The notes below the pieces were generated by a model that was not told where the DNA came from, made no database searches, and saw nothing but the letters and a program-made list of their open reading frames with translations. Shown one piece after another: positions 1-64,000 of a DNA stretch of 64,000 nt (within the stretch, counting starts at the first letter, position 1; every line of letters starts with the position of its first letter). Location: the NCBI RefSeq assembly GCF_005780165.1, contig NZ_VAUV01000004.1:62001-126000 (forward strand), in the 5' to 3' direction. Made by a program: the position numbers and the translations under genes. Origin of the DNA: Phragmitibacter flavus. Its GTDB lineage: Bacteria; Verrucomicrobiota; Verrucomicrobiia; Verrucomicrobiales; Verrucomicrobiaceae.

Positions 1-35
1 CACGAACTTAAGCTGTTGAGGCGATCCCAAAAAAT

Positions 36-197
36 CAACGGTAGGGATGCGCTGTGTCGCGTCCCAAAATAAGTGGGCGGAGGAGGTGCGGAGCTTTGTA
101 GTTTTGATGGGCATCGACCGTCGAAGGTCACTTCCGTCCCACCGCCTCCGTCCGTCCCCTGACAAATGGGAAACGACACAGCGCGTCCCTACCGTTG
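36..197. repeat. Imperfect inverted-repeat element (MITE/REP-like)
   Basis: The 24-base arms at 36-59 and 174-197 are reverse complements with one mismatch. The left arm reads caacggtagggatgcgctgt and continues for four bases. They enclose about 114 bases with no convincing gene. The right arm ends just before the first possible start codons of the toxin remnant. The layout fits a short non-autonomous element or a large REP-type palindrome; no target duplication was identified, so the class is uncertain. Confidence 0.6.
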
Positions 198-212
198 AAG
201 GTGAAAGTGAGG

Positions 213-608
213 ATGATGTGGGCGGCAGGTGAAGATCGACAAATTGTCAATTTTTTGCACACTGACGTCATTTTTCTCGTCATTTTTCTCCAAATTGTCA
301 ATTTTTTGCACACTGACGTCATTTTTCTCACGGTCAAGGTAGCAATCGATGGCGTCAAAGCTGATGGCACTCTAATTGAGGCCAAGGGAAGTTACACTGA
401 CCAGTTCAAATACGGTTTCAAGAATGCAATGGACGGGCTAATCATCCAGGCTAGAAAGCAGATTATGGTAGCTGAATCAGCTGGCGTTAGGCTTGAATAT
501 CATTGGAAGAATGCATCAGAAGCGGATTCTTTTAGAGAATTATTGATAGAGAATGGTATAGACCCTTCTAAGATTGACATCATTCACACGCCAGCGGAAT
601 GGAAGTTT
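213..608 (+). pseudogene. C-terminal remnant of a Tox-REase-5 polymorphic toxin
   Basis: The stretch from about 336 to 608 encodes roughly 90 residues resembling the C-terminal restriction-endonuclease-fold domain Tox-REase-5, found on secreted polymorphic toxins such as the type VI effector TseT. Visible hallmarks are DGVKADGTLIEAKG (the Glu-x-Lys nuclease motif), a following QARKQ helix, a LEYHW strand and a final HTPAEWKF. No delivery domain precedes it: upstream is only the 51-base tandem repeat and the inverted-repeat element. It has no stop codon of its own and runs in frame into the immunity gene at 609. ATG codons at 213 and 216 or GTG at 195 could start a fused product, but I see no ribosome binding site. 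I treat it as a decayed or recombined toxin tail; the family match rests on recognised motifs only. Confidence 0.6.
240..329. repeat. Tandem repeat, 39-base identical copies with 51-base period
   Basis: Two identical 39-base copies lie at 240-278 and 291-329. The period is 51 because a 12-base piece, gtcatttttctc (267-278), is repeated again at 279-290. Since 51 is a multiple of three, both copies are read in the same frame and give a repeated hydrophobic peptide (QIVNFLHTDVIFL) in front of the toxin remnant. This is the point at which recognisable toxin sequence begins. Confidence 0.85.
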
Positions 609-1283
609 ATGTCTAATATTTACATCGGGGTCTATTGGGGTAGTCGCCTCGAAACCGACGAAGCTATCGCTGCTAAAATTAAAAATGTGTTAACTGGTGT
701 GGCCAGTATTAACCCACGCATTCACCAGTGGTTTGAATTGGATACACACAAGGGTAAACCGCCAATTCCTCTTGCCGTCGATATCGAAAACCTTCAGCGT
801 ATTTTACGTAAGAGGAGAGGAGGCAATGATTGCAAGGGTATCCAAGAAACGTTTAAATCAGATATTCAGTGGAATAAGAGCATCTCTGTTTCATTTGCTA
901 TGGGTCATCATAATGTGAGCGCAGGTCCTAATTCATGTGTTGTCAAGGCAAACGGCCAACGTGAAATTGTCGAGCCTCTATCCATGGAAGGACTTTGGGA
1001 TGTTCTAAAATTATTAGTTGCTGTGATGTCGCCAGACGACGGTTTTGTTCAAGACCGGATATTCATTAATTCAATCGAGCATCTACGAAATAAACTTGCG
1101 TTTTTTGGATGGATTACATATAAGAAAGATATAGACTGCATCAAGCCACTACTGGGAAACGATCTCTCCCTGAGTGAGGGGAACTATCTTTTATTGGGTT
1201 GTGGACTTCCGCCCAAATCATGCGATGGGATGGATATTAATTTTCTGATGAAATTTCACGATGCCATGGCCCGTCGTGATTAG
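609..1283 (+). CDS. Imm52-like immunity protein, copy 1
   Basis: This 224-residue protein resembles the Imm52 family, predicted cytoplasmic proteins that neutralise Tox-REase-5 nuclease toxins and are usually encoded just downstream of them. It begins MSNIYIGVYWGSRLETDEAI, has a central W-x-K-S-[IV]-[SG]-V-S-F motif, and ends with a G-L-P-P-K-S-C-[DE]-G-M-D block shared with the gene at 1376. I chose ATG 609 because the paralogue begins at the equivalent residue and a purine-rich GGAATGGAAG lies just upstream; the frame is also open through the toxin remnant, so a fusion cannot be excluded. It is AT-richer than the core genes downstream, consistent with transfer. The toxin neighbour supports the immunity role, which is inferred. 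Confidence 0.65.
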   Translation: MSNIYIGVYWGSRLETDEAIAAKIKNVLTGVASINPRIHQWFELDTHKGKPPIPLAVDIENLQRILRKRRGGNDCKGIQETFKSDIQWNKSISVSFAMGHHNVSAGPNSCVVKANGQREIVEPLSMEGLWDVLKLLVAVMSPDDGFVQDRIFINSIEHLRNKLAFFGWITYKKDIDCIKPLLGNDLSLSEGNYLLLGCGLPPKSCDGMDINFLMKFHDAMARRD

Positions 1284-1375
1284 ACACCGCCTCCAAGTTT
1301 CATTGAAAAAGTGATTGATTTGCCAGTTTCATAGTTTCAAAATTGATATCATGCATACATTTATAGAATAAACTG

Positions 1376-2083
1376 ATGGCTAATATCTACACAACAGTAG
1401 TATGGTCTGCAAGGATGGAGACAGACGAAGAAATTGCTCTGAGTGTAAGGAAGACATTTGATGGGCTATATCATCTTAACCATGATCTGGATAAATGGTT
1501 CTCAAAAGAACGCCCAAAGAAGGGAGAAAAAATTAAGCCTCGAAGCCTCGAAGTGGAGTTTTTGAAAGACATTATTTCGAAAGATCGCGCGGAACTTAAA
1601 TTCATAACTGAAGAATATGCAGAACCCCTTGAGAACCGCGGTGTCAATGTGGGTTTCAAATCAAATATTGACTGGCAAAAAAGTGTGGGCGTTAGCTTCA
1701 ACATGGGATACACACAAGGCGCTATCTGCAATTCATGCACCATTGACTCTAGAGGAGATAATCATATTGTTGAACCGCTAAACATGGAGCATTTGTTCGC
1801 CGTTCTAAAGTTGATGGTTGAGGTGTTAGGGCCGGATTACGGTTTTGTGCAGGGTTCTTCATTTCGGGATTCCATCAAGCCTAAACCCAACTTTAACATT
1901 AATTTTGGATGGCTTACTTATGTGAAAGACATTAATCGAGTTAAGCATTTGGTTGGTGATAACTTGTCGTTGCTCGATGAATACTATCTATCTTTAGGAC
2001 CAGGCTTGCCACCTAAATCATGCGAAGGCATGGATTTGGATTTTTTGATGGAGCTGAACTCTGCCATGGATCACCGCAAGTAA
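1376..2083 (+). CDS. Imm52-like immunity protein, copy 2
   Basis: This 235-residue protein is a clear paralogue of the preceding gene: MANIYTTVVWSARMETDEEI at the start, the central W-x-K-S-V-G-V-S-F motif, the GWLTYVKDI strand, and the ending LPPKSCEGMDLDFLMEL all align. It follows copy 1 after 92 bases without a toxin gene between them. Tandem paralogous immunity genes are typical of poly-immunity loci, where extra copies protect against toxin variants made by competitors. No Shine-Dalgarno site is visible before ATG 1376. There are no membrane segments or signal peptide, so it should be cytoplasmic. The two copies have diverged considerably, which suggests they recognise different toxin alleles; that last point is inference. 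Confidence 0.65.
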   Translation: MANIYTTVVWSARMETDEEIALSVRKTFDGLYHLNHDLDKWFSKERPKKGEKIKPRSLEVEFLKDIISKDRAELKFITEEYAEPLENRGVNVGFKSNIDWQKSVGVSFNMGYTQGAICNSCTIDSRGDNHIVEPLNMEHLFAVLKLMVEVLGPDYGFVQGSSFRDSIKPKPNFNINFGWLTYVKDINRVKHLVGDNLSLLDEYYLSLGPGLPPKSCEGMDLDFLMELNSAMDHRK

Positions 2084-2132
2084 TTACCAATCGATAAAAC
2101 CAATAAAATTTTAGTTAACTTTTTTCCTGTTT

Positions 2133-2170
2133 GAATTTAGAATGGTTTGTCTGTCCCTTTATTGTATCCC
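2133..2170. repeat. Left part of a 41-base tandem repeat, split by the IS
   Basis: These 38 bases, beginning gaatttagaatggtttgtct and ending tgtatccc, recur exactly at 3649-3686. The last eight bases, tgtatccc, are the left target-site duplication of the IS4-family element that begins at 2171. Before insertion the site was at least two tandem copies of a 41-base unit. Confidence 0.85.
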
Positions 2171-3637
2171 GAACGGTGTCCAATTTTGGGAACGATTTTT
2201 CCTGCCAACCGGGGGTTTTTGAGGACTCTTGAAGGCGCAGGCGGGTCGCTGCATCAGGGATTCAAAACACTCCAACTAACTGAGGCGATGCCGTGCAGCA
2301 CACTTAGTTGATGTTATCACTTGACGGTGTGGCAAGGAGGCCAAATTTTTTTATGCCCACTACCGCTACTCTCGCCAACGCCTTCTTTGCGCCACTTCAT
2401 CTCGCTCTTCAGGCAAGCTCGTCCTCTCGTAGCTGCCCGTCACTTTCCGATCAAGACTGGCTCAGCATTGGCACTTTGCGCGTTCTCCAGGATCATCCCT
2501 CAGGTAGAGCTTTTCTTCTCCACCTCGCCTCTTCAAATTCATTGAAACCCATCGCCTCTTCCCTCTTCTTCGCCGGTCTGGCAAGCCGCCGTCGCGGCCT
2601 CCTCTGCGCTGAAGTTAACACTCACTTATGTTCCATTCTTGCACGTCAACTGCCTGATGAGCTGGCAGATTGCCCCTCGCTGGCTGGTTTCGATATTTAT
2701 GCCGGGGATGGTCATTACCATGCCGCCGCCTGCCATGACATTACTGATGCGAAGAGCCAGAACCGACGAGCGGTGGGACATTTTTTTACGCTCAACCTGC
2801 GCAGCCATGCCCTGAGTTACCTCACCGGAGCAGATGCCGTCGGCCGCAAGCGTGAACATGACATGCGAGCCCTCAAACGCATGGACAAAGAGACGCTTCG
2901 CCACGACGCGCCTAAAGGACGAAATGTGATTTATGTCTGGGACAAAGCAGGTATTGACTTCAGGGCCTGGTATAACTGGAAACAGTCCGCTGGCATCTAT
3001 TTTATCAGTCGAGAGAAGGATAACATGAAGTTAACGGTGAACGCCGTGCGTCCGTGGGATACCTCGTCCAGCATGAATGCCGGAGTGCAGGCTGATGAGT
3101 TGGCGGGCAGCTCCAACGGCGTTCAACTGCGTCGAGTGACTTATCAGGATGCGATGCAGGGAACGACTTACACATTTATCACCAATGAGATGACATTGGA
3201 ACCCGGCGTGATAGCCCATCTCTACAAGATGCGTTGGGATATTGAGAAAGTCTTTGATGAGCTTAAGAACAAGTTACAGGAACGCAAAGCGTGGGCAAGC
3301 AGTGCGGTGGCAAAGGCTATGCAGGCACAGTTCTTGTGCATCACTCATAATCTTCTGATGTTATATGAGCAGCAGGTGGAACAGGAGCATGGCATCACCA
3401 ATGAAGCGGAGCAGTCGAGGCGTGCAAAGCGGCTGGAGGAGGTGAAATCGAGTTTGCAAAACCGAGGTCTCAGTCTGCCTGCGTTGCAACAAAGCATCCA
3501 GCGCTTCACGCAGAGGAGTGTAAAGTTCATTCGTTGGATACGATGTTATCTGTTTTTCACGGGTTGTTATCAACAAGCTCTAAGCCATTTAAGGCGCGTC
3601 TATGCTACTCTGTGAAGCTGATTGTTGGACACCGTTC
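2171..3637 (+). mobile_element. Complete IS4-family insertion sequence, 1467 bases
   Basis: The ends are perfect 13-base inverted repeats: gaacggtgtccaa at 2171-2183 and its reverse complement ttggacaccgttc at 3625-3637. Both are flanked by the same eight bases, tgtatccc (2163-2170 and 3638-3645), a target-site duplication of a length found in several IS4 subgroups. The element carries one intact transposase gene on the + strand. Intact ends, duplication and reading frame indicate a recent and possibly still active insertion. Confidence 0.92.
2353..3615 (+). CDS. IS4-family DDE transposase
   Basis: This 420-residue protein cuts and pastes the surrounding element. Acidic catalytic candidates are visible in order: Asp in AGDGHYHAA, Asp in VYVWDKAGIDF, and Glu in the IS4 signature Y-x2-R-x3-E-x6-K, seen here as YKMRWDIEKVFDELKNK near the C-terminal third. 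The length is typical of the family. I chose ATG 2353 (MPTTATLA) because AAGGAGG lies about a dozen bases upstream; ATG codons at 2308/2311 in the same frame would add 14-15 residues. The frame is intact from end to end. It stops 10 bases before the right inverted repeat, so the element carries no passenger gene. Confidence 0.9.
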   Translation: MPTTATLANAFFAPLHLALQASSSSRSCPSLSDQDWLSIGTLRVLQDHPSGRAFLLHLASSNSLKPIASSLFFAGLASRRRGLLCAEVNTHLCSILARQLPDELADCPSLAGFDIYAGDGHYHAAACHDITDAKSQNRRAVGHFFTLNLRSHALSYLTGADAVGRKREHDMRALKRMDKETLRHDAPKGRNVIYVWDKAGIDFRAWYNWKQSAGIYFISREKDNMKLTVNAVRPWDTSSSMNAGVQADELAGSSNGVQLRRVTYQDAMQGTTYTFITNEMTLEPGVIAHLYKMRWDIEKVFDELKNKLQERKAWASSAVAKAMQAQFLCITHNLLMLYEQQVEQEHGITNEAEQSRRAKRLEEVKSSLQNRGLSLPALQQSIQRFTQRSVKFIRWIRCYLFFTGCYQQALSHLRRVYATL

Positions 3638-3645
3638 TGTATCCC

Positions 3646-3686
3646 TTAGAATTTAGAATGGTTTGTCTGTCCCTTTATTGTATCCC
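3646..3686. repeat. Right copy of the 41-base tandem repeat
   Basis: The unit starts ttagaatttagaatggtttg and ends attgtatccc. Its last 38 bases equal 2133-2170, and a further partial copy (ttagaac) follows at 3687. Removing the IS and one target duplication restores two adjacent units. I associate the core gtttgtctgtccctttattg with repetitive sequences in planctomycete and verrucomicrobial genomes, but could not check this. Confidence 0.75.
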
Positions 3687-3715
3687 TTAGAACGAATCTT
3701 GTTAGCCGAACCGAA

Positions 3716-4033
3716 TTAGGGTAGTTCGTCACCCTCTTGAACCGGTCCTTGTGGCACAAGAGACATCGCTTGGAGAAAGGCGTCTCTGGAGGATCCTTTT
3801 GCTCGCTCGGCGATAATGTCGTAGGTCTGCAGAGCGGAAAGCTTTTCTGCTACGGCCAAACTGATAAATTGATTGATGGAAATGCCATCGGCTTCCGCTG
3901 CGCTTTTAAGATTGCGGTGAAGTGAATCAGGGAGTCTCAAAGGTTGCCCATGGAAGTAGCTCGGAAGATTATTTTTCTTAGCAAATGGGAAGATTATTTT
4001 TTTGTCTCTCAACACGTGAAATTTATACAGCAA
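3716..4033 (-). CDS. Orphan HicB-like ribbon-helix-helix antitoxin, altered 5' end
   Basis: The central part, LRLPDSLHRNLKSAAEADGI followed by SINQFISLAVAEKLSAL, is the ribbon-helix-helix DNA-binding domain of HicB-type antitoxins and their solitary relatives. The domain core covers roughly residues 25-70 of the 105-codon frame. Related proteins usually begin directly before YFHGQPLRLP. Here no ATG stands there, and the frame instead runs upstream to a TTG at 4033 through a stretch holding a 14-base direct repeat (3963-3976 and 3988-4001, ggaagattattttt). The original start was probably disrupted by that duplication, so the gene may be broken or use a non-standard start. There is no HicA toxin gene beside it. 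It directly abuts the stop codon of the preceding minus-strand gene and lies beside the IS. Confidence 0.6.
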   Translation of the reverse strand: MLYKFHVLRDKKIIFPFAKKNNLPSYFHGQPLRLPDSLHRNLKSAAEADGISINQFISLAVAEKLSALQTYDIIAERAKGSSRDAFLQAMSLVPQGPVQEGDELP

Positions 4034-4642
4034 TTATTTTCGCCTGATAATCCGCTCGTCTGGCGGTCGATTTTTGGCGTAGGACGACAGAATCAATTGG
4101 AAACGAGAATCTGCATTGTTAGAGAGCTCACAATGGAGTTGGTGTTTAGGTCCGTATATCGCTGCCTCTCCGCATCCAAAACATAAATGGAGCTGGTGCC
4201 TTTCTCCACTGGGTGACTCCCATTCAATCAACCAATCAGCATGAAATCCGCCGCAGAGCTTAGGGCCTTGATGCTTTACGAAAGACTGTGGATTGAGGAT
4301 AAGGGTGTTTAGTATGGAGGCGTCGGTTTTTGAAGGAGTCAGTTTGTCGGCGTAAAAATGGTTCTCTTGGACCTTTCGAACGTTGGCGGTTGTCCGCTGC
4401 TGCTCATAGCTGTCAGTCTCCCAAAAGGAGTGAGGAAGGCCTTCGTAAATTTCGATCCGCGTCGATGTCGATTGCGCTTTTCTAAACTCGAGGAGAGCAG
4501 CTATCTCGGCCGCTTCGAATACGGGCACCTGGTTTTCGCGATCTTCTGGATGGTAGAACTGCGGAAAAGCAAAATACCAACACACACTCGCGACCAGAAG
4601 ACCGGCGATGATCCACGTCACTGGGAGATTGCTGCGATTCAT
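4034..4642 (-). CDS. Membrane-anchored hypothetical protein
   Basis: I do not recognise the family of this 202-residue protein. Residues about 8-28 form one hydrophobic segment (WIIAGLLVASVCWYFAF), so the rest is probably held on the outer face of the inner membrane. A C-terminal half contains the pattern LCGGFHADW...HLCFGCGEA, with spaced cysteines and histidines that could bind a metal or form disulfides. The start at 4642 (MNRSNLPVTW) gives a normal anchor. The gene is followed immediately, with no gap, by the HicB-like frame, and divergently faces the nuclease gene at 4731. Base composition is closer to the accessory region on its left than to the GC-rich genes on its right. Confidence 0.55.
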   Translation of the reverse strand: MNRSNLPVTWIIAGLLVASVCWYFAFPQFYHPEDRENQVPVFEAAEIAALLEFRKAQSTSTRIEIYEGLPHSFWETDSYEQQRTTANVRKVQENHFYADKLTPSKTDASILNTLILNPQSFVKHQGPKLCGGFHADWLIEWESPSGERHQLHLCFGCGEAAIYGPKHQLHCELSNNADSRFQLILSSYAKNRPPDERIIRRK

Positions 4643-4730
4643 GACGGTAAAGCATTTCTAGCAAACCACCGTTGATGTGGAAGGGAAAACTATTTAAGAG
4701 TATCAAAGACCTTTTTCTTTGAAGTCCCAC

Positions 4731-5906
4731 ATGAGTTTCACTTTTCTTCACACGGCAGACTGGCAATTGGGGAAACCTTTTGCTTCGATGCGGGATGAGG
4801 CGAAGCGGCATCGGGTGCAGGAGGAACGGGTGGAGGCGGTGCGGAGATTGGGGAAGGTGGTGCAGGAGACGGGGGCGCGGATGGTGATGGTGGCGGGGGA
4901 TTTGTTTGATTCTTCGAAAGCGACCAAAGCGACGGTTTCGGCGGCTTGTGCGGCAATTGGATCGCTGAAGGTGCCGGTGGTGGTGATTCCGGGAAATCAT
5001 GATCATGGCGGGCCGGGGAGCATTTGGGATCAGGCGTTTTTTCTGCGTGAACAACGGGAGCTGGCACCGAATTTAACGGTGCTGTTGAAGGCGGAACCGG
5101 TGGTTTTTGAGGAGGTTGGCGTGGTGGTTTTGCCAGCGCCGTTGTTGAGGAGATTTGAGTCGGGTGATCCGACGGGGTGGTTGAGGTCGTTTGATTTTGA
5201 CGGGATGGAGTTGCCGCGGGTGGTGCTGGCGCATGGGACGGTGCAGGGTTTTGGGTCCGCGCAGCAGCAGGAGGATGAAGAGGAAATGGGAGGATCGGTG
5301 GCTAACTGGATTGAGGTGTCGAGATTGCCGTTGGAGGCGCTGGATTATGTGGCGCTGGGGGACTGGCACGGAGCGAAGAAGATTGGCGACAAGGTCTGGT
5401 ATGCGGGGACGCCGGAGGTGGATCGGTTTCCGCGTGGTGAAGGGAATGATCCGGGGAATGTGTTGAAGGTGACGGTGGCACGTGGGGATCTGCCGGTGGT
5501 GGAGAAGGTGGCGACTGCGAAGTTGCAGTGGCGGGAGATGGCGATGGCGTTTTCCGAGGATGCGGGGCTGGATTTGTTGGGGTCGCGGTTGGAAGAGATG
5601 GTGGGGACGCGCGGGGCGGAGTTTTTGCTGCGGTTAACGGTGGAAGGGGTGCTGGGGATCGAAGCGGCGGGGAGGCTGGAGCAGATGCTGGAGTCTTGGG
5701 AGTCGCGGTTGCTGCGGCTGAAGCTGGAGAACCGGGTAATGATGGCTCCGTCGGAGGAGGAGCTGGAGGGGTTGACGCGACGGGCGGATGATCCGTTGGT
5801 GGCGGCGGTGGCGGGTCAGTTGGTGGAGCAACTGGCGGGTGGCGATGAAGTGGCGCGAGTGGCGTTAAGGGAACTGCATGCGGCTTGTGTGGCGGTGCGG
5901 GGTTGA
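4731..5906 (+). CDS. SbcD/YhaO-like DNA repair exonuclease (metallophosphoesterase)
   Basis: This 391-residue protein is a calcineurin-type nuclease that should work with the ATPase encoded next to it in processing DNA ends. All metal-binding motifs are in place: HTADWQLG (residues 7-14), GDLFD (56-60), GNHDH (88-92), LAHGTVQG (from 167) and GDWHG (210-214). The C-terminal third would form the capping and ATPase-contact part. I chose ATG 4731 (MSFTFLHTAD), which places the first metal Asp at residue 10 as usual; a TTG at 4719 would add four residues. It ends 15 bases before the ATPase gene, so the two form an operon. The length and the partner favour the YhaO type over classical SbcD. Confidence 0.88.
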   Translation: MSFTFLHTADWQLGKPFASMRDEAKRHRVQEERVEAVRRLGKVVQETGARMVMVAGDLFDSSKATKATVSAACAAIGSLKVPVVVIPGNHDHGGPGSIWDQAFFLREQRELAPNLTVLLKAEPVVFEEVGVVVLPAPLLRRFESGDPTGWLRSFDFDGMELPRVVLAHGTVQGFGSAQQQEDEEEMGGSVANWIEVSRLPLEALDYVALGDWHGAKKIGDKVWYAGTPEVDRFPRGEGNDPGNVLKVTVARGDLPVVEKVATAKLQWREMAMAFSEDAGLDLLGSRLEEMVGTRGAEFLLRLTVEGVLGIEAAGRLEQMLESWESRLLRLKLENRVMMAPSEEELEGLTRRADDPLVAAVAGQLVEQLAGGDEVARVALRELHAACVAVRG

Positions 5907-5921
5907 GGTGATTTTGACAAT

Positions 5922-8621
5922 ATGAGGCTGCTTTCGATCACGGTTAAAAATTATCGGATTCACCAGGAGGTGAAGGTCGATTTTGATGCGGCGCGGACGT
6001 TGATCGGCGGGGCGAATGAGTCGGGGAAAAGCACGCTGGTGGAGGCGGCGCACCGGGTGTTGTTTTTGAAGGCGAAGGTAACAGGAAAAGTGTTGCAGGG
6101 CATGAAGTCGACACTGCATACGGATCATCCGAAGGTGCTGTTGTCGTTTGAAGCAGGGGGAAAGGTTTGGGAGGTGGAGAAACGGTTCAGCGGGGCGTCG
6201 GGTCAGGCGCGGTTGAGTATCTTAGGGGGACAGTCGTGGCATGGGGAGGAGGCGGAGTCGAAGCTGGCGGAGGTGCTGGGGACGGACGGGAGTGTGAGCC
6301 GGGAGAAAGATTTATTGATGTTGTGGCCGCATCTTTGGGTGTGGCAGGGTCGGAGTGGGGATGATCCAGCAGATCAGGCGACGGAGCATCGGGATGCGCT
6401 GGTGCAGCGATTGCAGAGCGAGGGACTGGCGGCGGTGATGCAGTCGGACTTTGACCAGCGGGTGAAGGATCGGATCGCAGCAGCGTATGAGGAGTTGTTT
6501 ACGGCGACTGGCAAGGCGAAAGCGGGGTCGAAGCCGGAGGTGGCGAGGTTGCGATTGGAAGAGATGGAAGCGGCGCTGTTGGGGGCCCAAGAGGCGGCGG
6601 GTCGACTTGAGGAGGCGGTGGGGGCGTTTGGTGTGGCGGAGTCGGTTTTGAAAGGGGTGGATGCGGTGTTGCCGGGTTTGCTGAAGGAGTTGAAGGCGAC
6701 TCAGGAGAAGCTGGTGAAGGTGGGCGATTTGCGCGGGTTGGAGAAGGAGCAATGGCGGGTGGTGAAAGATGCGGAGCTGGCGCTGATGCAACTGCGCAAG
6801 GAGGAGGAGGGATTGCGGGAGCTGCGGCGTCAGGTGATGGAGACGGAGACGGTGTTGAAGCCGTTGGAGGAGCGGTTGCAGGAGCTCGAGGGGGCGTTGA
6901 AGGAGGCGGGAGAAGCGCGACAGCGGAGTGAGGTGAGGCATCGCGAGCTAGCGGAGGCGCTGCGGTCGGGACGGGCGCGATTGGATCTGGCGGTGGCGTT
7001 GGTGGCGGTGTTTGAGAAGGGCGAGGCGCGTGAGATTTTGGCCAAACGGGCGGCGGAGGCGGGTCAGGTGGCGGCGGAGATGAATGGGTTGCGCGAGGCG
7101 CTGGCGAGCTTGCCGAATCTGGCGGCGGCGGAGGTGGCGAAGCTGCGGAGTTTGGAGACCGATTGGCAAAAGGCGATGGTGGTGCGCGATGCGACGGCGG
7201 CAGAGTTAATGGTGTTGGTGTCGGACGCGGAGGAGGTGCGGGTGGATGGGGATTTGTTGAAGGCGGGCGAAGCCAAGGTGTTGGCCGAGGAGGTGGAGAT
7301 TTCGATTGGGAAGGGCACGCGATTGCGTTTGAGACCGGGGGGCGGGACGTCGCTGGCGGCGGCGCGCTCGAACGTAGAGGAGGCGGAGAGGAAGTTGCGC
7401 GAGGCCTTGGGCAAATGGTCGGCGCGAGATGTGGAACAGGCGGTGCAGTGGTTTGAAAAAGCGGAGTCGTTGCGTCATGATGGCAAGCGCTTGCGGGAAC
7501 GCTGGAATGGACTCGGCGGGGAAAAGGTGGCGGCGGATTTGGAAGCGGCGGAGATGGCGTGTCGGACCGCAGAGGCGGAGATGCTTCGGAGAAAGGAGGG
7601 GCTGACGATGGATGGGGAGACGTTGCCGGATTCGTTGTTGTCGGCGCGGTTGTGGGTGAAGGAGATGGAGGGGATGTTGTCGGAGAATGACAAGGCCGAG
7701 CGGGAGGCGCGGGCAATGGCGGATGAGGCGCGGGTGCAGTTGGAAAAGGTGGAGACGGGGCGCGGCAAGCAGTTGGAGATGTTGACCGAGAAACGTCAGC
7801 TTTTGGGGGAGTTGCGGTTAAGGATGCGGGTGGTCGAGGAGAAGTATGCGGACTCGGCGGCCCGTGAGGAGGCGATGTCGATGGCGGTGCGCGCGGCGGA
7901 AAGTTCGCAGTCGATGTTGGAGGGAACCCGGCGGTTGTTGGCGGAGTTGCAGCCGGAGTTGCTGGAGCGGGATGGGGAACGACTGGGGCGCTCGGTGGCG
8001 AATCAGGAACAGCAGCGGCGGACGGCGGAGACGCAGATGGCGGTGGCGCGGAGTCAGCTGGTTTTGGATGGTCGGGTGGACCCGGAGTCGGACGTGCAGC
8101 AGGCGCGGGCGCGGGTGGCGGAGGCGCGTGAGGTTTTTATGATGGAACAACGTCGGGCCAAGGCGGTGGAGCGGTTGTTCCAGCTTTTCGCGGAGTCGCG
8201 CGGGGCAATTGACCGTCGGTTGGTGCAGCCGCTGGCGAATCGGGTTTCGGGGTATTTGCAGTGTGTTTTTGGGCCCGGGGCGGAGTTGCGGGTGTTGGTG
8301 GCGGAAGACGGAAAGTTGGGATTTGAGATAAGCCGGTCGGGTGGCGGTGGGGCGTTTGGGTTTGAGTCGTTGAGTGGAGGAGCGAAGGAGCAGGTGGCGG
8401 CGGCGGTGCGGCTGGCGATGGCGGAGATTTTGGCGACGCAACACGACGGTTGTTTGCCTTTGGTGTTCGATGATGCGTTCGCTTATGCCGATCCGCTGCG
8501 GGTGCAGCAGATGCAACGGATGCTGGATCTGGCGGCGACGCGGGGATTGCAGGTGGTGGTGCTGACCTGCAATCCGGGGGATTATGCGGGGTTTGGCGGT
8601 GTGGAAGTGCGGATTGGATGA
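5922..8621 (+). CDS. YhaN/SbcC-like AAA ATPase with long coiled coil
   Basis: This 899-residue protein has the split ABC-ATPase plan of SMC/Rad50 relatives. The Walker A motif is GGANESGKST (residues 29-38), the ABC signature is ESLSGGAKEQ (near 816), and Walker B is LPLVFDDAFAYADP (near 845). The roughly 700 residues between are rich in Glu, Lys, Arg and Ala and should form an antiparallel coiled coil. I see no C-x-x-C zinc hook in the middle; the only mid-region cysteine is isolated. This points to the YhaN class rather than SbcC/Rad50. Together with the upstream nuclease it should form an ATP-regulated DNA end-processing complex. Its coding strand is strongly G-rich. It converges with the cytochrome-WD40 gene. 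Confidence 0.87.
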   Translation: MRLLSITVKNYRIHQEVKVDFDAARTLIGGANESGKSTLVEAAHRVLFLKAKVTGKVLQGMKSTLHTDHPKVLLSFEAGGKVWEVEKRFSGASGQARLSILGGQSWHGEEAESKLAEVLGTDGSVSREKDLLMLWPHLWVWQGRSGDDPADQATEHRDALVQRLQSEGLAAVMQSDFDQRVKDRIAAAYEELFTATGKAKAGSKPEVARLRLEEMEAALLGAQEAAGRLEEAVGAFGVAESVLKGVDAVLPGLLKELKATQEKLVKVGDLRGLEKEQWRVVKDAELALMQLRKEEEGLRELRRQVMETETVLKPLEERLQELEGALKEAGEARQRSEVRHRELAEALRSGRARLDLAVALVAVFEKGEAREILAKRAAEAGQVAAEMNGLREALASLPNLAAAEVAKLRSLETDWQKAMVVRDATAAELMVLVSDAEEVRVDGDLLKAGEAKVLAEEVEISIGKGTRLRLRPGGGTSLAAARSNVEEAERKLREALGKWSARDVEQAVQWFEKAESLRHDGKRLRERWNGLGGEKVAADLEAAEMACRTAEAEMLRRKEGLTMDGETLPDSLLSARLWVKEMEGMLSENDKAEREARAMADEARVQLEKVETGRGKQLEMLTEKRQLLGELRLRMRVVEEKYADSAAREEAMSMAVRAAESSQSMLEGTRRLLAELQPELLERDGERLGRSVANQEQQRRTAETQMAVARSQLVLDGRVDPESDVQQARARVAEAREVFMMEQRRAKAVERLFQLFAESRGAIDRRLVQPLANRVSGYLQCVFGPGAELRVLVAEDGKLGFEISRSGGGGAFGFESLSGGAKEQVAAAVRLAMAEILATQHDGCLPLVFDDAFAYADPLRVQQMQRMLDLAATRGLQVVVLTCNPGDYAGFGGVEVRIG

Positions 8622-8675
8622 TTGAAGCGGCGTGGGCGGAAGGGCGTCGAGAAGAGAGCCTCCTCACGTCGGCTG

Positions 8676-10031
8676 CTACGGGGAAATTATTCCAAAACCC
8701 GGGGAGGCGGTGAAGGAGGTGAGGAGTTTTTTCTCCTGGAGGTCGATGAGGTGGACCTTGCCGTTGGCTCCGGCAATGGCGAGCTTTTTGCCTTCGGGAT
8801 GAAGGGCGAGGGCGTCGATGCGTTGGCCAAACGGGGGAAGGTCGAGGGGTTTATCGTCTTTCTTTTTGGTGATGTCGAAGGAGCGAACGCGGCCATCAAT
8901 GGAGGCGAGAATGAGGCGGTTGTCGGCAAAGGCGAGTCGGGTGGCTTCGACGCGGCGACCAGTGATGACGGCGGTGCCGAGCTGGCCTTCGGGGTTGAGG
9001 GCGGCGGCGCGAACTTCGCCATTGTTGGCGGCGGTGAAGAGGCGTTTGCTGTCGGCGGAGTAGATGACTGAGGTGACCGGATTGCCGTGGGTGGTTTGAG
9101 TGTGAAGGACGTCGCCGTTACTTGCCTGGAAGGAGCGGGCGGTGCGGTCACGACTGGCGCTGGCGAGGAGTTTGCTGTCTGGAGAAAAGGCGAGCTGGGT
9201 GATCCAATCGGCATGGGCTTCAACCTGCCAGGCGGGAATCCAGCCTTTTGTTTTGATGACGTGGACGGTGTTGCTGGTGCCAGCGTAGGCGAGGAGTTCG
9301 CCGTTGGGGGAAAAGGCAACGGCGAGTTGGGTATCGCTGCCGGGGGGAAGGGTGTTGATGGGTTTGCCGGTGTTGAGATCGATGATGACGAGTTCACCGG
9401 ATCGACCGGGGACACCACCGGCGACGGCGAGGGTTTTGCCATCGGGATGAAGGGCAAGGGCGAAAATGCGTTCAGGAAGTCCGGGGATGCGTTTTTTGAG
9501 TTTTCCGGTGTTGCTGTCCCACAGGGTGACTTCGTGATAGCCGCTGACGAGGAGCGTGGTTTGATCGGGCAGCCAGGCGAGGGCGGTGATGGGCAACGGT
9601 TGTGGGTATTGATCCGGGGCGCTGACGGCGGGCTTTTTCGGCATCAATGATGCGAGGGACTGCTGGGGATCTTTGCCGTCGAATTTGGCGCCCTCTGCGA
9701 TCCAGCGTTTGAAAAGTTCGATCTGGGCGGCGGGAAGAGGGTCGTCCTTTTGCGGCATGCGATCATCTTCGTCATCAGTGATGAGGCGGTGGAAGAACAA
9801 GCCGGAGTCGGGTTTGCCGGGAGTGACCGGGGTTTCGTCGCTGTCGCCAGGTTGGAGCAAGGCATGGAAGGTGTCGACGCGGTAACCACCTTTGTCGTTA
9901 TCCTCTTCGTGACAGCCGAGGCATTTGTCGGCGAGGATGGGGGCGAGGTCTTTGCTGAAGGAAACGGGGGCGGCGGTGAGTGGGATGGAGGTGGCGAAGT
10001 AGAGCAGGATGATGAGGGCGATTTTTGTCAT
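8676..10031 (-). CDS. Planctomycete-type cytochrome c fused to WD40 repeats
   Basis: This 451-residue exported protein begins with a signal peptide (residues 1-20, ending LTAAPV) followed by a cytochrome c domain of the planctomycete/verrucomicrobial type. The haem-binding CLGCH is at residues 37-41, and the ending MPQKDDPLPAAQIELFKRWI is typical of that domain. From about residue 140 to the end there are repeated segments of the form L-A-F-S-P-D-G-K-x-L-A-x-A/G, a WD40 beta-propeller of about seven blades. Such proteins lie in the periplasm; the substrate or redox partner is unknown. It faces pyrE divergently across about 50 bases. Confidence 0.85.
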   Translation of the reverse strand: MTKIALIILLYFATSIPLTAAPVSFSKDLAPILADKCLGCHEEDNDKGGYRVDTFHALLQPGDSDETPVTPGKPDSGLFFHRLITDDEDDRMPQKDDPLPAAQIELFKRWIAEGAKFDGKDPQQSLASLMPKKPAVSAPDQYPQPLPITALAWLPDQTTLLVSGYHEVTLWDSNTGKLKKRIPGLPERIFALALHPDGKTLAVAGGVPGRSGELVIIDLNTGKPINTLPPGSDTQLAVAFSPNGELLAYAGTSNTVHVIKTKGWIPAWQVEAHADWITQLAFSPDSKLLASASRDRTARSFQASNGDVLHTQTTHGNPVTSVIYSADSKRLFTAANNGEVRAAALNPEGQLGTAVITGRRVEATRLAFADNRLILASIDGRVRSFDITKKKDDKPLDLPPFGQRIDALALHPEGKKLAIAGANGKVHLIDLQEKKLLTSFTASPGFGIISP

Positions 10032-10083
10032 GGACGAGGAGTTCTACGCTTGAAAGGGGGCCTCATCTGTCACAATAAGAGGC

Positions 10084-10659
10084 ATGCCCACCCTTCCTGA
10101 AGCCACTGAGTTGTTGCGCGAGTTGTTGTTGAAAAAGTCGGTGATGCGCGGCGATTTCACGCTGGCATCGGGAGCGAAGAGCGATCTGTATGTCGACTGC
10201 CGGCTGACGACATTGGATGCGGCGGGCGGATGTTTGGTGGGCCAGGTGATGCATGCCCTGTTGCGCAAGGCGGAGGAAGAGACAGGGGTTAAGGTGGCGG
10301 CGGTCGGTGGTTTGACGATGGGTGCGGACCCGGTGGCGCTGAGTGCAGCGATGTTCTCGCACTTGAGCGACGATTCGGTGCCCGTGCCAGCCTACAGCGT
10401 GCGCAAGGCGGCGAAGGACCACGGTCGCAAAAAGCTGGTGGAAGGAAATTTCAAGGCCGGGGATGTGGTGGCGGTGGTGGATGACGTCATTACGACTGGT
10501 GGATCGACCATCAAGGCGATTGAGCAGGTCGAGGCCGAGGGTGGCAAGATTGGTTTTGTGCTGGTGCTGCTGGATCGCGAAGAAGGCGGCAAGGCGAACA
10601 TTGAGGCGCGCGGGGTGAAGGTGTTCTCAGCGTTTACGCGATCGAGTTTACTGGGGTGA
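10084..10659 (+). CDS. pyrE: Orotate phosphoribosyltransferase
   Basis: This 191-residue cytosolic enzyme transfers the phosphoribosyl group of PRPP to orotate, giving OMP in pyrimidine synthesis. The PRPP-binding signature VVAVVDDVITTGGST is visible near residues 129-143, and an N-terminal DFTLASGAKSDLYVDCR matches the family's orotate loop region. Length is normal. The start ATG 10084 gives MPTLPEATEL; the next gene on the left is divergent. No other pyrimidine gene is in the window, which is common. I am sure of the family; the small chance of a paralogous phosphoribosyltransferase is reduced by the SGxKSDLYVD motif. Confidence 0.92.
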   Translation: MPTLPEATELLRELLLKKSVMRGDFTLASGAKSDLYVDCRLTTLDAAGGCLVGQVMHALLRKAEEETGVKVAAVGGLTMGADPVALSAAMFSHLSDDSVPVPAYSVRKAAKDHGRKKLVEGNFKAGDVVAVVDDVITTGGSTIKAIEQVEAEGGKIGFVLVLLDREEGGKANIEARGVKVFSAFTRSSLLG

Positions 10660-10821
10660 GTGAACGGTCGAACCGACCATGAGGCCGCGCTCTCGTTTTT
10701 GATGGCTACGACTGCCGCTGGTGGTGTCGGAATGTCGCGCTCTGAAGGGCTCGATGTTTCCAGGGAACACCAAATCTGATGACCAAATGCCGGGGCTGCC
10801 AGCGACCTGGTCAGAATCAAA

Positions 10822-11319
10822 TCAATCCGGCTGGCCTGAACCCAAGTCGTAAACCATGCCCCAAAGCCGATCTATTTCACCCACTTCGATGACTTGGAGG
10901 GGTGTCATGCCTTCAAAAAAGGTGTTGCTTTCGTGCATCCAAACAGGGAGGCGTTCGAGGTGGATGACTTCCGCTAGTGCATCGAGCAGGCGGCGGATTT
11001 CATGGAGCCGACGTTTGGCGGGCTGGCTGGGAAGTTTACCGGAGGCCCATTGGGCAAGGGCACGAAGGGAGAATCCGGTGAGACGGCCGAGTTCCTCACG
11101 GGTGAGGCCATAGGTGTCGCAGAGGGTGGCGACGTCTGAACTGGTGCTGTCGACCTCACGAATCAATTTTGAGGCGAGCCGCCTCTCTTCTTCCACTTCA
11201 GGGGAAGGTTTGGGATTGCCTATGGATTTACGGTGTCGAAGGAAGGCTTTTTTAGCGGCTCTGTTGCGGCTGGTTTTGGAAATCGTGGATGACGTGACGG
11301 TGACGGTGTTTCCAGGCAT
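10822..11319 (-). CDS. Xre/ParS/MbcA-type antitoxin (RES partner)
   Basis: This 165-residue protein has the organisation of antitoxins paired with RES-domain toxins. A helix-turn-helix is visible around LTREELGRLTGFSLRALAQW (about residues 75-95), followed by a C-terminal toxin-binding domain, RRLLDALAEVIHLERLPVWM and a closing IDRLWGMVYDLGSG, similar to DUF2384. The start ATG 11319 (MPGNTVTV) is preferred over an upstream TTG at 11373. It lies 63 bases after the RES gene on the same strand, so the toxin gene is transcribed first. The usual order is antitoxin first. It probably both neutralises the toxin and represses the shared promoter; that is inferred from the family. Confidence 0.78.
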   Translation of the reverse strand: MPGNTVTVTSSTISKTSRNRAAKKAFLRHRKSIGNPKPSPEVEEERRLASKLIREVDSTSSDVATLCDTYGLTREELGRLTGFSLRALAQWASGKLPSQPAKRRLHEIRRLLDALAEVIHLERLPVWMHESNTFFEGMTPLQVIEVGEIDRLWGMVYDLGSGQPD

Positions 11320-11382
11320 GATGGGGGGCAGGATAATGGGGGAGAGAAGGTTGTCCAGCACATATGCATGCAAATGTGCACT

Positions 11383-11976
11383 TTATAAGCCGTGAACGAA
11401 TGGGATGTTCGCTTCGTCCAGGGTTTGAATGAGACTGCCATCGCGTCGATGGCAGGGAAAATAGACGACGTTAACGCCGTTGCGGCGTCGGGCGGAAGGA
11501 ACAACGAGTCCTTCGACGAGATGCTCGAAGGCGGCTCTTGCGATGGCCTGAGTGATGGGCTCGATGCCAGATTTTTGAGCGTCTTCCCAATTGCAACTGA
11601 CGATTTGGGTGTGGGACACTCCGAGAAGGTCGAGGATGGTGGGCTGGGTGAGGTCAAGCACGGCCTGGAGCTCCCAGTGCATGCCGGCCCTGAGCTGGGC
11701 TTTGAAATCGGCGTCGGTGAATCCGTAACGCGTGCCTTTGTAGTAGAGTTCTTCGTTGAGGGTGATGGGATCCGTGCTTGCGTAGACGGAGGGCATGAGA
11801 CGTTGAACGGTCCAGCGTCCGCCGGAGTGAACAGCACCTGCTCCTGTGAAGCGGTAGGGGCGAGCCATCCAGCGCGGGGCTGTCTGGCGGACGACGTTGC
11901 CATTCCAAGACGTGAAAGCATTGGCGTTGGACAATGCTTGGTAAAACTTGGAAAATTCGGGGTTGGGGCGTGTCAT
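11383..11976 (-). CDS. RES-domain toxin (predicted NAD+-degrading)
   Basis: This 197-residue protein carries the RES domain: YRFTGAGAVHSGGRWTVQ, then VYASTDPITLNEELYY, with the arginine-glycine-arginine and Tyr-Ala-Ser/Glu residues that define the family, and a downstream ILDL strand. Characterised RES toxins deplete NAD+ (MbcT is an NAD+ phosphorylase) and arrest growth until the Xre-type partner binds them. ATG 11976 (MTRPNPEF) is the likely start; a TTG at 12033 would add 19 residues. It is the first gene of the pair. A roughly 300-base gap precedes it, where the shared promoter should be. The domain is full length and looks intact. Confidence 0.8.
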   Translation of the reverse strand: MTRPNPEFSKFYQALSNANAFTSWNGNVVRQTAPRWMARPYRFTGAGAVHSGGRWTVQRLMPSVYASTDPITLNEELYYKGTRYGFTDADFKAQLRAGMHWELQAVLDLTQPTILDLLGVSHTQIVSCNWEDAQKSGIEPITQAIARAAFEHLVEGLVVPSARRRNGVNVVYFPCHRRDGSLIQTLDEANIPFVHGL

Positions 11977-12293
11977 CGGCGGTGCGGAGTGGAGCTTTGA
12001 TGGGGAAGGGGTTTCTAGCTCAGGAAGGGGCAAAGTAGAGCTTGCGGGGGCGGAGACAGGCTTTCATGCATAGATGGGAATAGTCTTAGTAAGTTGTAGG
12101 GCAAAAACTGAGCCAAAAAGCTCCTGTTTGTGCGATGGGAAATGCGAAGCCATCCTTGGGTCTGCAACCTTGGTGCTGCGTCTCGCGTCGGAACAACGTG
12201 CCCATGTGGAGGACTAGAAGTCGTTCCCGATGGCGCAGAGTGGGCCTGACAAACAAGGTCTGCAAGACCCGGCTCGAGCCTTCTACTCTAAGA
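11977..12293. other. Intergenic region with a possible repetitive sequence
   Basis: These 317 bases separate the RES gene from the methyltransferase stop codon. Several short overlapping frames are open, but none shows coding character. Around 12120-12300 the translations GLTNKVCKTRLEPSTLR and GPDKQGLQDPARAFYSK recall short repeated sequences annotated as tiny hypothetical proteins (DUF1589-like) in Rhodopirellula. It is more likely a repeat or non-coding element than a gene. The left part should hold the promoter of the RES/Xre pair; no clear promoter was recognised. Confidence 0.3.
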
Positions 12294-13142
12294 TTACTTT
12301 TTCTGCCAGAGGAGGGCGAGGAAGAGGGGGAATTCGTTCCGGGCACGGTTTTCAGCGCGGGCCTTGGGGCCGGGTTCGCTGGTTTTGTTGGAGTGCCATT
12401 CTTCCAAGCCGGTGAGGCTTAGACCGCTTTGAAAGCCGGGAAGAAGAAGGTTCTGCAGGCTGTGGTGGAAACTGACGGTGCTCTCGCTCTTTTCCTGCCC
12501 GGGGTGCATGAGGATGGGGATCTCCATTTCGGAACTGTAGGCGTCGAGTCGGCGGTATTGGATCTTGCGGTCGTCTTCCCAGCCCCAGGAGGACTGGCGG
12601 GGGATGCGGAAGGCGGGATGATTGAGGACCCACAGCATGCGGCCGCCGGGCTTGAGGATGCGGGCGCAGGCGCTGCTGACTTTGTCCAGATGGGGCATGT
12701 TCTGGATGCAGAGGATGGCGGAGATGGCATCGAATTCGCCGAGTCCATCGAGACTGGCGGCGTCGCGGGCGAAATATCGGATGTCTTTGGCACCGGGGTA
12801 GCTTTTCGCTTTGGCGATGAGGGTGGGTGAAAGATCGACGCCGGTGAGCTGGGTGCCGGGCGGTGTGGTAGATTGAATGGCGCGGGTGAAGACGCCTTGT
12901 CCGCAGCCGAGATCGAGAATGGATTCCGATTCGGATTTGCCTTTGGTTTGGCCGGGTTTGAGAAGTTTTAAGGCGCCGGGGATGACGACGTTTTGGTAGA
13001 GCTCGGACCCTTGGGCACCGATGAGTCGGTCATACCAATCGGCAGATTTTTCCCACGAGGTGTTTTGCGATGCTGGGTCGCCTTCGGGACGGGTGGTTTT
13101 TTTGGCGGATGGCTTGGGTTTACGCCAGGATGGTGCGGGCAT
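12294..13142 (-). CDS. Class I SAM-dependent methyltransferase
   Basis: This 282-residue protein has a Rossmann-type methyltransferase core. Motif I is ILDLGCGQGV (residues 75-84), followed by LTGVDLSPTLIAKAK (motif II), FDAISAILCIQNM (motif IV) and RILKPGGRMLWVLNHPAF (motif post-IV). The first 30 residues are a low-complexity Lys/Pro/Ser stretch. I chose ATG 13142 (MPAPSWRK); the frame stays open far upstream but only as a shadow of the phosphatase gene. The substrate is unknown; the fold resembles UbiE/MenG-like and tRNA methyltransferase groups. It is third in the STAS-phosphatase gene order, separated from the phosphatase by two hairpins. The last 35 residues (PGPKARAENRARNEF onward) may derive from the repetitive sequence next to it. 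Confidence 0.82.
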   Translation of the reverse strand: MPAPSWRKPKPSAKKTTRPEGDPASQNTSWEKSADWYDRLIGAQGSELYQNVVIPGALKLLKPGQTKGKSESESILDLGCGQGVFTRAIQSTTPPGTQLTGVDLSPTLIAKAKSYPGAKDIRYFARDAASLDGLGEFDAISAILCIQNMPHLDKVSSACARILKPGGRMLWVLNHPAFRIPRQSSWGWEDDRKIQYRRLDAYSSEMEIPILMHPGQEKSESTVSFHHSLQNLLLPGFQSGLSLTGLEEWHSNKTSEPGPKARAENRARNEFPLFLALLWQKK

Positions 13143-13234
13143 GGGTTGAGGATACGGGGAGAGGCCGGATTGGCAAATGGAGGCTGTGGGAGAGAACGGA
13201 ACGCCGGGCTTGGATCGGGCGAGGAGCCGTTCGG

Positions 13235-13276
13235 GCAGGCAAAATGCCTGCTTCACCCACAGGCTGCAAGCCTGTG
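13235..13276. repeat. Two adjacent perfect palindromes (REP-like pair)
   Basis: The first hairpin is gcaggc-aaaat-gcctgc (13235-13251), the second cacaggct-gca-agcctgtg (13258-13276). They lie just after the phosphatase stop codon on the minus strand and before the methyltransferase. The related sequences (caggc...gcctg in both) suggest a duplicated palindrome rather than a simple terminator; no T-run follows the second stem on either strand. Confidence 0.7.
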
Positions 13277-13284
13277 TCACGGGG

Positions 13285-14730
13285 TTATTTTTTGCACATG
13301 GCGACGAGGGTGATGTCGTCGGTTTGAGGGTCGCCGCCCATGAATTTGGTGACGGCGTCGCAGAGGGCGTCGATGACGGCCTGAGCACCGTTCGGGGCGG
13401 CGAGACTAAGGACGGTTTTGATGCGGTCGACTCCAAAAAGGAGGCCTTTGTGGTCGGTGGCTTCGTCGACGCCATCGGTGTAGAAAAGCAGGACATCGCC
13501 GTGGTCCATGGGGACGCTGACATCGCGGGTGATGCGGTCAAAGACGTTGCCTTTGTCGACGCCGACGGCGAGGCCCGGGGCCTTGACTTCCTCGACCTGG
13601 CCGGTGGCGTGTTTCCAGAGGAGAGGACTGGTGTGACCGGCGCGGGCGAGCATGACGCTGTTGCCATCGGCGGAGAGGACGGCGTAGGCGGCGGTGATGA
13701 ACATGTCTTCACGGATGTCCGGGAAGAGGTTGCGGTTCACCAGGCTCATGACTGCCGCAGGGCTGAGGATTTCACGGGCGTTGGCCCGCAGCACGCTGCG
13801 ACACATGGCGGTCAGCAGGGCGGCGGGAATCCCTTTGCCACAGACGTCGGCGATGGCGACGCCGACGTGATCGGTGCCGATGGGGAAAAAGTCAAAATAA
13901 TCGCCGCTGACGAGTCGGGCGGGAACGTTGCGGGCGGCGATGTCGAAGCCGGGGATGTCGGGAGCTTTTTCGGGAAGAAGAATGCGCTGGATTTCGCTGG
14001 CGTTGCGGAGTTCGGCCTCAAGGGCTTTTTTGGCGTTGGCCTCCTGGTGGGCCTGGGCGTTGCCTAGGGCGAATCCGCATTGCCGGGCCAGGGCGACGAA
14101 CATTTCTAGTTCGTGTTCGCTGAAGGGAGTGGTGGTGTCGGAGGCGGCGGCGAGGACGCCGAGATGTCGACCGCCGTGATTGAGGGGTGCGATGAGGGCG
14201 GCGACGTGGCTTTGGAAGGGGTTGCTGGCACCTTGAAACTTGGGATGGTGGCGGAGATCAGGGATGTTTTCTTCGCGTTGTTCGGCCAGAACGGAGCCAA
14301 TGACACCTTCGCCAGGTGCGATGCTGTGGAGGCGGAGAAAGCTGGGGAGGGTGCCGACGTTGCTGCGGGCCTGGTCGATGATGCGCTCGGGAAGCGAGAT
14401 CAGCGGAGGGCAGTCCTTGGTGCAGTGGCGGGGCACGAGCGATTTGCCTTTTTCATCAAGGAGATAGAGGATGGCACCTTGGGATTGCACCACACGAACG
14501 GCACCTTCGGCAATGAGTCGATGGAGGGTGGTGTCGGACTGGCCGTGAAGAATGGCGTTTCCGAGGGTGTGCAGGACATCAAAAACGCGGCGGCGACGGC
14601 CGGCACGCTCGGTGTCGTCCTGGAGAAAATCTTTTAAGTCTTTGCGGGAGGCCTTGAGCGCCTTGTAGAGGGGCCAGCCGACGCCTGCCATGATGAGCAG
14701 GAGGATTGCGGCGATGATCCATCCGATCAT
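13285..14730 (-). CDS. RsbU/SpoIIE-like PP2C phosphatase with membrane anchor and GAF domain
   Basis: This 481-residue protein should dephosphorylate the Ser of a STAS-domain partner in a partner-switching pathway. It has an N-terminal membrane segment (residues 2-24), a short coiled linker, a GAF-like sensor domain (about 50-225) and a C-terminal PP2C/SpoIIE domain (about 245-480). In the latter, GDYFD (276-280), ADVCGKG (294-300), FYTDGVDEA and QTDDITLVA supply the metal-binding aspartates and glycine signatures. The STAS gene is directly upstream on the same strand, 61 bases away, and is the obvious substrate. No RsbW-type kinase gene is nearby, so the third component must be encoded elsewhere. 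What the GAF domain senses is unknown. Confidence 0.87.
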   Translation of the reverse strand: MIGWIIAAILLLIMAGVGWPLYKALKASRKDLKDFLQDDTERAGRRRRVFDVLHTLGNAILHGQSDTTLHRLIAEGAVRVVQSQGAILYLLDEKGKSLVPRHCTKDCPPLISLPERIIDQARSNVGTLPSFLRLHSIAPGEGVIGSVLAEQREENIPDLRHHPKFQGASNPFQSHVAALIAPLNHGGRHLGVLAAASDTTTPFSEHELEMFVALARQCGFALGNAQAHQEANAKKALEAELRNASEIQRILLPEKAPDIPGFDIAARNVPARLVSGDYFDFFPIGTDHVGVAIADVCGKGIPAALLTAMCRSVLRANAREILSPAAVMSLVNRNLFPDIREDMFITAAYAVLSADGNSVMLARAGHTSPLLWKHATGQVEEVKAPGLAVGVDKGNVFDRITRDVSVPMDHGDVLLFYTDGVDEATDHKGLLFGVDRIKTVLSLAAPNGAQAVIDALCDAVTKFMGGDPQTDDITLVAMCKK

Positions 14731-14791
14731 AACAAGCAGCTGGGCGTGGGGTCAGCAACCACACCGGAAAAGGTTGAATCCAGAAGGATGT

Positions 14792-15328
14792 TCATGCCGT
14801 GGCACCGGATTTGGCGCGAAGTTCTTTTTCGAGAAATTCGATGACGTCCTTGAAGCGGCTGGCGTTTTCTTCGTTCGCCTGGGTGAGGGCTTCATGGGCG
14901 GCAAGGACGTGCTCGGCCTGTTCGGTTTTGTCGGGAGCGCCTCCTTCTTGCGGAATGGTGCTCAGGTCGGCACGGACAAGTTCGCGTTCTTCGCGATAGC
15001 GTTCGCCTTCGGTGTCGACTTCGAGAATGTGATCAAGGCCGAGGCTGGTCAGGAGTTGGTGGTTGCGGGCGTTGGCATTGATGATGCAGACTTCGCCTTC
15101 GCCTTTGCTTTGGAGATTGAGCGCGGCTCCGGTGAGGGTGCCAAGAAAGGTGCTGTCCATGATGGGACATCGTTCGAGATCAACGACAAAGTGGCGGCTG
15201 CCCTTCTCCATCATGGTTTGGAAACAGCGTTTTACCTGGACGCTGTTTTGGAACGAGCCTTTGCCTTCCACGCGGAGCCAGAGCAGGTTGCCAACTTGTC
15301 CTACGAGAATGGGTGCGGGTGGTGTCAT
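14792..15328 (-). CDS. STAS-domain anti-sigma factor antagonist
   Basis: This 178-residue protein has an N-terminal STAS domain (about residues 8-110). The regulatory phosphorylation site is the Ser in VDLERCPIMDSTFLGTL (Asp58-Ser59-Thr60), as in SpoIIAA and RsbV. A C-terminal extension of about 65 residues, rich in Glu, Ala and Arg, looks helical and is unusual for a simple antagonist, which is normally about 110 residues long. It heads the operon with the PP2C phosphatase, which should dephosphorylate Ser59. The output, sigma factor release or another process, cannot be deduced here. Start ATG 15328 gives MTPPAPILVG; the preceding 255 bases to the terminator at 15542 should hold its promoter. 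Confidence 0.85.
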   Translation of the reverse strand: MTPPAPILVGQVGNLLWLRVEGKGSFQNSVQVKRCFQTMMEKGSRHFVVDLERCPIMDSTFLGTLTGAALNLQSKGEGEVCIINANARNHQLLTSLGLDHILEVDTEGERYREERELVRADLSTIPQEGGAPDKTEQAEHVLAAHEALTQANEENASRFKDVIEFLEKELRAKSGATA

Positions 15329-15541
15329 GACAGGCTGAAGATCGCGGAAATGGGGCGGTGAATATTGAAATGAAATGAAGGAAAGTGTTCAAGCACAGGC
15401 GTGAATGAGGGAAATGGAGTGGAACGGCAGGCAGCCGGGAGATCCAAAAATTGATGAGGGGGACGCGCCCAGAGAGGCGTTGGATCGTGGAGTGGTTGAT
15501 AATTGATTACGAACGGGTGATGGGAAAAGGTTCACATACGC

Positions 15542-15570
15542 AAAAAGGCGCGTGCCGGAAAGCACGCGCC
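15542..15570 (-). terminator. Rho-independent terminator of the lipoprotein gene
   Basis: On the minus strand a perfect 9-base-pair stem, ggcgcgtgc with gcacgcgcc around a six-base loop, is followed by five T (15546-15542). It lies 13 bases after the lipoprotein stop codon. It is a textbook intrinsic terminator. Confidence 0.85.
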
Positions 15571-15583
15571 CGATGGGGCAAAA

Positions 15584-16075
15584 TTATTCCCAAAGGTAGG
15601 ATTTGTATTCAACCAGGACTTCGCTCCCGCGAACGATGCTGGCACGCCAGGAAGTGACAGGTCCGTTGATCACATAATCTTCGCCGATGAAGGAAAATTC
15701 GGTGGAGTTCTTGCGACGGGGCTGCACTTCCTGCTCGACGACTTTGGTGGTCATGCCGGTGTTTTTCTGGCGATACTCAAAACGAACGGTGACTGGCTGG
15801 CTGCGGTCGCGAATTTTCCAGAAGATGTTGTAATAATTGCCCTGGCGTGCCTGACGTTCGACCGGAGAAATGGCTCCGTGAAGGCGATAGTTACGCTCGA
15901 AGGGAATGGACGGATCAGCAACCGGTTTGGAAGCGTTGACATCAGCGAGGTGGAAGGGGTTCACCTTGTAAATGGTCGCGCCGCCACCGGTGGTTTTGGT
16001 GCTGCAAGAGACGGCCACAAGAGCGAGGCCAGCCGCAAGCGACAATCGGATACATTGAGAGATACCGGTGACGTT
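15584..16075 (-). CDS. Hypothetical lipoprotein
   Basis: This 163-residue protein has a signal peptide ending in a lipobox, LVAVSC, about residues 17-22, so it should be lipid-anchored, probably in the outer or inner membrane of the envelope. After Cys comes a short Thr/Gly linker and a domain of about 120 residues with many beta strands (TVRFEYRQKNTGMTTKVVEQ, TEFSFIGEDYVINGPVTSW). I do not recognise the family. ATG 16075 (MNVTGISQ) is chosen because it gives a normal lipoprotein signal; the frame is open 21 codons further upstream. A strong terminator follows, so it is a monocistronic gene or the last gene of its transcript. Confidence 0.7.
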   Translation of the reverse strand, partial: NVTGISQCIRLSLAAGLALVAVSCSTKTTGGGATIYKVNPFHLADVNASKPVADPSIPFERNYRLHGAISPVERQARQGNYYNIFWKIRDRSQPVTVRFEYRQKNTGMTTKVVEQEVQPRRKNSTEFSFIGEDYVINGPVTSWRASIVRGSEVLVEYKSYLWE

Positions 16076-16212
16076 CATAAACAGCGCAAGGTAGGGAGAA
16101 GGTGTTGGTGTGTCAACGTTGTGCGTCGGGAAATGCAAAACGTAAGACCTTGTCTATCTCACACACGCCTTGCGGTCTTGCAACGATGCCGTTGGGATTT
16201 TTTGAACGTTTT

Positions 16213-17346
16213 TCAAACCTCGCAGTAGAGACGTGTGACACGACGGCCAATTCCCGTGAAAATGTCCCATGCAATGGTGCCGGCTTTGTCGGCGAGCTCG
16301 ACCGGCGTGATCATTTCGTCACCCTGCTGACCCAGAAGAACCACCTCGTCCCCAACGTGGGCATTCTCCGGGAGATCAGTGACGTCGACCATGATCTGAT
16401 CCATGGTCACCCGGCCAAGCAGGGGACAGCGTTTGCCGTGAATGAGGACATGGGTGTCCTGATTGGAGGCTTGGCGCGGGTAGCCATCGGCATATCCACA
16501 GGCAAGCGTGGCGACCTGGCTGGGGCGTTGAAGAAGAACGCTGCGACCGTAGCTGACGCCATGTCCGGCGGGAAGCTGCCGCAGCAGGGTGATGCGGGTC
16601 TTCCATGTCAGGGTGGAGCGAAGGAGGGACTGCGATGGCGGAAGGGGCGAAACCCCGTAGAGAAGCAGACCAGGCCGGGTGAGGTTGCAAAAAGATTGTG
16701 GCTCTCTAAAACCGAGGATGCCGGCGCTGTTGCAAAGATGGGTCCAGTGCGGGCGCATGCCATGGGTTTGCGTAAGCTGCACCATCTCGCGAAAGCGGGT
16801 GATCTGCCGATGGGTGAATTCGTTGTCTTCATCCGCCACAGGCAGGTGCGAAGCAAAACCTTCCCAAGTGAGATGAGGCAGGTGGATGAGCTCGCGAATG
16901 GTGCCTTCCTGCCATTCGGTCTCCGGAAAACCCAGGCGGCCCATGCCGGTATCGACCACGGCGTGCACCTGAGCATGGATACCGATTTTCCCGGCTAGTT
17001 GATTAAGGGCATGAGCCTGGTCGAGGCTGTTGACGGTGAGATGGAATCGACCCTGCAAGGCGGATTCGTATTCCTCTTCAAGGCAGGCTCCGAGGAGGCA
17101 AATGGAGGTGTCGATCCCAGCGTCCCGCAATTCGATGGCCTCGCGAAGGTTGGCGACGCCGAACATGGCGACCTGGGGAACCAGCGCCTGGGCGACCCGC
17201 GCCACCCCGTGCCCGTAGGCGCCGGCTTTGACGATCGCCATGATCTCGGTGCCGCTTTCGCGACGCGCTACGTCGGCATTATGACGCAGGGCGTCGAGGT
17301 CCACTTCGACCCAGCTGCGCAAAACTTCGTTCTCAGTCGCGCTCAT
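16213..17346 (-). CDS. alr: Alanine racemase
   Basis: This 377-residue PLP enzyme interconverts L- and D-alanine and supplies D-Ala for peptidoglycan. The PLP lysine is Lys40 in IVKAGAYGHG; most homologues read KANAYGHG, so Asn is replaced by Gly here. The second catalytic residue is Tyr285 in CGYADGYPR. The signature GRVTMDQIMVDVTD and the C-terminal FTGIGRRVTRLY are present. Start ATG 17346 overlaps the stop of the DUF1802 gene by four bases (ATGA), so the two are translationally coupled; the frame is open upstream only as a shadow of that gene. Length is normal for the family. It fits with the PBP and Ddl genes later in the window. Confidence 0.92.
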   Translation of the reverse strand: MSATENEVLRSWVEVDLDALRHNADVARRESGTEIMAIVKAGAYGHGVARVAQALVPQVAMFGVANLREAIELRDAGIDTSICLLGACLEEEYESALQGRFHLTVNSLDQAHALNQLAGKIGIHAQVHAVVDTGMGRLGFPETEWQEGTIRELIHLPHLTWEGFASHLPVADEDNEFTHRQITRFREMVQLTQTHGMRPHWTHLCNSAGILGFREPQSFCNLTRPGLLLYGVSPLPPSQSLLRSTLTWKTRITLLRQLPAGHGVSYGRSVLLQRPSQVATLACGYADGYPRQASNQDTHVLIHGKRCPLLGRVTMDQIMVDVTDLPENAHVGDEVVLLGQQGDEMITPVELADKAGTIAWDIFTGIGRRVTRLYCEV

Positions 17347-17948
17347 GAGGAGGCAATGCTGGTGGCTTCGCCGAGAAGGGTGCGGATGCTGGCGGCCTGC
17401 TGCTGCCAGGTGGAATCGTCGAGGACATCGGCGAGCTGGGATTCGAGTGCGATGCCTTCTTCGGGGAGGTTGACCCATGAGCGGCAGCCGCCGTAACCAC
17501 GTTGATAGGGGAAGCTCCACGTTTGCGGAAGGGTGGAAACTCGCACCAGCGCAATGTGCAGGCAGCTCTCTTCGTTCCAGGCGAAACGCTCGCGCACGAC
17601 CTCCTCCGTCCACACATGAAACGGGGCAAGGGCGGAGACTCGGTTCCAATCGGTGACACGCCATACCGCATGCATTTTGGCGAAATGGCGGATCTCGACC
17701 GATTCACGCATTTCATCCTGTGGAACCGTGACTTCGGCGGCGTTTGGCGGCAGCCAGTTCAGCTGGGCCTCCTGGGCATGAAACCCGGTGGGAAACAGCC
17801 AGAAGTTTTCATGGGAAAACTGAAAACCCTTTTTGCCCTCGTGAATGCCACCTTTGCGGAGGATGAGGGTTTGCACACCCTGACCAAGGGCCTCACAAAC
17901 AAAGGACCATTCTTTAAAACCAACGGCGGCAGCGACAGCGGATGACAT
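17343..17948 (-). CDS. DUF1802 family protein
   Basis: This 201-residue protein matches the DUF1802 pattern: WSFVCEALGQGVQTLILRKG near the N-terminus, then FLFPTGFH-like FWLFPTGFHAQ, an LNWLPP strand, and a C-terminal region beginning YQRGYGGCRSWVNLP. The family is widespread in cyanobacteria and verrucomicrobia and has no assigned function. There is no signal peptide or membrane segment. Its stop codon overlaps the alr start by four bases, so it is the first gene of a two-gene operon. A role in cell-wall metabolism could be guessed from that coupling only. Confidence 0.75.
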   Translation of the reverse strand: MSSAVAAAVGFKEWSFVCEALGQGVQTLILRKGGIHEGKKGFQFSHENFWLFPTGFHAQEAQLNWLPPNAAEVTVPQDEMRESVEIRHFAKMHAVWRVTDWNRVSALAPFHVWTEEVVRERFAWNEESCLHIALVRVSTLPQTWSFPYQRGYGGCRSWVNLPEEGIALESQLADVLDDSTWQQQAASIRTLLGEATSIASS

Positions 17949-18058
17949 GGGAAAGGAGTGAACGGCTCGGACGGGGAATCGTCAAGGAGTGCTTGTGCCA
18001 GACTCCGGGCAGGTGGTGAGATTTGTGGATTGCACAGAAAGGTTGCTCAAAACGGGGT

Positions 18059-18358
18059 TCAGCCCGCGCTGATTAATGTGTAGATCCAAACCACGAGGAG
18101 GACGATGCCGGTGATCCACCAGAGAGGGCGCAGGCCACTGGGTCGCGGACTGGCTCCACCAAATTCTTCCTTGATGAATTCATCGTAGTCGAATTCCTCA
18201 TCGGGAAGATTCAGACCGTCATTTTGATACGCGTCCTTTTTCCAGCCGGTGTTGTGGTCGGAACCACACTCAGGACAGGCCAGGGCTTTGGGCGGAACGT
18301 CCTCGCCACACACCGGACAAACCTTGGGATTGCGGGGTTTGCTGTTGAGGTAGGCCAT
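18059..18358 (-). CDS. Zinc-ribbon membrane protein
   Basis: This 99-residue protein starts with a zinc ribbon: CPVCG (Cys14, Cys17) and CPECG (Cys28, Cys31). It continues with an acidic linker (PDEEFDYDEFIKEEFGG) and ends with one membrane helix of about 20 residues (LWWITGIVLLVVWIYTLISAG). It is therefore a tail-anchored cytoplasmic zinc-binding protein. I do not recognise a specific family beyond zinc-ribbon, and its function is unknown. It stands alone, between the DUF1802-alr pair and a divergent membrane protein gene. Confidence 0.7.
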   Translation of the reverse strand: MAYLNSKPRNPKVCPVCGEDVPPKALACPECGSDHNTGWKKDAYQNDGLNLPDEEFDYDEFIKEEFGGASPRPSGLRPLWWITGIVLLVVWIYTLISAG

Positions 18359-18459
18359 GATGGTATGATGAAAACAGAAAATGGGGGCGTCAACTCAACT
18401 GGTTGAATCTTCTTGTCTGGAGGAGGGGCTTTCTCATAGGATGTCGGAAATTTCGACCT

Positions 18460-19470
18460 ATGAGCCAGCCGCCGCCGATTCCATCCGATGTTCCTGTTGC
18501 TTCCAATCCGACGGGAAAGGTGATTCCGGGCACGGAGGGGATGTCGGTGGCAGAGGTGGAGCAGGAGGTGGCGGAGGGGGGGCGTTTTGTTCTTTTCAGT
18601 TATTGCGTGTCGATCCTGATTCTCACTTTTCGGCGCAGTTCATCGGTGCGTTTTTTGCGACGGGGTGTGGACGGCACAGGGGCGGCAGTGGGGTATAGTC
18701 TGTTGTCGTCGGTGGTGGGGTGGTGGGGTTTTCCTTGGGGGCCGATTTATACGATTGGCGCACTGATCTCCAACTTTCGTGGGGGAAAAGACGTGACCGT
18801 GCAAGTTTTGGAAGCATTGACAGGGCCGGGTCGTGCGGCGGAGGTGATGGCGACGAGACGGAAACCGGCCGCTGCGGGAACGGGGATGATGGTGTTCCGG
18901 TCTTTGATGGTGGCGGCACCGTTCGCGTTGGTGACTCCGATTGTTTTGGGGATGCTGAATGCAGAGAAACAGGATGCCTCGCGCAAAAGCGAGCCTGGGT
19001 ATGCGGCGTATGATGAGGCAAACAAGAGCATTTCTGCCGATGTAAACAGCGGCAATACTTCCGAGGCGCGAAGGCTGGGAGATCAGATCAGCAGCAGCAT
19101 GCAGAGGATGCTTGAATTCGCCGCGCAAGGTGAGAAGGGAAAGTCGTTGAACACGCGGTGTCCGGTGCGGTGTGATATGAATGGGGAGACCTGTATCGTG
19201 TTGATGAAGGTGCCGGATTTGCGCAAGTATGACAAGGAATCCAAGGACGCGTTGGCGGACGCCTTGTGGAAAATTTCGCAGAGTTGTCTTGAGGAGTCGG
19301 GAGTTGGAAAATCTGGGTTGAAGCTGGTGACAGGGCTGCGCGGAGTGGCGCTCTATGAGGCGGTGATGATGGGCGAGTATGGTGCCACGGGTGGCTCGGA
19401 GCCTCGTCAAAAGCTTGAACATGGTGAGGGGGTTGATCAATTGATCCAAGCGTTTCAAAAGGAGTCCTGA
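18460..19470 (+). CDS. Hypothetical membrane protein
   Basis: I do not recognise this 336-residue protein. From ATG 18460 it begins MSQPPPIPSDVP, a Pro-rich segment common before membrane domains. Hydrophobic stretches are FVLFSYCVSILILTF (about residues 42-58), a Trp/Gly-rich pair GYSLLSSVVGWWGFPWGPIY...IGALI (about 78-105), and FALVTPIVLGML (about 155-175). The second half is soluble, with spaced acidic and basic residues (VPDLRKYDKESKDALADAL). An upstream in-frame ATG at 18403 would add 19 residues of poor character. It may be the last gene in the window with clearly G-rich + strand composition. Confidence 0.6.
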   Translation: MSQPPPIPSDVPVASNPTGKVIPGTEGMSVAEVEQEVAEGGRFVLFSYCVSILILTFRRSSSVRFLRRGVDGTGAAVGYSLLSSVVGWWGFPWGPIYTIGALISNFRGGKDVTVQVLEALTGPGRAAEVMATRRKPAAAGTGMMVFRSLMVAAPFALVTPIVLGMLNAEKQDASRKSEPGYAAYDEANKSISADVNSGNTSEARRLGDQISSSMQRMLEFAAQGEKGKSLNTRCPVRCDMNGETCIVLMKVPDLRKYDKESKDALADALWKISQSCLEESGVGKSGLKLVTGLRGVALYEAVMMGEYGATGGSEPRQKLEHGEGVDQLIQAFQKES

Positions 19471-19553
19471 GGGGGAGAGGTTATTTGGTGGGCGGGGTGG
19501 TTTGTGGAAAGAGTGGGCGGAAGCGATTCGTTGCGATGGAACGATTTTGATTT

Positions 19554-21473
19554 ATGCGCCAGACCCGCCGTTCCCACCTTCGCAGCCTCGCTCTGACTAC
19601 CGGCAGCCTGATGGCCGCTCCAACCTTTGCCGCCACTTCTCCAATGCCGTTTGGAGAAGAATTCCCTGCCTTGGATTCACTGGCCGTGGGCGATTGGTGG
19701 ACCAAAAAACCGAAGGGCAAATCCGCTCCACCATTGATGACCGTGCCCCGCGACAAGGTGGTGGCATTCGCCCTCTACACCCAGGATTCCGGGGTGTTGA
19801 AACTGACCGCCCAACTGTATCCGCTGAAGCCCGGCGAAGCCAGGGAGGCACGACTGGAATTTGAACGGGATGGTCAATGGACGGAAGCGGCCCGGGTGGA
19901 GGTGGTTTTTCCAGGATGGAGCGCCCATTTTCGGGTGGGAGGCTGGGATGCCTCGGTGAACGTGCCTTATCGGGTTCGGCACGGCGAGGCGGCCATGTTT
20001 ACCGGGGTGATCCGTCGCGATCCGGTGGACAAGGACGAGATCGTCATCGCCAACATGTCCTGCAACTCAAGTCGCACCACCGGTTTCCGACCAGAGATCA
20101 TCGACAACCTTCTGGCCCAGGACCCCGACCTGCTGTTTTTCGCCGGTGACCAGACCTACCGCCACACCGAGCACACTGCGGGATGGATCGAGTTCGGCCT
20201 GCAGTTTCGCGATGTGATGCGCGATCGTCCGACCATTTCCATTCCAGATGACCACGATGTCGGACATCCCAATTTGTGGGGTGAAAACGGCAAATTATCG
20301 ACCCGTAAGGACAACGCGGACGGCGGCTATTTTTATCCGGTGGAGTATGTCAACATGGTGCAGCGTCAGCAATCCTGGCATCTGCCCGATGCTGTTGATC
20401 CCGCCCCCATTCAACGTGGCATCACCGTGTATTTCACGCGGATGCGATTGGGCGGAGTCGACTTCGCGATTCTCGAGGATCGGAAATTCAAATCCGCACC
20501 CTTTGGCAACATTCCAGCGATGGGACCGCGTCCCGATCACATCAATGACCCGAGTTATGACCCGGCCTCGATTGACCTGCCAGGCTTGCAATTGTTGGGG
20601 GATCGACAACTCAAGTTCTTAAGCGCCTGGGGCGAGGATTGGCAGGGCGCGGAGATGAAAGTCGTGTTGTCGCAAACCGCCTTTTGCGGTGCCGTTCACA
20701 TGCATGGCAAACGGAACGACCGCCTTCTGGCAGATCTTGACTGCAACGGCTGGCCGCAAACGGGACGCAACCGGGCATTGGAAGCTTTGCGTCGTTGTCA
20801 GGCGGTGCATTTGTGTGGCGATCAGCATCTGGCCGTGGTGGTGAAGCACGGCATTGATGAGTGGGGCGATGCGCCTTATTCATTCACGAGTCCGGCCTTG
20901 GTGAACACGATTTACGGACGCTGGTGGCACCCATTGGACGAGAAGCCGGGCCCCAATCCCGTGCCGGACAGTCCCCTGCCCTGGACAGGCGATTTCAAGG
21001 ACGGACTGGGCAACAAGATCTCCATGATGGCCTATGCAAACCCGCCCGACATTGAGGATGAACAGCAGCGCGCCGACGGCTACGGACTGGCACGGTTCGA
21101 TAAGAAATCGCGTCGGGTCACCTTTGAATGCTGGCCGCGATTTGCCGATTCGAAAGATGGAGCAAATGCCCAGTTTCCGGGATGGCCAATTCAGGTGGAA
21201 ATGGCGGCGAATGATGGACGCAAACCCGTCGCATGGTTGCCCGAACTGTTGTTCAAGGAGGCCAAAGATTTGGTGGTGCAGGTGCTCAAAGCCGACGGCA
21301 GCGAGATCATTTCCACCTTGCGGATTCAAGGGAACCGGTATCAAGCTCCCGTTTTCGCCGATGGCGAATACACCGTCAAAGCCGGCCAGGATCGACCCGA
21401 GAAAAGTGTGCTGGATAAGGTGAAAGCCACGCCAACAAAAGAAGCGGCCGGCACCAAGGAAATCACGCTTTGA
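19554..21473 (+). CDS. PhoD-like metallophosphatase, Tat-exported
   Basis: This 639-residue protein resembles the alkaline phosphatase PhoD/phytase-like family of phosphodiesterases. The N-terminus has a twin-arginine signal (RRSHLRSLALTTG, residues 5-17), so it is exported folded. Metal-binding motifs appear in order: FFAGDQTYRH (about 195-205), IPDDHDVGHPN (about 230-240) and HLCGDQHLAV (about 420). It may release phosphate from phospholipids or teichoic-acid-like diesters; the actual substrate is unknown. A C-terminal beta domain follows the catalytic part. No phosphate-regulation box was identified. It is a single gene, convergent with the next one. Confidence 0.82.
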   Translation: MRQTRRSHLRSLALTTGSLMAAPTFAATSPMPFGEEFPALDSLAVGDWWTKKPKGKSAPPLMTVPRDKVVAFALYTQDSGVLKLTAQLYPLKPGEAREARLEFERDGQWTEAARVEVVFPGWSAHFRVGGWDASVNVPYRVRHGEAAMFTGVIRRDPVDKDEIVIANMSCNSSRTTGFRPEIIDNLLAQDPDLLFFAGDQTYRHTEHTAGWIEFGLQFRDVMRDRPTISIPDDHDVGHPNLWGENGKLSTRKDNADGGYFYPVEYVNMVQRQQSWHLPDAVDPAPIQRGITVYFTRMRLGGVDFAILEDRKFKSAPFGNIPAMGPRPDHINDPSYDPASIDLPGLQLLGDRQLKFLSAWGEDWQGAEMKVVLSQTAFCGAVHMHGKRNDRLLADLDCNGWPQTGRNRALEALRRCQAVHLCGDQHLAVVVKHGIDEWGDAPYSFTSPALVNTIYGRWWHPLDEKPGPNPVPDSPLPWTGDFKDGLGNKISMMAYANPPDIEDEQQRADGYGLARFDKKSRRVTFECWPRFADSKDGANAQFPGWPIQVEMAANDGRKPVAWLPELLFKEAKDLVVQVLKADGSEIISTLRIQGNRYQAPVFADGEYTVKAGQDRPEKSVLDKVKATPTKEAAGTKEITL

Positions 21474-21487
21474 TTCAAGGCCTCACA

Positions 21488-22201
21488 TCAGTCAGCGGAA
21501 GTCGCTTCATCGGCTTCCGATTCCGCTGCGGCGAGGGCTAAAGCTTCGCTTTCGCTGAGAACCACGATTTCATGCACATGCAGGAAACTGCCAAAAAACC
21601 CGCCTTCGCCCCACACTTCAATCTTCCAAAGAATGACCTGCTCCGGTGTCGTCTTGGATGACGGACCGTCGGAGGGGATGGTGAATTCACGCACTTCATG
21701 CCAGGTGTCGCCGCTCAGAACCCGCAAATGAAGAGCCTCCACCAAGGTTTCCGTCGAGACGATTTTCTCCGCCACTTGTTTGTATTTGTCGGTATTGCTC
21801 CCTCCGGTGGGTTTCCTCCAGGTCACATCCCGTTGCACACAAACGAGGTTGGCGCGCAGTGATCGAAGATGCGCCGGACCCGGCTGCACCAGCGCCACTT
21901 TGCATGAATGACCTTTCAAAAACGGCCTGGCCGAAACCTCGACCTGCGTGTGCGGCGTGCGGGACATCATCATCTGCTGGAACCACGACCAGATAATCAG
22001 CAACCCGACCAGCCCAAACACCCCGGCAAACACCTTGATGATCCATGCATCGTCTTCTTCTGGGTGCCGCCCGAGCATATAAAACCCCAGCCAGCAAATC
22101 CCAACAAAAAGCGCCCCCAATGCAAAGGTGCATCCCAAGTTCGGTGCCGACGAGGGAAGCCGATGCTCCAGCACGGAGGGTGGGGAAAGTTTTTGGCTCA
22201 T
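21488..22201 (-). CDS. Hypothetical two-helix membrane protein
   Basis: This 237-residue protein has two N-terminal membrane helices (about residues 24-43, FALGALFVGICWLGFYML, and 54-72, VFAGVFGLVGLLIIWSWF). A cytoplasmic or periplasmic beta-rich domain follows, with features such as KVALVQPGPAHLRSLRANLVC. The layout resembles DUF3592-type proteins, but I cannot confirm the family. The C-terminal tail is acidic and Ala/Ser-rich. The start ATG 22201 gives MSQKLSPPSV. No operon partner: the next minus-strand gene lies about 135 bases upstream. Confidence 0.6.
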   Translation of the reverse strand: MSQKLSPPSVLEHRLPSSAPNLGCTFALGALFVGICWLGFYMLGRHPEEDDAWIIKVFAGVFGLVGLLIIWSWFQQMMMSRTPHTQVEVSARPFLKGHSCKVALVQPGPAHLRSLRANLVCVQRDVTWRKPTGGSNTDKYKQVAEKIVSTETLVEALHLRVLSGDTWHEVREFTIPSDGPSSKTTPEQVILWKIEVWGEGGFFGSFLHVHEIVVLSESEALALAAAESEADEATSAD

Positions 22202-22337
22202 GCGCGCTGATTGTCTCGATGATTGGAGAGGTCTCCCATGATCACCAAGGCACCACTTTACGCAAATTATTTTGTCGATGGAGCAAAAAACTCCATGCTC
22301 GCATCAAGGCGGTTAATGGTCGGCAGCCCGAACCAGA

Positions 22338-22682
22338 TCAACTGGAATGATGATAGGTCGCCTGATCGTTTTGCTGCTGTTGCTGATAGGTCTGCGCCGC
22401 AGCCGCAGGGAGGTTGCCGACACTGCCACTCACCGATGCAATGGAAGTGACACCCGTCCCATAACCTGACATTGGATTGAACCAGCGCTCCTCTCCGGTC
22501 ATTGCATCCAGGCCATACATGTAACCGTCCACCGCCACAATCAGCAGATCGCGGTCGAGGTGCAAGGTGACATATGAGGAACCCTTGGCCGCGCGCCACT
22601 CCCAGACAATGGTTCCGCTATGACGATCCAGCGCAGCGACGTTTTTGTTAAATCCGACGAAGACGAGTTGGGCGAGACTCAT
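22338..22682 (-). CDS. Small PQQ-type beta-propeller blade protein
   Basis: This 114-residue protein contains two repeats of the PQQ enzyme type: VAALDRHSGTIVWEWRA and YGLDAMTGEERWFNP, each with the A-L-D-x-x-T/S-G-x-x-x-W core. A full propeller has six to eight such blades, so this is a fragment-sized member that could oligomerise or act as a scaffold. The C-terminus is a Gln-rich tail (AAAAQTYQQQQQNDQ). No signal peptide is visible. It is close to, but divergent from, the CYTH gene. It may be a relic of a larger PQQ-repeat gene, but the frame is intact and ends cleanly. Confidence 0.65.
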   Translation of the reverse strand: MSLAQLVFVGFNKNVAALDRHSGTIVWEWRAAKGSSYVTLHLDRDLLIVAVDGYMYGLDAMTGEERWFNPMSGYGTGVTSIASVSGSVGNLPAAAAQTYQQQQQNDQATYHHSS

Positions 22683-22784
22683 GATGGCGGAGTTTGACAG
22701 GGAAGTAGATGAAGAGCAACGGCGGATTTCCGGGAAGACGGAGGGTTGCTTTTTGACCCGACACTGATTTGCTGCCCAACATCA

Positions 22785-23246
22785 ATGCCTGTCGAAATCG
22801 AACGTAAATTCCTGGTGGCCTCTGACGCATGGCGTGAGGGAGCCTCGGGAACCATGATGAAGCAGGGTTATCTGGCGCGCGACCCTGATCGCACCGTGAG
22901 AATCCGCATCGCAGGCGAAAACGCCTTCGTCACCATCAAGGGACGCCGAAGCGGACTGGCAAGGGATGAGTTTGAATATGCCATTCCACTGTCGGACGCG
23001 GAGGAGCTTCTCCGATTGTGTCTGCCACCGTTGATCGAGAAAACGCGCTTCATCGTTCTGCATGCCGGCAACCGTTGGGAGGTGGATGAATTTTATGGCG
23101 ACAACGCAGGATTGATTGTCGCGGAACTTGAGCTGCCGTCAGAGGACGCCGCATTTGAAAAACCGTCATGGCTGGGCGCAGAAGTCTCGGATGATCCGCG
23201 TTATTTCAATTCACGACTGGCGCAACATCAATTCAAGGATTGGTAA
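22785..23246 (+). CDS. CYTH domain protein (triphosphate tunnel metalloenzyme)
   Basis: This 153-residue protein is a single CYTH domain. The diagnostic E-x-E-x-K is at residues 4-8 (Glu4, Glu6, Lys8), and basic residues of the tunnel strands are visible in RTVRIRIAGENAFVTIKG and in EKTRFIVLHAG, with acidic ones in WEVDEFYG and VAELEL. Bacterial members of this size usually hydrolyse inorganic tripolyphosphate; others bind nucleotides. ATG 22785 is required for the motif to be at the N-terminus. Its 3' end overlaps the convergent glycosyltransferase gene by 14 bases. Confidence 0.88.
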   Translation: MPVEIERKFLVASDAWREGASGTMMKQGYLARDPDRTVRIRIAGENAFVTIKGRRSGLARDEFEYAIPLSDAEELLRLCLPPLIEKTRFIVLHAGNRWEVDEFYGDNAGLIVAELELPSEDAAFEKPSWLGAEVSDDPRYFNSRLAQHQFKDW

Positions 23247-25113
23247 TCGTGACCGATTCCAAAACGCGGTAATAAAACTCCGACTCAATGCCGTTGAAGG
23301 CAGCAATTTCACGAAACAACGTCGGCGCTCGCAACATCTGGATGGCCTCCGGAAACACGCCGCTGTTGAACTGCACATGGCCATAAGCCACATACAAAGG
23401 ACGCTGGGCATCTTTTGCTTCCTGCGCAAGCGCCTGTAGGTCGGCGAAAGAGTCGATCAAGCGCATGTTGGGTGCATACAGCGGCATGATTTCGCGTCCG
23501 TGTCCGAAGCAGGCGATCAACGCTTTGCCATCAGTCGCCGTGACTTTTTCGCTCATGAAGTCCGCAACATCGTGAATGGGAGCAATGGGACGCTCCATCA
23601 ATACTTTCAGCTGCGCGGCCCATACCGGTGAGATCAACATCACCAGCACCATCGCCACGGGAACGATCCGCCAGTTAAAACCGGGTTTGTTCGAGCCGAG
23701 GACCAGACAGGTAAACGCCAACCAGACCGGCAACATGCTGATGACAAATCGCGGATAAAAGTAACCATCGGTAACCACCGACATCGCCACATACAACCCA
23801 CTGCCAACGACCGGAGCTGCGAGCAGAAGCCAGGGGCCTTTCTTTAGTCCACCAAAGTCTTTCGGAGTAAAGAACCAAAGCGCGATAAGCAACACCGGCA
23901 TCAACCAGAGAAATTCCACCGTGAGACCCCACGGCGCGGCGCTCGGATAACTCGTCGGCAACCCGGCCGCCTCCACCCCCGGCCCCCACCCATGGGCCAC
24001 TCCCAAAAACAAATGGCTCAAAAGACTGTTGAACAACGACAGCGAAAATGGCTGCGAAACGGTTTCATTGCCCGCCCAACGCAAGGCCTGCATGGCATTG
24101 GGAAGGAACGCCTGGATGAACAGCGTCGCAGCCATGACATTGACCGCCACCACCCGACCCAGCATTGACCAACGCTGATCTTTCTCCACGCGCATCCACA
24201 GCAAACCAATGAGCACCAGGTTCACCATCAACAAATCAAACACCGCCTGCGGATACGCCCAAAGCCACACAAACTCTGCCAGCGCCAATCCCAGCCAGGC
24301 CCACCAACTCGTGCCCCTCGTTTGCACCAGCCGGGTGACGGCAAACAACGCAGCAATGCTCATCGGCAGAACGAACGCATAACCTCGCGCATCAACGCCA
24401 TACCTCAGCGCCCAAGGATGCAGCGCCAGCAACATCGCCGCCCAAACCCCTGCCGCCGGTCGACCCCATGATCGCAACAAACACGCCAGTAACAACACCG
24501 ACAGCGCCGAACTCAACAACGCTGGCACCCGAGCTGCCAGATCGCTGAACGCATGTGGCGGAGCACCAGTGAACAGACGCCATACCGACTGGCTCGATTT
24601 TTGTGCAACCGACATCGGCGCATGATTGGTCGGTTTTTGATAATACCACGCCGCACGTTTCCAGTCGTGACGTTGGAATTCCACCTTGTCAGGATCCTTG
24701 GCATCCACCTTCCACCGACCATGGCTCGCCTGCATCATCTGCCAGCTTTCATCCCACCACAAACTCTTGCTGGCCAGTGGTGCCCTCACGGCCACACCCA
24801 GCAACATCGCGAACAAAACCACCGGCCAAAACCACCGTGCCTTGTCTTCCCAAAGCGCCACTTTGGAAATCGCGTCCTTCGTGATCCCCCAAAATCCACT
24901 GGTTGCCAGCAGCACCGTCAACAACCCAAGATTGATCCACGCCGCATAACGAACCCCGATCGCCGCATCGTCCCACCAGTCGACTTTCTTCCCTGCATCC
25001 AACGCCTTCTCGATATCCTTCACATGATCCTTGCTGTCAGGACCAAAGATCAAAATCGCCACCGTCGCCAGCAACAGGGCAAGCAAAACGAGCCGAACAA
25101 TACGTAGAGACAT
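23233..25113 (-). CDS. GT-C fold membrane glycosyltransferase-like protein (copy A)
   Basis: This 626-residue protein is an integral membrane protein with about 11-13 helices in the arrangement of ArnT/PMT-type glycosyltransferases. In the first large outer loop the motif SKSLWWDESWQMMQASHGRW contains the Asp-Glu pair typical of GT-C catalytic sites. A later segment reads ARGYAFVLPMS, matching DARGY/EARGY in the paralogue at 26208. The C-terminal 100 residues form a soluble periplasmic domain (LYVAYGHVQFNSGVFPEA). Such enzymes move sugars from polyprenyl-phosphate carriers; neither donor nor acceptor is known. ATG 25113 (MSLRIVRL) gives a proper first helix. CorA lies 20 bases upstream on the same strand. 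Confidence 0.75.
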   Translation of the reverse strand: MSLRIVRLVLLALLLATVAILIFGPDSKDHVKDIEKALDAGKKVDWWDDAAIGVRYAAWINLGLLTVLLATSGFWGITKDAISKVALWEDKARWFWPVVLFAMLLGVAVRAPLASKSLWWDESWQMMQASHGRWKVDAKDPDKVEFQRHDWKRAAWYYQKPTNHAPMSVAQKSSQSVWRLFTGAPPHAFSDLAARVPALLSSALSVLLLACLLRSWGRPAAGVWAAMLLALHPWALRYGVDARGYAFVLPMSIAALFAVTRLVQTRGTSWWAWLGLALAEFVWLWAYPQAVFDLLMVNLVLIGLLWMRVEKDQRWSMLGRVVAVNVMAATLFIQAFLPNAMQALRWAGNETVSQPFSLSLFNSLLSHLFLGVAHGWGPGVEAAGLPTSYPSAAPWGLTVEFLWLMPVLLIALWFFTPKDFGGLKKGPWLLLAAPVVGSGLYVAMSVVTDGYFYPRFVISMLPVWLAFTCLVLGSNKPGFNWRIVPVAMVLVMLISPVWAAQLKVLMERPIAPIHDVADFMSEKVTATDGKALIACFGHGREIMPLYAPNMRLIDSFADLQALAQEAKDAQRPLYVAYGHVQFNSGVFPEAIQMLRAPTLFREIAAFNGIESEFYYRVLESVTITNP

Positions 25114-25133
25114 GCAAAAAATAAACGCGTTTT

Positions 25134-26108
25134 CTACAGAAGTTTTTTCCGTTTGGCCAGCCAGATCGGCACCACGGCAGACAACACAATGATCACCATC
25201 ACCAGCCAAAACCCAAAAGGATTTCGCTGCGCCGGCAGATCCACGTTCATCCCATAAATGCTCGCGATCATGGTCGGCGGCAGGAACATCACACTCGCCA
25301 CTGTGAATACTTTGATGATCTGGTTCTGCTGAATGCTGATCAAACCGAGCGTCGACTCCAGCAAAAACTGCATCTCCTGCGTCTGCTGGTTGGTGTAATC
25401 GTCGAGCGATTTCACGTCGCGCGCCACGCTGCGAAACTGCGCCGCCAGATCGCCACGCATCCACGAAGCCGCGTTGTTAAGAAAGAATTGCAGCATCCGC
25501 GCCACGCTCACCAAACACTCGCGCAAATCCGCCACCAAGGCATTGCGCCGACCTAGCAGCTTGATCACCTCATTCAAATCCGACTCTGAACTGCCATCGC
25601 GAGTGACCGCATTCACCCGGAAAATATTGCGCGAGACCCGGCGCAAATCCGTCTCGATGCTCTGCAGCGAATCCGCAATCCGCGCCACAATCAGCTCCAC
25701 CAGCAAAAGGAACACCGCATCACTCGTCACCGGATGCGAACACTCGCGCCGCACATGATCATACAGCACCCGCCAGGGATGCGGATTGCCATAACGCACC
25801 GTCGTCAACGCCTCTGGATTCACCACGAAAGAGATCGCCGTCGTCTCCGGCTCCGACGAATCCAATCCCACCGGCACCCATGCCGTCATGTAAAGCGCCC
25901 CTTTTTCCGTATACAAGCGGCTCGATTCCTCAATCTCCTGCATCTCCTCGCGCGTCGGCAGACCGTATTCCAGCCACTGTTCGGCTTCCAGCTCCTCCGC
26001 ACGGGTCGGATTCAGCAAATCCAAAAACACCAGGTTGTCGGGAAGCGGATGAAGCTTCTCGTCATTCCAATCAATCAATTGCGCCTGTTGGGTGATGATG
26101 CGGAGCAT
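25134..26108 (-). CDS. corA: CorA-family Mg2+/Co2+ transporter
   Basis: This 324-residue protein is a CorA-type divalent metal channel. It has the cytoplasmic N-terminal alpha/beta domain, a long stalk helix, and two C-terminal membrane helices. The signature Gly-Met-Asn is at 286-288 in ASIYGMNVD, at the end of the first helix, and the C-terminus is basic (LAKRKKLL) as usual. Length is normal. It is encoded between the two paralogous GT-C proteins and only 20 bases before copy A, so it may be co-transcribed with it. No Mg2+-sensing leader was recognised upstream. Confidence 0.9.
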   Translation of the reverse strand: MLRIITQQAQLIDWNDEKLHPLPDNLVFLDLLNPTRAEELEAEQWLEYGLPTREEMQEIEESSRLYTEKGALYMTAWVPVGLDSSEPETTAISFVVNPEALTTVRYGNPHPWRVLYDHVRRECSHPVTSDAVFLLLVELIVARIADSLQSIETDLRRVSRNIFRVNAVTRDGSSESDLNEVIKLLGRRNALVADLRECLVSVARMLQFFLNNAASWMRGDLAAQFRSVARDVKSLDDYTNQQTQEMQFLLESTLGLISIQQNQIIKVFTVASVMFLPPTMIASIYGMNVDLPAQRNPFGFWLVMVIIVLSAVVPIWLAKRKKLL

Positions 26109-26207
26109 GGGAGCGAAGAGTCATCAGCAGAAAGCGCGTGCGGGCAACTCCGTCAACCCGCGAATTGGCAAACCTCTATTCCGCACCGAGCCCTGCCACC
26201 AGCACGA

Positions 26208-28064
26208 TCAGTCGTTCGTCGGCCGCAACTTGAACAAATACTGCGTGAACTGCGGCTCCTCCTGCCCCCAAAACACCCCGCCTGCCTCAAACTCCTGCCC
26301 CTTCTCCAGTCGCGCCACCGCTTCCGGCATCGTCTGTTTCGCCAGGTCGCGATGGGAAAAATTCACATACAGATCCCGCTTCTCCGCCCTCGCCCTCGCG
26401 ACCAGCGCATCAAAATCCGCATCCGTCGCCAAAGCCAGCATGCGCGGATCGTAAATCACCGAATTGCACCAAAACGCCCCAAACAGCGCCTCATGCGAAG
26501 CATAATGCGGATACACCGCCCCCCGCACCGCCAGCACCGGACCCCGCTCATCCTGCTTGGGCGTGTCCCTCCACTGCCAGGCCAACAACAGCGGCAGCAC
26601 CAGCGCCAGCGCCCCGAATGGAACCTGCACGCGCCTAAACCCCGCAATCCCCACCCCCAACGCCGCCAGCACCCCCGGCAACGCATACAACCCATACCAG
26701 TGATGCAACACCTGCCCTTTGGCGACCATCGCAAACCAGGCAACCTCCACCGCCAGCGGTCCCGACACCACCAGCAACGCCGCCACCCCACCCTGCCGTA
26801 GCAGCCTCACCGAGCCGAACACCGTCGTCCCCACCGTCACCACCGCCAATACCGCAATCGTCCACGGCATCTCCAGAAACCAACGGCATACCGAGATGTT
26901 ACGCGGATTCCACACCTGCCAGTCAAGCCCCCGACAACCCGCCAGCAGGTAGCCAAACATATCCGTCTGCCAGGTGGACCTCATCTCGCCCTGAATCCCC
27001 GCACCCTCCCTCAGCGTCAACAACAGCTGCGGCATCAACGGCAGCATCAATGGCAATGCCACCATCACCGCCACGATCCCCGTCACCACCGGACGCAACA
27101 ACAACGGCAGCTCCAGTTCCCCCTTCTGCCAGCGCCAGCCCAGCCACGCCATCAACAAACCATTCTGCACCGCCAGAAAATAGATGGAGCCCGGAAAACT
27201 CCAGATCGTCAGGAACATCCCCAGACCATACCCCGCCCAATCCCGCCAGCGTCCGCTGTGCACCGCCCGATGCAGGAACCACCAGCCCAGGCAGACTCCC
27301 AACAACATCAGGCTGTATCCCCGCGCCTCCGTCGAATAACGCAAATGCCAGCCATGCACCGCCCCCGCCAGCATCGCCCAAAACGCCGCCCCATTTCCAG
27401 CCATCGAACGCACCGCAAACCCCAGCAATACCAATCCCGACAGACCCGCCAAGAACGCCGGCAGTCGCACCGCCAGCTCCTTCACCTCACCCTGCGCCGA
27501 CCCGGTGATCCCGCGCCAGGCATCATAACTCAAGCGCGACAAAACCGAATGCGGCTGCGAGTTGTTGCCAATGTTGTTCAGCCACCAGGTTTCCACCCAC
27601 TTCACCTCGCGAAACCGCATCACCACATCCGCATCCCGTTCCCTCCAATCCCCGCACACCATGCGCATGAAATTGAACGCCTCGTCATTGTAAAAACTCA
27701 GTTCCATCCGCGGCCAGCGCAACCACACCGCGAACACCAGCAACGCCAAAACCACCAGCCATCTTTTCAATCCAATCCGCTCCACCACCGGCAGCGAACC
27801 CAACGATTGGCTCCCACGCGTCCACCATCGCGACGTCAACGCCAGCAGCACAATCAAAACCATGTCGATCACCGCCGCCCACCATGCGTAGGTGTGAACA
27901 TACGCAATGACCTTGGGTCGTTTCCCTTCCGCTGCCACGCTGGCCATCGCCCCAGGCCATTCCCCCGCCGTCGTCACCACAAAAAGCCCCAATCCAATCA
28001 ACAAAAACCCCGCCAGCAACCAGCCTTTGCTTTTGACAAGCCACAACCATGCGGTTTTGTTCAT
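26208..28064 (-). CDS. GT-C fold membrane glycosyltransferase-like protein (copy B)
   Basis: This 618-residue integral membrane protein is related to copy A at 23233. It has an N-terminal helix pair, then a GT-C first loop with MELSFYNDEAFNFMRMVCGD, where Asp-Glu corresponds to the WWDES pair of copy A. The motif STEARGYSLMLLG and the soluble C-terminal domain (LYVNFSHRDLAKQTMPEAVARL, compare LYVAYGHVQFNSG in copy A) also correspond. The conserved C-terminal domain suggests a shared function outside the membrane. The substrate is unknown. It precedes corA by 99 bases on the same strand. Confidence 0.75.
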   Translation of the reverse strand: MNKTAWLWLVKSKGWLLAGFLLIGLGLFVVTTAGEWPGAMASVAAEGKRPKVIAYVHTYAWWAAVIDMVLIVLLALTSRWWTRGSQSLGSLPVVERIGLKRWLVVLALLVFAVWLRWPRMELSFYNDEAFNFMRMVCGDWRERDADVVMRFREVKWVETWWLNNIGNNSQPHSVLSRLSYDAWRGITGSAQGEVKELAVRLPAFLAGLSGLVLLGFAVRSMAGNGAAFWAMLAGAVHGWHLRYSTEARGYSLMLLGVCLGWWFLHRAVHSGRWRDWAGYGLGMFLTIWSFPGSIYFLAVQNGLLMAWLGWRWQKGELELPLLLRPVVTGIVAVMVALPLMLPLMPQLLLTLREGAGIQGEMRSTWQTDMFGYLLAGCRGLDWQVWNPRNISVCRWFLEMPWTIAVLAVVTVGTTVFGSVRLLRQGGVAALLVVSGPLAVEVAWFAMVAKGQVLHHWYGLYALPGVLAALGVGIAGFRRVQVPFGALALVLPLLLAWQWRDTPKQDERGPVLAVRGAVYPHYASHEALFGAFWCNSVIYDPRMLALATDADFDALVARARAEKRDLYVNFSHRDLAKQTMPEAVARLEKGQEFEAGGVFWGQEEPQFTQYLFKLRPTND

Positions 28065-28147
28065 CGGGCCAAGGTATAGAACAAAAACATTTCTATGAAA
28101 GTGAAAATATAAGAATTAACCTTATTTCATCAACCGCCAACTCTAAG

Positions 28148-30661
28148 TCATCCGAACAGCGATAGTTGCGAGTCATCCACCTCGACCACCGGCCTTCTTT
28201 TGCGCACCACCGGCTCCGTCTCCGTCTCCCTCATTATCGTAATCCCCTCATTCGGTGGATGCCCCGCCTCAAGGCGATCCAAAATTCCGCGCGCACGATG
28301 CAGCCCCCCCTCCGGCACCCCCGCCAGTCGCGCCACCTGAATCCCGTAACTCTTCTCCGCACTCCCCGCCACGATCTTGCGCAGGAAAATGATCTGCTGG
28401 TTCCACTCCTTCACCGCCACGTTAAAATTTCGCGCCCCCGAGCAAATCCCCGCCAGCGCCGTCAGCTCGTGGTAGTGCGTCGCAAACAACGTCCGGGCCC
28501 CGATCACATCATGCAGATGCTCCGCCACGCTCCACGCGATGCTCAACCCATCAAACGTGCTCGTCCCCCGTCCGATCTCATCCAGAATCACCAGACTCCG
28601 TTCCGTCGCATGATTCAAAATCAACGCCGTCTCGTTCATCTCCACCATGAACGTGCTCTGCCCCTTCGACAAATCGTCACTCGCCCCGATGCGCGTAAAA
28701 ATCCGGTCCACCAACCCAATATGTGCCTCCGCCGCCGGCAGGAAACTCCCCACCTGCGCCATCAACGTCAACAACGCCACCTGACGGATATACGTGCTCT
28801 TCCCCGCCATGTTCGGACCCGTGATCACCATCAACCGGCACCCCTCCACCCCTTCCAGCTCCGTGTCATTCGGCACAAACCGCTCACCCGCCAGTTGCTG
28901 ATCCAACACCGGATGCCGGCCATCACGAATGAACAGATCGCGCGACTCACTCAACGCCGGCCGCGCGTAATTGAACAACCGCGCCGTCTCCGCCAAAGAC
29001 CCCAGCACATCCACCGTCGCCATCGCCTCCGCCGTCTGCTGAATCGACTCCAGCTGCGCCATCGCCCGTGTCCGCAATGCCACAAACTCCTCCAGCTCCA
29101 ACGCCTTCGCCCGCTCATCCGCGCCCAGGATCTTGTCCTCCATCCGCTTCAACCCATCCGTGATGAACCGCTCCGCATTCGACGTCGTTTGCTTCCTCAC
29201 ATAATCCGCCGGCACACTCGACAGGTTCGACTTGGTGATCTCAATGAAATACCCAAACACCGCATTGTATTTGATCTTCAGCGACTTGATCCCCGTCCGC
29301 TCAATCTCATCGTTCTGCAACTTCGCCAGCCAGTCCCGCCCCTGCATCGAAGCCGAGCGCAACTCGTCCAGCTCCGCAAAAATCCCCTCCCGAAAAATTC
29401 CGCCGTCCTTGATCGTCGCCGGAGGTTCTTCCACCAACGCCGTCTCAATCTCCGCCGCCAGTTCTGTCAGATCAAACATCTGGCCATGCAACTGCGCAAT
29501 CAACCCTTTCGCCGCTCCACCCTGCACTTCTTCCAACAACATCTTCAACCCCGGCACCAAATTCAGCGCCTGCGCCAGCGAAGACAAGTCCCGAGCATTG
29601 CCGCTGCCCTGACTCAACCTTCCCGAAGTCCGCTCCATGTCGCGAATCTCCTTCAACATCTCCCGCACCTGCCCCAACAAGCGACCATCCTTCAACAACG
29701 CCGCCACCCCGTCCTGACGCGCCACCAGCTTCTCCAAATCACTCAACGGATGCAACACCCAGCGCCGCAACAACCTTGCCCCCATAGGCGTGCAGGTCCG
29801 GTTCAGCGCATGCAACAAGGTGTGCTCCGCCCCGCCCCGACTCTGCACCAGCTCAAGGTGCGACTGGCTCGCCGCATCAATCCAAACCCCATCCAAACTG
29901 GACATCACCCGCAACCGCTTCAAATGCCCCACATCCTTGCGCAATTGAAACTGCAAATACTGCATCACCGCCCCCGCCGCACACACCCCCGCCGTCATCT
30001 CCCCGCAGCCAAACCCATCCAGCGACTGCACCGCAAAATGTTTCGTCAGCGCATGGAATCCCTGTTCCTGCAAAAACAAATAACCCTCACAAACCTGCGC
30101 CCCACGCGGCGTCCCCAAAACCTCCAGCAAATCCTTCTGCTCCTCCGCATACAACAGCTCACTCGGCGTCAAACGCGTCAACTCATCATGCAAAGCCTCC
30201 ACCGAATCAAACTCCCCCACCTCAAACCCGCCCGTCGTCAGATCCACACACGCCAGTCCGAACTTCTTCCCTTCCTTAAAAATCCCTGCCAAAAAGTGCC
30301 CCTTGTCCGCTTCAATGAACCGACCATCCGTCACCGTCCCCGCGCTGATCACCTCCGAAACCTCCCGCTGCACCAGCTTCCCCGGAATCACCTCCCCCAC
30401 CTGTTCCCCGATCGCCACCCGTTTGCCCGCCCGGATCAAACGCCCAATATAACTCTGCGCCGCATGATGCGGAACCCCGCACATCGGCACCCCGTTCCTT
30501 TTCGTCAGCGCCACATTGAGAATCCCCGAAGCCACCTTCGCATCCTCAAAAAACATCTCATAAAAATCCCCCAACCGGAACAGCAGCAACACATCCTCCG
30601 GCAGATCCCGCCGCATGGCGAGATACTGTTTCATCATGGGGGTGGCGGCTGCGTCAGACAT
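28148..30661 (-). CDS. mutS: DNA mismatch repair protein MutS
   Basis: This 837-residue protein recognises mismatches. Domain I starts MMKQYLAMRRDLPEDVLLLF and contains the mismatch-contact motif RLGDFYEMFFEDA with the Phe-x-Glu (FYE). The ATPase Walker A is TGPNMAGKST (about 612-621), Walker B is LVILDEIGRGTSTFDG, and the family's ATHYHEL follows. The length and domain order are those of MutS1. ATG 30661 (MSDAAATPMMKQ) was chosen; an upstream in-frame start would add 24 residues that have no counterpart in the family. A large open frame on the opposite strand is a composition artefact. No MutL is in the window. Confidence 0.95.
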   Translation of the reverse strand: MSDAAATPMMKQYLAMRRDLPEDVLLLFRLGDFYEMFFEDAKVASGILNVALTKRNGVPMCGVPHHAAQSYIGRLIRAGKRVAIGEQVGEVIPGKLVQREVSEVISAGTVTDGRFIEADKGHFLAGIFKEGKKFGLACVDLTTGGFEVGEFDSVEALHDELTRLTPSELLYAEEQKDLLEVLGTPRGAQVCEGYLFLQEQGFHALTKHFAVQSLDGFGCGEMTAGVCAAGAVMQYLQFQLRKDVGHLKRLRVMSSLDGVWIDAASQSHLELVQSRGGAEHTLLHALNRTCTPMGARLLRRWVLHPLSDLEKLVARQDGVAALLKDGRLLGQVREMLKEIRDMERTSGRLSQGSGNARDLSSLAQALNLVPGLKMLLEEVQGGAAKGLIAQLHGQMFDLTELAAEIETALVEEPPATIKDGGIFREGIFAELDELRSASMQGRDWLAKLQNDEIERTGIKSLKIKYNAVFGYFIEITKSNLSSVPADYVRKQTTSNAERFITDGLKRMEDKILGADERAKALELEEFVALRTRAMAQLESIQQTAEAMATVDVLGSLAETARLFNYARPALSESRDLFIRDGRHPVLDQQLAGERFVPNDTELEGVEGCRLMVITGPNMAGKSTYIRQVALLTLMAQVGSFLPAAEAHIGLVDRIFTRIGASDDLSKGQSTFMVEMNETALILNHATERSLVILDEIGRGTSTFDGLSIAWSVAEHLHDVIGARTLFATHYHELTALAGICSGARNFNVAVKEWNQQIIFLRKIVAGSAEKSYGIQVARLAGVPEGGLHRARGILDRLEAGHPPNEGITIMRETETEPVVRKRRPVVEVDDSQLSLFG

Positions 30662-30736
30662 TGAAGAAGCCCACCCTAGCGATGCCCGCCCGATTGCAAA
30701 GCAGGAAGTGACGGCTTCTCGCTCATCACCCATCCA

Positions 30737-31504
30737 TCATCGACCTCGTCTCAAGCACAACAACATCAAGCCCAAGCCCAAAAGCATGGCGCGTCCAGGT
30801 TCCGGAACCGTCGTCGTGGGCGGAAATCCCGTCGGAGCCGCCATGCTGGAAGTTTGAAACACCAGTTGATCAATCGCCACCCCATCTTCGCGAGGGGCAA
30901 ACCTCAACGTATAAATCCCCGGTGTGGCAATGGTCCACAACAAAGGATTCGAAGCCGCCCCTGCCAAATTCACCTCCGCCTCACCGCTGCTCATCCAGCG
31001 CGTCGTGTTAAAATCCCCATCGTTGGTCTGTTCCTTCTGGGTGATCTCATACCAATCAGGATGAACTCCTCCGATACCATCCGAAAGCTCCGCGATCGAA
31101 ACAAAAAACGAATCACTGCCTCCCACCGTTCCGCTGTTGCTGTTGTTCACTTCCCAACTCAGGTAAAGCTGGTATTCCCCGGGAGTGGTCACCATGATTT
31201 CATAAGTAAGAAATGGACCACCCGTGGGCGAGCCTCCCGTCCCAGTATCCGGCAAATATTGCATGAACGATCCGGTCCGGCTGTTGGTGTGATTCCCGGC
31301 ACTGGTGGCATCTGTCACCTGGGTCCAGCCCTGTCCCGTTGTCGCATTCGTTCCCGCCGAGGTAAAGTCTGTCGCCAAAGCCGTCGCCCGCCCATCCTGC
31401 ACAAGAATCACTGCCGCCCCGCCCCATTCAGGCAAAACGCACAGGCTGATCATGGACGTCGCCAGAGCCAGAGCATGGCTTCGACGGAAAAACAGCGCGG
31501 TCAT
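30737..31504 (-). CDS. PEP-CTERM sorting domain protein
   Basis: This 255-residue exported protein has a signal peptide (about residues 1-30, ending GGAAVI), a beta-rich carbohydrate-binding-like middle (LTYEIMVTTPGEYQLYLSWE), and a C-terminal PEP-CTERM tail. In the tail, VPEPGRAMLLGLGLMLLCLRRGR gives the Pro-Glu-Pro motif, a hydrophobic helix and a basic end. The tail is recognised by exosortase and marks proteins for the cell surface or exopolysaccharide matrix in verrucomicrobia. The middle domain resembles ligand-binding modules that sense a sugar polymer, but this is inferred. No exosortase gene is present in the window. Confidence 0.85.
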   Translation of the reverse strand: MTALFFRRSHALALATSMISLCVLPEWGGAAVILVQDGRATALATDFTSAGTNATTGQGWTQVTDATSAGNHTNSRTGSFMQYLPDTGTGGSPTGGPFLTYEIMVTTPGEYQLYLSWEVNNSNSGTVGGSDSFFVSIAELSDGIGGVHPDWYEITQKEQTNDGDFNTTRWMSSGEAEVNLAGAASNPLLWTIATPGIYTLRFAPREDGVAIDQLVFQTSSMAAPTGFPPTTTVPEPGRAMLLGLGLMLLCLRRGR

Positions 31505-31568
31505 CTGGAAATCTTAGGTTATCCTGACGAATTGATCAAGATTTCCAGGGCAATTTTGTTATCTTTTG

Positions 31569-32426
31569 ATGATGCACCACTCTTCCATCCTGCTGATCTC
31601 ACTCCTGCTGTCCGCCAATCTTCTCGCCCAGGAGGTCAAAATTGAGAAAGATATTCCCTTCCTTCCCGAGGGCCGCAAAGAAAAAGCCGACCTCTACCTC
31701 CCTCCATCTTCCCTGTCCGGCAAATACCCCGGCATTGTCATCATCCACGGCGGCGGCTGGACCGGCGGCGTCAAGGATGCCAAACGCGAGATCAACATTG
31801 GCACCACCCTCGCCAACGAAGGTTACGTCTGCCTCAGCATCGACTACCAACTTCACGATCCCGCCAGCCCCATCTCCGCCTGGCCGCAAAATCTCCACGA
31901 CTGCAAAACCGCCGTTCGCTGGTTGCGTGCCAACGCCGAAAAACTCAACCTCGACCCTGACCACATCGGCGTCATCGGCGGTTCCGCCGGGGGCCATCTC
32001 GCCGCCATGGTCGGCGTCACCCAACCCAAAGACGGACTCGACCCCACCTCCCCCTACGGCGACATTTCCTGCGCCGTCAATTGCGTGGTCGACCTCTACG
32101 GCCCCAATGACGTCAGCACCTGGAAAGACGTTGCCGTCCTCCGCAAAACCCGTACCGAAGACCCCGCCCTCTACGCCCAATTCTCGGTGCTTACCTATCT
32201 CGATAAAAACGACCCTCCTTTCCTCATCCTCCACGGCACTGCCGACAAAACTGTCCCCGTCGAACAATCCACAAAACTCGCAGAGGCCCTCACCAAACTC
32301 GGCGTCGAAAACCACGTTGAAATCATCGAAGGTGCGCCCCACACCTTCCATCTCCAGCCCAAACAGAAAGACCTTCGCCCCTTGGTTATCGCCTTTTTCG
32401 ACAAGCACCTCAAACCCGGCAGCTGA
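31569..32426 (+). CDS. Alpha/beta hydrolase (BD-FAE/esterase-like), secreted
   Basis: This roughly 285-residue protein has a signal peptide (about residues 1-20, LISLLLSANLLAQE) and an esterase/lipase-type alpha/beta hydrolase fold. The oxyanion loop is VIIHGGGWTGG, the nucleophile elbow is GVIGGSAGGHLAAM with the catalytic Ser about residue 139, and the acid and histidine appear in ILHGTADKTVPV and GAPHTFHLQP. This is the order of BD-FAE and hormone-sensitive-lipase relatives, which often deacetylate plant polysaccharides. ATG 31569 or 31572 is the start; a TTG just before them is less likely. It is divergent from the PEP-CTERM gene across about 60 bases. Confidence 0.82.
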   Translation: MMHHSSILLISLLLSANLLAQEVKIEKDIPFLPEGRKEKADLYLPPSSLSGKYPGIVIIHGGGWTGGVKDAKREINIGTTLANEGYVCLSIDYQLHDPASPISAWPQNLHDCKTAVRWLRANAEKLNLDPDHIGVIGGSAGGHLAAMVGVTQPKDGLDPTSPYGDISCAVNCVVDLYGPNDVSTWKDVAVLRKTRTEDPALYAQFSVLTYLDKNDPPFLILHGTADKTVPVEQSTKLAEALTKLGVENHVEIIEGAPHTFHLQPKQKDLRPLVIAFFDKHLKPGS

Positions 32427-32449
32427 CCCAAATTAACCCGACTGCCGCG

Positions 32450-35400
32450 TCACTGCCGCGTCACCATCAAGCGCATGAAACACCGCTCCTGCGGCGAGGC
32501 AAACACCTTGCTTGCCTTGATCGTTTTCACCATCCCATCATCCGCCAACTCTTCTTCCACGATTCCCTCATCGCTCCAGCTTTCGCTGTCCAGCGTCATG
32601 CTGAACTGCGCCTCGTAAATCAAATCCACCGCCGCAATCACCCGGCGGTAAGTCAGGCTGCAGGTATTCCCATCCACTTCAAAGATTGGCCGACCCCACG
32701 TCCCCGCCGTTGCCGGATCAAGCCCCAGCGCATACTCCAGCACCGTGTCCAAACCGTCGTTGTCGAAGTCGACACTCCCCCCAATCGCCGGATCATTCGC
32801 CGCGTCCACACTTCCGAATTCAACCACCCGCCATTGATCAAACGGCAAGTCCTCAATGGTCACCGTGCCACTAGAACCCGCCCCCAAATCATAAGCCGCA
32901 TCGCTCAACAAAGACATCGTCACCGTCTCCGCCCCCTCAGCCACGCTGTCCCGAATTGGCAACACATTCACCACCGCCGATGAAGCTCCGGTAGGAATGA
33001 TGACCGTCGGCGGAATTGCCTCATAGTCGGCGCCCGCCTGCGCCGTTCCCGACACTGCCGCGGGCACCACCAGCGGACCGCCCGTCGCGCCTGTCCGGCT
33101 CACCGTGAACGATCCCACCTGAGGGCCAAACTCCGCCGCATTCGAAGCCAGCACATTCAAGTTCACCACCGGCTTCGTCACCGTCACTTCAAACGGAACA
33201 TAAGTCTCCACCTCCCCATCGTCCCCATTGAGCTGAAACTGATACGACCCCGCCTGCGCCATCGTCACCTTCGCATTCAGCACCGACGGATCCTCAAAAA
33301 CCGCAGCCACCGGCCCGCCCGTTTGAGTCCATGCATAACTGACCGTGCCCGGCCATCCAGGTTGGTCATCATCCGCCAACGTCGCCCCCATCAAATGCGG
33401 AATCTGAGTCGACGCCACCGATGGAGAAACCACCGGCCCCATCAACGGACCATGATTCTCTGGCGCACCCAGAATGCGCACATTGTCCACCAACGCATGA
33501 TTGAAGCCCGCTGTGTTTGAAGTCACCACCATGCCCGCGAACGCGCTGGCCCCCATCGCAACCGTCTGCGAGCCTCCCTGCTGGGTCCACACCAACCCAT
33601 CGGGCGAACGAAACACCGAAAATGCATTGCCCACCCGCGTCACCTTCACCCAATAACCCGGATAAATGCCTGTCGATGCGGTGATATTCAGCAAGTTGCC
33701 CCCGGTGGTGCTTCGAGAGTGCAAATTGCTTTGCCCGGACGCGTTCGGACCGACCGTCAACATCACACACCGCGCCCCTGACGCCGTGGTTTCACGAATG
33801 GCAACCCCGACTCTGGCAGAAGTGTTGGTGTTCTGCACCTGCCGGATTCTCGCCACGATCTCGCCATTCCCCACCAGCCGCCGGTAGCGGAAAAAATGCG
33901 TGTCCGACGTCCCGCCGAGCGACGTGCCGGTTCCTCCAAACACATGCAACCCATCTTGCGACATCGCACCGCTCTTTTCCTGCGACGACCCCAAATCCAC
34001 ATTGGCCCACGGCTGCACCACCGTGCCGACCGTCACCCCCACCGTCGCCTGCCCTGTGCCCAATCCATCGTTCGCCGTCAAACGCAGCGAATACACCCCT
34101 TCCGCCGAAAACGTCGCTCCAGTGGTTGCTTCATTCGGATACGTAAACATCACCGTCCCCGGACCAGAAACCTTGCTCCACACCAGCTCCACATCTTCCA
34201 GCGGACCGTCATCCGCATGCAGCGCCCGCAACATCAATCCCATGCCTGCAGGCACTCCCGGCGAAATCCCCTGCGGCGAAACGATCCGCACAAACGGAGG
34301 ATCATTGTTCGTTCCATCTCCAAGATCAATCACCGCCGAACTCCCCACCCCCGGCAGACCAGGAGCAACCCCTCCAAGACTGACGACAATCGTCTCCGGA
34401 ACCTCTGCCAACGCATCCGCCAGTCCCGTCACCGACAAAGTGGTCGAACTCTGCCCGGCAGGTATCGTCACGCTGGCCGGCAGCGCCACAAAATCCGTCC
34501 CACTCGTTGCTGTCCCGCTCACACCGATCGGCACCACCAATGCCCTGCCTGTGCTGCCCTGGCGGATAAACGTCAATAGCCCCTTGTCAGTTTCACCTTC
34601 GTAAGCAAACGGATCCGTCGCCTCCACCCTCACCCTCGGCTCATTGTCCCGGATGAACAAAACATGCTGTGATTTGACCGAACTGATCAGCGTGCCGCTC
34701 GCATGGCGCAGCTGCACCGCCACCGTCTCCATTTCCTCCGGCACCACATCATCGACGATTTGAATCACAAAGGATTTGCTCGTCTCCCCATCAGCAAAAC
34801 TCAACACCCCCTGCGGTAGCCAGAAGTCCACCCCATGGCCCAGCGCCGTGCCCGACTGCACCCCATACTCCACCGTGCACGCCCCCACCGGTTGCACGCG
34901 ATTCACCGTGATCACCACTTCCCCCGCATCCTCGGAAACCACCGAGTTCGGTTGGGCAAAACTCACCTGCGAAACAAACCCAAAATCATCATCCACGATC
35001 TTCAACGTCGCCGAACCAGTTTGGATACCATATCGACGCGGCGCCTGGACATCCGGCAAAATCGTCAACACCACCGTCTCCACCCCTTCTGCCGATGCGT
35101 CTGGATTGGTGTCGACGTCAACAAAAACACCCGCAGCATCCACAGGAATCGTTGCCGTGCCGCTCAACTCGTCATAATCCAAACCCGGCGTGGCGGTGCC
35201 AGTCACCGAGTAGGCCACCGAAAGCGCCGCCCCACTGGCCGACGGACGCGAAATGTAAAAGCTCGAACTTGAATTCTCCGTGACACTCGGAGCCGCCGCC
35301 GAAACACTCACCATGCTTCCAGAGTCATCATCCAAAATCACCATGGTTGCCGAATTTTGCAGATCCACCAGATAACCCGGCGAAGGCTGGATTGTCAGCA

Positions 35401-38400
35401 CCACCGTCTCGGCATCCTCGGCAGTATCATTGTTGATTGGCGTCACGGTGATCTCCGCCGTGGCATTCGCACCCAGGCTGATACTGCCCGGCAAAGCCAC
35501 AAAATCCACCCCGCTCTGAGCCGTCCCGCTGATCGTGTAATTGACCGTCACGTTGCCAGAGCCGCTGCCCGTCGAGGTAAACTTGAACTTGCCAGTCCCT
35601 GGAGTAACCCCTTCCGATACCACCCCGTCACTCACCCCCACCGTCACCACCCGCACATCTCCATCATCGAGAATCGAAACCGTCGCCTGCCCCTGCACAC
35701 CAACCTGGTAAGTATTCGCGCTGCGCAGTTGGAGGATCACATTTTGCGTTGGCTCACCATGATCATCCTGATACGGAATCACCGGCACCGTCACCGAGCC
35801 AACCCCGGCGGCAAAATTCACAAACCCGGGCAGCGCCACATAGTCCGTGCCGTGAAGCGCCGATCCACCAACGGCATAATGCACCAGCAAAGGCGCGCTC
35901 AAATCCCCCGTCCTGCTGATCGTAAAAAGCCCTGGATCACCATTCTCATTCGCGCTGGCATCGGTGGCAGCAATCGTGACCACGGGCGTATCTTCATCAA
36001 TCAATTTGATCGTCGCCGTCGGCGCAGGCGAAGGCAGCACATAGTTCACGCTTGAAGTGACGGTGAGAGTCACCAACTCCATTCCTTCCACCAGGTTATC
36101 GTTGATCGGAGTGATGGCCCTCAATACGCTGCTTGCTTCCGCCGGAATGATCACACTGACAAGAATGGACTCGTAATCCACCCCCGGGGTCGCAAAACCA
36201 GCCCCGCTGCCAATGGCGTAATTCACCATCAAAGGATTGGTGGTATCTCCCGTTCGCGTGAAACGAAAACTCGCCGTGTCCCCCGCATCATTTTCCGTCG
36301 CCTCCGCATCCACCAATTCGATGTTCACGCGAGGTTTCGTCGTGTCATTGTCATCGATCATCATCGTCACTGTTTGCGGACCCGTCGCAAGATAGGAATT
36401 GCTGCCGTTGATCAGCGAAATCACCAGTGTTTCCGCTCCTTCTTGTGCAGTGTCATTCGTGGCCGCAACCGTGATGTCCAAAAACGACGCCCCCGCCGGA
36501 ATAACAAAGGATTCCAAAGGCGAAACCGTCGTATCAGCGACCGGTGACATGGTGAAATCAGCCGTGGTGGCCTGTCCAGAAAAATCCACATATACCGTCA
36601 AACTTTGAGTCGTGCCCCCCGTGCGCGCTAATCGAAAAACTCCCGCCGTCCCTCCCTCAGTTGCCACCTCAGCAATCGTCGACAGGCTTACGCGGGTGCC
36701 TAGAGTCCCCGTAAATTCCAGATTGGTCATGTTTCCAAATACAGAAACCGGATTAATGAATCCCGCCGTCATCGTGTATCCGGCCAGTGACGCAGACAAA
36801 GTCACCGTTCCCGCCGCCACATTGGTAATCTGGTAGAAGCCATCGGCATCCGTCATCGCCCCACGATAATTTGCCGCAGTGAGGCCATTGTGCACCCGCA
36901 CCCCGGGCAAGGGATTCCCCCCCATCATCACCGTGCCACTTAAAGTATAAGTGGTCGGATTTCCCACCCTGACCAACAAAGTCTTCGTCACCGCTCCCCC
37001 CTTCATGTCACTTGCCGTGCATCTGGCCGTGTAATATCCTGCCGTTGCATAAGTCTTGGTTTGAGCCGGCAGATTGTCCATGCTGAAAGACGATCCGTGA
37101 TAACTGGAAAGTTTATCCCCGAACTCCCAAAAATACGCCAAAACATCGCCATCCGGATCACTCGCCGTCGCCGAGAAGTTCACGGTGCCCCCCACCGCAA
37201 TGGTCAGCGCATTCGCCGAAATACTCAACGTCGGAGGCTGATTCCCCGCTGCCATCGTGCCCCGGTTCACCACCACGTCCATCGACTGCGGCACCGTGCC
37301 CGCCTTGCCAATCGGCGTGACATGCACATCCGCTTCATAATCCGAAAACGTGCGCCCCATCGTCAGCGGAGAATCATTGCGATCATCCGCAGAGCCTGGC
37401 GTCATGTCCAACAACTGCGTGCCCCGGTTGCTGCCTTGCTTGGACGTGCTGTTGTTCACCCCCCATGGACTCCAGTTGATCGATACCCCATTGAAATACC
37501 ACGGATTCGCAGTCAGCTTCTGCCGAAACTCCAGCCAGTAGTCCCGGTCTGCATCCTTCGCCACCCTCAACGCATAGCGTTTTGCCGGATCCTGGTTCAC
37601 CTGGTCAAACTGAAACAATCGATAAGTGCCGCTTTGCAACACCGTGTGGTAATTTTCCGGCACGATCCACTGCAACTGCTCCTTCATGCTCGCATTGAAA
37701 TGGCCGCCGCTGCTCGAACTGCCCATCACGTCATTGGTGTGCCCATACTCAACATTCGCTCCCGGCCCGATCACACTCGAACCCGCAGTGTTCCATGAAT
37801 TCGAATGCCACACCCCAATGTTGTGCCCCACCTCATGATTCAGCACGCCCACGCTCGTGCTCTTCAGCCAGGTGCGCGGCCCGTTCACATTTCCCTGCCC
37901 GCCGAAATTGCCCGGCCCGCCAAAATACATCACCACAAAATGATCATAGTCTTCCGGTGGAAAGCCCAGCGACCTCGCCACCTCTTTCGCATCATCAATC
38001 ATCGCATAACTCGCCCCGGCCGTCTTGAAGTCCTCAATATACCAGGCCGCCGTTCGTGGCGTCACAATCAACGGCGTCACCGTCCCCATGAAGGTGAGCT
38101 TTCCATACGAACTTTCCTGAAAATAGTCCGTCAGCGAACGGAGGTTGTTGTAGGCATCACGCTCCGTCTGGGCCTCCTCCATCCGATCTGGAAACACCAC
38201 CCGCATGTAAAGAATTTTTCTGATCCCCGTGCTGTTCAAGCGGGAGATCGGAAAATACCCCGTCGTTGCCGTCGGACCTCCCGTTGCCCCCTCTGCCGCC
38301 AGCTGATCCTCTTCAATCTGCCGAATGTGACCGCCGTCACACAAATAAATGATCTGGTCCCCCGCTTCAATCGCCGGGGTCTCCTCCGTAATGGCTGGGA

Positions 38401-39193
38401 GCGACTCGCCCGCGCCGCGCTCCACCTTCGTAGTGATCTCTGACACCGGACAAACTTCCACCGCCTCCTTTGCCGCGTCCGGCACCTCCCCCACCTCCAA
38501 CGCCCGCACCGGACTGTCATTAACCGCCATCAAGTTATCCACCGCGATCCCGTTCAACATCGCCCCCTCCGTCGACATCTGCCCACTGCGTTGTCCATAG
38601 GTGTAGGCCTGGAAATACCGACCATCCAAAATCGCCACCCTCCGAATCGGTGGCTCCGACGGATCACTGCCCGGAGAGACCGCCAGCACATCGAACGTCC
38701 CCACCCCGCTCAGCCGCTCCTCCAGCAACCTCACCACCTCCTGCGGCAATTGCTGCCTCAACACCATTGGCAGCGCCTGCTCCAACGCCGCACGCGGATC
38801 ATCCACCAGCATCGCCTTCAAGGCTGCCCGATGAGCCTTCGCCAACACCCGCCCCTCCTCCACCAAACCCGCCCGCTCCGCCACCGTCGCCTGCGCATAA
38901 CGCATCGCCCACTCCCGAAACGCTCTCACATCATCCCTCGCCCCGTCCGGCAGTGGCGTCACCGTCACCTTCGTCCACGGCACCTCCCCTCGAGCACCGA
39001 AACTTGCCGAGCCCGGTTGGTTCAAAGTTTCCGGACGCTCCTCCGACACGTTTTCCCCCGAACGAGGAGCTGTAGCAAGCGACTGATCCGGCTCCGGCCC
39101 TTCACTCCCATCCAAGTTCCACCAAACCGCCATGATCATTGCAGCTAAAGAAACCCCAACGATGGCAAAAACGTGTCGCTTCAAAAAGCTCAT
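32450..39193 (-). CDS. Giant secreted metzincin protease with eight Calx-beta domains
   Basis: This 2247-residue protein starts with a membrane/signal helix (about residues 8-26). A zinc-protease domain follows, with HEVGHNIGVWH (His453, Glu454, His457, His463), the metzincin pattern H-E-x-x-H-x-x-G-x-x-H. Then come a PKD domain (about 655-745), a carboxypeptidase-regulatory-like domain (about 747-830), seven Calx-beta repeats (about 830-1625, each ending near D-D-[DEN]), a PKD-like domain, a jelly-roll/LamG-like domain (about 1720-1905), another PKD-like domain, an eighth Calx-beta (about 2005-2110), and a C-terminal tail with FDNDGLDTVLEYALGLDP and a final RCFMRLMV. Calx-beta domains bind calcium in surface proteins. 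It is probably exported and acts on extracellular proteins or as an adhesin. Confidence 0.82.
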   Translation of the reverse strand: MSFLKRHVFAIVGVSLAAMIMAVWWNLDGSEGPEPDQSLATAPRSGENVSEERPETLNQPGSASFGARGEVPWTKVTVTPLPDGARDDVRAFREWAMRYAQATVAERAGLVEEGRVLAKAHRAALKAMLVDDPRAALEQALPMVLRQQLPQEVVRLLEERLSGVGTFDVLAVSPGSDPSEPPIRRVAILDGRYFQAYTYGQRSGQMSTEGAMLNGIAVDNLMAVNDSPVRALEVGEVPDAAKEAVEVCPVSEITTKVERGAGESLPAITEETPAIEAGDQIIYLCDGGHIRQIEEDQLAAEGATGGPTATTGYFPISRLNSTGIRKILYMRVVFPDRMEEAQTERDAYNNLRSLTDYFQESSYGKLTFMGTVTPLIVTPRTAAWYIEDFKTAGASYAMIDDAKEVARSLGFPPEDYDHFVVMYFGGPGNFGGQGNVNGPRTWLKSTSVGVLNHEVGHNIGVWHSNSWNTAGSSVIGPGANVEYGHTNDVMGSSSSGGHFNASMKEQLQWIVPENYHTVLQSGTYRLFQFDQVNQDPAKRYALRVAKDADRDYWLEFRQKLTANPWYFNGVSINWSPWGVNNSTSKQGSNRGTQLLDMTPGSADDRNDSPLTMGRTFSDYEADVHVTPIGKAGTVPQSMDVVVNRGTMAAGNQPPTLSISANALTIAVGGTVNFSATASDPDGDVLAYFWEFGDKLSSYHGSSFSMDNLPAQTKTYATAGYYTARCTASDMKGGAVTKTLLVRVGNPTTYTLSGTVMMGGNPLPGVRVHNGLTAANYRGAMTDADGFYQITNVAAGTVTLSASLAGYTMTAGFINPVSVFGNMTNLEFTGTLGTRVSLSTIAEVATEGGTAGVFRLARTGGTTQSLTVYVDFSGQATTADFTMSPVADTTVSPLESFVIPAGASFLDITVAATNDTAQEGAETLVISLINGSNSYLATGPQTVTMMIDDNDTTKPRVNIELVDAEATENDAGDTASFRFTRTGDTTNPLMVNYAIGSGAGFATPGVDYESILVSVIIPAEASSVLRAITPINDNLVEGMELVTLTVTSSVNYVLPSPAPTATIKLIDEDTPVVTIAATDASANENGDPGLFTISRTGDLSAPLLVHYAVGGSALHGTDYVALPGFVNFAAGVGSVTVPVIPYQDDHGEPTQNVILQLRSANTYQVGVQGQATVSILDDGDVRVVTVGVSDGVVSEGVTPGTGKFKFTSTGSGSGNVTVNYTISGTAQSGVDFVALPGSISLGANATAEITVTPINNDTAEDAETVVLTIQPSPGYLVDLQNSATMVILDDDSGSMVSVSAAAPSVTENSSSSFYISRPSASGAALSVAYSVTGTATPGLDYDELSGTATIPVDAAGVFVDVDTNPDASAEGVETVVLTILPDVQAPRRYGIQTGSATLKIVDDDFGFVSQVSFAQPNSVVSEDAGEVVITVNRVQPVGACTVEYGVQSGTALGHGVDFWLPQGVLSFADGETSKSFVIQIVDDVVPEEMETVAVQLRHASGTLISSVKSQHVLFIRDNEPRVRVEATDPFAYEGETDKGLLTFIRQGSTGRALVVPIGVSGTATSGTDFVALPASVTIPAGQSSTTLSVTGLADALAEVPETIVVSLGGVAPGLPGVGSSAVIDLGDGTNNDPPFVRIVSPQGISPGVPAGMGLMLRALHADDGPLEDVELVWSKVSGPGTVMFTYPNEATTGATFSAEGVYSLRLTANDGLGTGQATVGVTVGTVVQPWANVDLGSSQEKSGAMSQDGLHVFGGTGTSLGGTSDTHFFRYRRLVGNGEIVARIRQVQNTNTSARVGVAIRETTASGARCVMLTVGPNASGQSNLHSRSTTGGNLLNITASTGIYPGYWVKVTRVGNAFSVFRSPDGLVWTQQGGSQTVAMGASAFAGMVVTSNTAGFNHALVDNVRILGAPENHGPLMGPVVSPSVASTQIPHLMGATLADDDQPGWPGTVSYAWTQTGGPVAAVFEDPSVLNAKVTMAQAGSYQFQLNGDDGEVETYVPFEVTVTKPVVNLNVLASNAAEFGPQVGSFTVSRTGATGGPLVVPAAVSGTAQAGADYEAIPPTVIIPTGASSAVVNVLPIRDSVAEGAETVTMSLLSDAAYDLGAGSSGTVTIEDLPFDQWRVVEFGSVDAANDPAIGGSVDFDNDGLDTVLEYALGLDPATAGTWGRPIFEVDGNTCSLTYRRVIAAVDLIYEAQFSMTLDSESWSDEGIVEEELADDGMVKTIKASKVFASPQERCFMRLMVTRQ

Positions 39194-39365
39194 AAAACAG
39201 GGGGTTACAATTTCTCGAAATCGAAATATCTCACATTCCTATCGAAAATACCCACCTGCGGCAAGGTTAAACCATTGGCCGACCGCAAATAGGCGGGTAG
39301 CTGCCACGCCCGGGCAGTATCGAAATTCCATCTCCCCGCCAGATCTCCAACCAAGCCCTGTCCCG

Positions 39366-42300
39366 TCACGGTGGAACTCTCACTTTCAACCGCATGAAGC
39401 GCCGCCCCAGCAGGGCGTCATCGATTCGAACCACATCATAAATCGTGAACTTGGTGCGCTGCCCCGCCTGCGGTTCGAACGTCACCGAAGCCCCGCCCGT
39501 CCAATCCGAACCACCGGTTTTCGAAAGAATGGTGGCCCAACTGTCAACATCAAGGTCATCGGCAACCTGCACCTCATACACCGCCTCCGCAGGAGGCGCT
39601 TCCGGCAAATCCAATGTGATCGTCAACCGTTTGCCGCCCGAAAACACGGCGCTTCCCACCACCGGCAACTGGGTAACATCATGCGGAGCAGTATTTGAAC
39701 TGCCCTGCCGGCCAAAAGCATATTCCATGGAGTTGGTCACGCCATCCTGATCCGCATCTTGCAGCATCCCCCGTTGACCAGCAGGCAAAGCCGCAGCCCA
39801 TGTCTCAAACGGCGTCGGCAGTCGTTCAATAACCACCGGATCCGAATAAGATTGCCAGTTACCGCCCACCATGGCACGCGCCCGATACGCATAAGTGCCC
39901 ACAGGTTTGTTGCTGATCAATCGATTGTTGATCGCCGACGAGGCATAACTAGCAATCGCCCAAGAATGATAGGTGGGCATCTGAATCCCACTCATTCGAA
40001 TGTAATCCACGGCAAAGCCATAACTTGGATACCCCGACCAGCCCCACACCTCTCCCATTCGTGTGGCCAACCTCAGCAGACAGCGATCCCCTGACACAAA
40101 GCCTTTCGTGGCCAGCGACGCAAACGAGTAGGACTTGGCTGTCCAGGAATCTTGATAACCCGCGATCTTGTCGATGGAAATCCAGGTAAGTCCGCCATCC
40201 TTCGAGAGTTCAACACTCAGGTAACCACTGCCGACAACCACATGCGAAAGCACATAAAAACTAATCAAACTGGTCGGCGTAAGAACAAAATCCTGGTTCA
40301 ACTGCATGCTGTGCGGACCCGCCATGAAATTCACCACATCATCGTCCCACGGTGCCATTCGATAGGAGTGGCTCCCAAAAAACGCCCCCGCATCGGAACG
40401 CAGCACCAAGCCTGTCGTCGTCCACGAACGCCAGAACGTCTCCTTGGATTCCGTATCATCGAGAAACAGGTTGGTCGTTCCCGCAATGCCTTGCTGAAGT
40501 TCATAAGCGGTGGCATCCGAAGATACATTCCAGCTCACCGCGTAATTGGCCGACGCCACGGATTGCGGCAAGACCGTTGGCACCACCGTTTGCAAATCAT
40601 AACTCATCACCGCCGAAGCCGCCGAAAAGTTGCGCATGCGGATTTTTGAATGACTTCCCGATGAATTGATGCGGGTGTAATATCGCCCCCCCTGATACCT
40701 CATCGCATTGGTGTTCTCACTGCCCGTGGTATCGGTAAACCCACCCACCAGGCCATTCGCGCCATGCCACAAATGCGCGGCTGTCGCATACCTTGAAGTG
40801 GCCAGTGTGTCGCCACCTGCAGCCTCCTCAAGCCGCACTGCTGGATGCACGGCCTCAGAAGAATCGTTGTCCCATTCGCTCGATAGAATGTGCCAGATCA
40901 GGATGCCATCCCCAGGAAGTTGTGAATCAAATCCCACCCGCCGCCGATTCTCCACCAAAAAATACTCATGGTTTTGTTGATAAGTCCCAGTCATTGGCAC
41001 CACCAAATGGGCCGCCGCATTGGTGTTGATATCCGGCAGGTCGATCCGCTCCGAACCGAAGACCGCCAACGGTTTGATGAACCCCATCAAGTGCCGGCAA
41101 TGCGCGGAAAAATTCACCGGCTGCCTCCCATCACCCGGACTCGATCCCGCTCCCCAGCAACCGTATCCCATGCAACACCAGGTGCCCACGCCCTGATACT
41201 CGAGGCTGGTGTCATACAAGTCGGGCAATCCGAACTGATGGCCGATCTCGTGACAGATCACCCCGATCGTCGCAATGCTGGTGCTGGTAGCGACCGACCC
41301 CTTGATCGCCTCACTGGTGCTGAACAAATTCAACTGCAGCCCATCCCGGGTGATCGAATCTTCCAACTGCCACTGTCTCGGCCAGATCGCCGTGGACGGA
41401 TTGCCACTCCATGCCTCGGAATGCCCGGAGTAAATCACATGCAGCAAATCCACAAACCCGTCGCCGTCCGCATCGGACTGGCTGAAATCAAAACCCGCGG
41501 CATCAGCGGCATTGATGGCATCCAGCGCCAGTTGTTTAAGTCGCTGCTCACCGGCAATTTCATGGGCATTGTCCCCATACCACGCCTGCGTTTGCGGCAG
41601 CTTCACCCAGATGGTGACCTCTGACTCAATCGTCATCTCACCATAAGAATTCTCCAGGTAAAAATCCTTCACCGATCCAATGGCTCCCCCGACGCTGTAA
41701 CCCGTCTTGTTGAACAGATCGATGAATTCCCCTCTCGGTCTCCCTTCCGCATCCTGGACCTTGTTGTTGACGTTGTCCCAGTGATCACTGAAGGCGGCGA
41801 GAATGACCACGCACTTGACCGTCCGCCCCCACGGACCCGTCGGCCCGCTGCCCACCGGTGCCTCCTGTCCCCCAGGTTGTGGCTCTGCCGCTGGAGAGGC
41901 AGCAGATGGATTTGCGCCGCTCGAAGGGTTTCCCCCACTTCCGGACGTGGGAACTCCGACTCTTGATCGCTCCAACAATTCGTCCAACTTCACAGCCCGC
42001 CTTGGAGACCGGCCCTTGCCTTTCAACGCTTGGACTTGATCGCGAATCAAATTCCGCCCCGGCAAAGACCTCTTCTGCAACCCCAAACTGCCAGGGTTCA
42101 CTCGTCCAACCACCGCGTGCCGCAAAGGTTCCAACTCGGCAGAGGACAACTTCGGCTGGCTGTATTTCCAAAATCCATCGTCATCTTTGGCCACCACATA
42201 TCCCTCTGGAGTCTCGTGCCAATGAAACCACTCATCACCCGCATTGCGAAGCCGCACCTTTTGTCCGTCAGGTTGTAAAAACTCTGACTCACCGCCACTC

Positions 42301-42377
42301 GCACTCACGGCATGAAGAGTCGAAAAGGACAACCCCAACGCCACTGCTGCCAACATGCCCGCGAGAACGCTTTTCAT
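39366..42377 (-). CDS. Secreted M6-type metalloprotease
   Basis: This 1003-residue protein has a signal peptide (MKSVLAGMLAAVALGLSFST, cleaved near LHAVSA), a Gly/Ser/Pro-rich linker around residues 145-180, and an M6 (immune inhibitor A-like) protease domain. The zinc site is HEIGHQFGLPD (His376, Glu377, His380, Asp386). The product contains a large beta-rich middle (about 620-860) and ends with a calcium-loop tail, DADQDGVTNSMEYAFG (about 873-889), then a beta sandwich and RRFMRLKVRVPP, matching the tail of the giant neighbour. ATG 42377 is preferred because GAGGAAAATCC lies just before it. It precedes the giant protease on the same strand by 172 bases. Likely exported to digest proteins. 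Confidence 0.83.
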   Translation of the reverse strand: MKSVLAGMLAAVALGLSFSTLHAVSASGGESEFLQPDGQKVRLRNAGDEWFHWHETPEGYVVAKDDDGFWKYSQPKLSSAELEPLRHAVVGRVNPGSLGLQKRSLPGRNLIRDQVQALKGKGRSPRRAVKLDELLERSRVGVPTSGSGGNPSSGANPSAASPAAEPQPGGQEAPVGSGPTGPWGRTVKCVVILAAFSDHWDNVNNKVQDAEGRPRGEFIDLFNKTGYSVGGAIGSVKDFYLENSYGEMTIESEVTIWVKLPQTQAWYGDNAHEIAGEQRLKQLALDAINAADAAGFDFSQSDADGDGFVDLLHVIYSGHSEAWSGNPSTAIWPRQWQLEDSITRDGLQLNLFSTSEAIKGSVATSTSIATIGVICHEIGHQFGLPDLYDTSLEYQGVGTWCCMGYGCWGAGSSPGDGRQPVNFSAHCRHLMGFIKPLAVFGSERIDLPDINTNAAAHLVVPMTGTYQQNHEYFLVENRRRVGFDSQLPGDGILIWHILSSEWDNDSSEAVHPAVRLEEAAGGDTLATSRYATAAHLWHGANGLVGGFTDTTGSENTNAMRYQGGRYYTRINSSGSHSKIRMRNFSAASAVMSYDLQTVVPTVLPQSVASANYAVSWNVSSDATAYELQQGIAGTTNLFLDDTESKETFWRSWTTTGLVLRSDAGAFFGSHSYRMAPWDDDVVNFMAGPHSMQLNQDFVLTPTSLISFYVLSHVVVGSGYLSVELSKDGGLTWISIDKIAGYQDSWTAKSYSFASLATKGFVSGDRCLLRLATRMGEVWGWSGYPSYGFAVDYIRMSGIQMPTYHSWAIASYASSAINNRLISNKPVGTYAYRARAMVGGNWQSYSDPVVIERLPTPFETWAAALPAGQRGMLQDADQDGVTNSMEYAFGRQGSSNTAPHDVTQLPVVGSAVFSGGKRLTITLDLPEAPPAEAVYEVQVADDLDVDSWATILSKTGGSDWTGGASVTFEPQAGQRTKFTIYDVVRIDDALLGRRFMRLKVRVPP

Positions 42378-42443
42378 AAGGATTTTCCTCATCGTAAAAG
42401 CCCGCAGGAAAATTGTCAATTCCTGAGCAAATCCCGCTCTTCT

Positions 42444-44702
42444 TCAACTCGCTTGGCTTCGTGCCGTCGAATGAGTCCCAAACCCTCGCTCATCATCGCC
42501 AATTCTTTCCCCCTTCCAGCGCACCATGCGCAACAATTTCGCCCAAATCCGCACCACCCCACGCGGTCTGCTGCGCATTCGTCCCAGTTCCGCCCTGGTT
42601 CGCTCATGCCGCCGCACCTCCCGCTCAAGCTGCGCCTCCAGTCTCGCCTCCCTCCGATTTAACTGACGAATTTTCGAACGCAGTTGGTCGAATTCTGCGT
42701 CGCGAAAATACCTGGATGACGGTGACTCACCCCCAATCATTCCAAAAATGGCCCGCCGCTGCCAATCAGTGGCCCCCTCCAGATATGGCTGAATCGCCCT
42801 TAGGTGATTAAAATAATTCGACGTCGAACGACTAAATCCTCCCTCGGCATGACGATAGAAAAACAGCACTTCCGGCACCACATCCAGTCGATACCCTTTC
42901 AGAGCAAGCCGCGCCAGCAACTCCCAATCTTCACAAGATGTGCCACGCTCCTCCCCAAAACCACCCACCTCCTCGAACACCTTCCGCCTCAGAATAAAAT
43001 TGGCGTCGCCAAAGACGTTGTCGAGAAATCCCGCCTCCAGGCAAGGTCCCACCGGCATGTAACCATACTTCACACTCAGCTTGTCTTCCCCCGGAAAACA
43101 CTCTCCCTCAAACGCCAGATAATAACTCGCCAGCCCATCACATCCCGAACGTTCCATGGCCCTTGCGAATCCTTCCACCATGCACGGCCGCGCCACATTA
43201 TCGGCATCCATGAACATCAAAAACTCCGTCGACGCCTGCTGCGCCGCCAAATTCCGAGTCTTCCCAATCCCCTCATTCTTCTTTCTCAAAAACCGCCAGC
43301 CCCGCCCCTCATAAACTTTCGCCAGCGATTCAAAAGCCTCCACGGAATCTTCATCCGTCGAACCATCGTCCACCACCACCACCCCAAAACCTTCCACCGT
43401 CTGATCCTCCAGCGATTTCAACAACTCCTTCAATCCTGCTCCATGATTGAAATGCGGCACACAAATCGTCACCCGCTCCGCCCCCCCCAGTTCAGGCACC
43501 GCCCCATTTTCTCGACTGACCAAGAAACCCATCCCCTCGAAAAAACCCTCCCACTGCTCCCGCACGTTCGTCAGGTCATATCGTGATTTCGTCCCACCGC
43601 TGGCCACTGCCAGTCGACGCCTCAATGCTTCACGCAAAGCCCGCGAGGTCGGTTCCACCAGAGACTCCTCATCGTCCACCATCTCAGGAATGCCTCCAAT
43701 CCTGCTCGTCAAAATCCGCTGTCCCAACTGCAAACATTCCAGCACCGCAAATGGATAGTTGTCCTGCAAAGAAGGCATCACCACCAACGCATTGGGCCGC
43801 TCGCACAACAAAGCCTGACACGCCACATGATCCAACTGGTCAATCACCTCAATCCCTACCCTGTCCCCAATCCGTGCCTTCAAACCTTGCAGGTAAACCC
43901 CCGCCCCTCGTCCCCCTGAAACCGAACCCTGTTTGCCCAAAAACGTCACCCTGCACCCCGGCGGCCACGCCCCCTCCTCCACCATCCCGCTCACGGCTTC
44001 GCAAAAAATCTCCAGCCCCTTGCGAGTCTCCAGCCTGCCAAAAAACACCACCTCATCCGGCACCATCTCCACAACCTCGGCACGCAACCCTTCCTCAATC
44101 AAATAAGGCATCACCAAGCACCGTTCCGGCATTTTCCAACCATGCCCGGCAGCCCAGTCAAACATGTATTGCGAAGGACTCAACACCATGTCCGCATGTT
44201 CCACGGCATACCGTTCCGCATAATCCTGCACCATCTCCTCCATTGACCCCCTGCGGAACAACCTTGCCCCCTCGGCAATCCATTCCGAACTGCTGTGCAG
44301 CATCACCGTCATCACCACATCCTTCAGAACCCCCATCGTTCTCCGCCGCTGCATCGGCACAAACCCGTTGCCCTGCCACTCCTGAAAATGAACCGCGTCA
44401 AATCCCCCAAGCTCCAAAAATTCCGCCACCGCCCTGCTGCGTCGTGTGCATCCGAAGCTCCCATTCCACCGGTGCCCCCCGCCCACCATGGCCAACTCAA
44501 CAAACTCAATCTGTTCCGTCTCCCCTAACCGACGCTTCCAATACTCTCCATCCTCCACTTCAAATGGACCTGTAAACAATACCGTCACCCTGTCCCCACG
44601 CCTCCTAAGAAAACGGGCAAGATGAAAACAGTGAGTGCCAATTCCCCCATTCTTGATGGGTCCAGGGAAATCGGGGGTGACAATGCAATGGGCTAAATTC
44701 AA
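42444..44702 (-). CDS. Two-domain glycosyltransferase: GT4-like plus GT2-like
   Basis: This 752-residue protein joins two glycosyltransferases. Residues about 1-400 are GT-B/GT4-like: TPDFPGPIKNGGIGTHCFHLA at the start, VVFFGRLETRKGLEIFCEAV, then the donor-binding SLQDNYPFAVLECLQLG. Residues about 410-640 are GT-A/GT2-like: TICVPHFNHGAGLKELLKSL, VVVVDDGSTDEDS and the metal-binding MFMDADN, with CEDWELLARL near the end. A Glu/Arg-rich coiled coil closes the protein (about 660-720). Both activities probably build one surface glycan. The start is a TTG at 44702, supported by an upstream GGTGGG and by the position of the GT4 N-terminal strand. A putative terminator of the preceding gene lies 110 bases upstream. 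Confidence 0.85.
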   Translation of the reverse strand: MNLAHCIVTPDFPGPIKNGGIGTHCFHLARFLRRRGDRVTVLFTGPFEVEDGEYWKRRLGETEQIEFVELAMVGGGHRWNGSFGCTRRSRAVAEFLELGGFDAVHFQEWQGNGFVPMQRRRTMGVLKDVVMTVMLHSSSEWIAEGARLFRRGSMEEMVQDYAERYAVEHADMVLSPSQYMFDWAAGHGWKMPERCLVMPYLIEEGLRAEVVEMVPDEVVFFGRLETRKGLEIFCEAVSGMVEEGAWPPGCRVTFLGKQGSVSGGRGAGVYLQGLKARIGDRVGIEVIDQLDHVACQALLCERPNALVVMPSLQDNYPFAVLECLQLGQRILTSRIGGIPEMVDDEESLVEPTSRALREALRRRLAVASGGTKSRYDLTNVREQWEGFFEGMGFLVSRENGAVPELGGAERVTICVPHFNHGAGLKELLKSLEDQTVEGFGVVVVDDGSTDEDSVEAFESLAKVYEGRGWRFLRKKNEGIGKTRNLAAQQASTEFLMFMDADNVARPCMVEGFARAMERSGCDGLASYYLAFEGECFPGEDKLSVKYGYMPVGPCLEAGFLDNVFGDANFILRRKVFEEVGGFGEERGTSCEDWELLARLALKGYRLDVVPEVLFFYRHAEGGFSRSTSNYFNHLRAIQPYLEGATDWQRRAIFGMIGGESPSSRYFRDAEFDQLRSKIRQLNRREARLEAQLEREVRRHERTRAELGRMRSRPRGVVRIWAKLLRMVRWKGERIGDDERGFGTHSTARSQAS

Positions 44703-44810
44703 CCCACCAAAACTTCATTCAAATATTCGAAAATCAACTACCCTGAGCAAAAAACTCATTGCTCCAACCACCACCTCTTCAACCGTTCTGAAACCCTGGT
44801 TTCGTCACCA

Positions 44811-44848
44811 AAAAAAAGTGGGGCAGCCATGATCCACGGCCACCCCAC
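44811..44848 (-). terminator. Probable intrinsic terminator after superoxide dismutase
   Basis: Read on the minus strand, a stem with gtgggg/ccccac at its base (44818-44823 and 44843-44848), two mismatches and a further three pairs is followed by seven T (44817-44811). It lies about 35 bases after the superoxide dismutase stop codon. Confidence 0.75.
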
Positions 44849-44883
44849 GTTCAAACTTGATCAAACTCCTCCCCACTGATTTC

Positions 44884-45633
44884 TCACTTCACGCTCTTCA
44901 GCGCCGCCGCATAACCTTTGCTCACCTCATCCCAGTTCACCACGCTCCAAAACGCCGTCAAATAATCCGGACGCTTGTTCATGTATTTCAAATAATAGGC
45001 GTGTTCCCACACATCCACTCCGAGGATCGGCGTTCCCTGCTCGCCTTCAGGCACAAATTCCTTCATCCACGGATTGTCCTGATTCGGCGTCGACGTCACC
45101 GCCAGTTTGCCGTCTTCCTTCACGATCAACCACGCCCAGCCGGAACCAAAGCGCTTAGCGCCCGCTTCGTTCACAGCCTTTTTCAAATCGTCCAAACTCC
45201 CGAAACTCGCCTCAATCGCCGCCCCCAAATCTTTGTCAGGCGCGCCCGACTTCTCCGCAGGCGTCAGCCATTTCCAGAACAAACTGTGGTTCACATGCCC
45301 GCCGCCATTGTTGCGGACCGCCGTCTGGATGTCCTCGGGCAAACCAGAAATCCCTTTCAACAGCACCAGCGTATCGGTCGCCTCCACCTTCGCGCCTTCC
45401 AGCGCCTTGTTCAAATTGGCCACATACGCCGCATGGTGTTTTCCATGGTGAATGTTCATCGTCATCGCATCAATGTGCGGCTCCAAGGCCTCCGCCGCAT
45501 ACGGCAGCTCTGGCAGACTCAATGGAAAACTGCTGCTGCCCGCTGCCGCCGCCGCAAAACCGCTGGTCGGGAAAGAAGATGCGCCAGCCGCCATCGCGGC
45601 TCCGGAGGTGGTGAGAAAAGTGCGTCGGTTCAT
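44884..45633 (-). CDS. Fe/Mn superoxide dismutase, Tat-exported
   Basis: This 249-residue protein disproportionates superoxide. Metal ligands are visible in NIHHGKHH (His62), [13 protein letters not shown] (His), and [13 protein letters not shown] (Asp and His). The N-terminus [17 protein letters not shown] is a twin-arginine signal, so the enzyme is exported already folded with metal bound. Most bacterial Fe/Mn enzymes are cytoplasmic and about 200 residues long; the extra 45 residues here are signal and linker. Gln in the region TPNQDNPW follows the usual pattern; I did not assign iron or manganese. It is monocistronic with a terminator after it. It would protect the periplasm. Confidence 0.92.
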
Positions 45634-45827
45634 GATCTAAAAATATCTGGGTGTTAAGTGTTTTCGCCTCGGGGACAGAGAACGGATGTAAATAAAACGC
45701 CACACAGGCAATCGCTATTTCCGTTCTTCCAGCAAACTCATCCGTTCTTTCATCAAACACCCCCCTTTCCATCGCGTTGCGTTTGACAGCCCGCCTCCCT
45801 CCATGGTGGAGTAGGGTCAATAACGCC

Positions 45828-46862
45828 ATGAAAAAATACAAAGTTGGAATCATCGGATACGGATGGGCCGCCGGCGCCCACATCGCCGCCATCAACGCCA
45901 CCAGCCAGGCCCAGGTCACCGCCGTCTACTCCACCCGCAAACTCGACAACGTCGAACTCAGCGCCCGCCACGGTTGTGTCATTGCCACTTACACCGACTT
46001 CGACCAGTTCCTCGAAGCCAGCGGCGTCGATGTCGTCGACATCTGCTCCATGCCCAGCTTCCACCACCAGCAGGCGGTCGCCGCCGCCAAGGCCGGCAAG
46101 CACATCATTCTCGAAAAACCCATGGGCATGACCCTTGAGCAATCGCGCGACATCGTCGCCGAAGCCGAAGCCGCCGGCGTCAAAGGCTGCGTCTGTTTCG
46201 AATGCCGCTACTCCAGCCAGTTCCTCTCCACCAAGGCCGTTCTCGATCAAGGACTTCTCGGCGACCTCCACTACGCCGAAGTCGACTATTACCACGGCAT
46301 CGGCCCTTGGTATGGCCAGTTCCGCTGGAACATCGGCAAAGAAAACGGCGGCTCCTCCCTGCTCACCGCCGGCTGTCACGCCCTCGATGCCCTGCTCCTC
46401 TGCATGGGTGAAAATGAAGAAGTCGACACCGTCACAAGCATCTCCACCAAGTCCTCCAGCGACACCTTCGCCCCCTACGAATTCGACACCACCAGCGTCA
46501 CCCTGCTCCACTTCAAGAGCGGCAAAATCGGCAAATGCGCCTCCGTCGTTGACTGCCTCCAGCCCTACTACTTCCACACCCACCTCGTCGGCAGCGAAGG
46601 CAGCCTTCTCGATCACAAATTCCACTCAAGAAAACTGCACACCGACAAAAACCACTGGAGCACCCTCTCCATGAAGACCCTCGATAGCGGCGACGTCTCC
46701 GACCATCCCTATCAAACCCAGTTCCAGGCCTTCTTTGACGCCCTCGACCAAGGACAAGACATGCCCCTCACCAGCTTTAAAGACGCCCTCCGCACCTGCG
46801 AAGTCCTCTTCGCCGCCGACCAAAGCGCCGCCTCAGGAGGCAAACCCGTCAAACTAGGCTAA
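45828..46862 (+). CDS. Gfo/Idh/MocA family oxidoreductase
   Basis: This 344-residue protein is a dinucleotide-dependent dehydrogenase. The Rossmann motif is [13 protein letters not shown] (about residues 7-19), the sugar-binding loop carries ILEKPMG (about 94-100, Lys97), and a Cys-rich helix follows ([16 protein letters not shown]). Members oxidise or epimerise sugars and inositols; the exact substrate is not predicted from sequence alone. ATG 45828 (MKKYKVGI) is the natural start. The next gene, a NagB-like protein, follows after 44 bases that contain a heptad repeat, so the two may be co-transcribed and act on the same amino sugar. Confidence 0.85.
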
Positions 46863-46871
46863 GCCGCCCAC

Positions 46872-46899
46872 TTCCCACTTCCGACCTCCCACTTCCGAC
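46872..46899. repeat. Heptanucleotide repeat, four imperfect units
   Basis: Four seven-base units read ttcccac, ttccgac, ctcccac, ttccgac, that is two copies of a 14-base unit with one difference. They fill most of the 44-base gap between the oxidoreductase stop and the NagB-like start. Confidence 0.75.
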
Positions 46900-46906
46900 T
46901 TTCAAA

Positions 46907-47845
46907 ATGTCTCGCAAACTCAGCCACATCGCCCCAGACTGGTGGGACTACACCACCCTCGAATCCGACCTCATCAACGATGCCGCCCGGCTCACCGAGC
47001 GCGACCTTAAACAACTCAGCCGACCCGGATTCAAAGTCGTCTTCTACGACACCCTCGAAGACTTCTACCTCGCCGAAGCCCTCGAATACCTCCACGCCTG
47101 GCAACAGGCCACCGCCGACAACCCCGTCGGTATCTGCGGCCCCATCGGCCCCACCGAACAACTCCCGCTCGTCGCCCGCCTCGTCAACGAACTCGGCATC
47201 AACCTCAAACACGCCCACTTTTGGGGCATGGACGAGTGGTATGATCCCGATACCCAAAAGGAAGTCAGCACCCAACACCCCCTCTCTTTCGAAAAGGCCG
47301 ATCGCGAACTCCTCTTCAACCGCATCCACAAAAAACAGGCCATCCCCGAGTCCAACCTGCACTTCCCCAAAGCCGACACCGCCGACTTCATCAAAACCTG
47401 GACCTCCGGCATCCGTTGCGCCGTCATGCAAGGCGGTCAGGGCGACATCAAACACTGGGCCTTCAACGACCCCCTTAAACGCAGCGGCAAATACAAAAAC
47501 GAACCGCCATCCCCCGCCGAATACCGCAAACTCGGCACCCGCATCGTCGAGCTTCATCCCATCACCCTTGCCCAGAACGCCCGCACCAGCGGCGGCGGCA
47601 ACATCACCATGGTGCCCAAAACCGCCATCACCGTCGGCCCCGAGGAAACCTGGCTCGCCGAAAAAGTCAGCATCTGGCAGGCCGGCGTCCACGACAACCC
47701 CCTCGGCCAGCGCCTCACCGCCTTGATGATCTCCAAAGGCCTCGCCGACTCAGCCGTCCCCATGTCCCTCCTCGCCGACCATCCCAACGTCCAGTTCAAC
47801 TACTACCGCGGCGGCCTCGGCCAATGCGCCGTCGAAATGCACTAG
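46907..47845 (+). CDS. NagB/RpiA-like amino-sugar phosphate isomerase-deaminase
   Basis: This 312-residue protein resembles glucosamine-6-phosphate deaminase. [11 protein letters not shown] (Asp109) corresponds to the catalytic FNMDEY region, and [14 protein letters not shown] (His183) to the GVDGHIAFNEP loop, but with one extra residue between Asp and His. The [17 protein letters not shown] segment matches the phosphate-binding S-x-G-x-T-x-x-P of the family. The protein is about 45 residues longer than typical NagB. I therefore call it NagB-like; deamination of glucosamine-6-phosphate is not assured. The upstream oxidoreductase suggests a sugar-catabolic pair. Confidence 0.75.
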
Positions 47846-47849
47846 GGGA

Positions 47850-47869
47850 GCGGGGAGACTCTTCTCCGC
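47850..47869. repeat. Small hairpin between genes
   Basis: The 20 bases from gcggggagactcttctccgc can fold with gcgg paired to ccgc and a further G-T, G-C and A-T pair. It follows the NagB-like stop by a few bases. No T-run follows, so it is not a clear terminator. Confidence 0.4.
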
Positions 47870-47931
47870 TTCAATTGCTTCAGTTCAGTTGCCATCCCCC
47901 CACTTCCGCGCAAGGTGACCACCCACCTTCC

Positions 47932-49752
47932 GTGAATTCCACCGCACTCACACTCCCCCCCTCCGCCCTCGCCCTCTACACCGAGCGCGAAAGCCGCTAC
48001 GCCGCCCAGGCCAGCGTCGCCAAACAAGCGATGAACCGCTGGAGCAACTTCCGCCTGTTCATCTTTCTCGCCGCCACTGCCGCGATTATTTGGACGGTCA
48101 AAAACAACCAGCCCCTGCTCGTCCTCTTCTCGATCATCGTCGGCCTCAGCGCCTTCATCTTCGCCATCATCCGCCACAACCACCACACCCGGCTCCACGA
48201 ACGCGCCACCCGACTCCAGCTCCTCAACCGCGAAGGCATCCAGCGCTGCACCGGCACCTGGCAGCAACGCGACATGCTTGGCGAATCCTTCCTCGACAAA
48301 ACCCATCCCTACTCCTCCGACCTCGACCTGTTCGGCAAAAACTCCCTGTTCCAGTGGTTCAACACCGCCCGCACCCTTGCCGGTCAGCAAACCCTCGCCC
48401 GCACCCTCCTCAACCCGTCTCCCCTTGCCCAGCTCCCCGACCGCCAGTCCGCCCTGCGCGAACTCGCCTCCAAACTCGACTGGCGCCAAACCCTCGAAGC
48501 CGAAGCCTTCGCCGTTCAGGGCAAAGACCTCACCCCTCTCTTCACCTGGGCCGAAAGCCCGCTCTCTCCCTTCCTCCTTTCCAAACGCGCCACCTTCCTG
48601 CGCTACCTCCCCATCCTCACCGCCCTCCTCTGGGCGCTCACCCTGCTCACCAACTCCCACCTGCTTTCCCTCCTCGCCGTCATTGCCCTCGCCCTGCAAA
48701 CCCTCTCCGCCGGCACCCTCAGTCGCGCCTTTCAAAACCGACTGCAAACCGCTCTCAACTGGGAAAACGAAATCGCCACCTGCAAAACCCTGCTCGCCAC
48801 CGTCGATTCCGAAACCTTCACCTCCCCGCTCAACCAATCCATCCAAACCTCCCTGCGCACCCAAAACGGCACCACCGCCTCCGCCACCTTCGCCCAAATC
48901 GAAACCCATCTCAGCTGGCTTTCCCTGCGCAACAATCCCATCGTCCATCTAGCCTTCAACTCCCTCGCTTACTGGGACCTCCAATGGCTCATCACCATCG
49001 AAACCTGGCGACGCGATCACGGCGCTCAGCTCCGGCCCTGGCTCCACCATTTCGCCGAGATGGAAACCCTCGCCAGCCTCTCCGTGATCCCTTTTGAAAA
49101 CCCCACCTGGGCCTACCCCGAACTCAGTGCCACCACCTCCATCCGCGCCCAACAACTCGGCCACCCACTGCTCCCTCCCGACCGCCGCATCACCAACGAT
49201 TTCGCCATCGACCACCCCAGCGCCGTCGCCCTCATCACCGGGTCCAACATGTCCGGCAAAAGCACCTTCCTGCGCACCGTCGGTCTCAACCTCGTTCTCG
49301 CCAACACCGGTGCCCCCGTCTGCGCAAAAACCTTCACCTGTTCCCCCATGCAGCTCTTCACCTCCATGCGCATCGCCGATGACATGAGCTCCGGCGTCTC
49401 CTCCTTTTACGCCGAACTTTTGCGCATCAAAATGATTGTCGACGCCGCCAAAAGCGCCCCCGTCCTCTACCTCGTCGACGAAATCTTCCGCGGCACCAAC
49501 TCAGGCGACCGCGTCGCCGGCGCCATCGAAGTCCTCAAATCCCTCATCAAAACGAATGCCGTCGGACTCGTCTCCACCCACGACCTCGAACTCTCCAAAC
49601 TCGCCCAATCCCACCCCGAAAATTTCACCAACTACCATTTCTCCGAGCACTACACCGACAGCGGCATCGACTTCAACTACACCATCCAGCCCGGCCCCGC
49701 CACCACCACCAACGCCCGTCACCTCATCCGCATGGTCGGCATCGACGTCTAA
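47932..49752 (+). CDS. MutS-family ATPase with membrane helices (not MutS1)
   Basis: This roughly 606-residue protein carries a C-terminal MutS-type ATPase: ITGSNMSGKSTFLRTVGLN (Walker A, about 436), MRIADDMSSGVSSFYAE, VLYLVDEIFRGTNSGDR (Walker B, about 512) and STHDLELS. The N-terminal mismatch-recognition domain is absent. Instead two hydrophobic segments near the start (FRLFIFLAATAAIIWTV and LLVLFSIIVGLSAFIFAII) and another pair in the middle (YLPILTALLWALTLL...LLSLLAVIALAL) suggest a membrane-bound protein. Such MutS-like ATPases are known but their role is unclear. I prefer the GTG at 47932 as the start; the in-frame sequence upstream overlaps the NagB-like gene. Confidence 0.78.
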   Translation: MNSTALTLPPSALALYTERESRYAAQASVAKQAMNRWSNFRLFIFLAATAAIIWTVKNNQPLLVLFSIIVGLSAFIFAIIRHNHHTRLHERATRLQLLNREGIQRCTGTWQQRDMLGESFLDKTHPYSSDLDLFGKNSLFQWFNTARTLAGQQTLARTLLNPSPLAQLPDRQSALRELASKLDWRQTLEAEAFAVQGKDLTPLFTWAESPLSPFLLSKRATFLRYLPILTALLWALTLLTNSHLLSLLAVIALALQTLSAGTLSRAFQNRLQTALNWENEIATCKTLLATVDSETFTSPLNQSIQTSLRTQNGTTASATFAQIETHLSWLSLRNNPIVHLAFNSLAYWDLQWLITIETWRRDHGAQLRPWLHHFAEMETLASLSVIPFENPTWAYPELSATTSIRAQQLGHPLLPPDRRITNDFAIDHPSAVALITGSNMSGKSTFLRTVGLNLVLANTGAPVCAKTFTCSPMQLFTSMRIADDMSSGVSSFYAELLRIKMIVDAAKSAPVLYLVDEIFRGTNSGDRVAGAIEVLKSLIKTNAVGLVSTHDLELSKLAQSHPENFTNYHFSEHYTDSGIDFNYTIQPGPATTTNARHLIRMVGIDV

Positions 49753-49778
49753 AAACATTTACCATCGCCGACGTTTCG

Positions 49779-49819
49779 TCGTCATCATCCTTCAGTCGGA
49801 CCACCGACGTGTCGTCGGT
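49779..49819. repeat. Pair of related palindromes after the MutS-like gene
   Basis: Two hairpins, cgacg-ttt-cgtcg (49779-49791) and accgacg-tgt-cgtcggt (49803-49819), share the core cgacg-TNT-cgtcg. They lie in the gap before the ThuA-like gene. The duplicated core resembles REP/BIME pairs. Confidence 0.7.
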
Positions 49820-49909
49820 CTCGCATTCCATCACTCCACCACTCCCCCCTCTCAAAGATTCCCGCATAGAAACCCCTTCCCGCCCCCGTTCACTTCCACT
49901 CCACATACC

Positions 49910-50752
49910 ATGAATCGCCGCACCCTTCTCACCCTCGGACTCCCCGTCCTCGCCGCCGCCAGCGTCTTTCTCCTCGCCGCCAACGCCCAGGACCCCGCCC
50001 CAACTCCAATCAAACCCGCCGCCCTCAAGGTGCTGATGATCACCGGCGGCTGCTGCCATGATTACGAAGCCCAGAAAATGATCCTCAGCGAAGGTCTCAG
50101 CGCTCGCGCCAACGTCGAATTCACTGTCATTCACGAAGGACCCGGCCCCAAAGAAAAAGACGCCCGACTCCACAAAATCAGCATCTACGAAAAAGACGAC
50201 TGGGCCAAAGGTTACGACCTCATCCTGCACAACGAATGTTTTGGTGCCGTCACCGACAACGCCTTCATCGAACGCATCGCCAAAGCCCACTTCGATGGCG
50301 TCCCCGCCGTGATGCTTCATTGCTCCACCCACAGCTACCGCGCCGCCACCACCGACGAATGGCGCAAATGCCTCGGCATCACCAGCATGAAGCACGAGAA
50401 AAACCACGACATGCTCATCAAAAACGCCAATCCCGAGCATCCCGTCATGAAAGGTTTCCCCGAAGAATGGCTCAACCCCAAAGACGAACTCTACATCAAC
50501 GACAAAGTCTGGGAAAACACCGTCACCCTCGGCACCAGCTTTGGTGAAGAAGTCAAAAAAGACCACACCGTCATCTGGGCCAACACTTACGGCAAAGGCA
50601 AAATCTTCGGCACCACCCTGGGCCACAGCAACGACACCATGCAAGACCCCGTTTATCTCGACCTCGTCGCCCGCGGCCTCCTCTGGGCCGCCGACAAACT
50701 CGACGAAAACGGCAAACCCAAGGTTGGCTACGAAGGTCAGGTGAAGAAGTAA
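49910..50752 (+). CDS. Exported ThuA-like protein
   Basis: This 280-residue protein starts with a signal peptide (MNRRTLLTLGLPVLAAASVF, cleaved near ANAQDP) and has the ThuA/trehalose-utilisation-like fold related to glutamine amidotransferases. LKVLMITGGCCHDYEAQKMI gives the N-terminal strand and nucleophile-elbow-like turn, YDLILHNECFG and VPAVMLHCSTHSYRA give the next strands, and IFGTTLGHSNDTM precedes the C-terminal helix (VYLDLVARGLLWAADK). The family is common in planctomycetes and verrucomicrobia as ThuA domain proteins of unknown substrate. ATG 49910 is preferred; the frame is open upstream only as a shadow of the MutS-like gene. Confidence 0.8.
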   Translation: MNRRTLLTLGLPVLAAASVFLLAANAQDPAPTPIKPAALKVLMITGGCCHDYEAQKMILSEGLSARANVEFTVIHEGPGPKEKDARLHKISIYEKDDWAKGYDLILHNECFGAVTDNAFIERIAKAHFDGVPAVMLHCSTHSYRAATTDEWRKCLGITSMKHEKNHDMLIKNANPEHPVMKGFPEEWLNPKDELYINDKVWENTVTLGTSFGEEVKKDHTVIWANTYGKGKIFGTTLGHSNDTMQDPVYLDLVARGLLWAADKLDENGKPKVGYEGQVKK

Positions 50753-50776
50753 TTTCGCGTCAAACCCCCGTTTAAA

Positions 50777-51520
50777 TTGCCCTGCGTGTGGACGCCTTCC
50801 AGAATTGAATCGCACAGCATTACGCTAAACCTGAGCGCGTCGGAACAAGGATGTCGCACGGTGCATCAGGTGCTGTGCGATGATGTCATCATCTGCAACG
50901 CAGTAGAAAGTATCGACTGGTCGGATCTTCCAATTCAGTTTTTTTTGTGCGAAGATTGCCTCATCCCAGGATGCGGTGGGGGAGGACGAGTAACTATTCG
51001 ATATTGTAATGGTGAGATTCTCATCATCCCAGATTTTAACGCCATGCTCCAAGGCGCTTGGGAAGAGACTGAGTATGCACCCCCGCCTTGGATGAAGAAA
51101 CGTGGTTGTCTTTCATTCTTGCCGGAGCACTGGAATCGTCTTCGCTCATTCTGTCCAGCAGCACCATCACTTAATGCCATCCTGCCGATCACCACAGAAG
51201 AGTTATTACGTCTCTACCATTTCCAATCTCCTCGTGCCTTTTTACCCGATTACCTGACACCCACTCATGTGAAATGGGACTTAATTCTTTGCACAAATGG
51301 CCCAGATTCATCGGCTGACATTTCGAATCTGAAGCATCTTTTTTCCGATCCAACATCTGTTTCTGGACATGTTTTTTGTATTCCGGCCCCGGATAGCTAC
51401 CCCGTTTCCGCGTTCCTTGACCTCCCATCAATTGCAGAATGGCCGATTTTCAGCTCTGAACCTGAGCCTGTCGTCAGCCTTTCCAACACAATTCATATTA
51501 AGTTTCTAAACACGGACTAA
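50777..51520 (+). CDS. Hypothetical protein with CxxC motif
   Basis: I do not recognise a named family for this roughly 247-residue cytoplasmic protein. A striking block reads IQFFLCEDCLIPGCGGGGRV, with Cys-x-x-Cys and a third Cys followed by Gly, which could bind zinc. Similar C-E-x-C-x-x-x-x-C blocks occur in uncharacterised proteins of other phyla. The start is uncertain: TTG 50777 or GTG 50786, as no ATG fits. The gene is visibly AT-richer than its neighbours, which suggests recent acquisition, and it is followed by the convergent psd gene after six bases. An immunity-type role is possible given the accessory character but is a guess. Confidence 0.5.
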   Translation: MPCVWTPSRIESHSITLNLSASEQGCRTVHQVLCDDVIICNAVESIDWSDLPIQFFLCEDCLIPGCGGGGRVTIRYCNGEILIIPDFNAMLQGAWEETEYAPPPWMKKRGCLSFLPEHWNRLRSFCPAAPSLNAILPITTEELLRLYHFQSPRAFLPDYLTPTHVKWDLILCTNGPDSSADISNLKHLFSDPTSVSGHVFCIPAPDSYPVSAFLDLPSIAEWPIFSSEPEPVVSLSNTIHIKFLNTD

Positions 51521-51526
51521 CGAGTC

Positions 51527-52432
51527 TCACCCCACCTCCACCACCGTCGCCGCACGATCCCCAATCCGCGCATACACTTCCTTTCGTTGCGAGCTCTGCT
51601 CCAGCAAATCCGCCTCAAACACCACCCGGCCCGGCTCAAAAATCGTGATCACACACGAGCCGCCAAAAAGAAAATAGCCCTTCTCATCGCCCTTCACCAC
51701 ATGCTTGCCCGGCTCAAAAGTCGACACCACCGTGCCCACACAGGTCGCTCCCACATCGAGCAGCAGCACCTCGCCCAGCAAATCCGTCTGCAATCGCGTC
51801 ACATACCGCTTGTTCTCCCATAACAAGGACTGCCGCCGCCGCAGCGCGATCGGACTCACCGAATACAAATCCCCGCCAATCAAACGCGGCTCCCCGGGAA
51901 TCCCCTCCCACGGAAAATGAAAACGGTGATAATCCACCGGACACAATCTCGAGATCAACATCGATCCATGCGCAAACCGCTTCGCCAGCGTCTTGTCCCC
52001 CAGCAACTCCAGCAGATTAAAGCGCGTCCCCTTCACAAAAATCCCGTCGTTCTCGGCAATGTCCGGAATGACAAAATGCCGACCGTCCGCCGGAAACACC
52101 ACCGCATCCGACGCCGCATCCACCGGCCTCGCCCCCGCATTCAACTCCCGTGCGAAAAACGCATTAAAATGCTCGAACTCCCCCGGCGACCGCTTCATCT
52201 CGCCCACATCAATCCCATAACGCTCAATGAACGGCGCAATCAAACCCCGGCTCTTCGCCTGGTTCATCCGCCACCCATACCATTGCGAAAAACACGCCCG
52301 CTTCACCAGCACCTGCGTTGCCACTCTGCCAACCGCATGCTCATACGCCCAGCGCAAAAACCCCTCTCCATACACCACCTCCGTCTCAAGTTGCTGCTTG
52401 TAACGATCAAAAAAAACAATCGGCTCGGCCAT
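51527..52432 (-). CDS. psd: Phosphatidylserine decarboxylase
   Basis: This 301-residue membrane-associated enzyme converts phosphatidylserine to phosphatidylethanolamine. The proenzyme cleavage site corresponds to the classical Leu-Gly-Ser-Thr but reads FGGSC here, near residue 257; the Ser becomes the pyruvoyl group. Upstream motifs are present: FNAFFARELNAGARPV, FPADGRHFVIPD, DYHRFHFPWEG and LDVGATCVGTV. The length and order match the type found in bacteria with longer enzymes. It is the second gene of a probable pair with the MidA-like methyltransferase, 23 bases downstream of it on the same strand. Confidence 0.92.
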   Translation of the reverse strand: MAEPIVFFDRYKQQLETEVVYGEGFLRWAYEHAVGRVATQVLVKRACFSQWYGWRMNQAKSRGLIAPFIERYGIDVGEMKRSPGEFEHFNAFFARELNAGARPVDAASDAVVFPADGRHFVIPDIAENDGIFVKGTRFNLLELLGDKTLAKRFAHGSMLISRLCPVDYHRFHFPWEGIPGEPRLIGGDLYSVSPIALRRRQSLLWENKRYVTRLQTDLLGEVLLLDVGATCVGTVVSTFEPGKHVVKGDEKGYFLFGGSCVITIFEPGRVVFEADLLEQSSQRKEVYARIGDRAATVVEVG

Positions 52433-52455
52433 CTCTCAGTCTCCAAAAATTAACT

Positions 52456-53622
52456 TCACATTTGATCACCCAATCCCAATCGACGCAGCGCCGCATCGGA
52501 ATCCAATGATGCGCAGACCTCCGCCCCCAACGCCCCCTTGGCAAGCGCCAATACGTGAAACGATTGCCCCAAATGATGTGGATGGGTCAACATCTGAAAC
52601 TGCCGGACCCATGACGCCGAAGCCACAAACCCCGGCTCGCCCATCTTCGCCGACGCCACGCGCGTCAAAAATCGACCCTGCTCCACAAATTCCACCACCC
52701 GCCAGCCCAACGCCAGCCCCTCCGACGCCAGCCTGGTGAAATTCACATGCGAGGTCAGATCACACTCCCCCAGATCCTCCAGCACCCGACCATCACTCCG
52801 ATGCCCCATATACCGGCGCAAGGTCCCCTCCATCCGTTCCGCCGCCAGCAACTCGCGCTCCGGCAAGCCATAATCCGCCACCAGCATCACTCCCTCAAAT
52901 CCACTCCCCGAAACCTCTCGCAACCACTGCACCATCGCCACATTCACTTCGATCAACTGCCCCTCCGCAAAATCCCCCTCCAGCAACGCCGCCTCCATCG
53001 CCAATGCCTGCGTCGACAACTCCCCCTCAACAAAAACCAGTCCGCCCCCAAACTTCTCCTCCTCTTCCACCCACAACTCCCGCCAACCCTTGCCCACGCG
53101 CTTCAACCAATGCACCGCAAACGCATCCAACAATTCATTGCAGAAAATCAACCCTTGCCCCCTGATCTCGCTCCAATCCTCCACCCAACGGACCCGATCC
53201 CCCGCCAAATCCCCAATATTCTCCTGCTGTGCCCGTCGCAGTTCCCCATCCGGTTCCACCAACACCACCCGCAACACCTCAAAAAACTCCGCATCCTCCC
53301 TCCTCGCCCCCTCCAAAAAATCCCGCATCAACTGCCCATCATGCGCCCCCTGCTCCACCACCAAAAACTCTGTCGGACATTCCATCTCCACCCAAATTCC
53401 CTTGGAAAACACCGCCAGCAGCTCCCCATAGAGTCCCCCCACGCTCACACTCGTATAAAAATCCCCCGACCGTCCAATCCGCCGCACTCCCCGCCGATAA
53501 TATCCCACCCCTGGCGCATACAAAGCCTGATCCATCACCTCCACCCACGGCAATCGCCCGTCTGGCGACAACCGTAGACGTTCCAACAGCCACTCAGGCC
53601 CAATCATGTTTGCATTCGCCAT
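52456..53622 (-). CDS. MidA/NDUFAF7-like SAM-dependent methyltransferase
   Basis: This 388-residue protein belongs to the group once called DUF185. The typical N-terminal block MDQALYAPGVGYYRRG (about residues 30-45) leads to GDFYTS and to the SAM-binding region VVEQGAHDGQLMRDFL; NELLDAFAVHW and VMLVADYG are further family motifs. Mitochondrial relatives methylate an Arg of complex I; the bacterial substrate is unknown. The protein is intact and of normal length. It is directly upstream of psd. ATG 53622 gives MANANMIG. Confidence 0.82.
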   Translation of the reverse strand: MANANMIGPEWLLERLRLSPDGRLPWVEVMDQALYAPGVGYYRRGVRRIGRSGDFYTSVSVGGLYGELLAVFSKGIWVEMECPTEFLVVEQGAHDGQLMRDFLEGARREDAEFFEVLRVVLVEPDGELRRAQQENIGDLAGDRVRWVEDWSEIRGQGLIFCNELLDAFAVHWLKRVGKGWRELWVEEEEKFGGGLVFVEGELSTQALAMEAALLEGDFAEGQLIEVNVAMVQWLREVSGSGFEGVMLVADYGLPERELLAAERMEGTLRRYMGHRSDGRVLEDLGECDLTSHVNFTRLASEGLALGWRVVEFVEQGRFLTRVASAKMGEPGFVASASWVRQFQMLTHPHHLGQSFHVLALAKGALGAEVCASLDSDAALRRLGLGDQM

Positions 53623-53681
53623 CCCTTGAAACCTTGCTATAGTCCCGGCCTCGCAAAACGTAAATAAAGTAAACCCACAAG

Positions 53682-56219
53682 ATGTCCGATCCTGACGTCA
53701 ATCCTATCGCCAAAAAACTCACCAATCAGCCCCGCCCCACCGGCGAACGGCACAATGTGAGACGCCGCCGCAGCCGCCGTTTTTTCCTTTCCAAATGGTT
53801 CGCCATTTTCGCCATGTTGGTGCTGCTCGGCGGAGTCGCGACCTTTGGCATCGTCATGGCCTACGTCAAACCCCTGCGCGAACAGGCCGCCACGTTTGAC
53901 CTCGAAGCGCTTCACAAAATCGAGAAAGCCAGCCTCATTCTCGACCGCCGTGGTGCCGAAGTCGGCCGCATCTACATGCTCAACCGCACCCCCATTCCCA
54001 TCAATCAGGTGCCCCAAAACACCATCGACGCCCTCGTTGCCCAGGAAGACGAACGATTCTTCCAGCACAGCGGCGTCGACTTCATCGGCATCGTCCGCGC
54101 CATCTGGCTCAACTACCGGGCCGGCTCCGAAACCCAGGGCGCCAGCACCATCACCCAGCAGCTCGCCCGCGAAGCCTTCAAACTCAAGGACCTCGAAACC
54201 GGCGAAAAAAATTCCCGCTACAACCGCAAGATCGTCGAATGGTTCCTTGCTGAACGCATCGAGAAAAATTACACCAAGTCCGAGATCCTCGAACTCTACC
54301 TCAACCGCATTTATTTTGGAGGCGGCTTCTACGGCATCCAGGCTGCCGCCCAGGGATTTTTCGGCAAAAACGCCACCCAGCTCACCGTCACCGAAAGCGC
54401 CACCATCGTCGGCATCATCAAGAGCCCCAACAACCTTCAACCGCTCCGCCATCCCGAACGCGCCACCGCCGCCCGCAACCACGTGCTCAACCGCATGGTC
54501 ACCGAAGGCACCCTTTCAAAAGGCGAACTCGAGACCCTCAGCGCCCAGCCCATTGTCACCGTCGAACGCATGACGAACCCCCAGGACAGCTACGTCTACG
54601 AAGCCGTCAGACAGGAAGCCGCCAAAATCATCGGCGGTGAAGCCGCCCTGCTCGGCGGATTCAACATCCACACCACCATCGACGCCAAACTGCAAAAAGT
54701 CGCCGAAGCCTCCGTCCGCAAACACCTTGCCGAAGTCGAAAAACGCGACGCCTACCCCCACCAAACCTACGAAAAATACCGCGCCCTCGTCCAGCTCTAC
54801 GACGAAAAACGCAAGGCCGGCAAAAACACCATTTCGCCTCCCCTCCCCAAACCCGAATACCTTCAGGCCTCCGTCCTCGCCATCGACAACGAAAATGGCG
54901 GCATCCTCGCCATGGTCGGCGGACGCGATTTCGCCGACAGCGAATACAACCGCGCCCTCCAGTCCAGCCGCCCCCCCGGCACCGCCTTCACCCCCTTCGT
55001 TTTCGCCACCGCCTTCCAAAGCTCCGATTACTACCCGCCTCTCCAAATCGAAGACCGACCCATCGACAACCGTCGCGTCATGATCGGCGGCCTCCAAGGC
55101 ATCCTTGGCGAATGGGGCACCGAAACCATGGAACGGACCGTCTTCAAAGGCACCGTCACCGCCCGCGATGCCCTCGCCCAAGGCCGCAACTCCGCCACCG
55201 CCGAACTCGGCGAACGCATCGGACGGGGCCCGGTGATTGAACTCGCCAAAAAAGTCGGCTTCCAGTCCACCATCAAGGACTACCCCAGCAGCTTCCTCGG
55301 AGCCAGCGAGGTCCGCCTCGACGAACTCTGCCTTGCCTACAGCACCTTTGCCAACAGCGGCAAACGCCCCCAGCAGGTCACCCTCATCAAACGCATCACC
55401 GACTACGAAGGCAAGATCATTTACGAGGTCAAGGAGGACACCCAGACCACAGTCGAAGCCATCGACGAAATCGCCGCCTTTCAGACCCACTCCTGCCTCA
55501 CCGACGCCCTCGCCACCGGCACGGGCAGCGTCGCCTACTCCGAATACGGCCTTGAAAAATTCCCCGCCGCCGGCAAAACCGGCACCCATTACGAATTTAA
55601 AGACCTCTGGTTCATGGGCTACACCAGCGCCATCACCTGCGGCGTCTGGTCCGGATTCGACCAGCAAAAAACCATCTACGAAGGCGCCTTCAGCAACCGC
55701 ATCACCCTGCCCATCTGGGTGGACATCATGAATGCCTCCAGGAAAGACTATAAACCCGAGGAAATCACCCCTCCCAAAAACGCCGAACTCATCGAAGTCT
55801 GCCGCACCAGCGGACAACGCGCCACCGACGGCTGCTACGTCAATGTCACCAAAAACGGCAACACCCAGTCCGTGCGCAACACCTCACTCGAAGTTCTGCG
55901 ACCCGACAGTCACTTCGACAGCTACTGCACCGAGCACCCCCACTCCGGCCTCGACCTCATGCCCCCCCGCATGCGCAGTCCGCTGGCACAAAACTCCGCC
56001 AGCTTCAGCGGCAGCGAATCCACCAACGCCTCCCCCGTCCGCATGCAAGGCCTCACCCTCGTTGGCAATGACCCTTACAACACGGTGCTCCCCGTCCTCA
56101 AAGCCGAGCCCGTCAATCCCGACGGCTCCCGCGTCATCAAAGCCGAGCCCGTCGAAGAGCCCGAAGCCACCCAGTCCCCCATCAAACTCGCCCCCCCACC
56201 GCGCCTTGAGTTGGAGTAG
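53682..56219 (+). CDS. Class A penicillin-binding protein (PBP1A type) with degenerate transpeptidase motifs
   Basis: This 845-residue bifunctional-type peptidoglycan synthase has a basic cytoplasmic N-terminus, a membrane anchor (about residues 38-62) and a GT51 glycosyltransferase domain with EDERFFQHSGVD (catalytic Glu122) and GASTITQQLAR (153-163). This half looks active. In the transpeptidase domain the family motif Ser-x-x-Lys is read as Thr434-Ala-Phe-Thr437 (in RPPGTAFTPF), and Ser-x-Asn as Gly501-Arg-Asn503; only Lys632-Thr-Gly is kept. The nucleotides confirm the codons acc-gcc-ttc-acc. So the cross-linking activity is predicted to be lost, unless another residue takes over. The C-terminal extension is Pro/Glu-rich. 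It faces the MidA-like gene divergently. Confidence 0.88.
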   Translation: MSDPDVNPIAKKLTNQPRPTGERHNVRRRRSRRFFLSKWFAIFAMLVLLGGVATFGIVMAYVKPLREQAATFDLEALHKIEKASLILDRRGAEVGRIYMLNRTPIPINQVPQNTIDALVAQEDERFFQHSGVDFIGIVRAIWLNYRAGSETQGASTITQQLAREAFKLKDLETGEKNSRYNRKIVEWFLAERIEKNYTKSEILELYLNRIYFGGGFYGIQAAAQGFFGKNATQLTVTESATIVGIIKSPNNLQPLRHPERATAARNHVLNRMVTEGTLSKGELETLSAQPIVTVERMTNPQDSYVYEAVRQEAAKIIGGEAALLGGFNIHTTIDAKLQKVAEASVRKHLAEVEKRDAYPHQTYEKYRALVQLYDEKRKAGKNTISPPLPKPEYLQASVLAIDNENGGILAMVGGRDFADSEYNRALQSSRPPGTAFTPFVFATAFQSSDYYPPLQIEDRPIDNRRVMIGGLQGILGEWGTETMERTVFKGTVTARDALAQGRNSATAELGERIGRGPVIELAKKVGFQSTIKDYPSSFLGASEVRLDELCLAYSTFANSGKRPQQVTLIKRITDYEGKIIYEVKEDTQTTVEAIDEIAAFQTHSCLTDALATGTGSVAYSEYGLEKFPAAGKTGTHYEFKDLWFMGYTSAITCGVWSGFDQQKTIYEGAFSNRITLPIWVDIMNASRKDYKPEEITPPKNAELIEVCRTSGQRATDGCYVNVTKNGNTQSVRNTSLEVLRPDSHFDSYCTEHPHSGLDLMPPRMRSPLAQNSASFSGSESTNASPVRMQGLTLVGNDPYNTVLPVLKAEPVNPDGSRVIKAEPVEEPEATQSPIKLAPPPRLELE

Positions 56220-56231
56220 TAGAAGGGAGCC

Positions 56232-56300
56232 CGGACATTCTTGTCCGCTGAACTAGACGGTCGGCCCAGCGCCAAACATTCGTAGTGGACAGAAGTGTCC
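56232..56300. repeat. Two hairpins of opposite orientation (REP-like pair)
   Basis: Hairpins cggaca-ttct-tgtccg (56232-56247) and ggaca-gaag-tgtcc (56287-56300) lie in the gap between the convergent PBP gene and the HhH gene. Their stems share the ggaca/tgtcc core and their loops are reverse-complementary in character, as in paired REP units. No T-run follows either stem. Confidence 0.7.
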
Positions 56301-56324
56301 GCATTCCTTGTCAGCCGAAACCAG

Positions 56325-56666
56325 CTACTCCAGCTTCACCCGCGGACGGATCTTCTGAAACGTCTTCTCGCCGATTCCTCTCACTTTCTTAAGGTCTTCC
56401 ACCGACTCATACGGCCGTCCATTGACGATGTCCTGCGCGGTCACCGGACCCACCTCCGGCAAATACTGCAACTGCTCCATGCTCGCCTTGTTGATGTCGA
56501 CGATCATCGTGTCCGGATTGTTTTTCATCCGCCACCAAAGAACGCCGAGCACCACGACCACCAGCAGAATCACCATCAGCACCGTCAACCAGCGTTGACC
56601 CTTCACCTGCTGCTGCAACGCCTGCTCACGCTTCTTAAAAAAATCTTCGTCAATCAGCTCGCCCAT
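56325..56666 (-). CDS. ComEA-like helix-hairpin-helix membrane protein
   Basis: This 113-residue protein has a short cytoplasmic start with coiled character (DEDFFKKREQALQQQVKG), one membrane helix (about residues 26-46, WLTVLMVILLVVVVLGVLWW), and a C-terminal ComEA-type helix-hairpin-helix (DINKASMEQLQYLPEVGPVT, then GIGEKTFQKIRPRVKLE). Such proteins bind DNA at the cell surface in natural competence, or serve as DNA-binding parts of other systems. ATG 56666 (MGELIDED) fits best; an upstream start would add 17 residues overlapping the previous gene's end. The membrane topology would place the DNA-binding domain in the periplasm. Confidence 0.78.
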   Translation of the reverse strand: MGELIDEDFFKKREQALQQQVKGQRWLTVLMVILLVVVVLGVLWWRMKNNPDTMIVDINKASMEQLQYLPEVGPVTAQDIVNGRPYESVEDLKKVRGIGEKTFQKIRPRVKLE

Positions 56667-56718
56667 GGTGCCAACATAACCACCGACCAAAAAAAGTCGA
56701 GTCCGAGCCTGACTCAAG

Positions 56719-57999
56719 TCACTTCCCCTCCAACGCCTTCAGTCGATACCACGCCGCTTCCACGGGGAAAAACTGCGAATAATAAAGCTTCGCATAGTCA
56801 TAGTGGCCCAACACTTTCTGAATCGCACCCGCCTGCTGCTTCACCAAGTCCGCATCTGGACACATCGTCACGATCCACGCCGCATACGCTGGCTCGCGCA
56901 CCCAGGTAAACTCCTGATGCCGGCGCGGAGAAAGTTTGCCCAGTTCCTTCACCTGCAAAATCGCCAGATCCACCGCCTCCTGCTCGCTGTGCTGCGGTTT
57001 CCACCACTGATTCAACACCCGCCAGTCCGCCAGGAAAGTCTTGTTCTCCTCCGGTTTGAACTCCGCATACAAAGGCAAACTCGCCGACGCCAGCTTCGCA
57101 CTTGCCACCAACCCCTCCGCATAAGCCGATTTCAATGCCGGATCTTTCTCAAGCTCCCACAATCCACGCAAACAAATCACCCCCGAAGCACAGGTCCAGG
57201 AATGACGCTTTTCGTGCTCAAACAACATCCCAATCCGGCAAACTTCCAGTCGCGTTTTGCCACTCAACGGACTGAACTCCTGCAACGCCTTGCCATAATA
57301 ATCCACCCACTTTTGGTCCCCGGTCAGCTCATGCATGACCTTCAGCACGAACAAAAACCGCGGCGAAAACTCCCAGCCAATTCCCGCAAACGTTCCGCGA
57401 TACGGCGACGGAGCCCCTTCATTGCAGGGCATCCGCCAGTCACTCGCCTCCAACGCTTCCGCCACTTCCACCATCTTCGCCACGATCTCCTCGCGCTCCG
57501 ACTCATCGGCCAATCCCGTCTCCAAATAACGCCACAAGCCAAAAAACCATGGAGCCGTCTGGTCATTCGAACCCATCGTGTAGGGCGTTTTCCCATCGGT
57601 TGCCACATTTCGCGCAATGAACCCCTTCGTCTTCCCCACCGAGGCCAGCAACATCAACCCACGCATCAACCGCTGCGCCTTCTCCTTGTCCTCCACCGAC
57701 TGCGTCAGCCGCCACCGCTGGCAAATCGCATCCATGTAAGTCCCGTTGAACATCGCCCCGTTCTCCGTCGGCGTCCACCAAGCCAGCGCATTCGGCTTGC
57801 CCGCCACGCACTCCTCAGGTGTCGGACGCGGAAACTTCCCTTCCATGTCCGTGTAATCCCCCACCAGCCCATACTCATCCACAAACCGCGACCACATCTG
57901 TTGGTGAGCGCTCGCCATCTTCGCATCCACCTCCGCCCAAGCAACCCCACCCAACACCATCAGCAGCCATGCCACCCCAGCAACCTTTCGAATCATCAT
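56719..57999 (-). CDS. Exported hypothetical protein, probable alpha-helical barrel
   Basis: This 426-residue protein has a signal peptide (residues 1-22, ending GVAWAEV) and a mostly alpha-helical body with evenly spaced Trp and Tyr (ALAWWTPTENGAMFNGTYMD, MGSNDQTAPWFFGLWRYLE). The spacing suggests an (alpha/alpha)-toroid like those of glycosidases and lyases, but I see no motif that fixes a family. Acidic candidates for catalysis (Glu/Asp in EFSPRF and HEKRHSW) cannot be assigned. Related exported proteins of unknown function are common in planctomycetes and verrucomicrobia. It lies 52 bases upstream of the HhH gene on the same strand. Confidence 0.6.
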   Translation of the reverse strand: MMIRKVAGVAWLLMVLGGVAWAEVDAKMASAHQQMWSRFVDEYGLVGDYTDMEGKFPRPTPEECVAGKPNALAWWTPTENGAMFNGTYMDAICQRWRLTQSVEDKEKAQRLMRGLMLLASVGKTKGFIARNVATDGKTPYTMGSNDQTAPWFFGLWRYLETGLADESEREEIVAKMVEVAEALEASDWRMPCNEGAPSPYRGTFAGIGWEFSPRFLFVLKVMHELTGDQKWVDYYGKALQEFSPLSGKTRLEVCRIGMLFEHEKRHSWTCASGVICLRGLWELEKDPALKSAYAEGLVASAKLASASLPLYAEFKPEENKTFLADWRVLNQWWKPQHSEQEAVDLAILQVKELGKLSPRRHQEFTWVREPAYAAWIVTMCPDADLVKQQAGAIQKVLGHYDYAKLYYSQFFPVEAAWYRLKALEGK

Positions 58000-58049
58000 A
58001 AAAAAACAAACCGAAATTACACCGCATTTCTTTCGCCAATCCAGGAGCT

Positions 58050-58077
58050 AAGAACCAAGAACCAACAACCAAGAACA
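58050..58077. repeat. Heptanucleotide repeat aagaacc, four units
   Basis: The units read aagaacc, aagaacc, aacaacc, aagaaca. They lie in the gap between the exported hypothetical and the exonuclease stop codon, with the same seven-base period as repeats at 46872 and 58694 but a different sequence. Confidence 0.75.
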
Positions 58078-58084
58078 GGAAACC

Positions 58085-58630
58085 CTACAAACTCCACTCC
58101 ACTGCCACCACCTGCTCCCGGTGATTCCGATCCAGATACCTCACCTCGCCATATTCCACCCCGTGCTCATACAGACACTTCGTCACCTTCACATCGTAAC
58201 AGCAATATTCCGCAATCTCCGCCACCTTGCCCTGCTGCCACCAGCGAATCGCATCCAAACCGTCCGCCGTCTTCCCTGCGCCCAAAGTGGCACTCGCCAG
58301 CGCCTCCAGCTTCAACCGGTGACCAATCTTTTTCTCCACCTCCACAAGGATGTCCAGACTCCGCAACTGCTCCGCCAGATCAAACGGATAATACCCTGCC
58401 AGCACCGAGTAATCAAAACTCACATGGTTGAACCCCACCACCAGATCCGCCCGCAGCAACTGGTCGATCAATTCCTTCACCGTCTGCTCCGTAAAAATGT
58501 GATACTGCCCCGTTTTGGTGCTGAACGTGCAACCCACCGACACCCCCATTTGATGTTTGTTCTGCCATCCGCCCACATCATTCGCAGTGCGCTGCGTCTC
58601 CAAATCAAAATACACAATGTCTCGTGGCAT
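58085..58630 (-). CDS. DEDD-type ribonuclease H-like exonuclease
   Basis: This 181-residue protein has the ribonuclease H-like fold of DEDD exonucleases. The first two acidic residues are Asp9 and Glu11 in VYFDLETQ, the third is Asp in VGFNHVSFDYSVL, and the fourth is in the final helix EYCCYDVKVT. The length corresponds to a stand-alone nuclease domain of the YprB-like group, here without the helicase or Z1 domain found in larger relatives. It should act as a 3'-5' exonuclease on DNA or RNA. ATG 58630 (MPRDIVYF) is the start that keeps Asp9 at the usual distance. Confidence 0.75.
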   Translation of the reverse strand: MPRDIVYFDLETQRTANDVGGWQNKHQMGVSVGCTFSTKTGQYHIFTEQTVKELIDQLLRADLVVGFNHVSFDYSVLAGYYPFDLAEQLRSLDILVEVEKKIGHRLKLEALASATLGAGKTADGLDAIRWWQQGKVAEIAEYCCYDVKVTKCLYEHGVEYGEVRYLDRNHREQVVAVEWSL

Positions 58631-58693
58631 CCCGCTCTCTAAAACAGGACCACTTCCCATTCAAGCCCCACCGCCGCTTCTCTTATTTATCCC

Positions 58694-58728
58694 TTATCCT
58701 TTATCCTTTATCCTTTATCCTTTATCCT
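58694..58728. repeat. Heptanucleotide repeat ttatcct, five perfect copies
   Basis: Five uninterrupted copies (minus strand aggataa) directly follow the RDD gene's stop codon, with an imperfect unit before them. On the minus strand each copy contains AAGGA, a Shine-Dalgarno-like word, upstream of the exonuclease start at 58630. The copy number may vary between strains. Confidence 0.85.
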
Positions 58729-58729
58729 T

Positions 58730-59602
58730 TCAGAGTCCCCCCTGCGCCTTCATCGCTTCGACGAGCTCAGGTCGCAGAATGAAACCCATCGCCGTCAGCA
58801 CCGCCAGCCCCAACACCATCGCTCCCAACAACACCAGACGCCACCGCTGCGGAGGTTCACTCGTGACGGCTGTCCCGCAATCCACATCCCACGAGGTCTG
58901 ACCACGGCGCAACAACTGCACCCGCGACCACGACATCACCAGCAACGAAACCAGCGGCAGCCAAAGCCCCACCCCTTTCACATAAACCTGCACCGAACGC
59001 ACCAGCGCCTGTTGAAAAGTCAACCTTCCCCCGGTCACCGAAACCACTTCCAGACGCAACAACGCCCGCCCCGGGGTCTTGCCAAATCGCGCCAGGCACC
59101 ACGCCTCCACCGGCACATAACAAAGGATCAGCAGCGACTCGATCGGAATGTAATGCTGCGACGCCCACATCATCCACTGCACTGATGACACCGGCAGAAT
59201 CGCCGCCAGGATAAAGACCACCACACCGGTGAACCACATGTAATCCACCATCCGCGCCCAAAACCGCAACCATGGCCTCGGCTTCTGCATTTCCACAAAA
59301 TCAGAATCCAAGCCATCGATCTCCATGGGAGCCGATTTGACCGCTTTGGGTTCGGCGCGTTCCAGGCTTTTGGCTCTGGCAAGCCTCCCCTTCTCCGCTC
59401 TCGTCGGCGTATCCTCCTCCCCCTTCGCCACCTTCCAGTAACCCTCAAATTCCTCCACATCACCAACCCGACGCCATGCATCAAATCCCTGACGCCAGAT
59501 CATCATGTCGGGCGTCACCGATCCATCCCGAATACGGTCGATGATCGTAAACTGCGAATGTGGCCCGCCAGGCTCCCCCGCGATGTTTAAATGGTATTGC
59601 AT
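58730..59602 (-). CDS. GYF-like and RDD domain membrane protein
   Basis: This 290-residue protein has an N-terminal GYF_2-type domain (MQYHLNIAGEPGGPHSQFTI and WRQGFDAWRRVGDVEE, residues about 1-55), a linker rich in Lys, Ala and Glu, and a C-terminal RDD domain with about four membrane helices. The RDD hallmarks are RPWLRFWARMVDYM (Arg and Asp) and ARFGKTPGRALLRLEV. RDD proteins are thought to help ion transport or envelope stress resistance; the role here is not known. The gene ends directly at the ttatcct repeat. It lies between infA and the exonuclease on the same strand. Confidence 0.82.
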   Translation of the reverse strand: MQYHLNIAGEPGGPHSQFTIIDRIRDGSVTPDMMIWRQGFDAWRRVGDVEEFEGYWKVAKGEEDTPTRAEKGRLARAKSLERAEPKAVKSAPMEIDGLDSDFVEMQKPRPWLRFWARMVDYMWFTGVVVFILAAILPVSSVQWMMWASQHYIPIESLLILCYVPVEAWCLARFGKTPGRALLRLEVVSVTGGRLTFQQALVRSVQVYVKGVGLWLPLVSLLVMSWSRVQLLRRGQTSWDVDCGTAVTSEPPQRWRLVLLGAMVLGLAVLTAMGFILRPELVEAMKAQGGL

Positions 59603-59661
59603 TTCTTTGGCCGCGCCCGGGAATTTATCACAAAACCCCGGCCTTTCGGCAAACCGACCTG

Positions 59662-60060
59662 TTAGAGTCGGTAAACAATACGAGCTTTTTCCGTGTCGTA
59701 TTGCGACATCTCAAGCTTCACCTGATCACCAATCACCAGACGAATGAACCGTTTGCGCATTTTACCGGAGATATGCGCCAGCACCTCGTGCCCGTTGCGC
59801 AACTTCACCCGAAACATCGTTCCCGCCAAAACCGCCGAAACCACGCCATCCAGCTCAACCGCCTGCTCTTTGTCTTCCGGCACATCGCTGACAATTCCTG
59901 ATCCACCCGGAGGACGGGCACCGCCACGAGGACCTCCACGCGGACCACCTCCACGACGACCACCACCTTGCGGGCGGCCTCTTCCACGATTCTGATCCAA
60001 ATGGCCCGGGCCAGATGGGGTTTGGTTGGGTCTGGAAAAACGATCTTGGTCAGGAGTCAT
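59662..60060 (-). CDS. infA: Translation initiation factor IF-1 with possible RG-rich N-terminal extension
   Basis: The C-terminal 73 residues are IF-1, an OB-fold protein that binds the 30S A site: [20 protein letters not shown] and [20 protein letters not shown] are close to the consensus. From ATG 60060 ([10 protein letters not shown]) the protein is 132 residues long, with about 55 residues made mainly of Arg, Gly and Pro. An internal GTG in the frame (just before [12 protein letters not shown]) would give a normal-sized 73-residue protein, but I see only a weak ribosome binding site there. The extended version would be an unusual RNA-binding tail. The gene is divergent from the AAA ATPase gene across about 170 bases. 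Confidence 0.85.
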
Positions 60061-60228
60061 AAGGCAGGGCAGTCCCATTTTAGGACGACACGAACGTCAA
60101 AATGTCCCCAAAAGCGCAAGAAACAAGGGGAAACTTGCATTATTCCCCCTTCCGGCGTTTCAATAACCCCCATTGCTGCACCCAATTCGGGTGTCACAGA
60201 TCGCCGATTTTCTCCAAACCATCATCGC

Positions 60229-61653
60229 ATGTCCCCGAACCTCAAGTCCCTCCATCTCGCCCTCCAGCACTCTCCGGACAACGTCCCCCTGCTGCTGCAC
60301 TTCGCCAACTCGTGTCTCGACGAATTTCTCGTCCCCGAAGCACGCGAAACCTTTCTCAAGGTCACCAACCTCCAACCCGGCCACACCGACGCCCGCCTCG
60401 GCCTCGCCCAGGTCGTCCACCTCGAAGGCAAAACCTCCGAAGCCATTGTCCGCCTCGACCAGCTCGTCGAAGAACAACCCCACTCCGCCACCGCCCACCT
60501 TGCCCTCAGCCGCCTTCTTGCCGGAGAAAACGAAATCGACCGCGCCCGCATCCTCTACCAGCGCGCCCTCGAACTCAATCCCGCCCTCACCGACAGCTCC
60601 CTGGAAAAACAGCTCGCCGAATCGCCGCCCTCGTCTTCATCCCATTCCAATTCCCAGCGCCGCAAAGCCGGCCTCACCTCCGACGGCGACTACTTCCAGG
60701 CCGACGACGAAAGCGATGACAACCCCGACTCCGATGACGAAGACTCCCGTCCACGCGGCGGCACCGCCTTCGACCTCGGCCTCGCCGACTTCGAAAAACC
60801 CAAACTCAGCTTCGCCGACGTCGGCGGCATGGACGAAGTCAAAGACGCCATCCGGATGAAAATCATCCACCCCCTCCAGCACGCCGACCTCTTCCGCGCC
60901 TACAACAAAAAAGTTGGCGGCGGCGTCCTTCTCTACGGCCCTCCCGGTTGCGGCAAAACTCTCCTTAGCAAAGCCACCGCCGGCGAAATCAAGGCCAACT
61001 TCATCGCCCTCGGCCTCCACCAAATCCTCGACATGTGGATCGGCAATTCCGAGAAAAACATGCACGAAGTCTTCGAACTCGCCCGCCAGCACGCCCCCTG
61101 CATCCTGTTCTTTGACGAAGTCGACGCCCTCGCTGCCGATCGACGCGATCTCCGCCAAAGCGCCGGACGCAACCTCATCAACCAGTTCCTCAGCGAAATG
61201 GACGGTGCTCAATCCGACAACGACGGCGTCCTCATCCTCGGTGCCACCAACGCCCCCTGGCACATCGACCCCGCTTTTCGCCGTCCCGGCCGGTTCGACC
61301 GCACCCTCTTCGTTCCCCCACCTGATCAGCCCGCCCGCGCCGCCATCGCCGAAGTCATGGCCAAAAACAGACCCATCGGCGAACTCGACCCCATCGCCCT
61401 CGCAAAAAAAACCGAAGGTTTCAGCGGAGCCGACCTCAAAGCCGTCTTTGATCTCGCCACCGAAAGCGTCCTCGAAGAAGCCATGAAGAGCGGCAAAGTT
61501 GTCCCCCTCAACACCAAAGACCTCATCAAAGCGGCCGGACGTCACAAGCCCACCACCAAAGCCTGGTTCGACAGCGCCCGCAATTACGCCATGTATTCCA
61601 ACCAAAGCGGCTATTACGACGACGTCCTCAAATACCTCGGCCTGCTGAAATAG
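60229..61653 (+). CDS. TPR-AAA ATPase (CDC48/VCP-like single AAA domain)
   Basis: This 474-residue protein has TPR-like repeats at the N-terminus (about residues 1-125, LHFANSCLDEFLVPEARETF...AHLALSRLLAG), an acidic Asp/Ser-rich linker (about 140-175), and one AAA domain of the classical CDC48/SPATA5 type. Walker A is GPPGCGKT (about 237-244), Walker B is ILFFDEVDAL (about 293-302), and the second region of homology contains ATNAPWHIDPAFRRPGRFD with the arginine fingers. The pore loop sequence LGLHQILDMWIGNSE lacks the usual aromatic residue. It should unfold or remodel proteins. The next gene is another TPR protein after 93 bases, which may be an anchor or adaptor. Confidence 0.85.
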   Translation: MSPNLKSLHLALQHSPDNVPLLLHFANSCLDEFLVPEARETFLKVTNLQPGHTDARLGLAQVVHLEGKTSEAIVRLDQLVEEQPHSATAHLALSRLLAGENEIDRARILYQRALELNPALTDSSLEKQLAESPPSSSSHSNSQRRKAGLTSDGDYFQADDESDDNPDSDDEDSRPRGGTAFDLGLADFEKPKLSFADVGGMDEVKDAIRMKIIHPLQHADLFRAYNKKVGGGVLLYGPPGCGKTLLSKATAGEIKANFIALGLHQILDMWIGNSEKNMHEVFELARQHAPCILFFDEVDALAADRRDLRQSAGRNLINQFLSEMDGAQSDNDGVLILGATNAPWHIDPAFRRPGRFDRTLFVPPPDQPARAAIAEVMAKNRPIGELDPIALAKKTEGFSGADLKAVFDLATESVLEEAMKSGKVVPLNTKDLIKAAGRHKPTTKAWFDSARNYAMYSNQSGYYDDVLKYLGLLK

Positions 61654-61746
61654 TGGATGGCCAGCCCAAGAGGGACCGCGAAGTTTTACTTCGCCCCGAA
61701 ACCCAAGCCATCTGCTCCAAAACGATCCATCATCCATCAACCACCC

Positions 61747-63030
61747 ATGGAAACCACCACCTTCGATTCCGCCTACCAGCGCGCCCAGATGCTCTACGAA
61801 CGCAGCCGCTGGTCCGAAGCCGCCGAGTGGTTCCAACGAGCCCTCGAAGCCGAACCCAACCACCCCCACTCCCACGCCATGCTCGCCATGTGCTGGATTC
61901 AGGATCCGACCACCCTCGACCGCGCCGTCGGTGCCGCCCAACGCGCCGTCGCCCTTGATCCCGAAGACTCCCACCTTTTTGCCATCCTCTCCATCGTGCA
62001 GATGGACAGCAGCAAACCCGGCCAATACCTCAAACGCAAGGAAGCCCTCGCCTCCGCCAAAACCGCCGTCCAGCTCGATCCCGATTCCGACTTCGCCCAC
62101 GCCGCCCAGGCCCACGCTCATCTCCGACTCGACCAGCCCCGCGAAGCCGAAACCGCCGCCCGCACCGCCCTTTCCCTGAATCCCGACAACACCATGGCCA
62201 CCCAGGCCCTCTCTGCAGCCCTTCTCCAGCTCGGTAAACGGGAGGACCACCGCCATCTGATTCAAAACCAGCTCACCGAAAATCCCGACGACGACCAGGC
62301 CCATGTCAGCGCCGGCTGGCAGGCCCTCGCCGATGGCCGACATCAGGACGCCAACAATCACTTTCGCGAAGCGCTCCGGCTCGATCCCATGAACGAAGTC
62401 GCCCGCTCCGGCCTCGTCGAAAGTTTCCGCGCCCGCTCTTTCATCTACCGTTGGTATGTTCAATACTGCCAGTGGATCGCCCGCATCAGCGGCGGTCGCA
62501 CGACTGCCATCATGATCGGCGGTTTCATCGCCTACAAAATCCTCGGCACCACCCTCAAACAATTCTCTCCCGGCCTCGCCACCGCCCTCATGGTCCTCTG
62601 GCTGACCCTGGTGCTGTGGAGTTTCCTCGCCCGCGGCATCGGCTCTGCCCTCATGTTAAAAGACCGCTTTGCCCGCCTTGCCCTCCAACCCAAGGAAAAA
62701 TGGGAAGGCATCTGCCTTGGCCTGCTCATTCTCCTCGCCCTCACCTTTGCTGGCCTCACCTTCGTTCCCAACGTGGTCGCCGAACCCATGCACGCCCTCG
62801 TGCTGTTCCTCGCTGCCGTGCCCGTTGCGAGCGCCTTCTCCAACGACCACCACATCGGCCGTTGGATCTACGCCGCCCTCGCCATCATCGCCGCCGGTTG
62901 TGCCCTCATCGCCACTCCCAGTGCCCTCGTCATGTTCCAAGACGCCCCCGGCGCCTCCCTCGCCGCCGTCGCCCTCCTGATCGGCGTCGCCACCACCTGG
63001 CTCACCAGCCTGCGCATCCTCTTCGCCTGA
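61747..63030 (+). CDS. TPR protein with C-terminal membrane domain
   Basis: This 427-residue protein has five or six TPR repeats in the first half (about residues 5-220, for example AAEWFQRALEAEPNHPHSHA and DANNHFREALRLDPMNEVAR). About five or six membrane helices follow in the second half (IMIGGFIAYKILGTTL, ALMVLWLTLVLWSFLA, ICLGLLILLALTFAGLTFV, ALVLFLAAVPVASAF, WIYAALAIIAAGCALIA and a final segment). ATG 61747 (METTTFDS) is preferred; the frame is open 30 codons upstream. The TPR part should be cytoplasmic and could dock the AAA ATPase encoded just before it. I do not recognise a named family. Confidence 0.72.
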   Translation: METTTFDSAYQRAQMLYERSRWSEAAEWFQRALEAEPNHPHSHAMLAMCWIQDPTTLDRAVGAAQRAVALDPEDSHLFAILSIVQMDSSKPGQYLKRKEALASAKTAVQLDPDSDFAHAAQAHAHLRLDQPREAETAARTALSLNPDNTMATQALSAALLQLGKREDHRHLIQNQLTENPDDDQAHVSAGWQALADGRHQDANNHFREALRLDPMNEVARSGLVESFRARSFIYRWYVQYCQWIARISGGRTTAIMIGGFIAYKILGTTLKQFSPGLATALMVLWLTLVLWSFLARGIGSALMLKDRFARLALQPKEKWEGICLGLLILLALTFAGLTFVPNVVAEPMHALVLFLAAVPVASAFSNDHHIGRWIYAALAIIAAGCALIATPSALVMFQDAPGASLAAVALLIGVATTWLTSLRILFA

Positions 63031-63157
63031 ACGCGTTCCGTGAGCGCACGCCGTCCCGTGCGGCTTTCACCTGACTATCGCGAAGCGACACAACGGCTCA
63101 CACTAGGGGGGAGCCAGCGATTAGCATGGCATGAATGACTCATGTGGTGCGCCCCGG

Positions 63158-64000
<843 letters not shown>

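Follow-up and report, generated by a model that had tools for sequence, protein, structure and literature searches.

The window, that is, the whole 64,000-nucleotide stretch of Phragmitibacter flavus DNA analysed here, carries a class A penicillin-binding protein (PBP) with a degenerate transpeptidase domain. This protein, P0001 (845-aa ORF, 53682..56219, forward strand), combines an intact glycosyltransferase (GT) half with a transpeptidase (TP) half that is very probably catalytically dead, judging by its motifs. In P0001 and its orthologs (group A), the dead domain is nevertheless maintained under purifying selection comparable to that on the GT half. We propose, with a probability of roughly 0.55, that P0001 is a glycan polymerase and that a dedicated class B PBP from a third family, putatively L002, would cross-link its strands in trans.

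Domains and active-site residues of P0001

All features of P0001 described here lie on the forward strand. An N-terminal helix (residues 36-70, 53787..53891), visible in the AlphaFold2 secondary structure, is a likely membrane anchor. It is followed by a GT51 domain (94-272, 53961..54497; Pfam Transgly PF00912, 203.5 bits) containing Glu122 and Glu186, and by the degenerate transpeptidase domain (397-650, 54870..55631; Pfam PF00905, 57 bits), which takes a PBP fold in model m35e70f88ce11. The AlphaFold2 model of P0001 is confident (mean pLDDT 85.5) and its top PDB match is 5hlb, E. coli PBP1b (E 1.6e-40). P0001 is thus modelled as a folded transpeptidase domain devoid of catalytic residues. 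A C-terminal segment (698-752, 55773..55937) carries C707, C718, C749 and H752, all conserved in the alignment.

An earlier note on this DNA had described a GT half with its catalytic Glu, Thr-x-x-Thr in place of SxxK, Gly-x-Asn in place of SxN and a retained KTG, and had called the transpeptidase apparently inactive. The codons bear out the description. Both GT glutamates are encoded by GAA. The SxxK site (54981..54992) reads T434-A-F-T437, with ACC for T434 (54981-54983) and again for T437 (54990-54992); the SxN site (55182..55190) reads G501-R-N503, with GGC for G501 (55182-55184) and AAC for N503; and the KTG motif (632-634, 55575..55583) is kept as AAA, ACC and GGC for K632, T633 and G634. 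Alignment to solved PBP1a chains sets RPPGTAFTPF on RQPGSSFKPF, GRN on SRN and AGKTGT on AGKTGT. A hidden alternative Ser-x-x-Lys was considered and ruled out by this alignment, since no other such motif falls at the active site.

Profile scores were less informative. The low PF00905 score of P0001 is no proof of loss, because the intact paralog L008 reaches only 71.4. P0001 scores 483.3 bits against TIGR02074 (PBP1A family), below the cut-off of 508.75; we dropped this miss as evidence of degeneracy, given that P0002, an intact paralog, is likewise below the cut-off (505.3). Against TIGR02070 (monofunctional glycosyltransferase) P0001 scores 118 bits, below the cut-off of 182.65. A class A PBP is expected to have a GT51 domain with catalytic Glu, a transpeptidase fold after it, and SxxK, SxN and KTG. 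P0001 has the first two, and TAFT, GRN and KTG as its motifs, so that KTG alone is kept. A monofunctional glycosyltransferase has GT51 without a transpeptidase domain, and P0001 has that domain. By descent and domain order P0001 is assigned to the class A PBPs, and by motif it is predicted not to be bifunctional.

After the SxxK site in sequence lies a conserved loop (462-481, 55065..55124; DNR.VMIGG..GILGEWG.E), recognised in the alignments and mostly of low confidence in both predicted structures, the second of which was built from a 7-row alignment and has a mean pLDDT of only 69.1. The loop is common to group A and to another degenerate group, D; other class A PBPs have a different stretch there.

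The divergent neighbour of P0001 is a SAM-methyltransferase gene (Pfam PF02636, 52456..53622, reverse strand). Homologs of this gene were found in 11 of the 15 group A loci compared, and a functional link to group A is putative at most.

Group A across the clade

The earlier note had suggested asking whether the change is clade-wide, and it proved to be so. The residue counts for group A, P0001 and its orthologs, cover 57 proteins from the order (own genome included) and 15 from other families of the class; within the relatives search an ortholog was present in 57/57 genomes. Position 434 is Thr in 56 of the order orthologs and Ser in one, L058, which is the sole fully canonical ortholog among the 57. 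Position 437 is Leu in 21, Thr in 19, Lys in 4 and another residue in 13; position 501 is Ser in 41 and Gly in 16, and position 503 is Asn in 41. Lys632 is present in 55/57, and Glu122 and Glu186 in 57/57. The 15 orthologs from elsewhere in the class all have Thr434, Lys632 and both glutamates (72 orthologs in total for the latter), and three of them have Lys437. Thr is also found in family f2 (L106-L121). The phylum search beyond the class returned different, canonical class A PBPs (L123-L135). A search with P0001 at E 0.001 gave no match in 59 of 113 class genomes, though GT51 is well conserved; some of these genomes may lack class A PBPs.

A sequencing slip or a local pseudogene was rejected as the source of the substitutions: Thr434, T437 and G501 recur in 56, 19 and 16 of the 57 orthologs, respectively, and the domain is under purifying selection. 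Chance was rejected as well, on a control scan of genome contigs for class A PBPs. Among the best 80 of 590 loci, 73 were canonical (S..K / S.N / K(T/S)G), six belonged to group A (all with Thr) and one had a broken frame; one of the 73 canonical loci, L181, is itself verrucomicrobial. Named members of group A include an Akkermansia sp. (L180) and an Akkermansiaceae protein (L185). The A. muciniphila label of L177 is not trusted, because this protein is 81% identical to an ortholog from our organism's own family.

In the main class A PBP tree (108 rows, full-length, quick search) group A forms one clade (98*) with group D as its sister (98*), and the intact group B falls on one side of a branch (86); A, B and D together receive 88. 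Groups E (98*) and F (100*) are separate degenerate clades inside the verrucomicrobial class A PBP clade (99*). The full-length tree places F outside A+B+D, a tree from the GT columns only does not resolve the deep forks among A, B, D and F, and a single A+D+F clade is compatible with an AU test (p 0.554). A single origin of dead class A PBPs is not established, because the GT-only tree leaves these forks open and the full-length tree sets F apart.

Glu122 is present in 108/108 tree rows. Group A rows have Thr434 in 58/59, K632 in 58/59 and Lys437 in 7/59, the seven being the canonical L058 and six further rows with TxxK, so that not every group A member need be dead. At least six changes at Lys437 fall within group A in the 108-row tree, which indicates repeated loss, or regain, of this residue in proteins with Thr434. 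With Thr this widespread, and TxxK in six of the rows that have it, one may ask whether the transpeptidase is still active, Thr434 serving as nucleophile together with an unusual base. P0001, however, has Thr for Lys and GxN for SxN, and Lys is absent in 53/57 order orthologs; we consider an active enzyme very improbable.

The selection estimates are rough, as dS frequently approaches or exceeds 1; with this in mind, omega in group A is 0.019-0.178 for the TP domain and 0-0.174 for the GT domain (19/20 pairs with finite estimates), TP omega being no higher than GT omega in 11/19 pairs and higher in 8/19. The TP domains of group B (0.065-0.138, four finite of five pairs) and group D (0.084-0.168, four pairs) give comparably rough values. 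Several residues are nearly invariant within group A and particular to it (T434, N463, G473, L475, G476, E477, G479, E481 and A669), and those from 463 to 481 sit in the loop that is shared with D and absent from B and F. A domain that is simply decaying might be expected from the variability of positions 437 and 501 among orthologs and from group E, in which little of the TP domain is left. The low TP omega, the long open frames of the orthologs and the group-specific near-invariant residues make such decay hardly credible.

The same residues bear on a further possibility, a ligand sensor in which the pocket formed by Thr434 and KTG would bind a stem peptide, a glycan or a beta-lactam without chemistry and switch the GT half. 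Thr434 and K632 stay where Lys437 does not, and the group-specific loop after the site is nearly invariant; the near-invariance of the two pocket residues is only suggestive. Positions 501 and 503, on the other hand, vary, K632 is lost in the whole of group F, and ligand binding is purely hypothetical. We regard a sensor as quite unlikely.

Other transpeptidases and wall enzymes of the genome

The genome of our organism (G000, 99.89% complete) has ten PF00905 and four PF00912 matches. Its class A PBPs are L009 (the window protein), L008, L007 and L010. The search for another complete class A PBP, also proposed in the earlier note, returned two: L008 (STIK/SRN/KTG) and L007 (SALK/SLN/KTG), the latter PbpC-like by our reading. 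L010 (G000:C1:363516-365345) is more degenerate (TAFL, GKT, WGG), and the gene immediately upstream of it encodes a canonical class B PBP. Four class B PBPs have canonical motifs, namely L001, L002 (located in G000:C24), L003 and L004, and two SEDS matches were found. There are, moreover, 14 YkuD-domain (L,D-transpeptidase-type) matches at 14 places. Given the four canonical class B PBPs and the 14 YkuD matches, the lineage has not given up cross-linking. The reading in the earlier note is supported in part and needs extending on this point.

Two further proteins of this genome deserve mention. L005 (L005:1-2526, G000:C2) is a fusion of an M56 (BlaR1-type) peptidase, a PBP_dimer domain and a transpeptidase whose SxxK site reads GAYL, and is possibly a pseudo-transpeptidase sensor. 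L006 (G000:C13:150986-151564; 287 aa) is assigned by Pfam to the transpeptidase family only, and by our reading of its motifs it resembles a class D beta-lactamase.

Group B, the intact sister of the degenerate proteins, has a match in 56/57 genomes, some in pieces; in the remaining one, G046 (82% complete), it was not seen. Its motifs, read in 39 of the 56 genomes with a match, are canonical in 60/60 rows; these rows stand for 53 separate places and come in part from further families within the class. Four other rows of that set belong to group E. The proteins of this group (L089, L159-L162) have GT51 with little TP domain left (585-631 aa where measured; two were scanned). Group E occurs in the family of the Akkermansia-like genomes discussed below.

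Such a complement leaves room for a plain glycan polymerase with no dedicated partner, in which nearby transpeptidases (group B, any class B PBP or L,D-transpeptidases) cross-link and the dead domain serves folding or GT regulation. The GT motifs of P0001 are intact, the genome offers two intact class A PBPs besides the class B and YkuD enzymes just listed, and none of the 15 group A loci compared has a class B gene beside it. The pairing in group D, the fusion in group F and the class B family that they share favour instead a specific partner, at least in those other groups, and we judge the partnerless polymerase unlikely, albeit worth keeping in mind.

A proposed class B partner

Group D is TP-dead like group A, and a canonical class B PBP lies directly upstream of it, on the same strand, in 6/6 loci with flanks fetched (six examined, from at least nine D-like loci). 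Group F (L331-L337 and L171) goes further: 8/8 loci, from seven genomes, are single ORFs of 1287-1413 aa that join GT51, a degenerate TP, PBP_dimer and a canonical class B TP. In the class A half of these fusions Lys437 is replaced by Gln (8/8) and K632 by Met (8/8), and Ser434 is kept in 4/8. Given the operon-like order in D and the fusion in F, both groups are likely to have a dedicated class B partner.

The class B tree gathers the C-terminal halves of F, the partners of D and the L002-type proteins in a single family that is distinct from FtsI and the L003-type (97/94*). With more rows, this third family receives 94, unstarred, and the L002-type together with the D partners 100*; the L002-type alone receives only 32. 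Motifs of the L002-type are canonical in 18/19, the exception being G137 with SCD for SxN. A third-family match was found in 42/42 genomes tested, all of them genomes with group A or F; in 19 it was placed by the tree as a separate form, and in the rest it was assigned from its score or counted as F. Four of the 42 are F genomes, and these show only FtsI, an L003-type and the fused copy. The L003-type adjoins a SEDS gene in G122, G127, G071 and G065, and for this reason we take it as the PBP2 of RodA.

The D pairing, the F fusion and the common class B family together suggest that cross-linking was handed to a class B PBP, and by family and co-presence the L002-type would be the best partner candidate for group A. 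We hypothesize that the GT51 half of P0001, on the strength of its motifs, polymerises lipid II; that the transpeptidase half, whose nucleophile and base have apparently been replaced (Thr for Ser and Thr for Lys), would be inactive and retained as a folded module without catalysis, perhaps docking or positioning the partner; and that the strands would then need another transpeptidase, a role that L002 may fill in addition to FtsI and the SEDS-linked PBP2 (L003-type). Both the physical partnership and the choice of the L002-type as group A's own partner are inferred.

Several observations count against this proposal. Group A stands apart from the proposed partner gene: no class B gene adjoins it in the 15 loci compared, and among 38 non-F genomes the two lie within 5 kb only in G048 (within 15 kb in G111). 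Mirror-tree correlations do not single the partner out either, with partial r of 0.449 for A and L002-type, 0.516 for A and B and 0.412 for A and L003-type (raw r 0.938, 0.904 and 0.896, respectively), and we set the method aside as not discriminating. The canonical L058 and the six TxxK rows, the trees that do not establish one origin for the dead proteins, the SCD motif of G137, the overlap in anchor gaps described below and the single SEDS gene of three genomes outside g12 weigh on the same side. Published work cuts both ways. PMC4632607 describes the pneumococcal class B PBP2b and PBP2x as active with a class A PBP2A whose TP was mutated, and report that E. coli PBP2 with TP-inactive PBP1A alone was not active, the latter a point against our proposal.

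The N-termini of the third family may also differ. From the end of the hydrophobic segment to RGxI there are 25-28 aa in 5/5 FtsI and 25-31 aa in 8/9 L003-type proteins; in third-family and D-partner proteins the same gap is 26-281 aa in 24/25 with the motif found, and 5 of these 24 (26-31 aa) fall in the FtsI/L003 range. The linkers of F peak at 0.96-1.43 (same hydropathy scale, 8/8), with no strong hydrophobic segment. Many third-family N-termini could be signal peptides and thereby unlike the fixed anchor that FtsI and the L003-type have, a weak impression gained by eye, as the hydropathy ranges overlap.

Akkermansia-like genomes

One genus, g12, is probably Akkermansia, as we infer from L180, which is 67% identical to its closest g12 ortholog. 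The L003-type is found in 0/17 g12 genomes versus 25/25 others tested (in G122 the match is weak and split in two). A single SEDS gene is present in 7/7 g12 genomes tested versus two in G143, the sole other genome of that family; a single SEDS gene also occurs in three genomes outside g12 (G029, G039 and G044). All 17 g12 genomes have group A and a third-family match, and group A has Thr in all 15 of them with motifs read. A. muciniphila is stated in PMC5814848 to be without RodA. A broader and more tentative idea, which we hold to be somewhat less probable than even, is that a third wall synthase, independent of SEDS, operates in Verrucomicrobiae, with a TP-dead GT51 polymerase and a dedicated class B PBP as its parts, and that it has taken over the elongation role in Akkermansia-like bacteria seemingly devoid of RodA and PBP2.

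Comparison with known systems

We found no description of such a protein in the open-licence PMC literature, a weak negative given that scope. A class A PBP survey assigns Akkermansia a classical set (PMC8406291). Surveys count class A PBPs by homology, and the clade studied here, Akkermansia relatives included, carries class A PBPs that are degenerate by motif. Judging from these motifs, group A proteins are expected to be incapable of cross-linking and not to react with beta-lactams by acylation.

P0001 resembles E. coli PBP1a and PBP1b in its N-terminal helix, its GT51 domain with catalytic Glu and its transpeptidase fold, and differs from them in the loss of SxxK and SxN. With monofunctional glycosyltransferases of the MtgA/SgtB type it shares the prediction of polymerisation only; unlike them, it keeps a whole conserved transpeptidase domain. 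C. difficile PBP1 and PBP3 offer a class A PBP in complex with a class B PBP, although there PBP1 has a TP activity that is essential (PMC12539705), a further point against our proposal. If the partner model holds, the closest parallel would be the SEDS-class B PBP pairs, RodA-PBP2 and FtsW-FtsI, in which polymerase and cross-linker likewise sit on two polypeptides; here, in contrast, the polymerase would be GT51, and the supposed class B partners may, on weak indications, be without the usual anchor. It would then represent a natural case of polymerase and cross-linker separated by a non-SEDS route, a GT51 counterpart of the SEDS-class B PBP pairs, and would bear on how the wall is built in bacteria without RodA.
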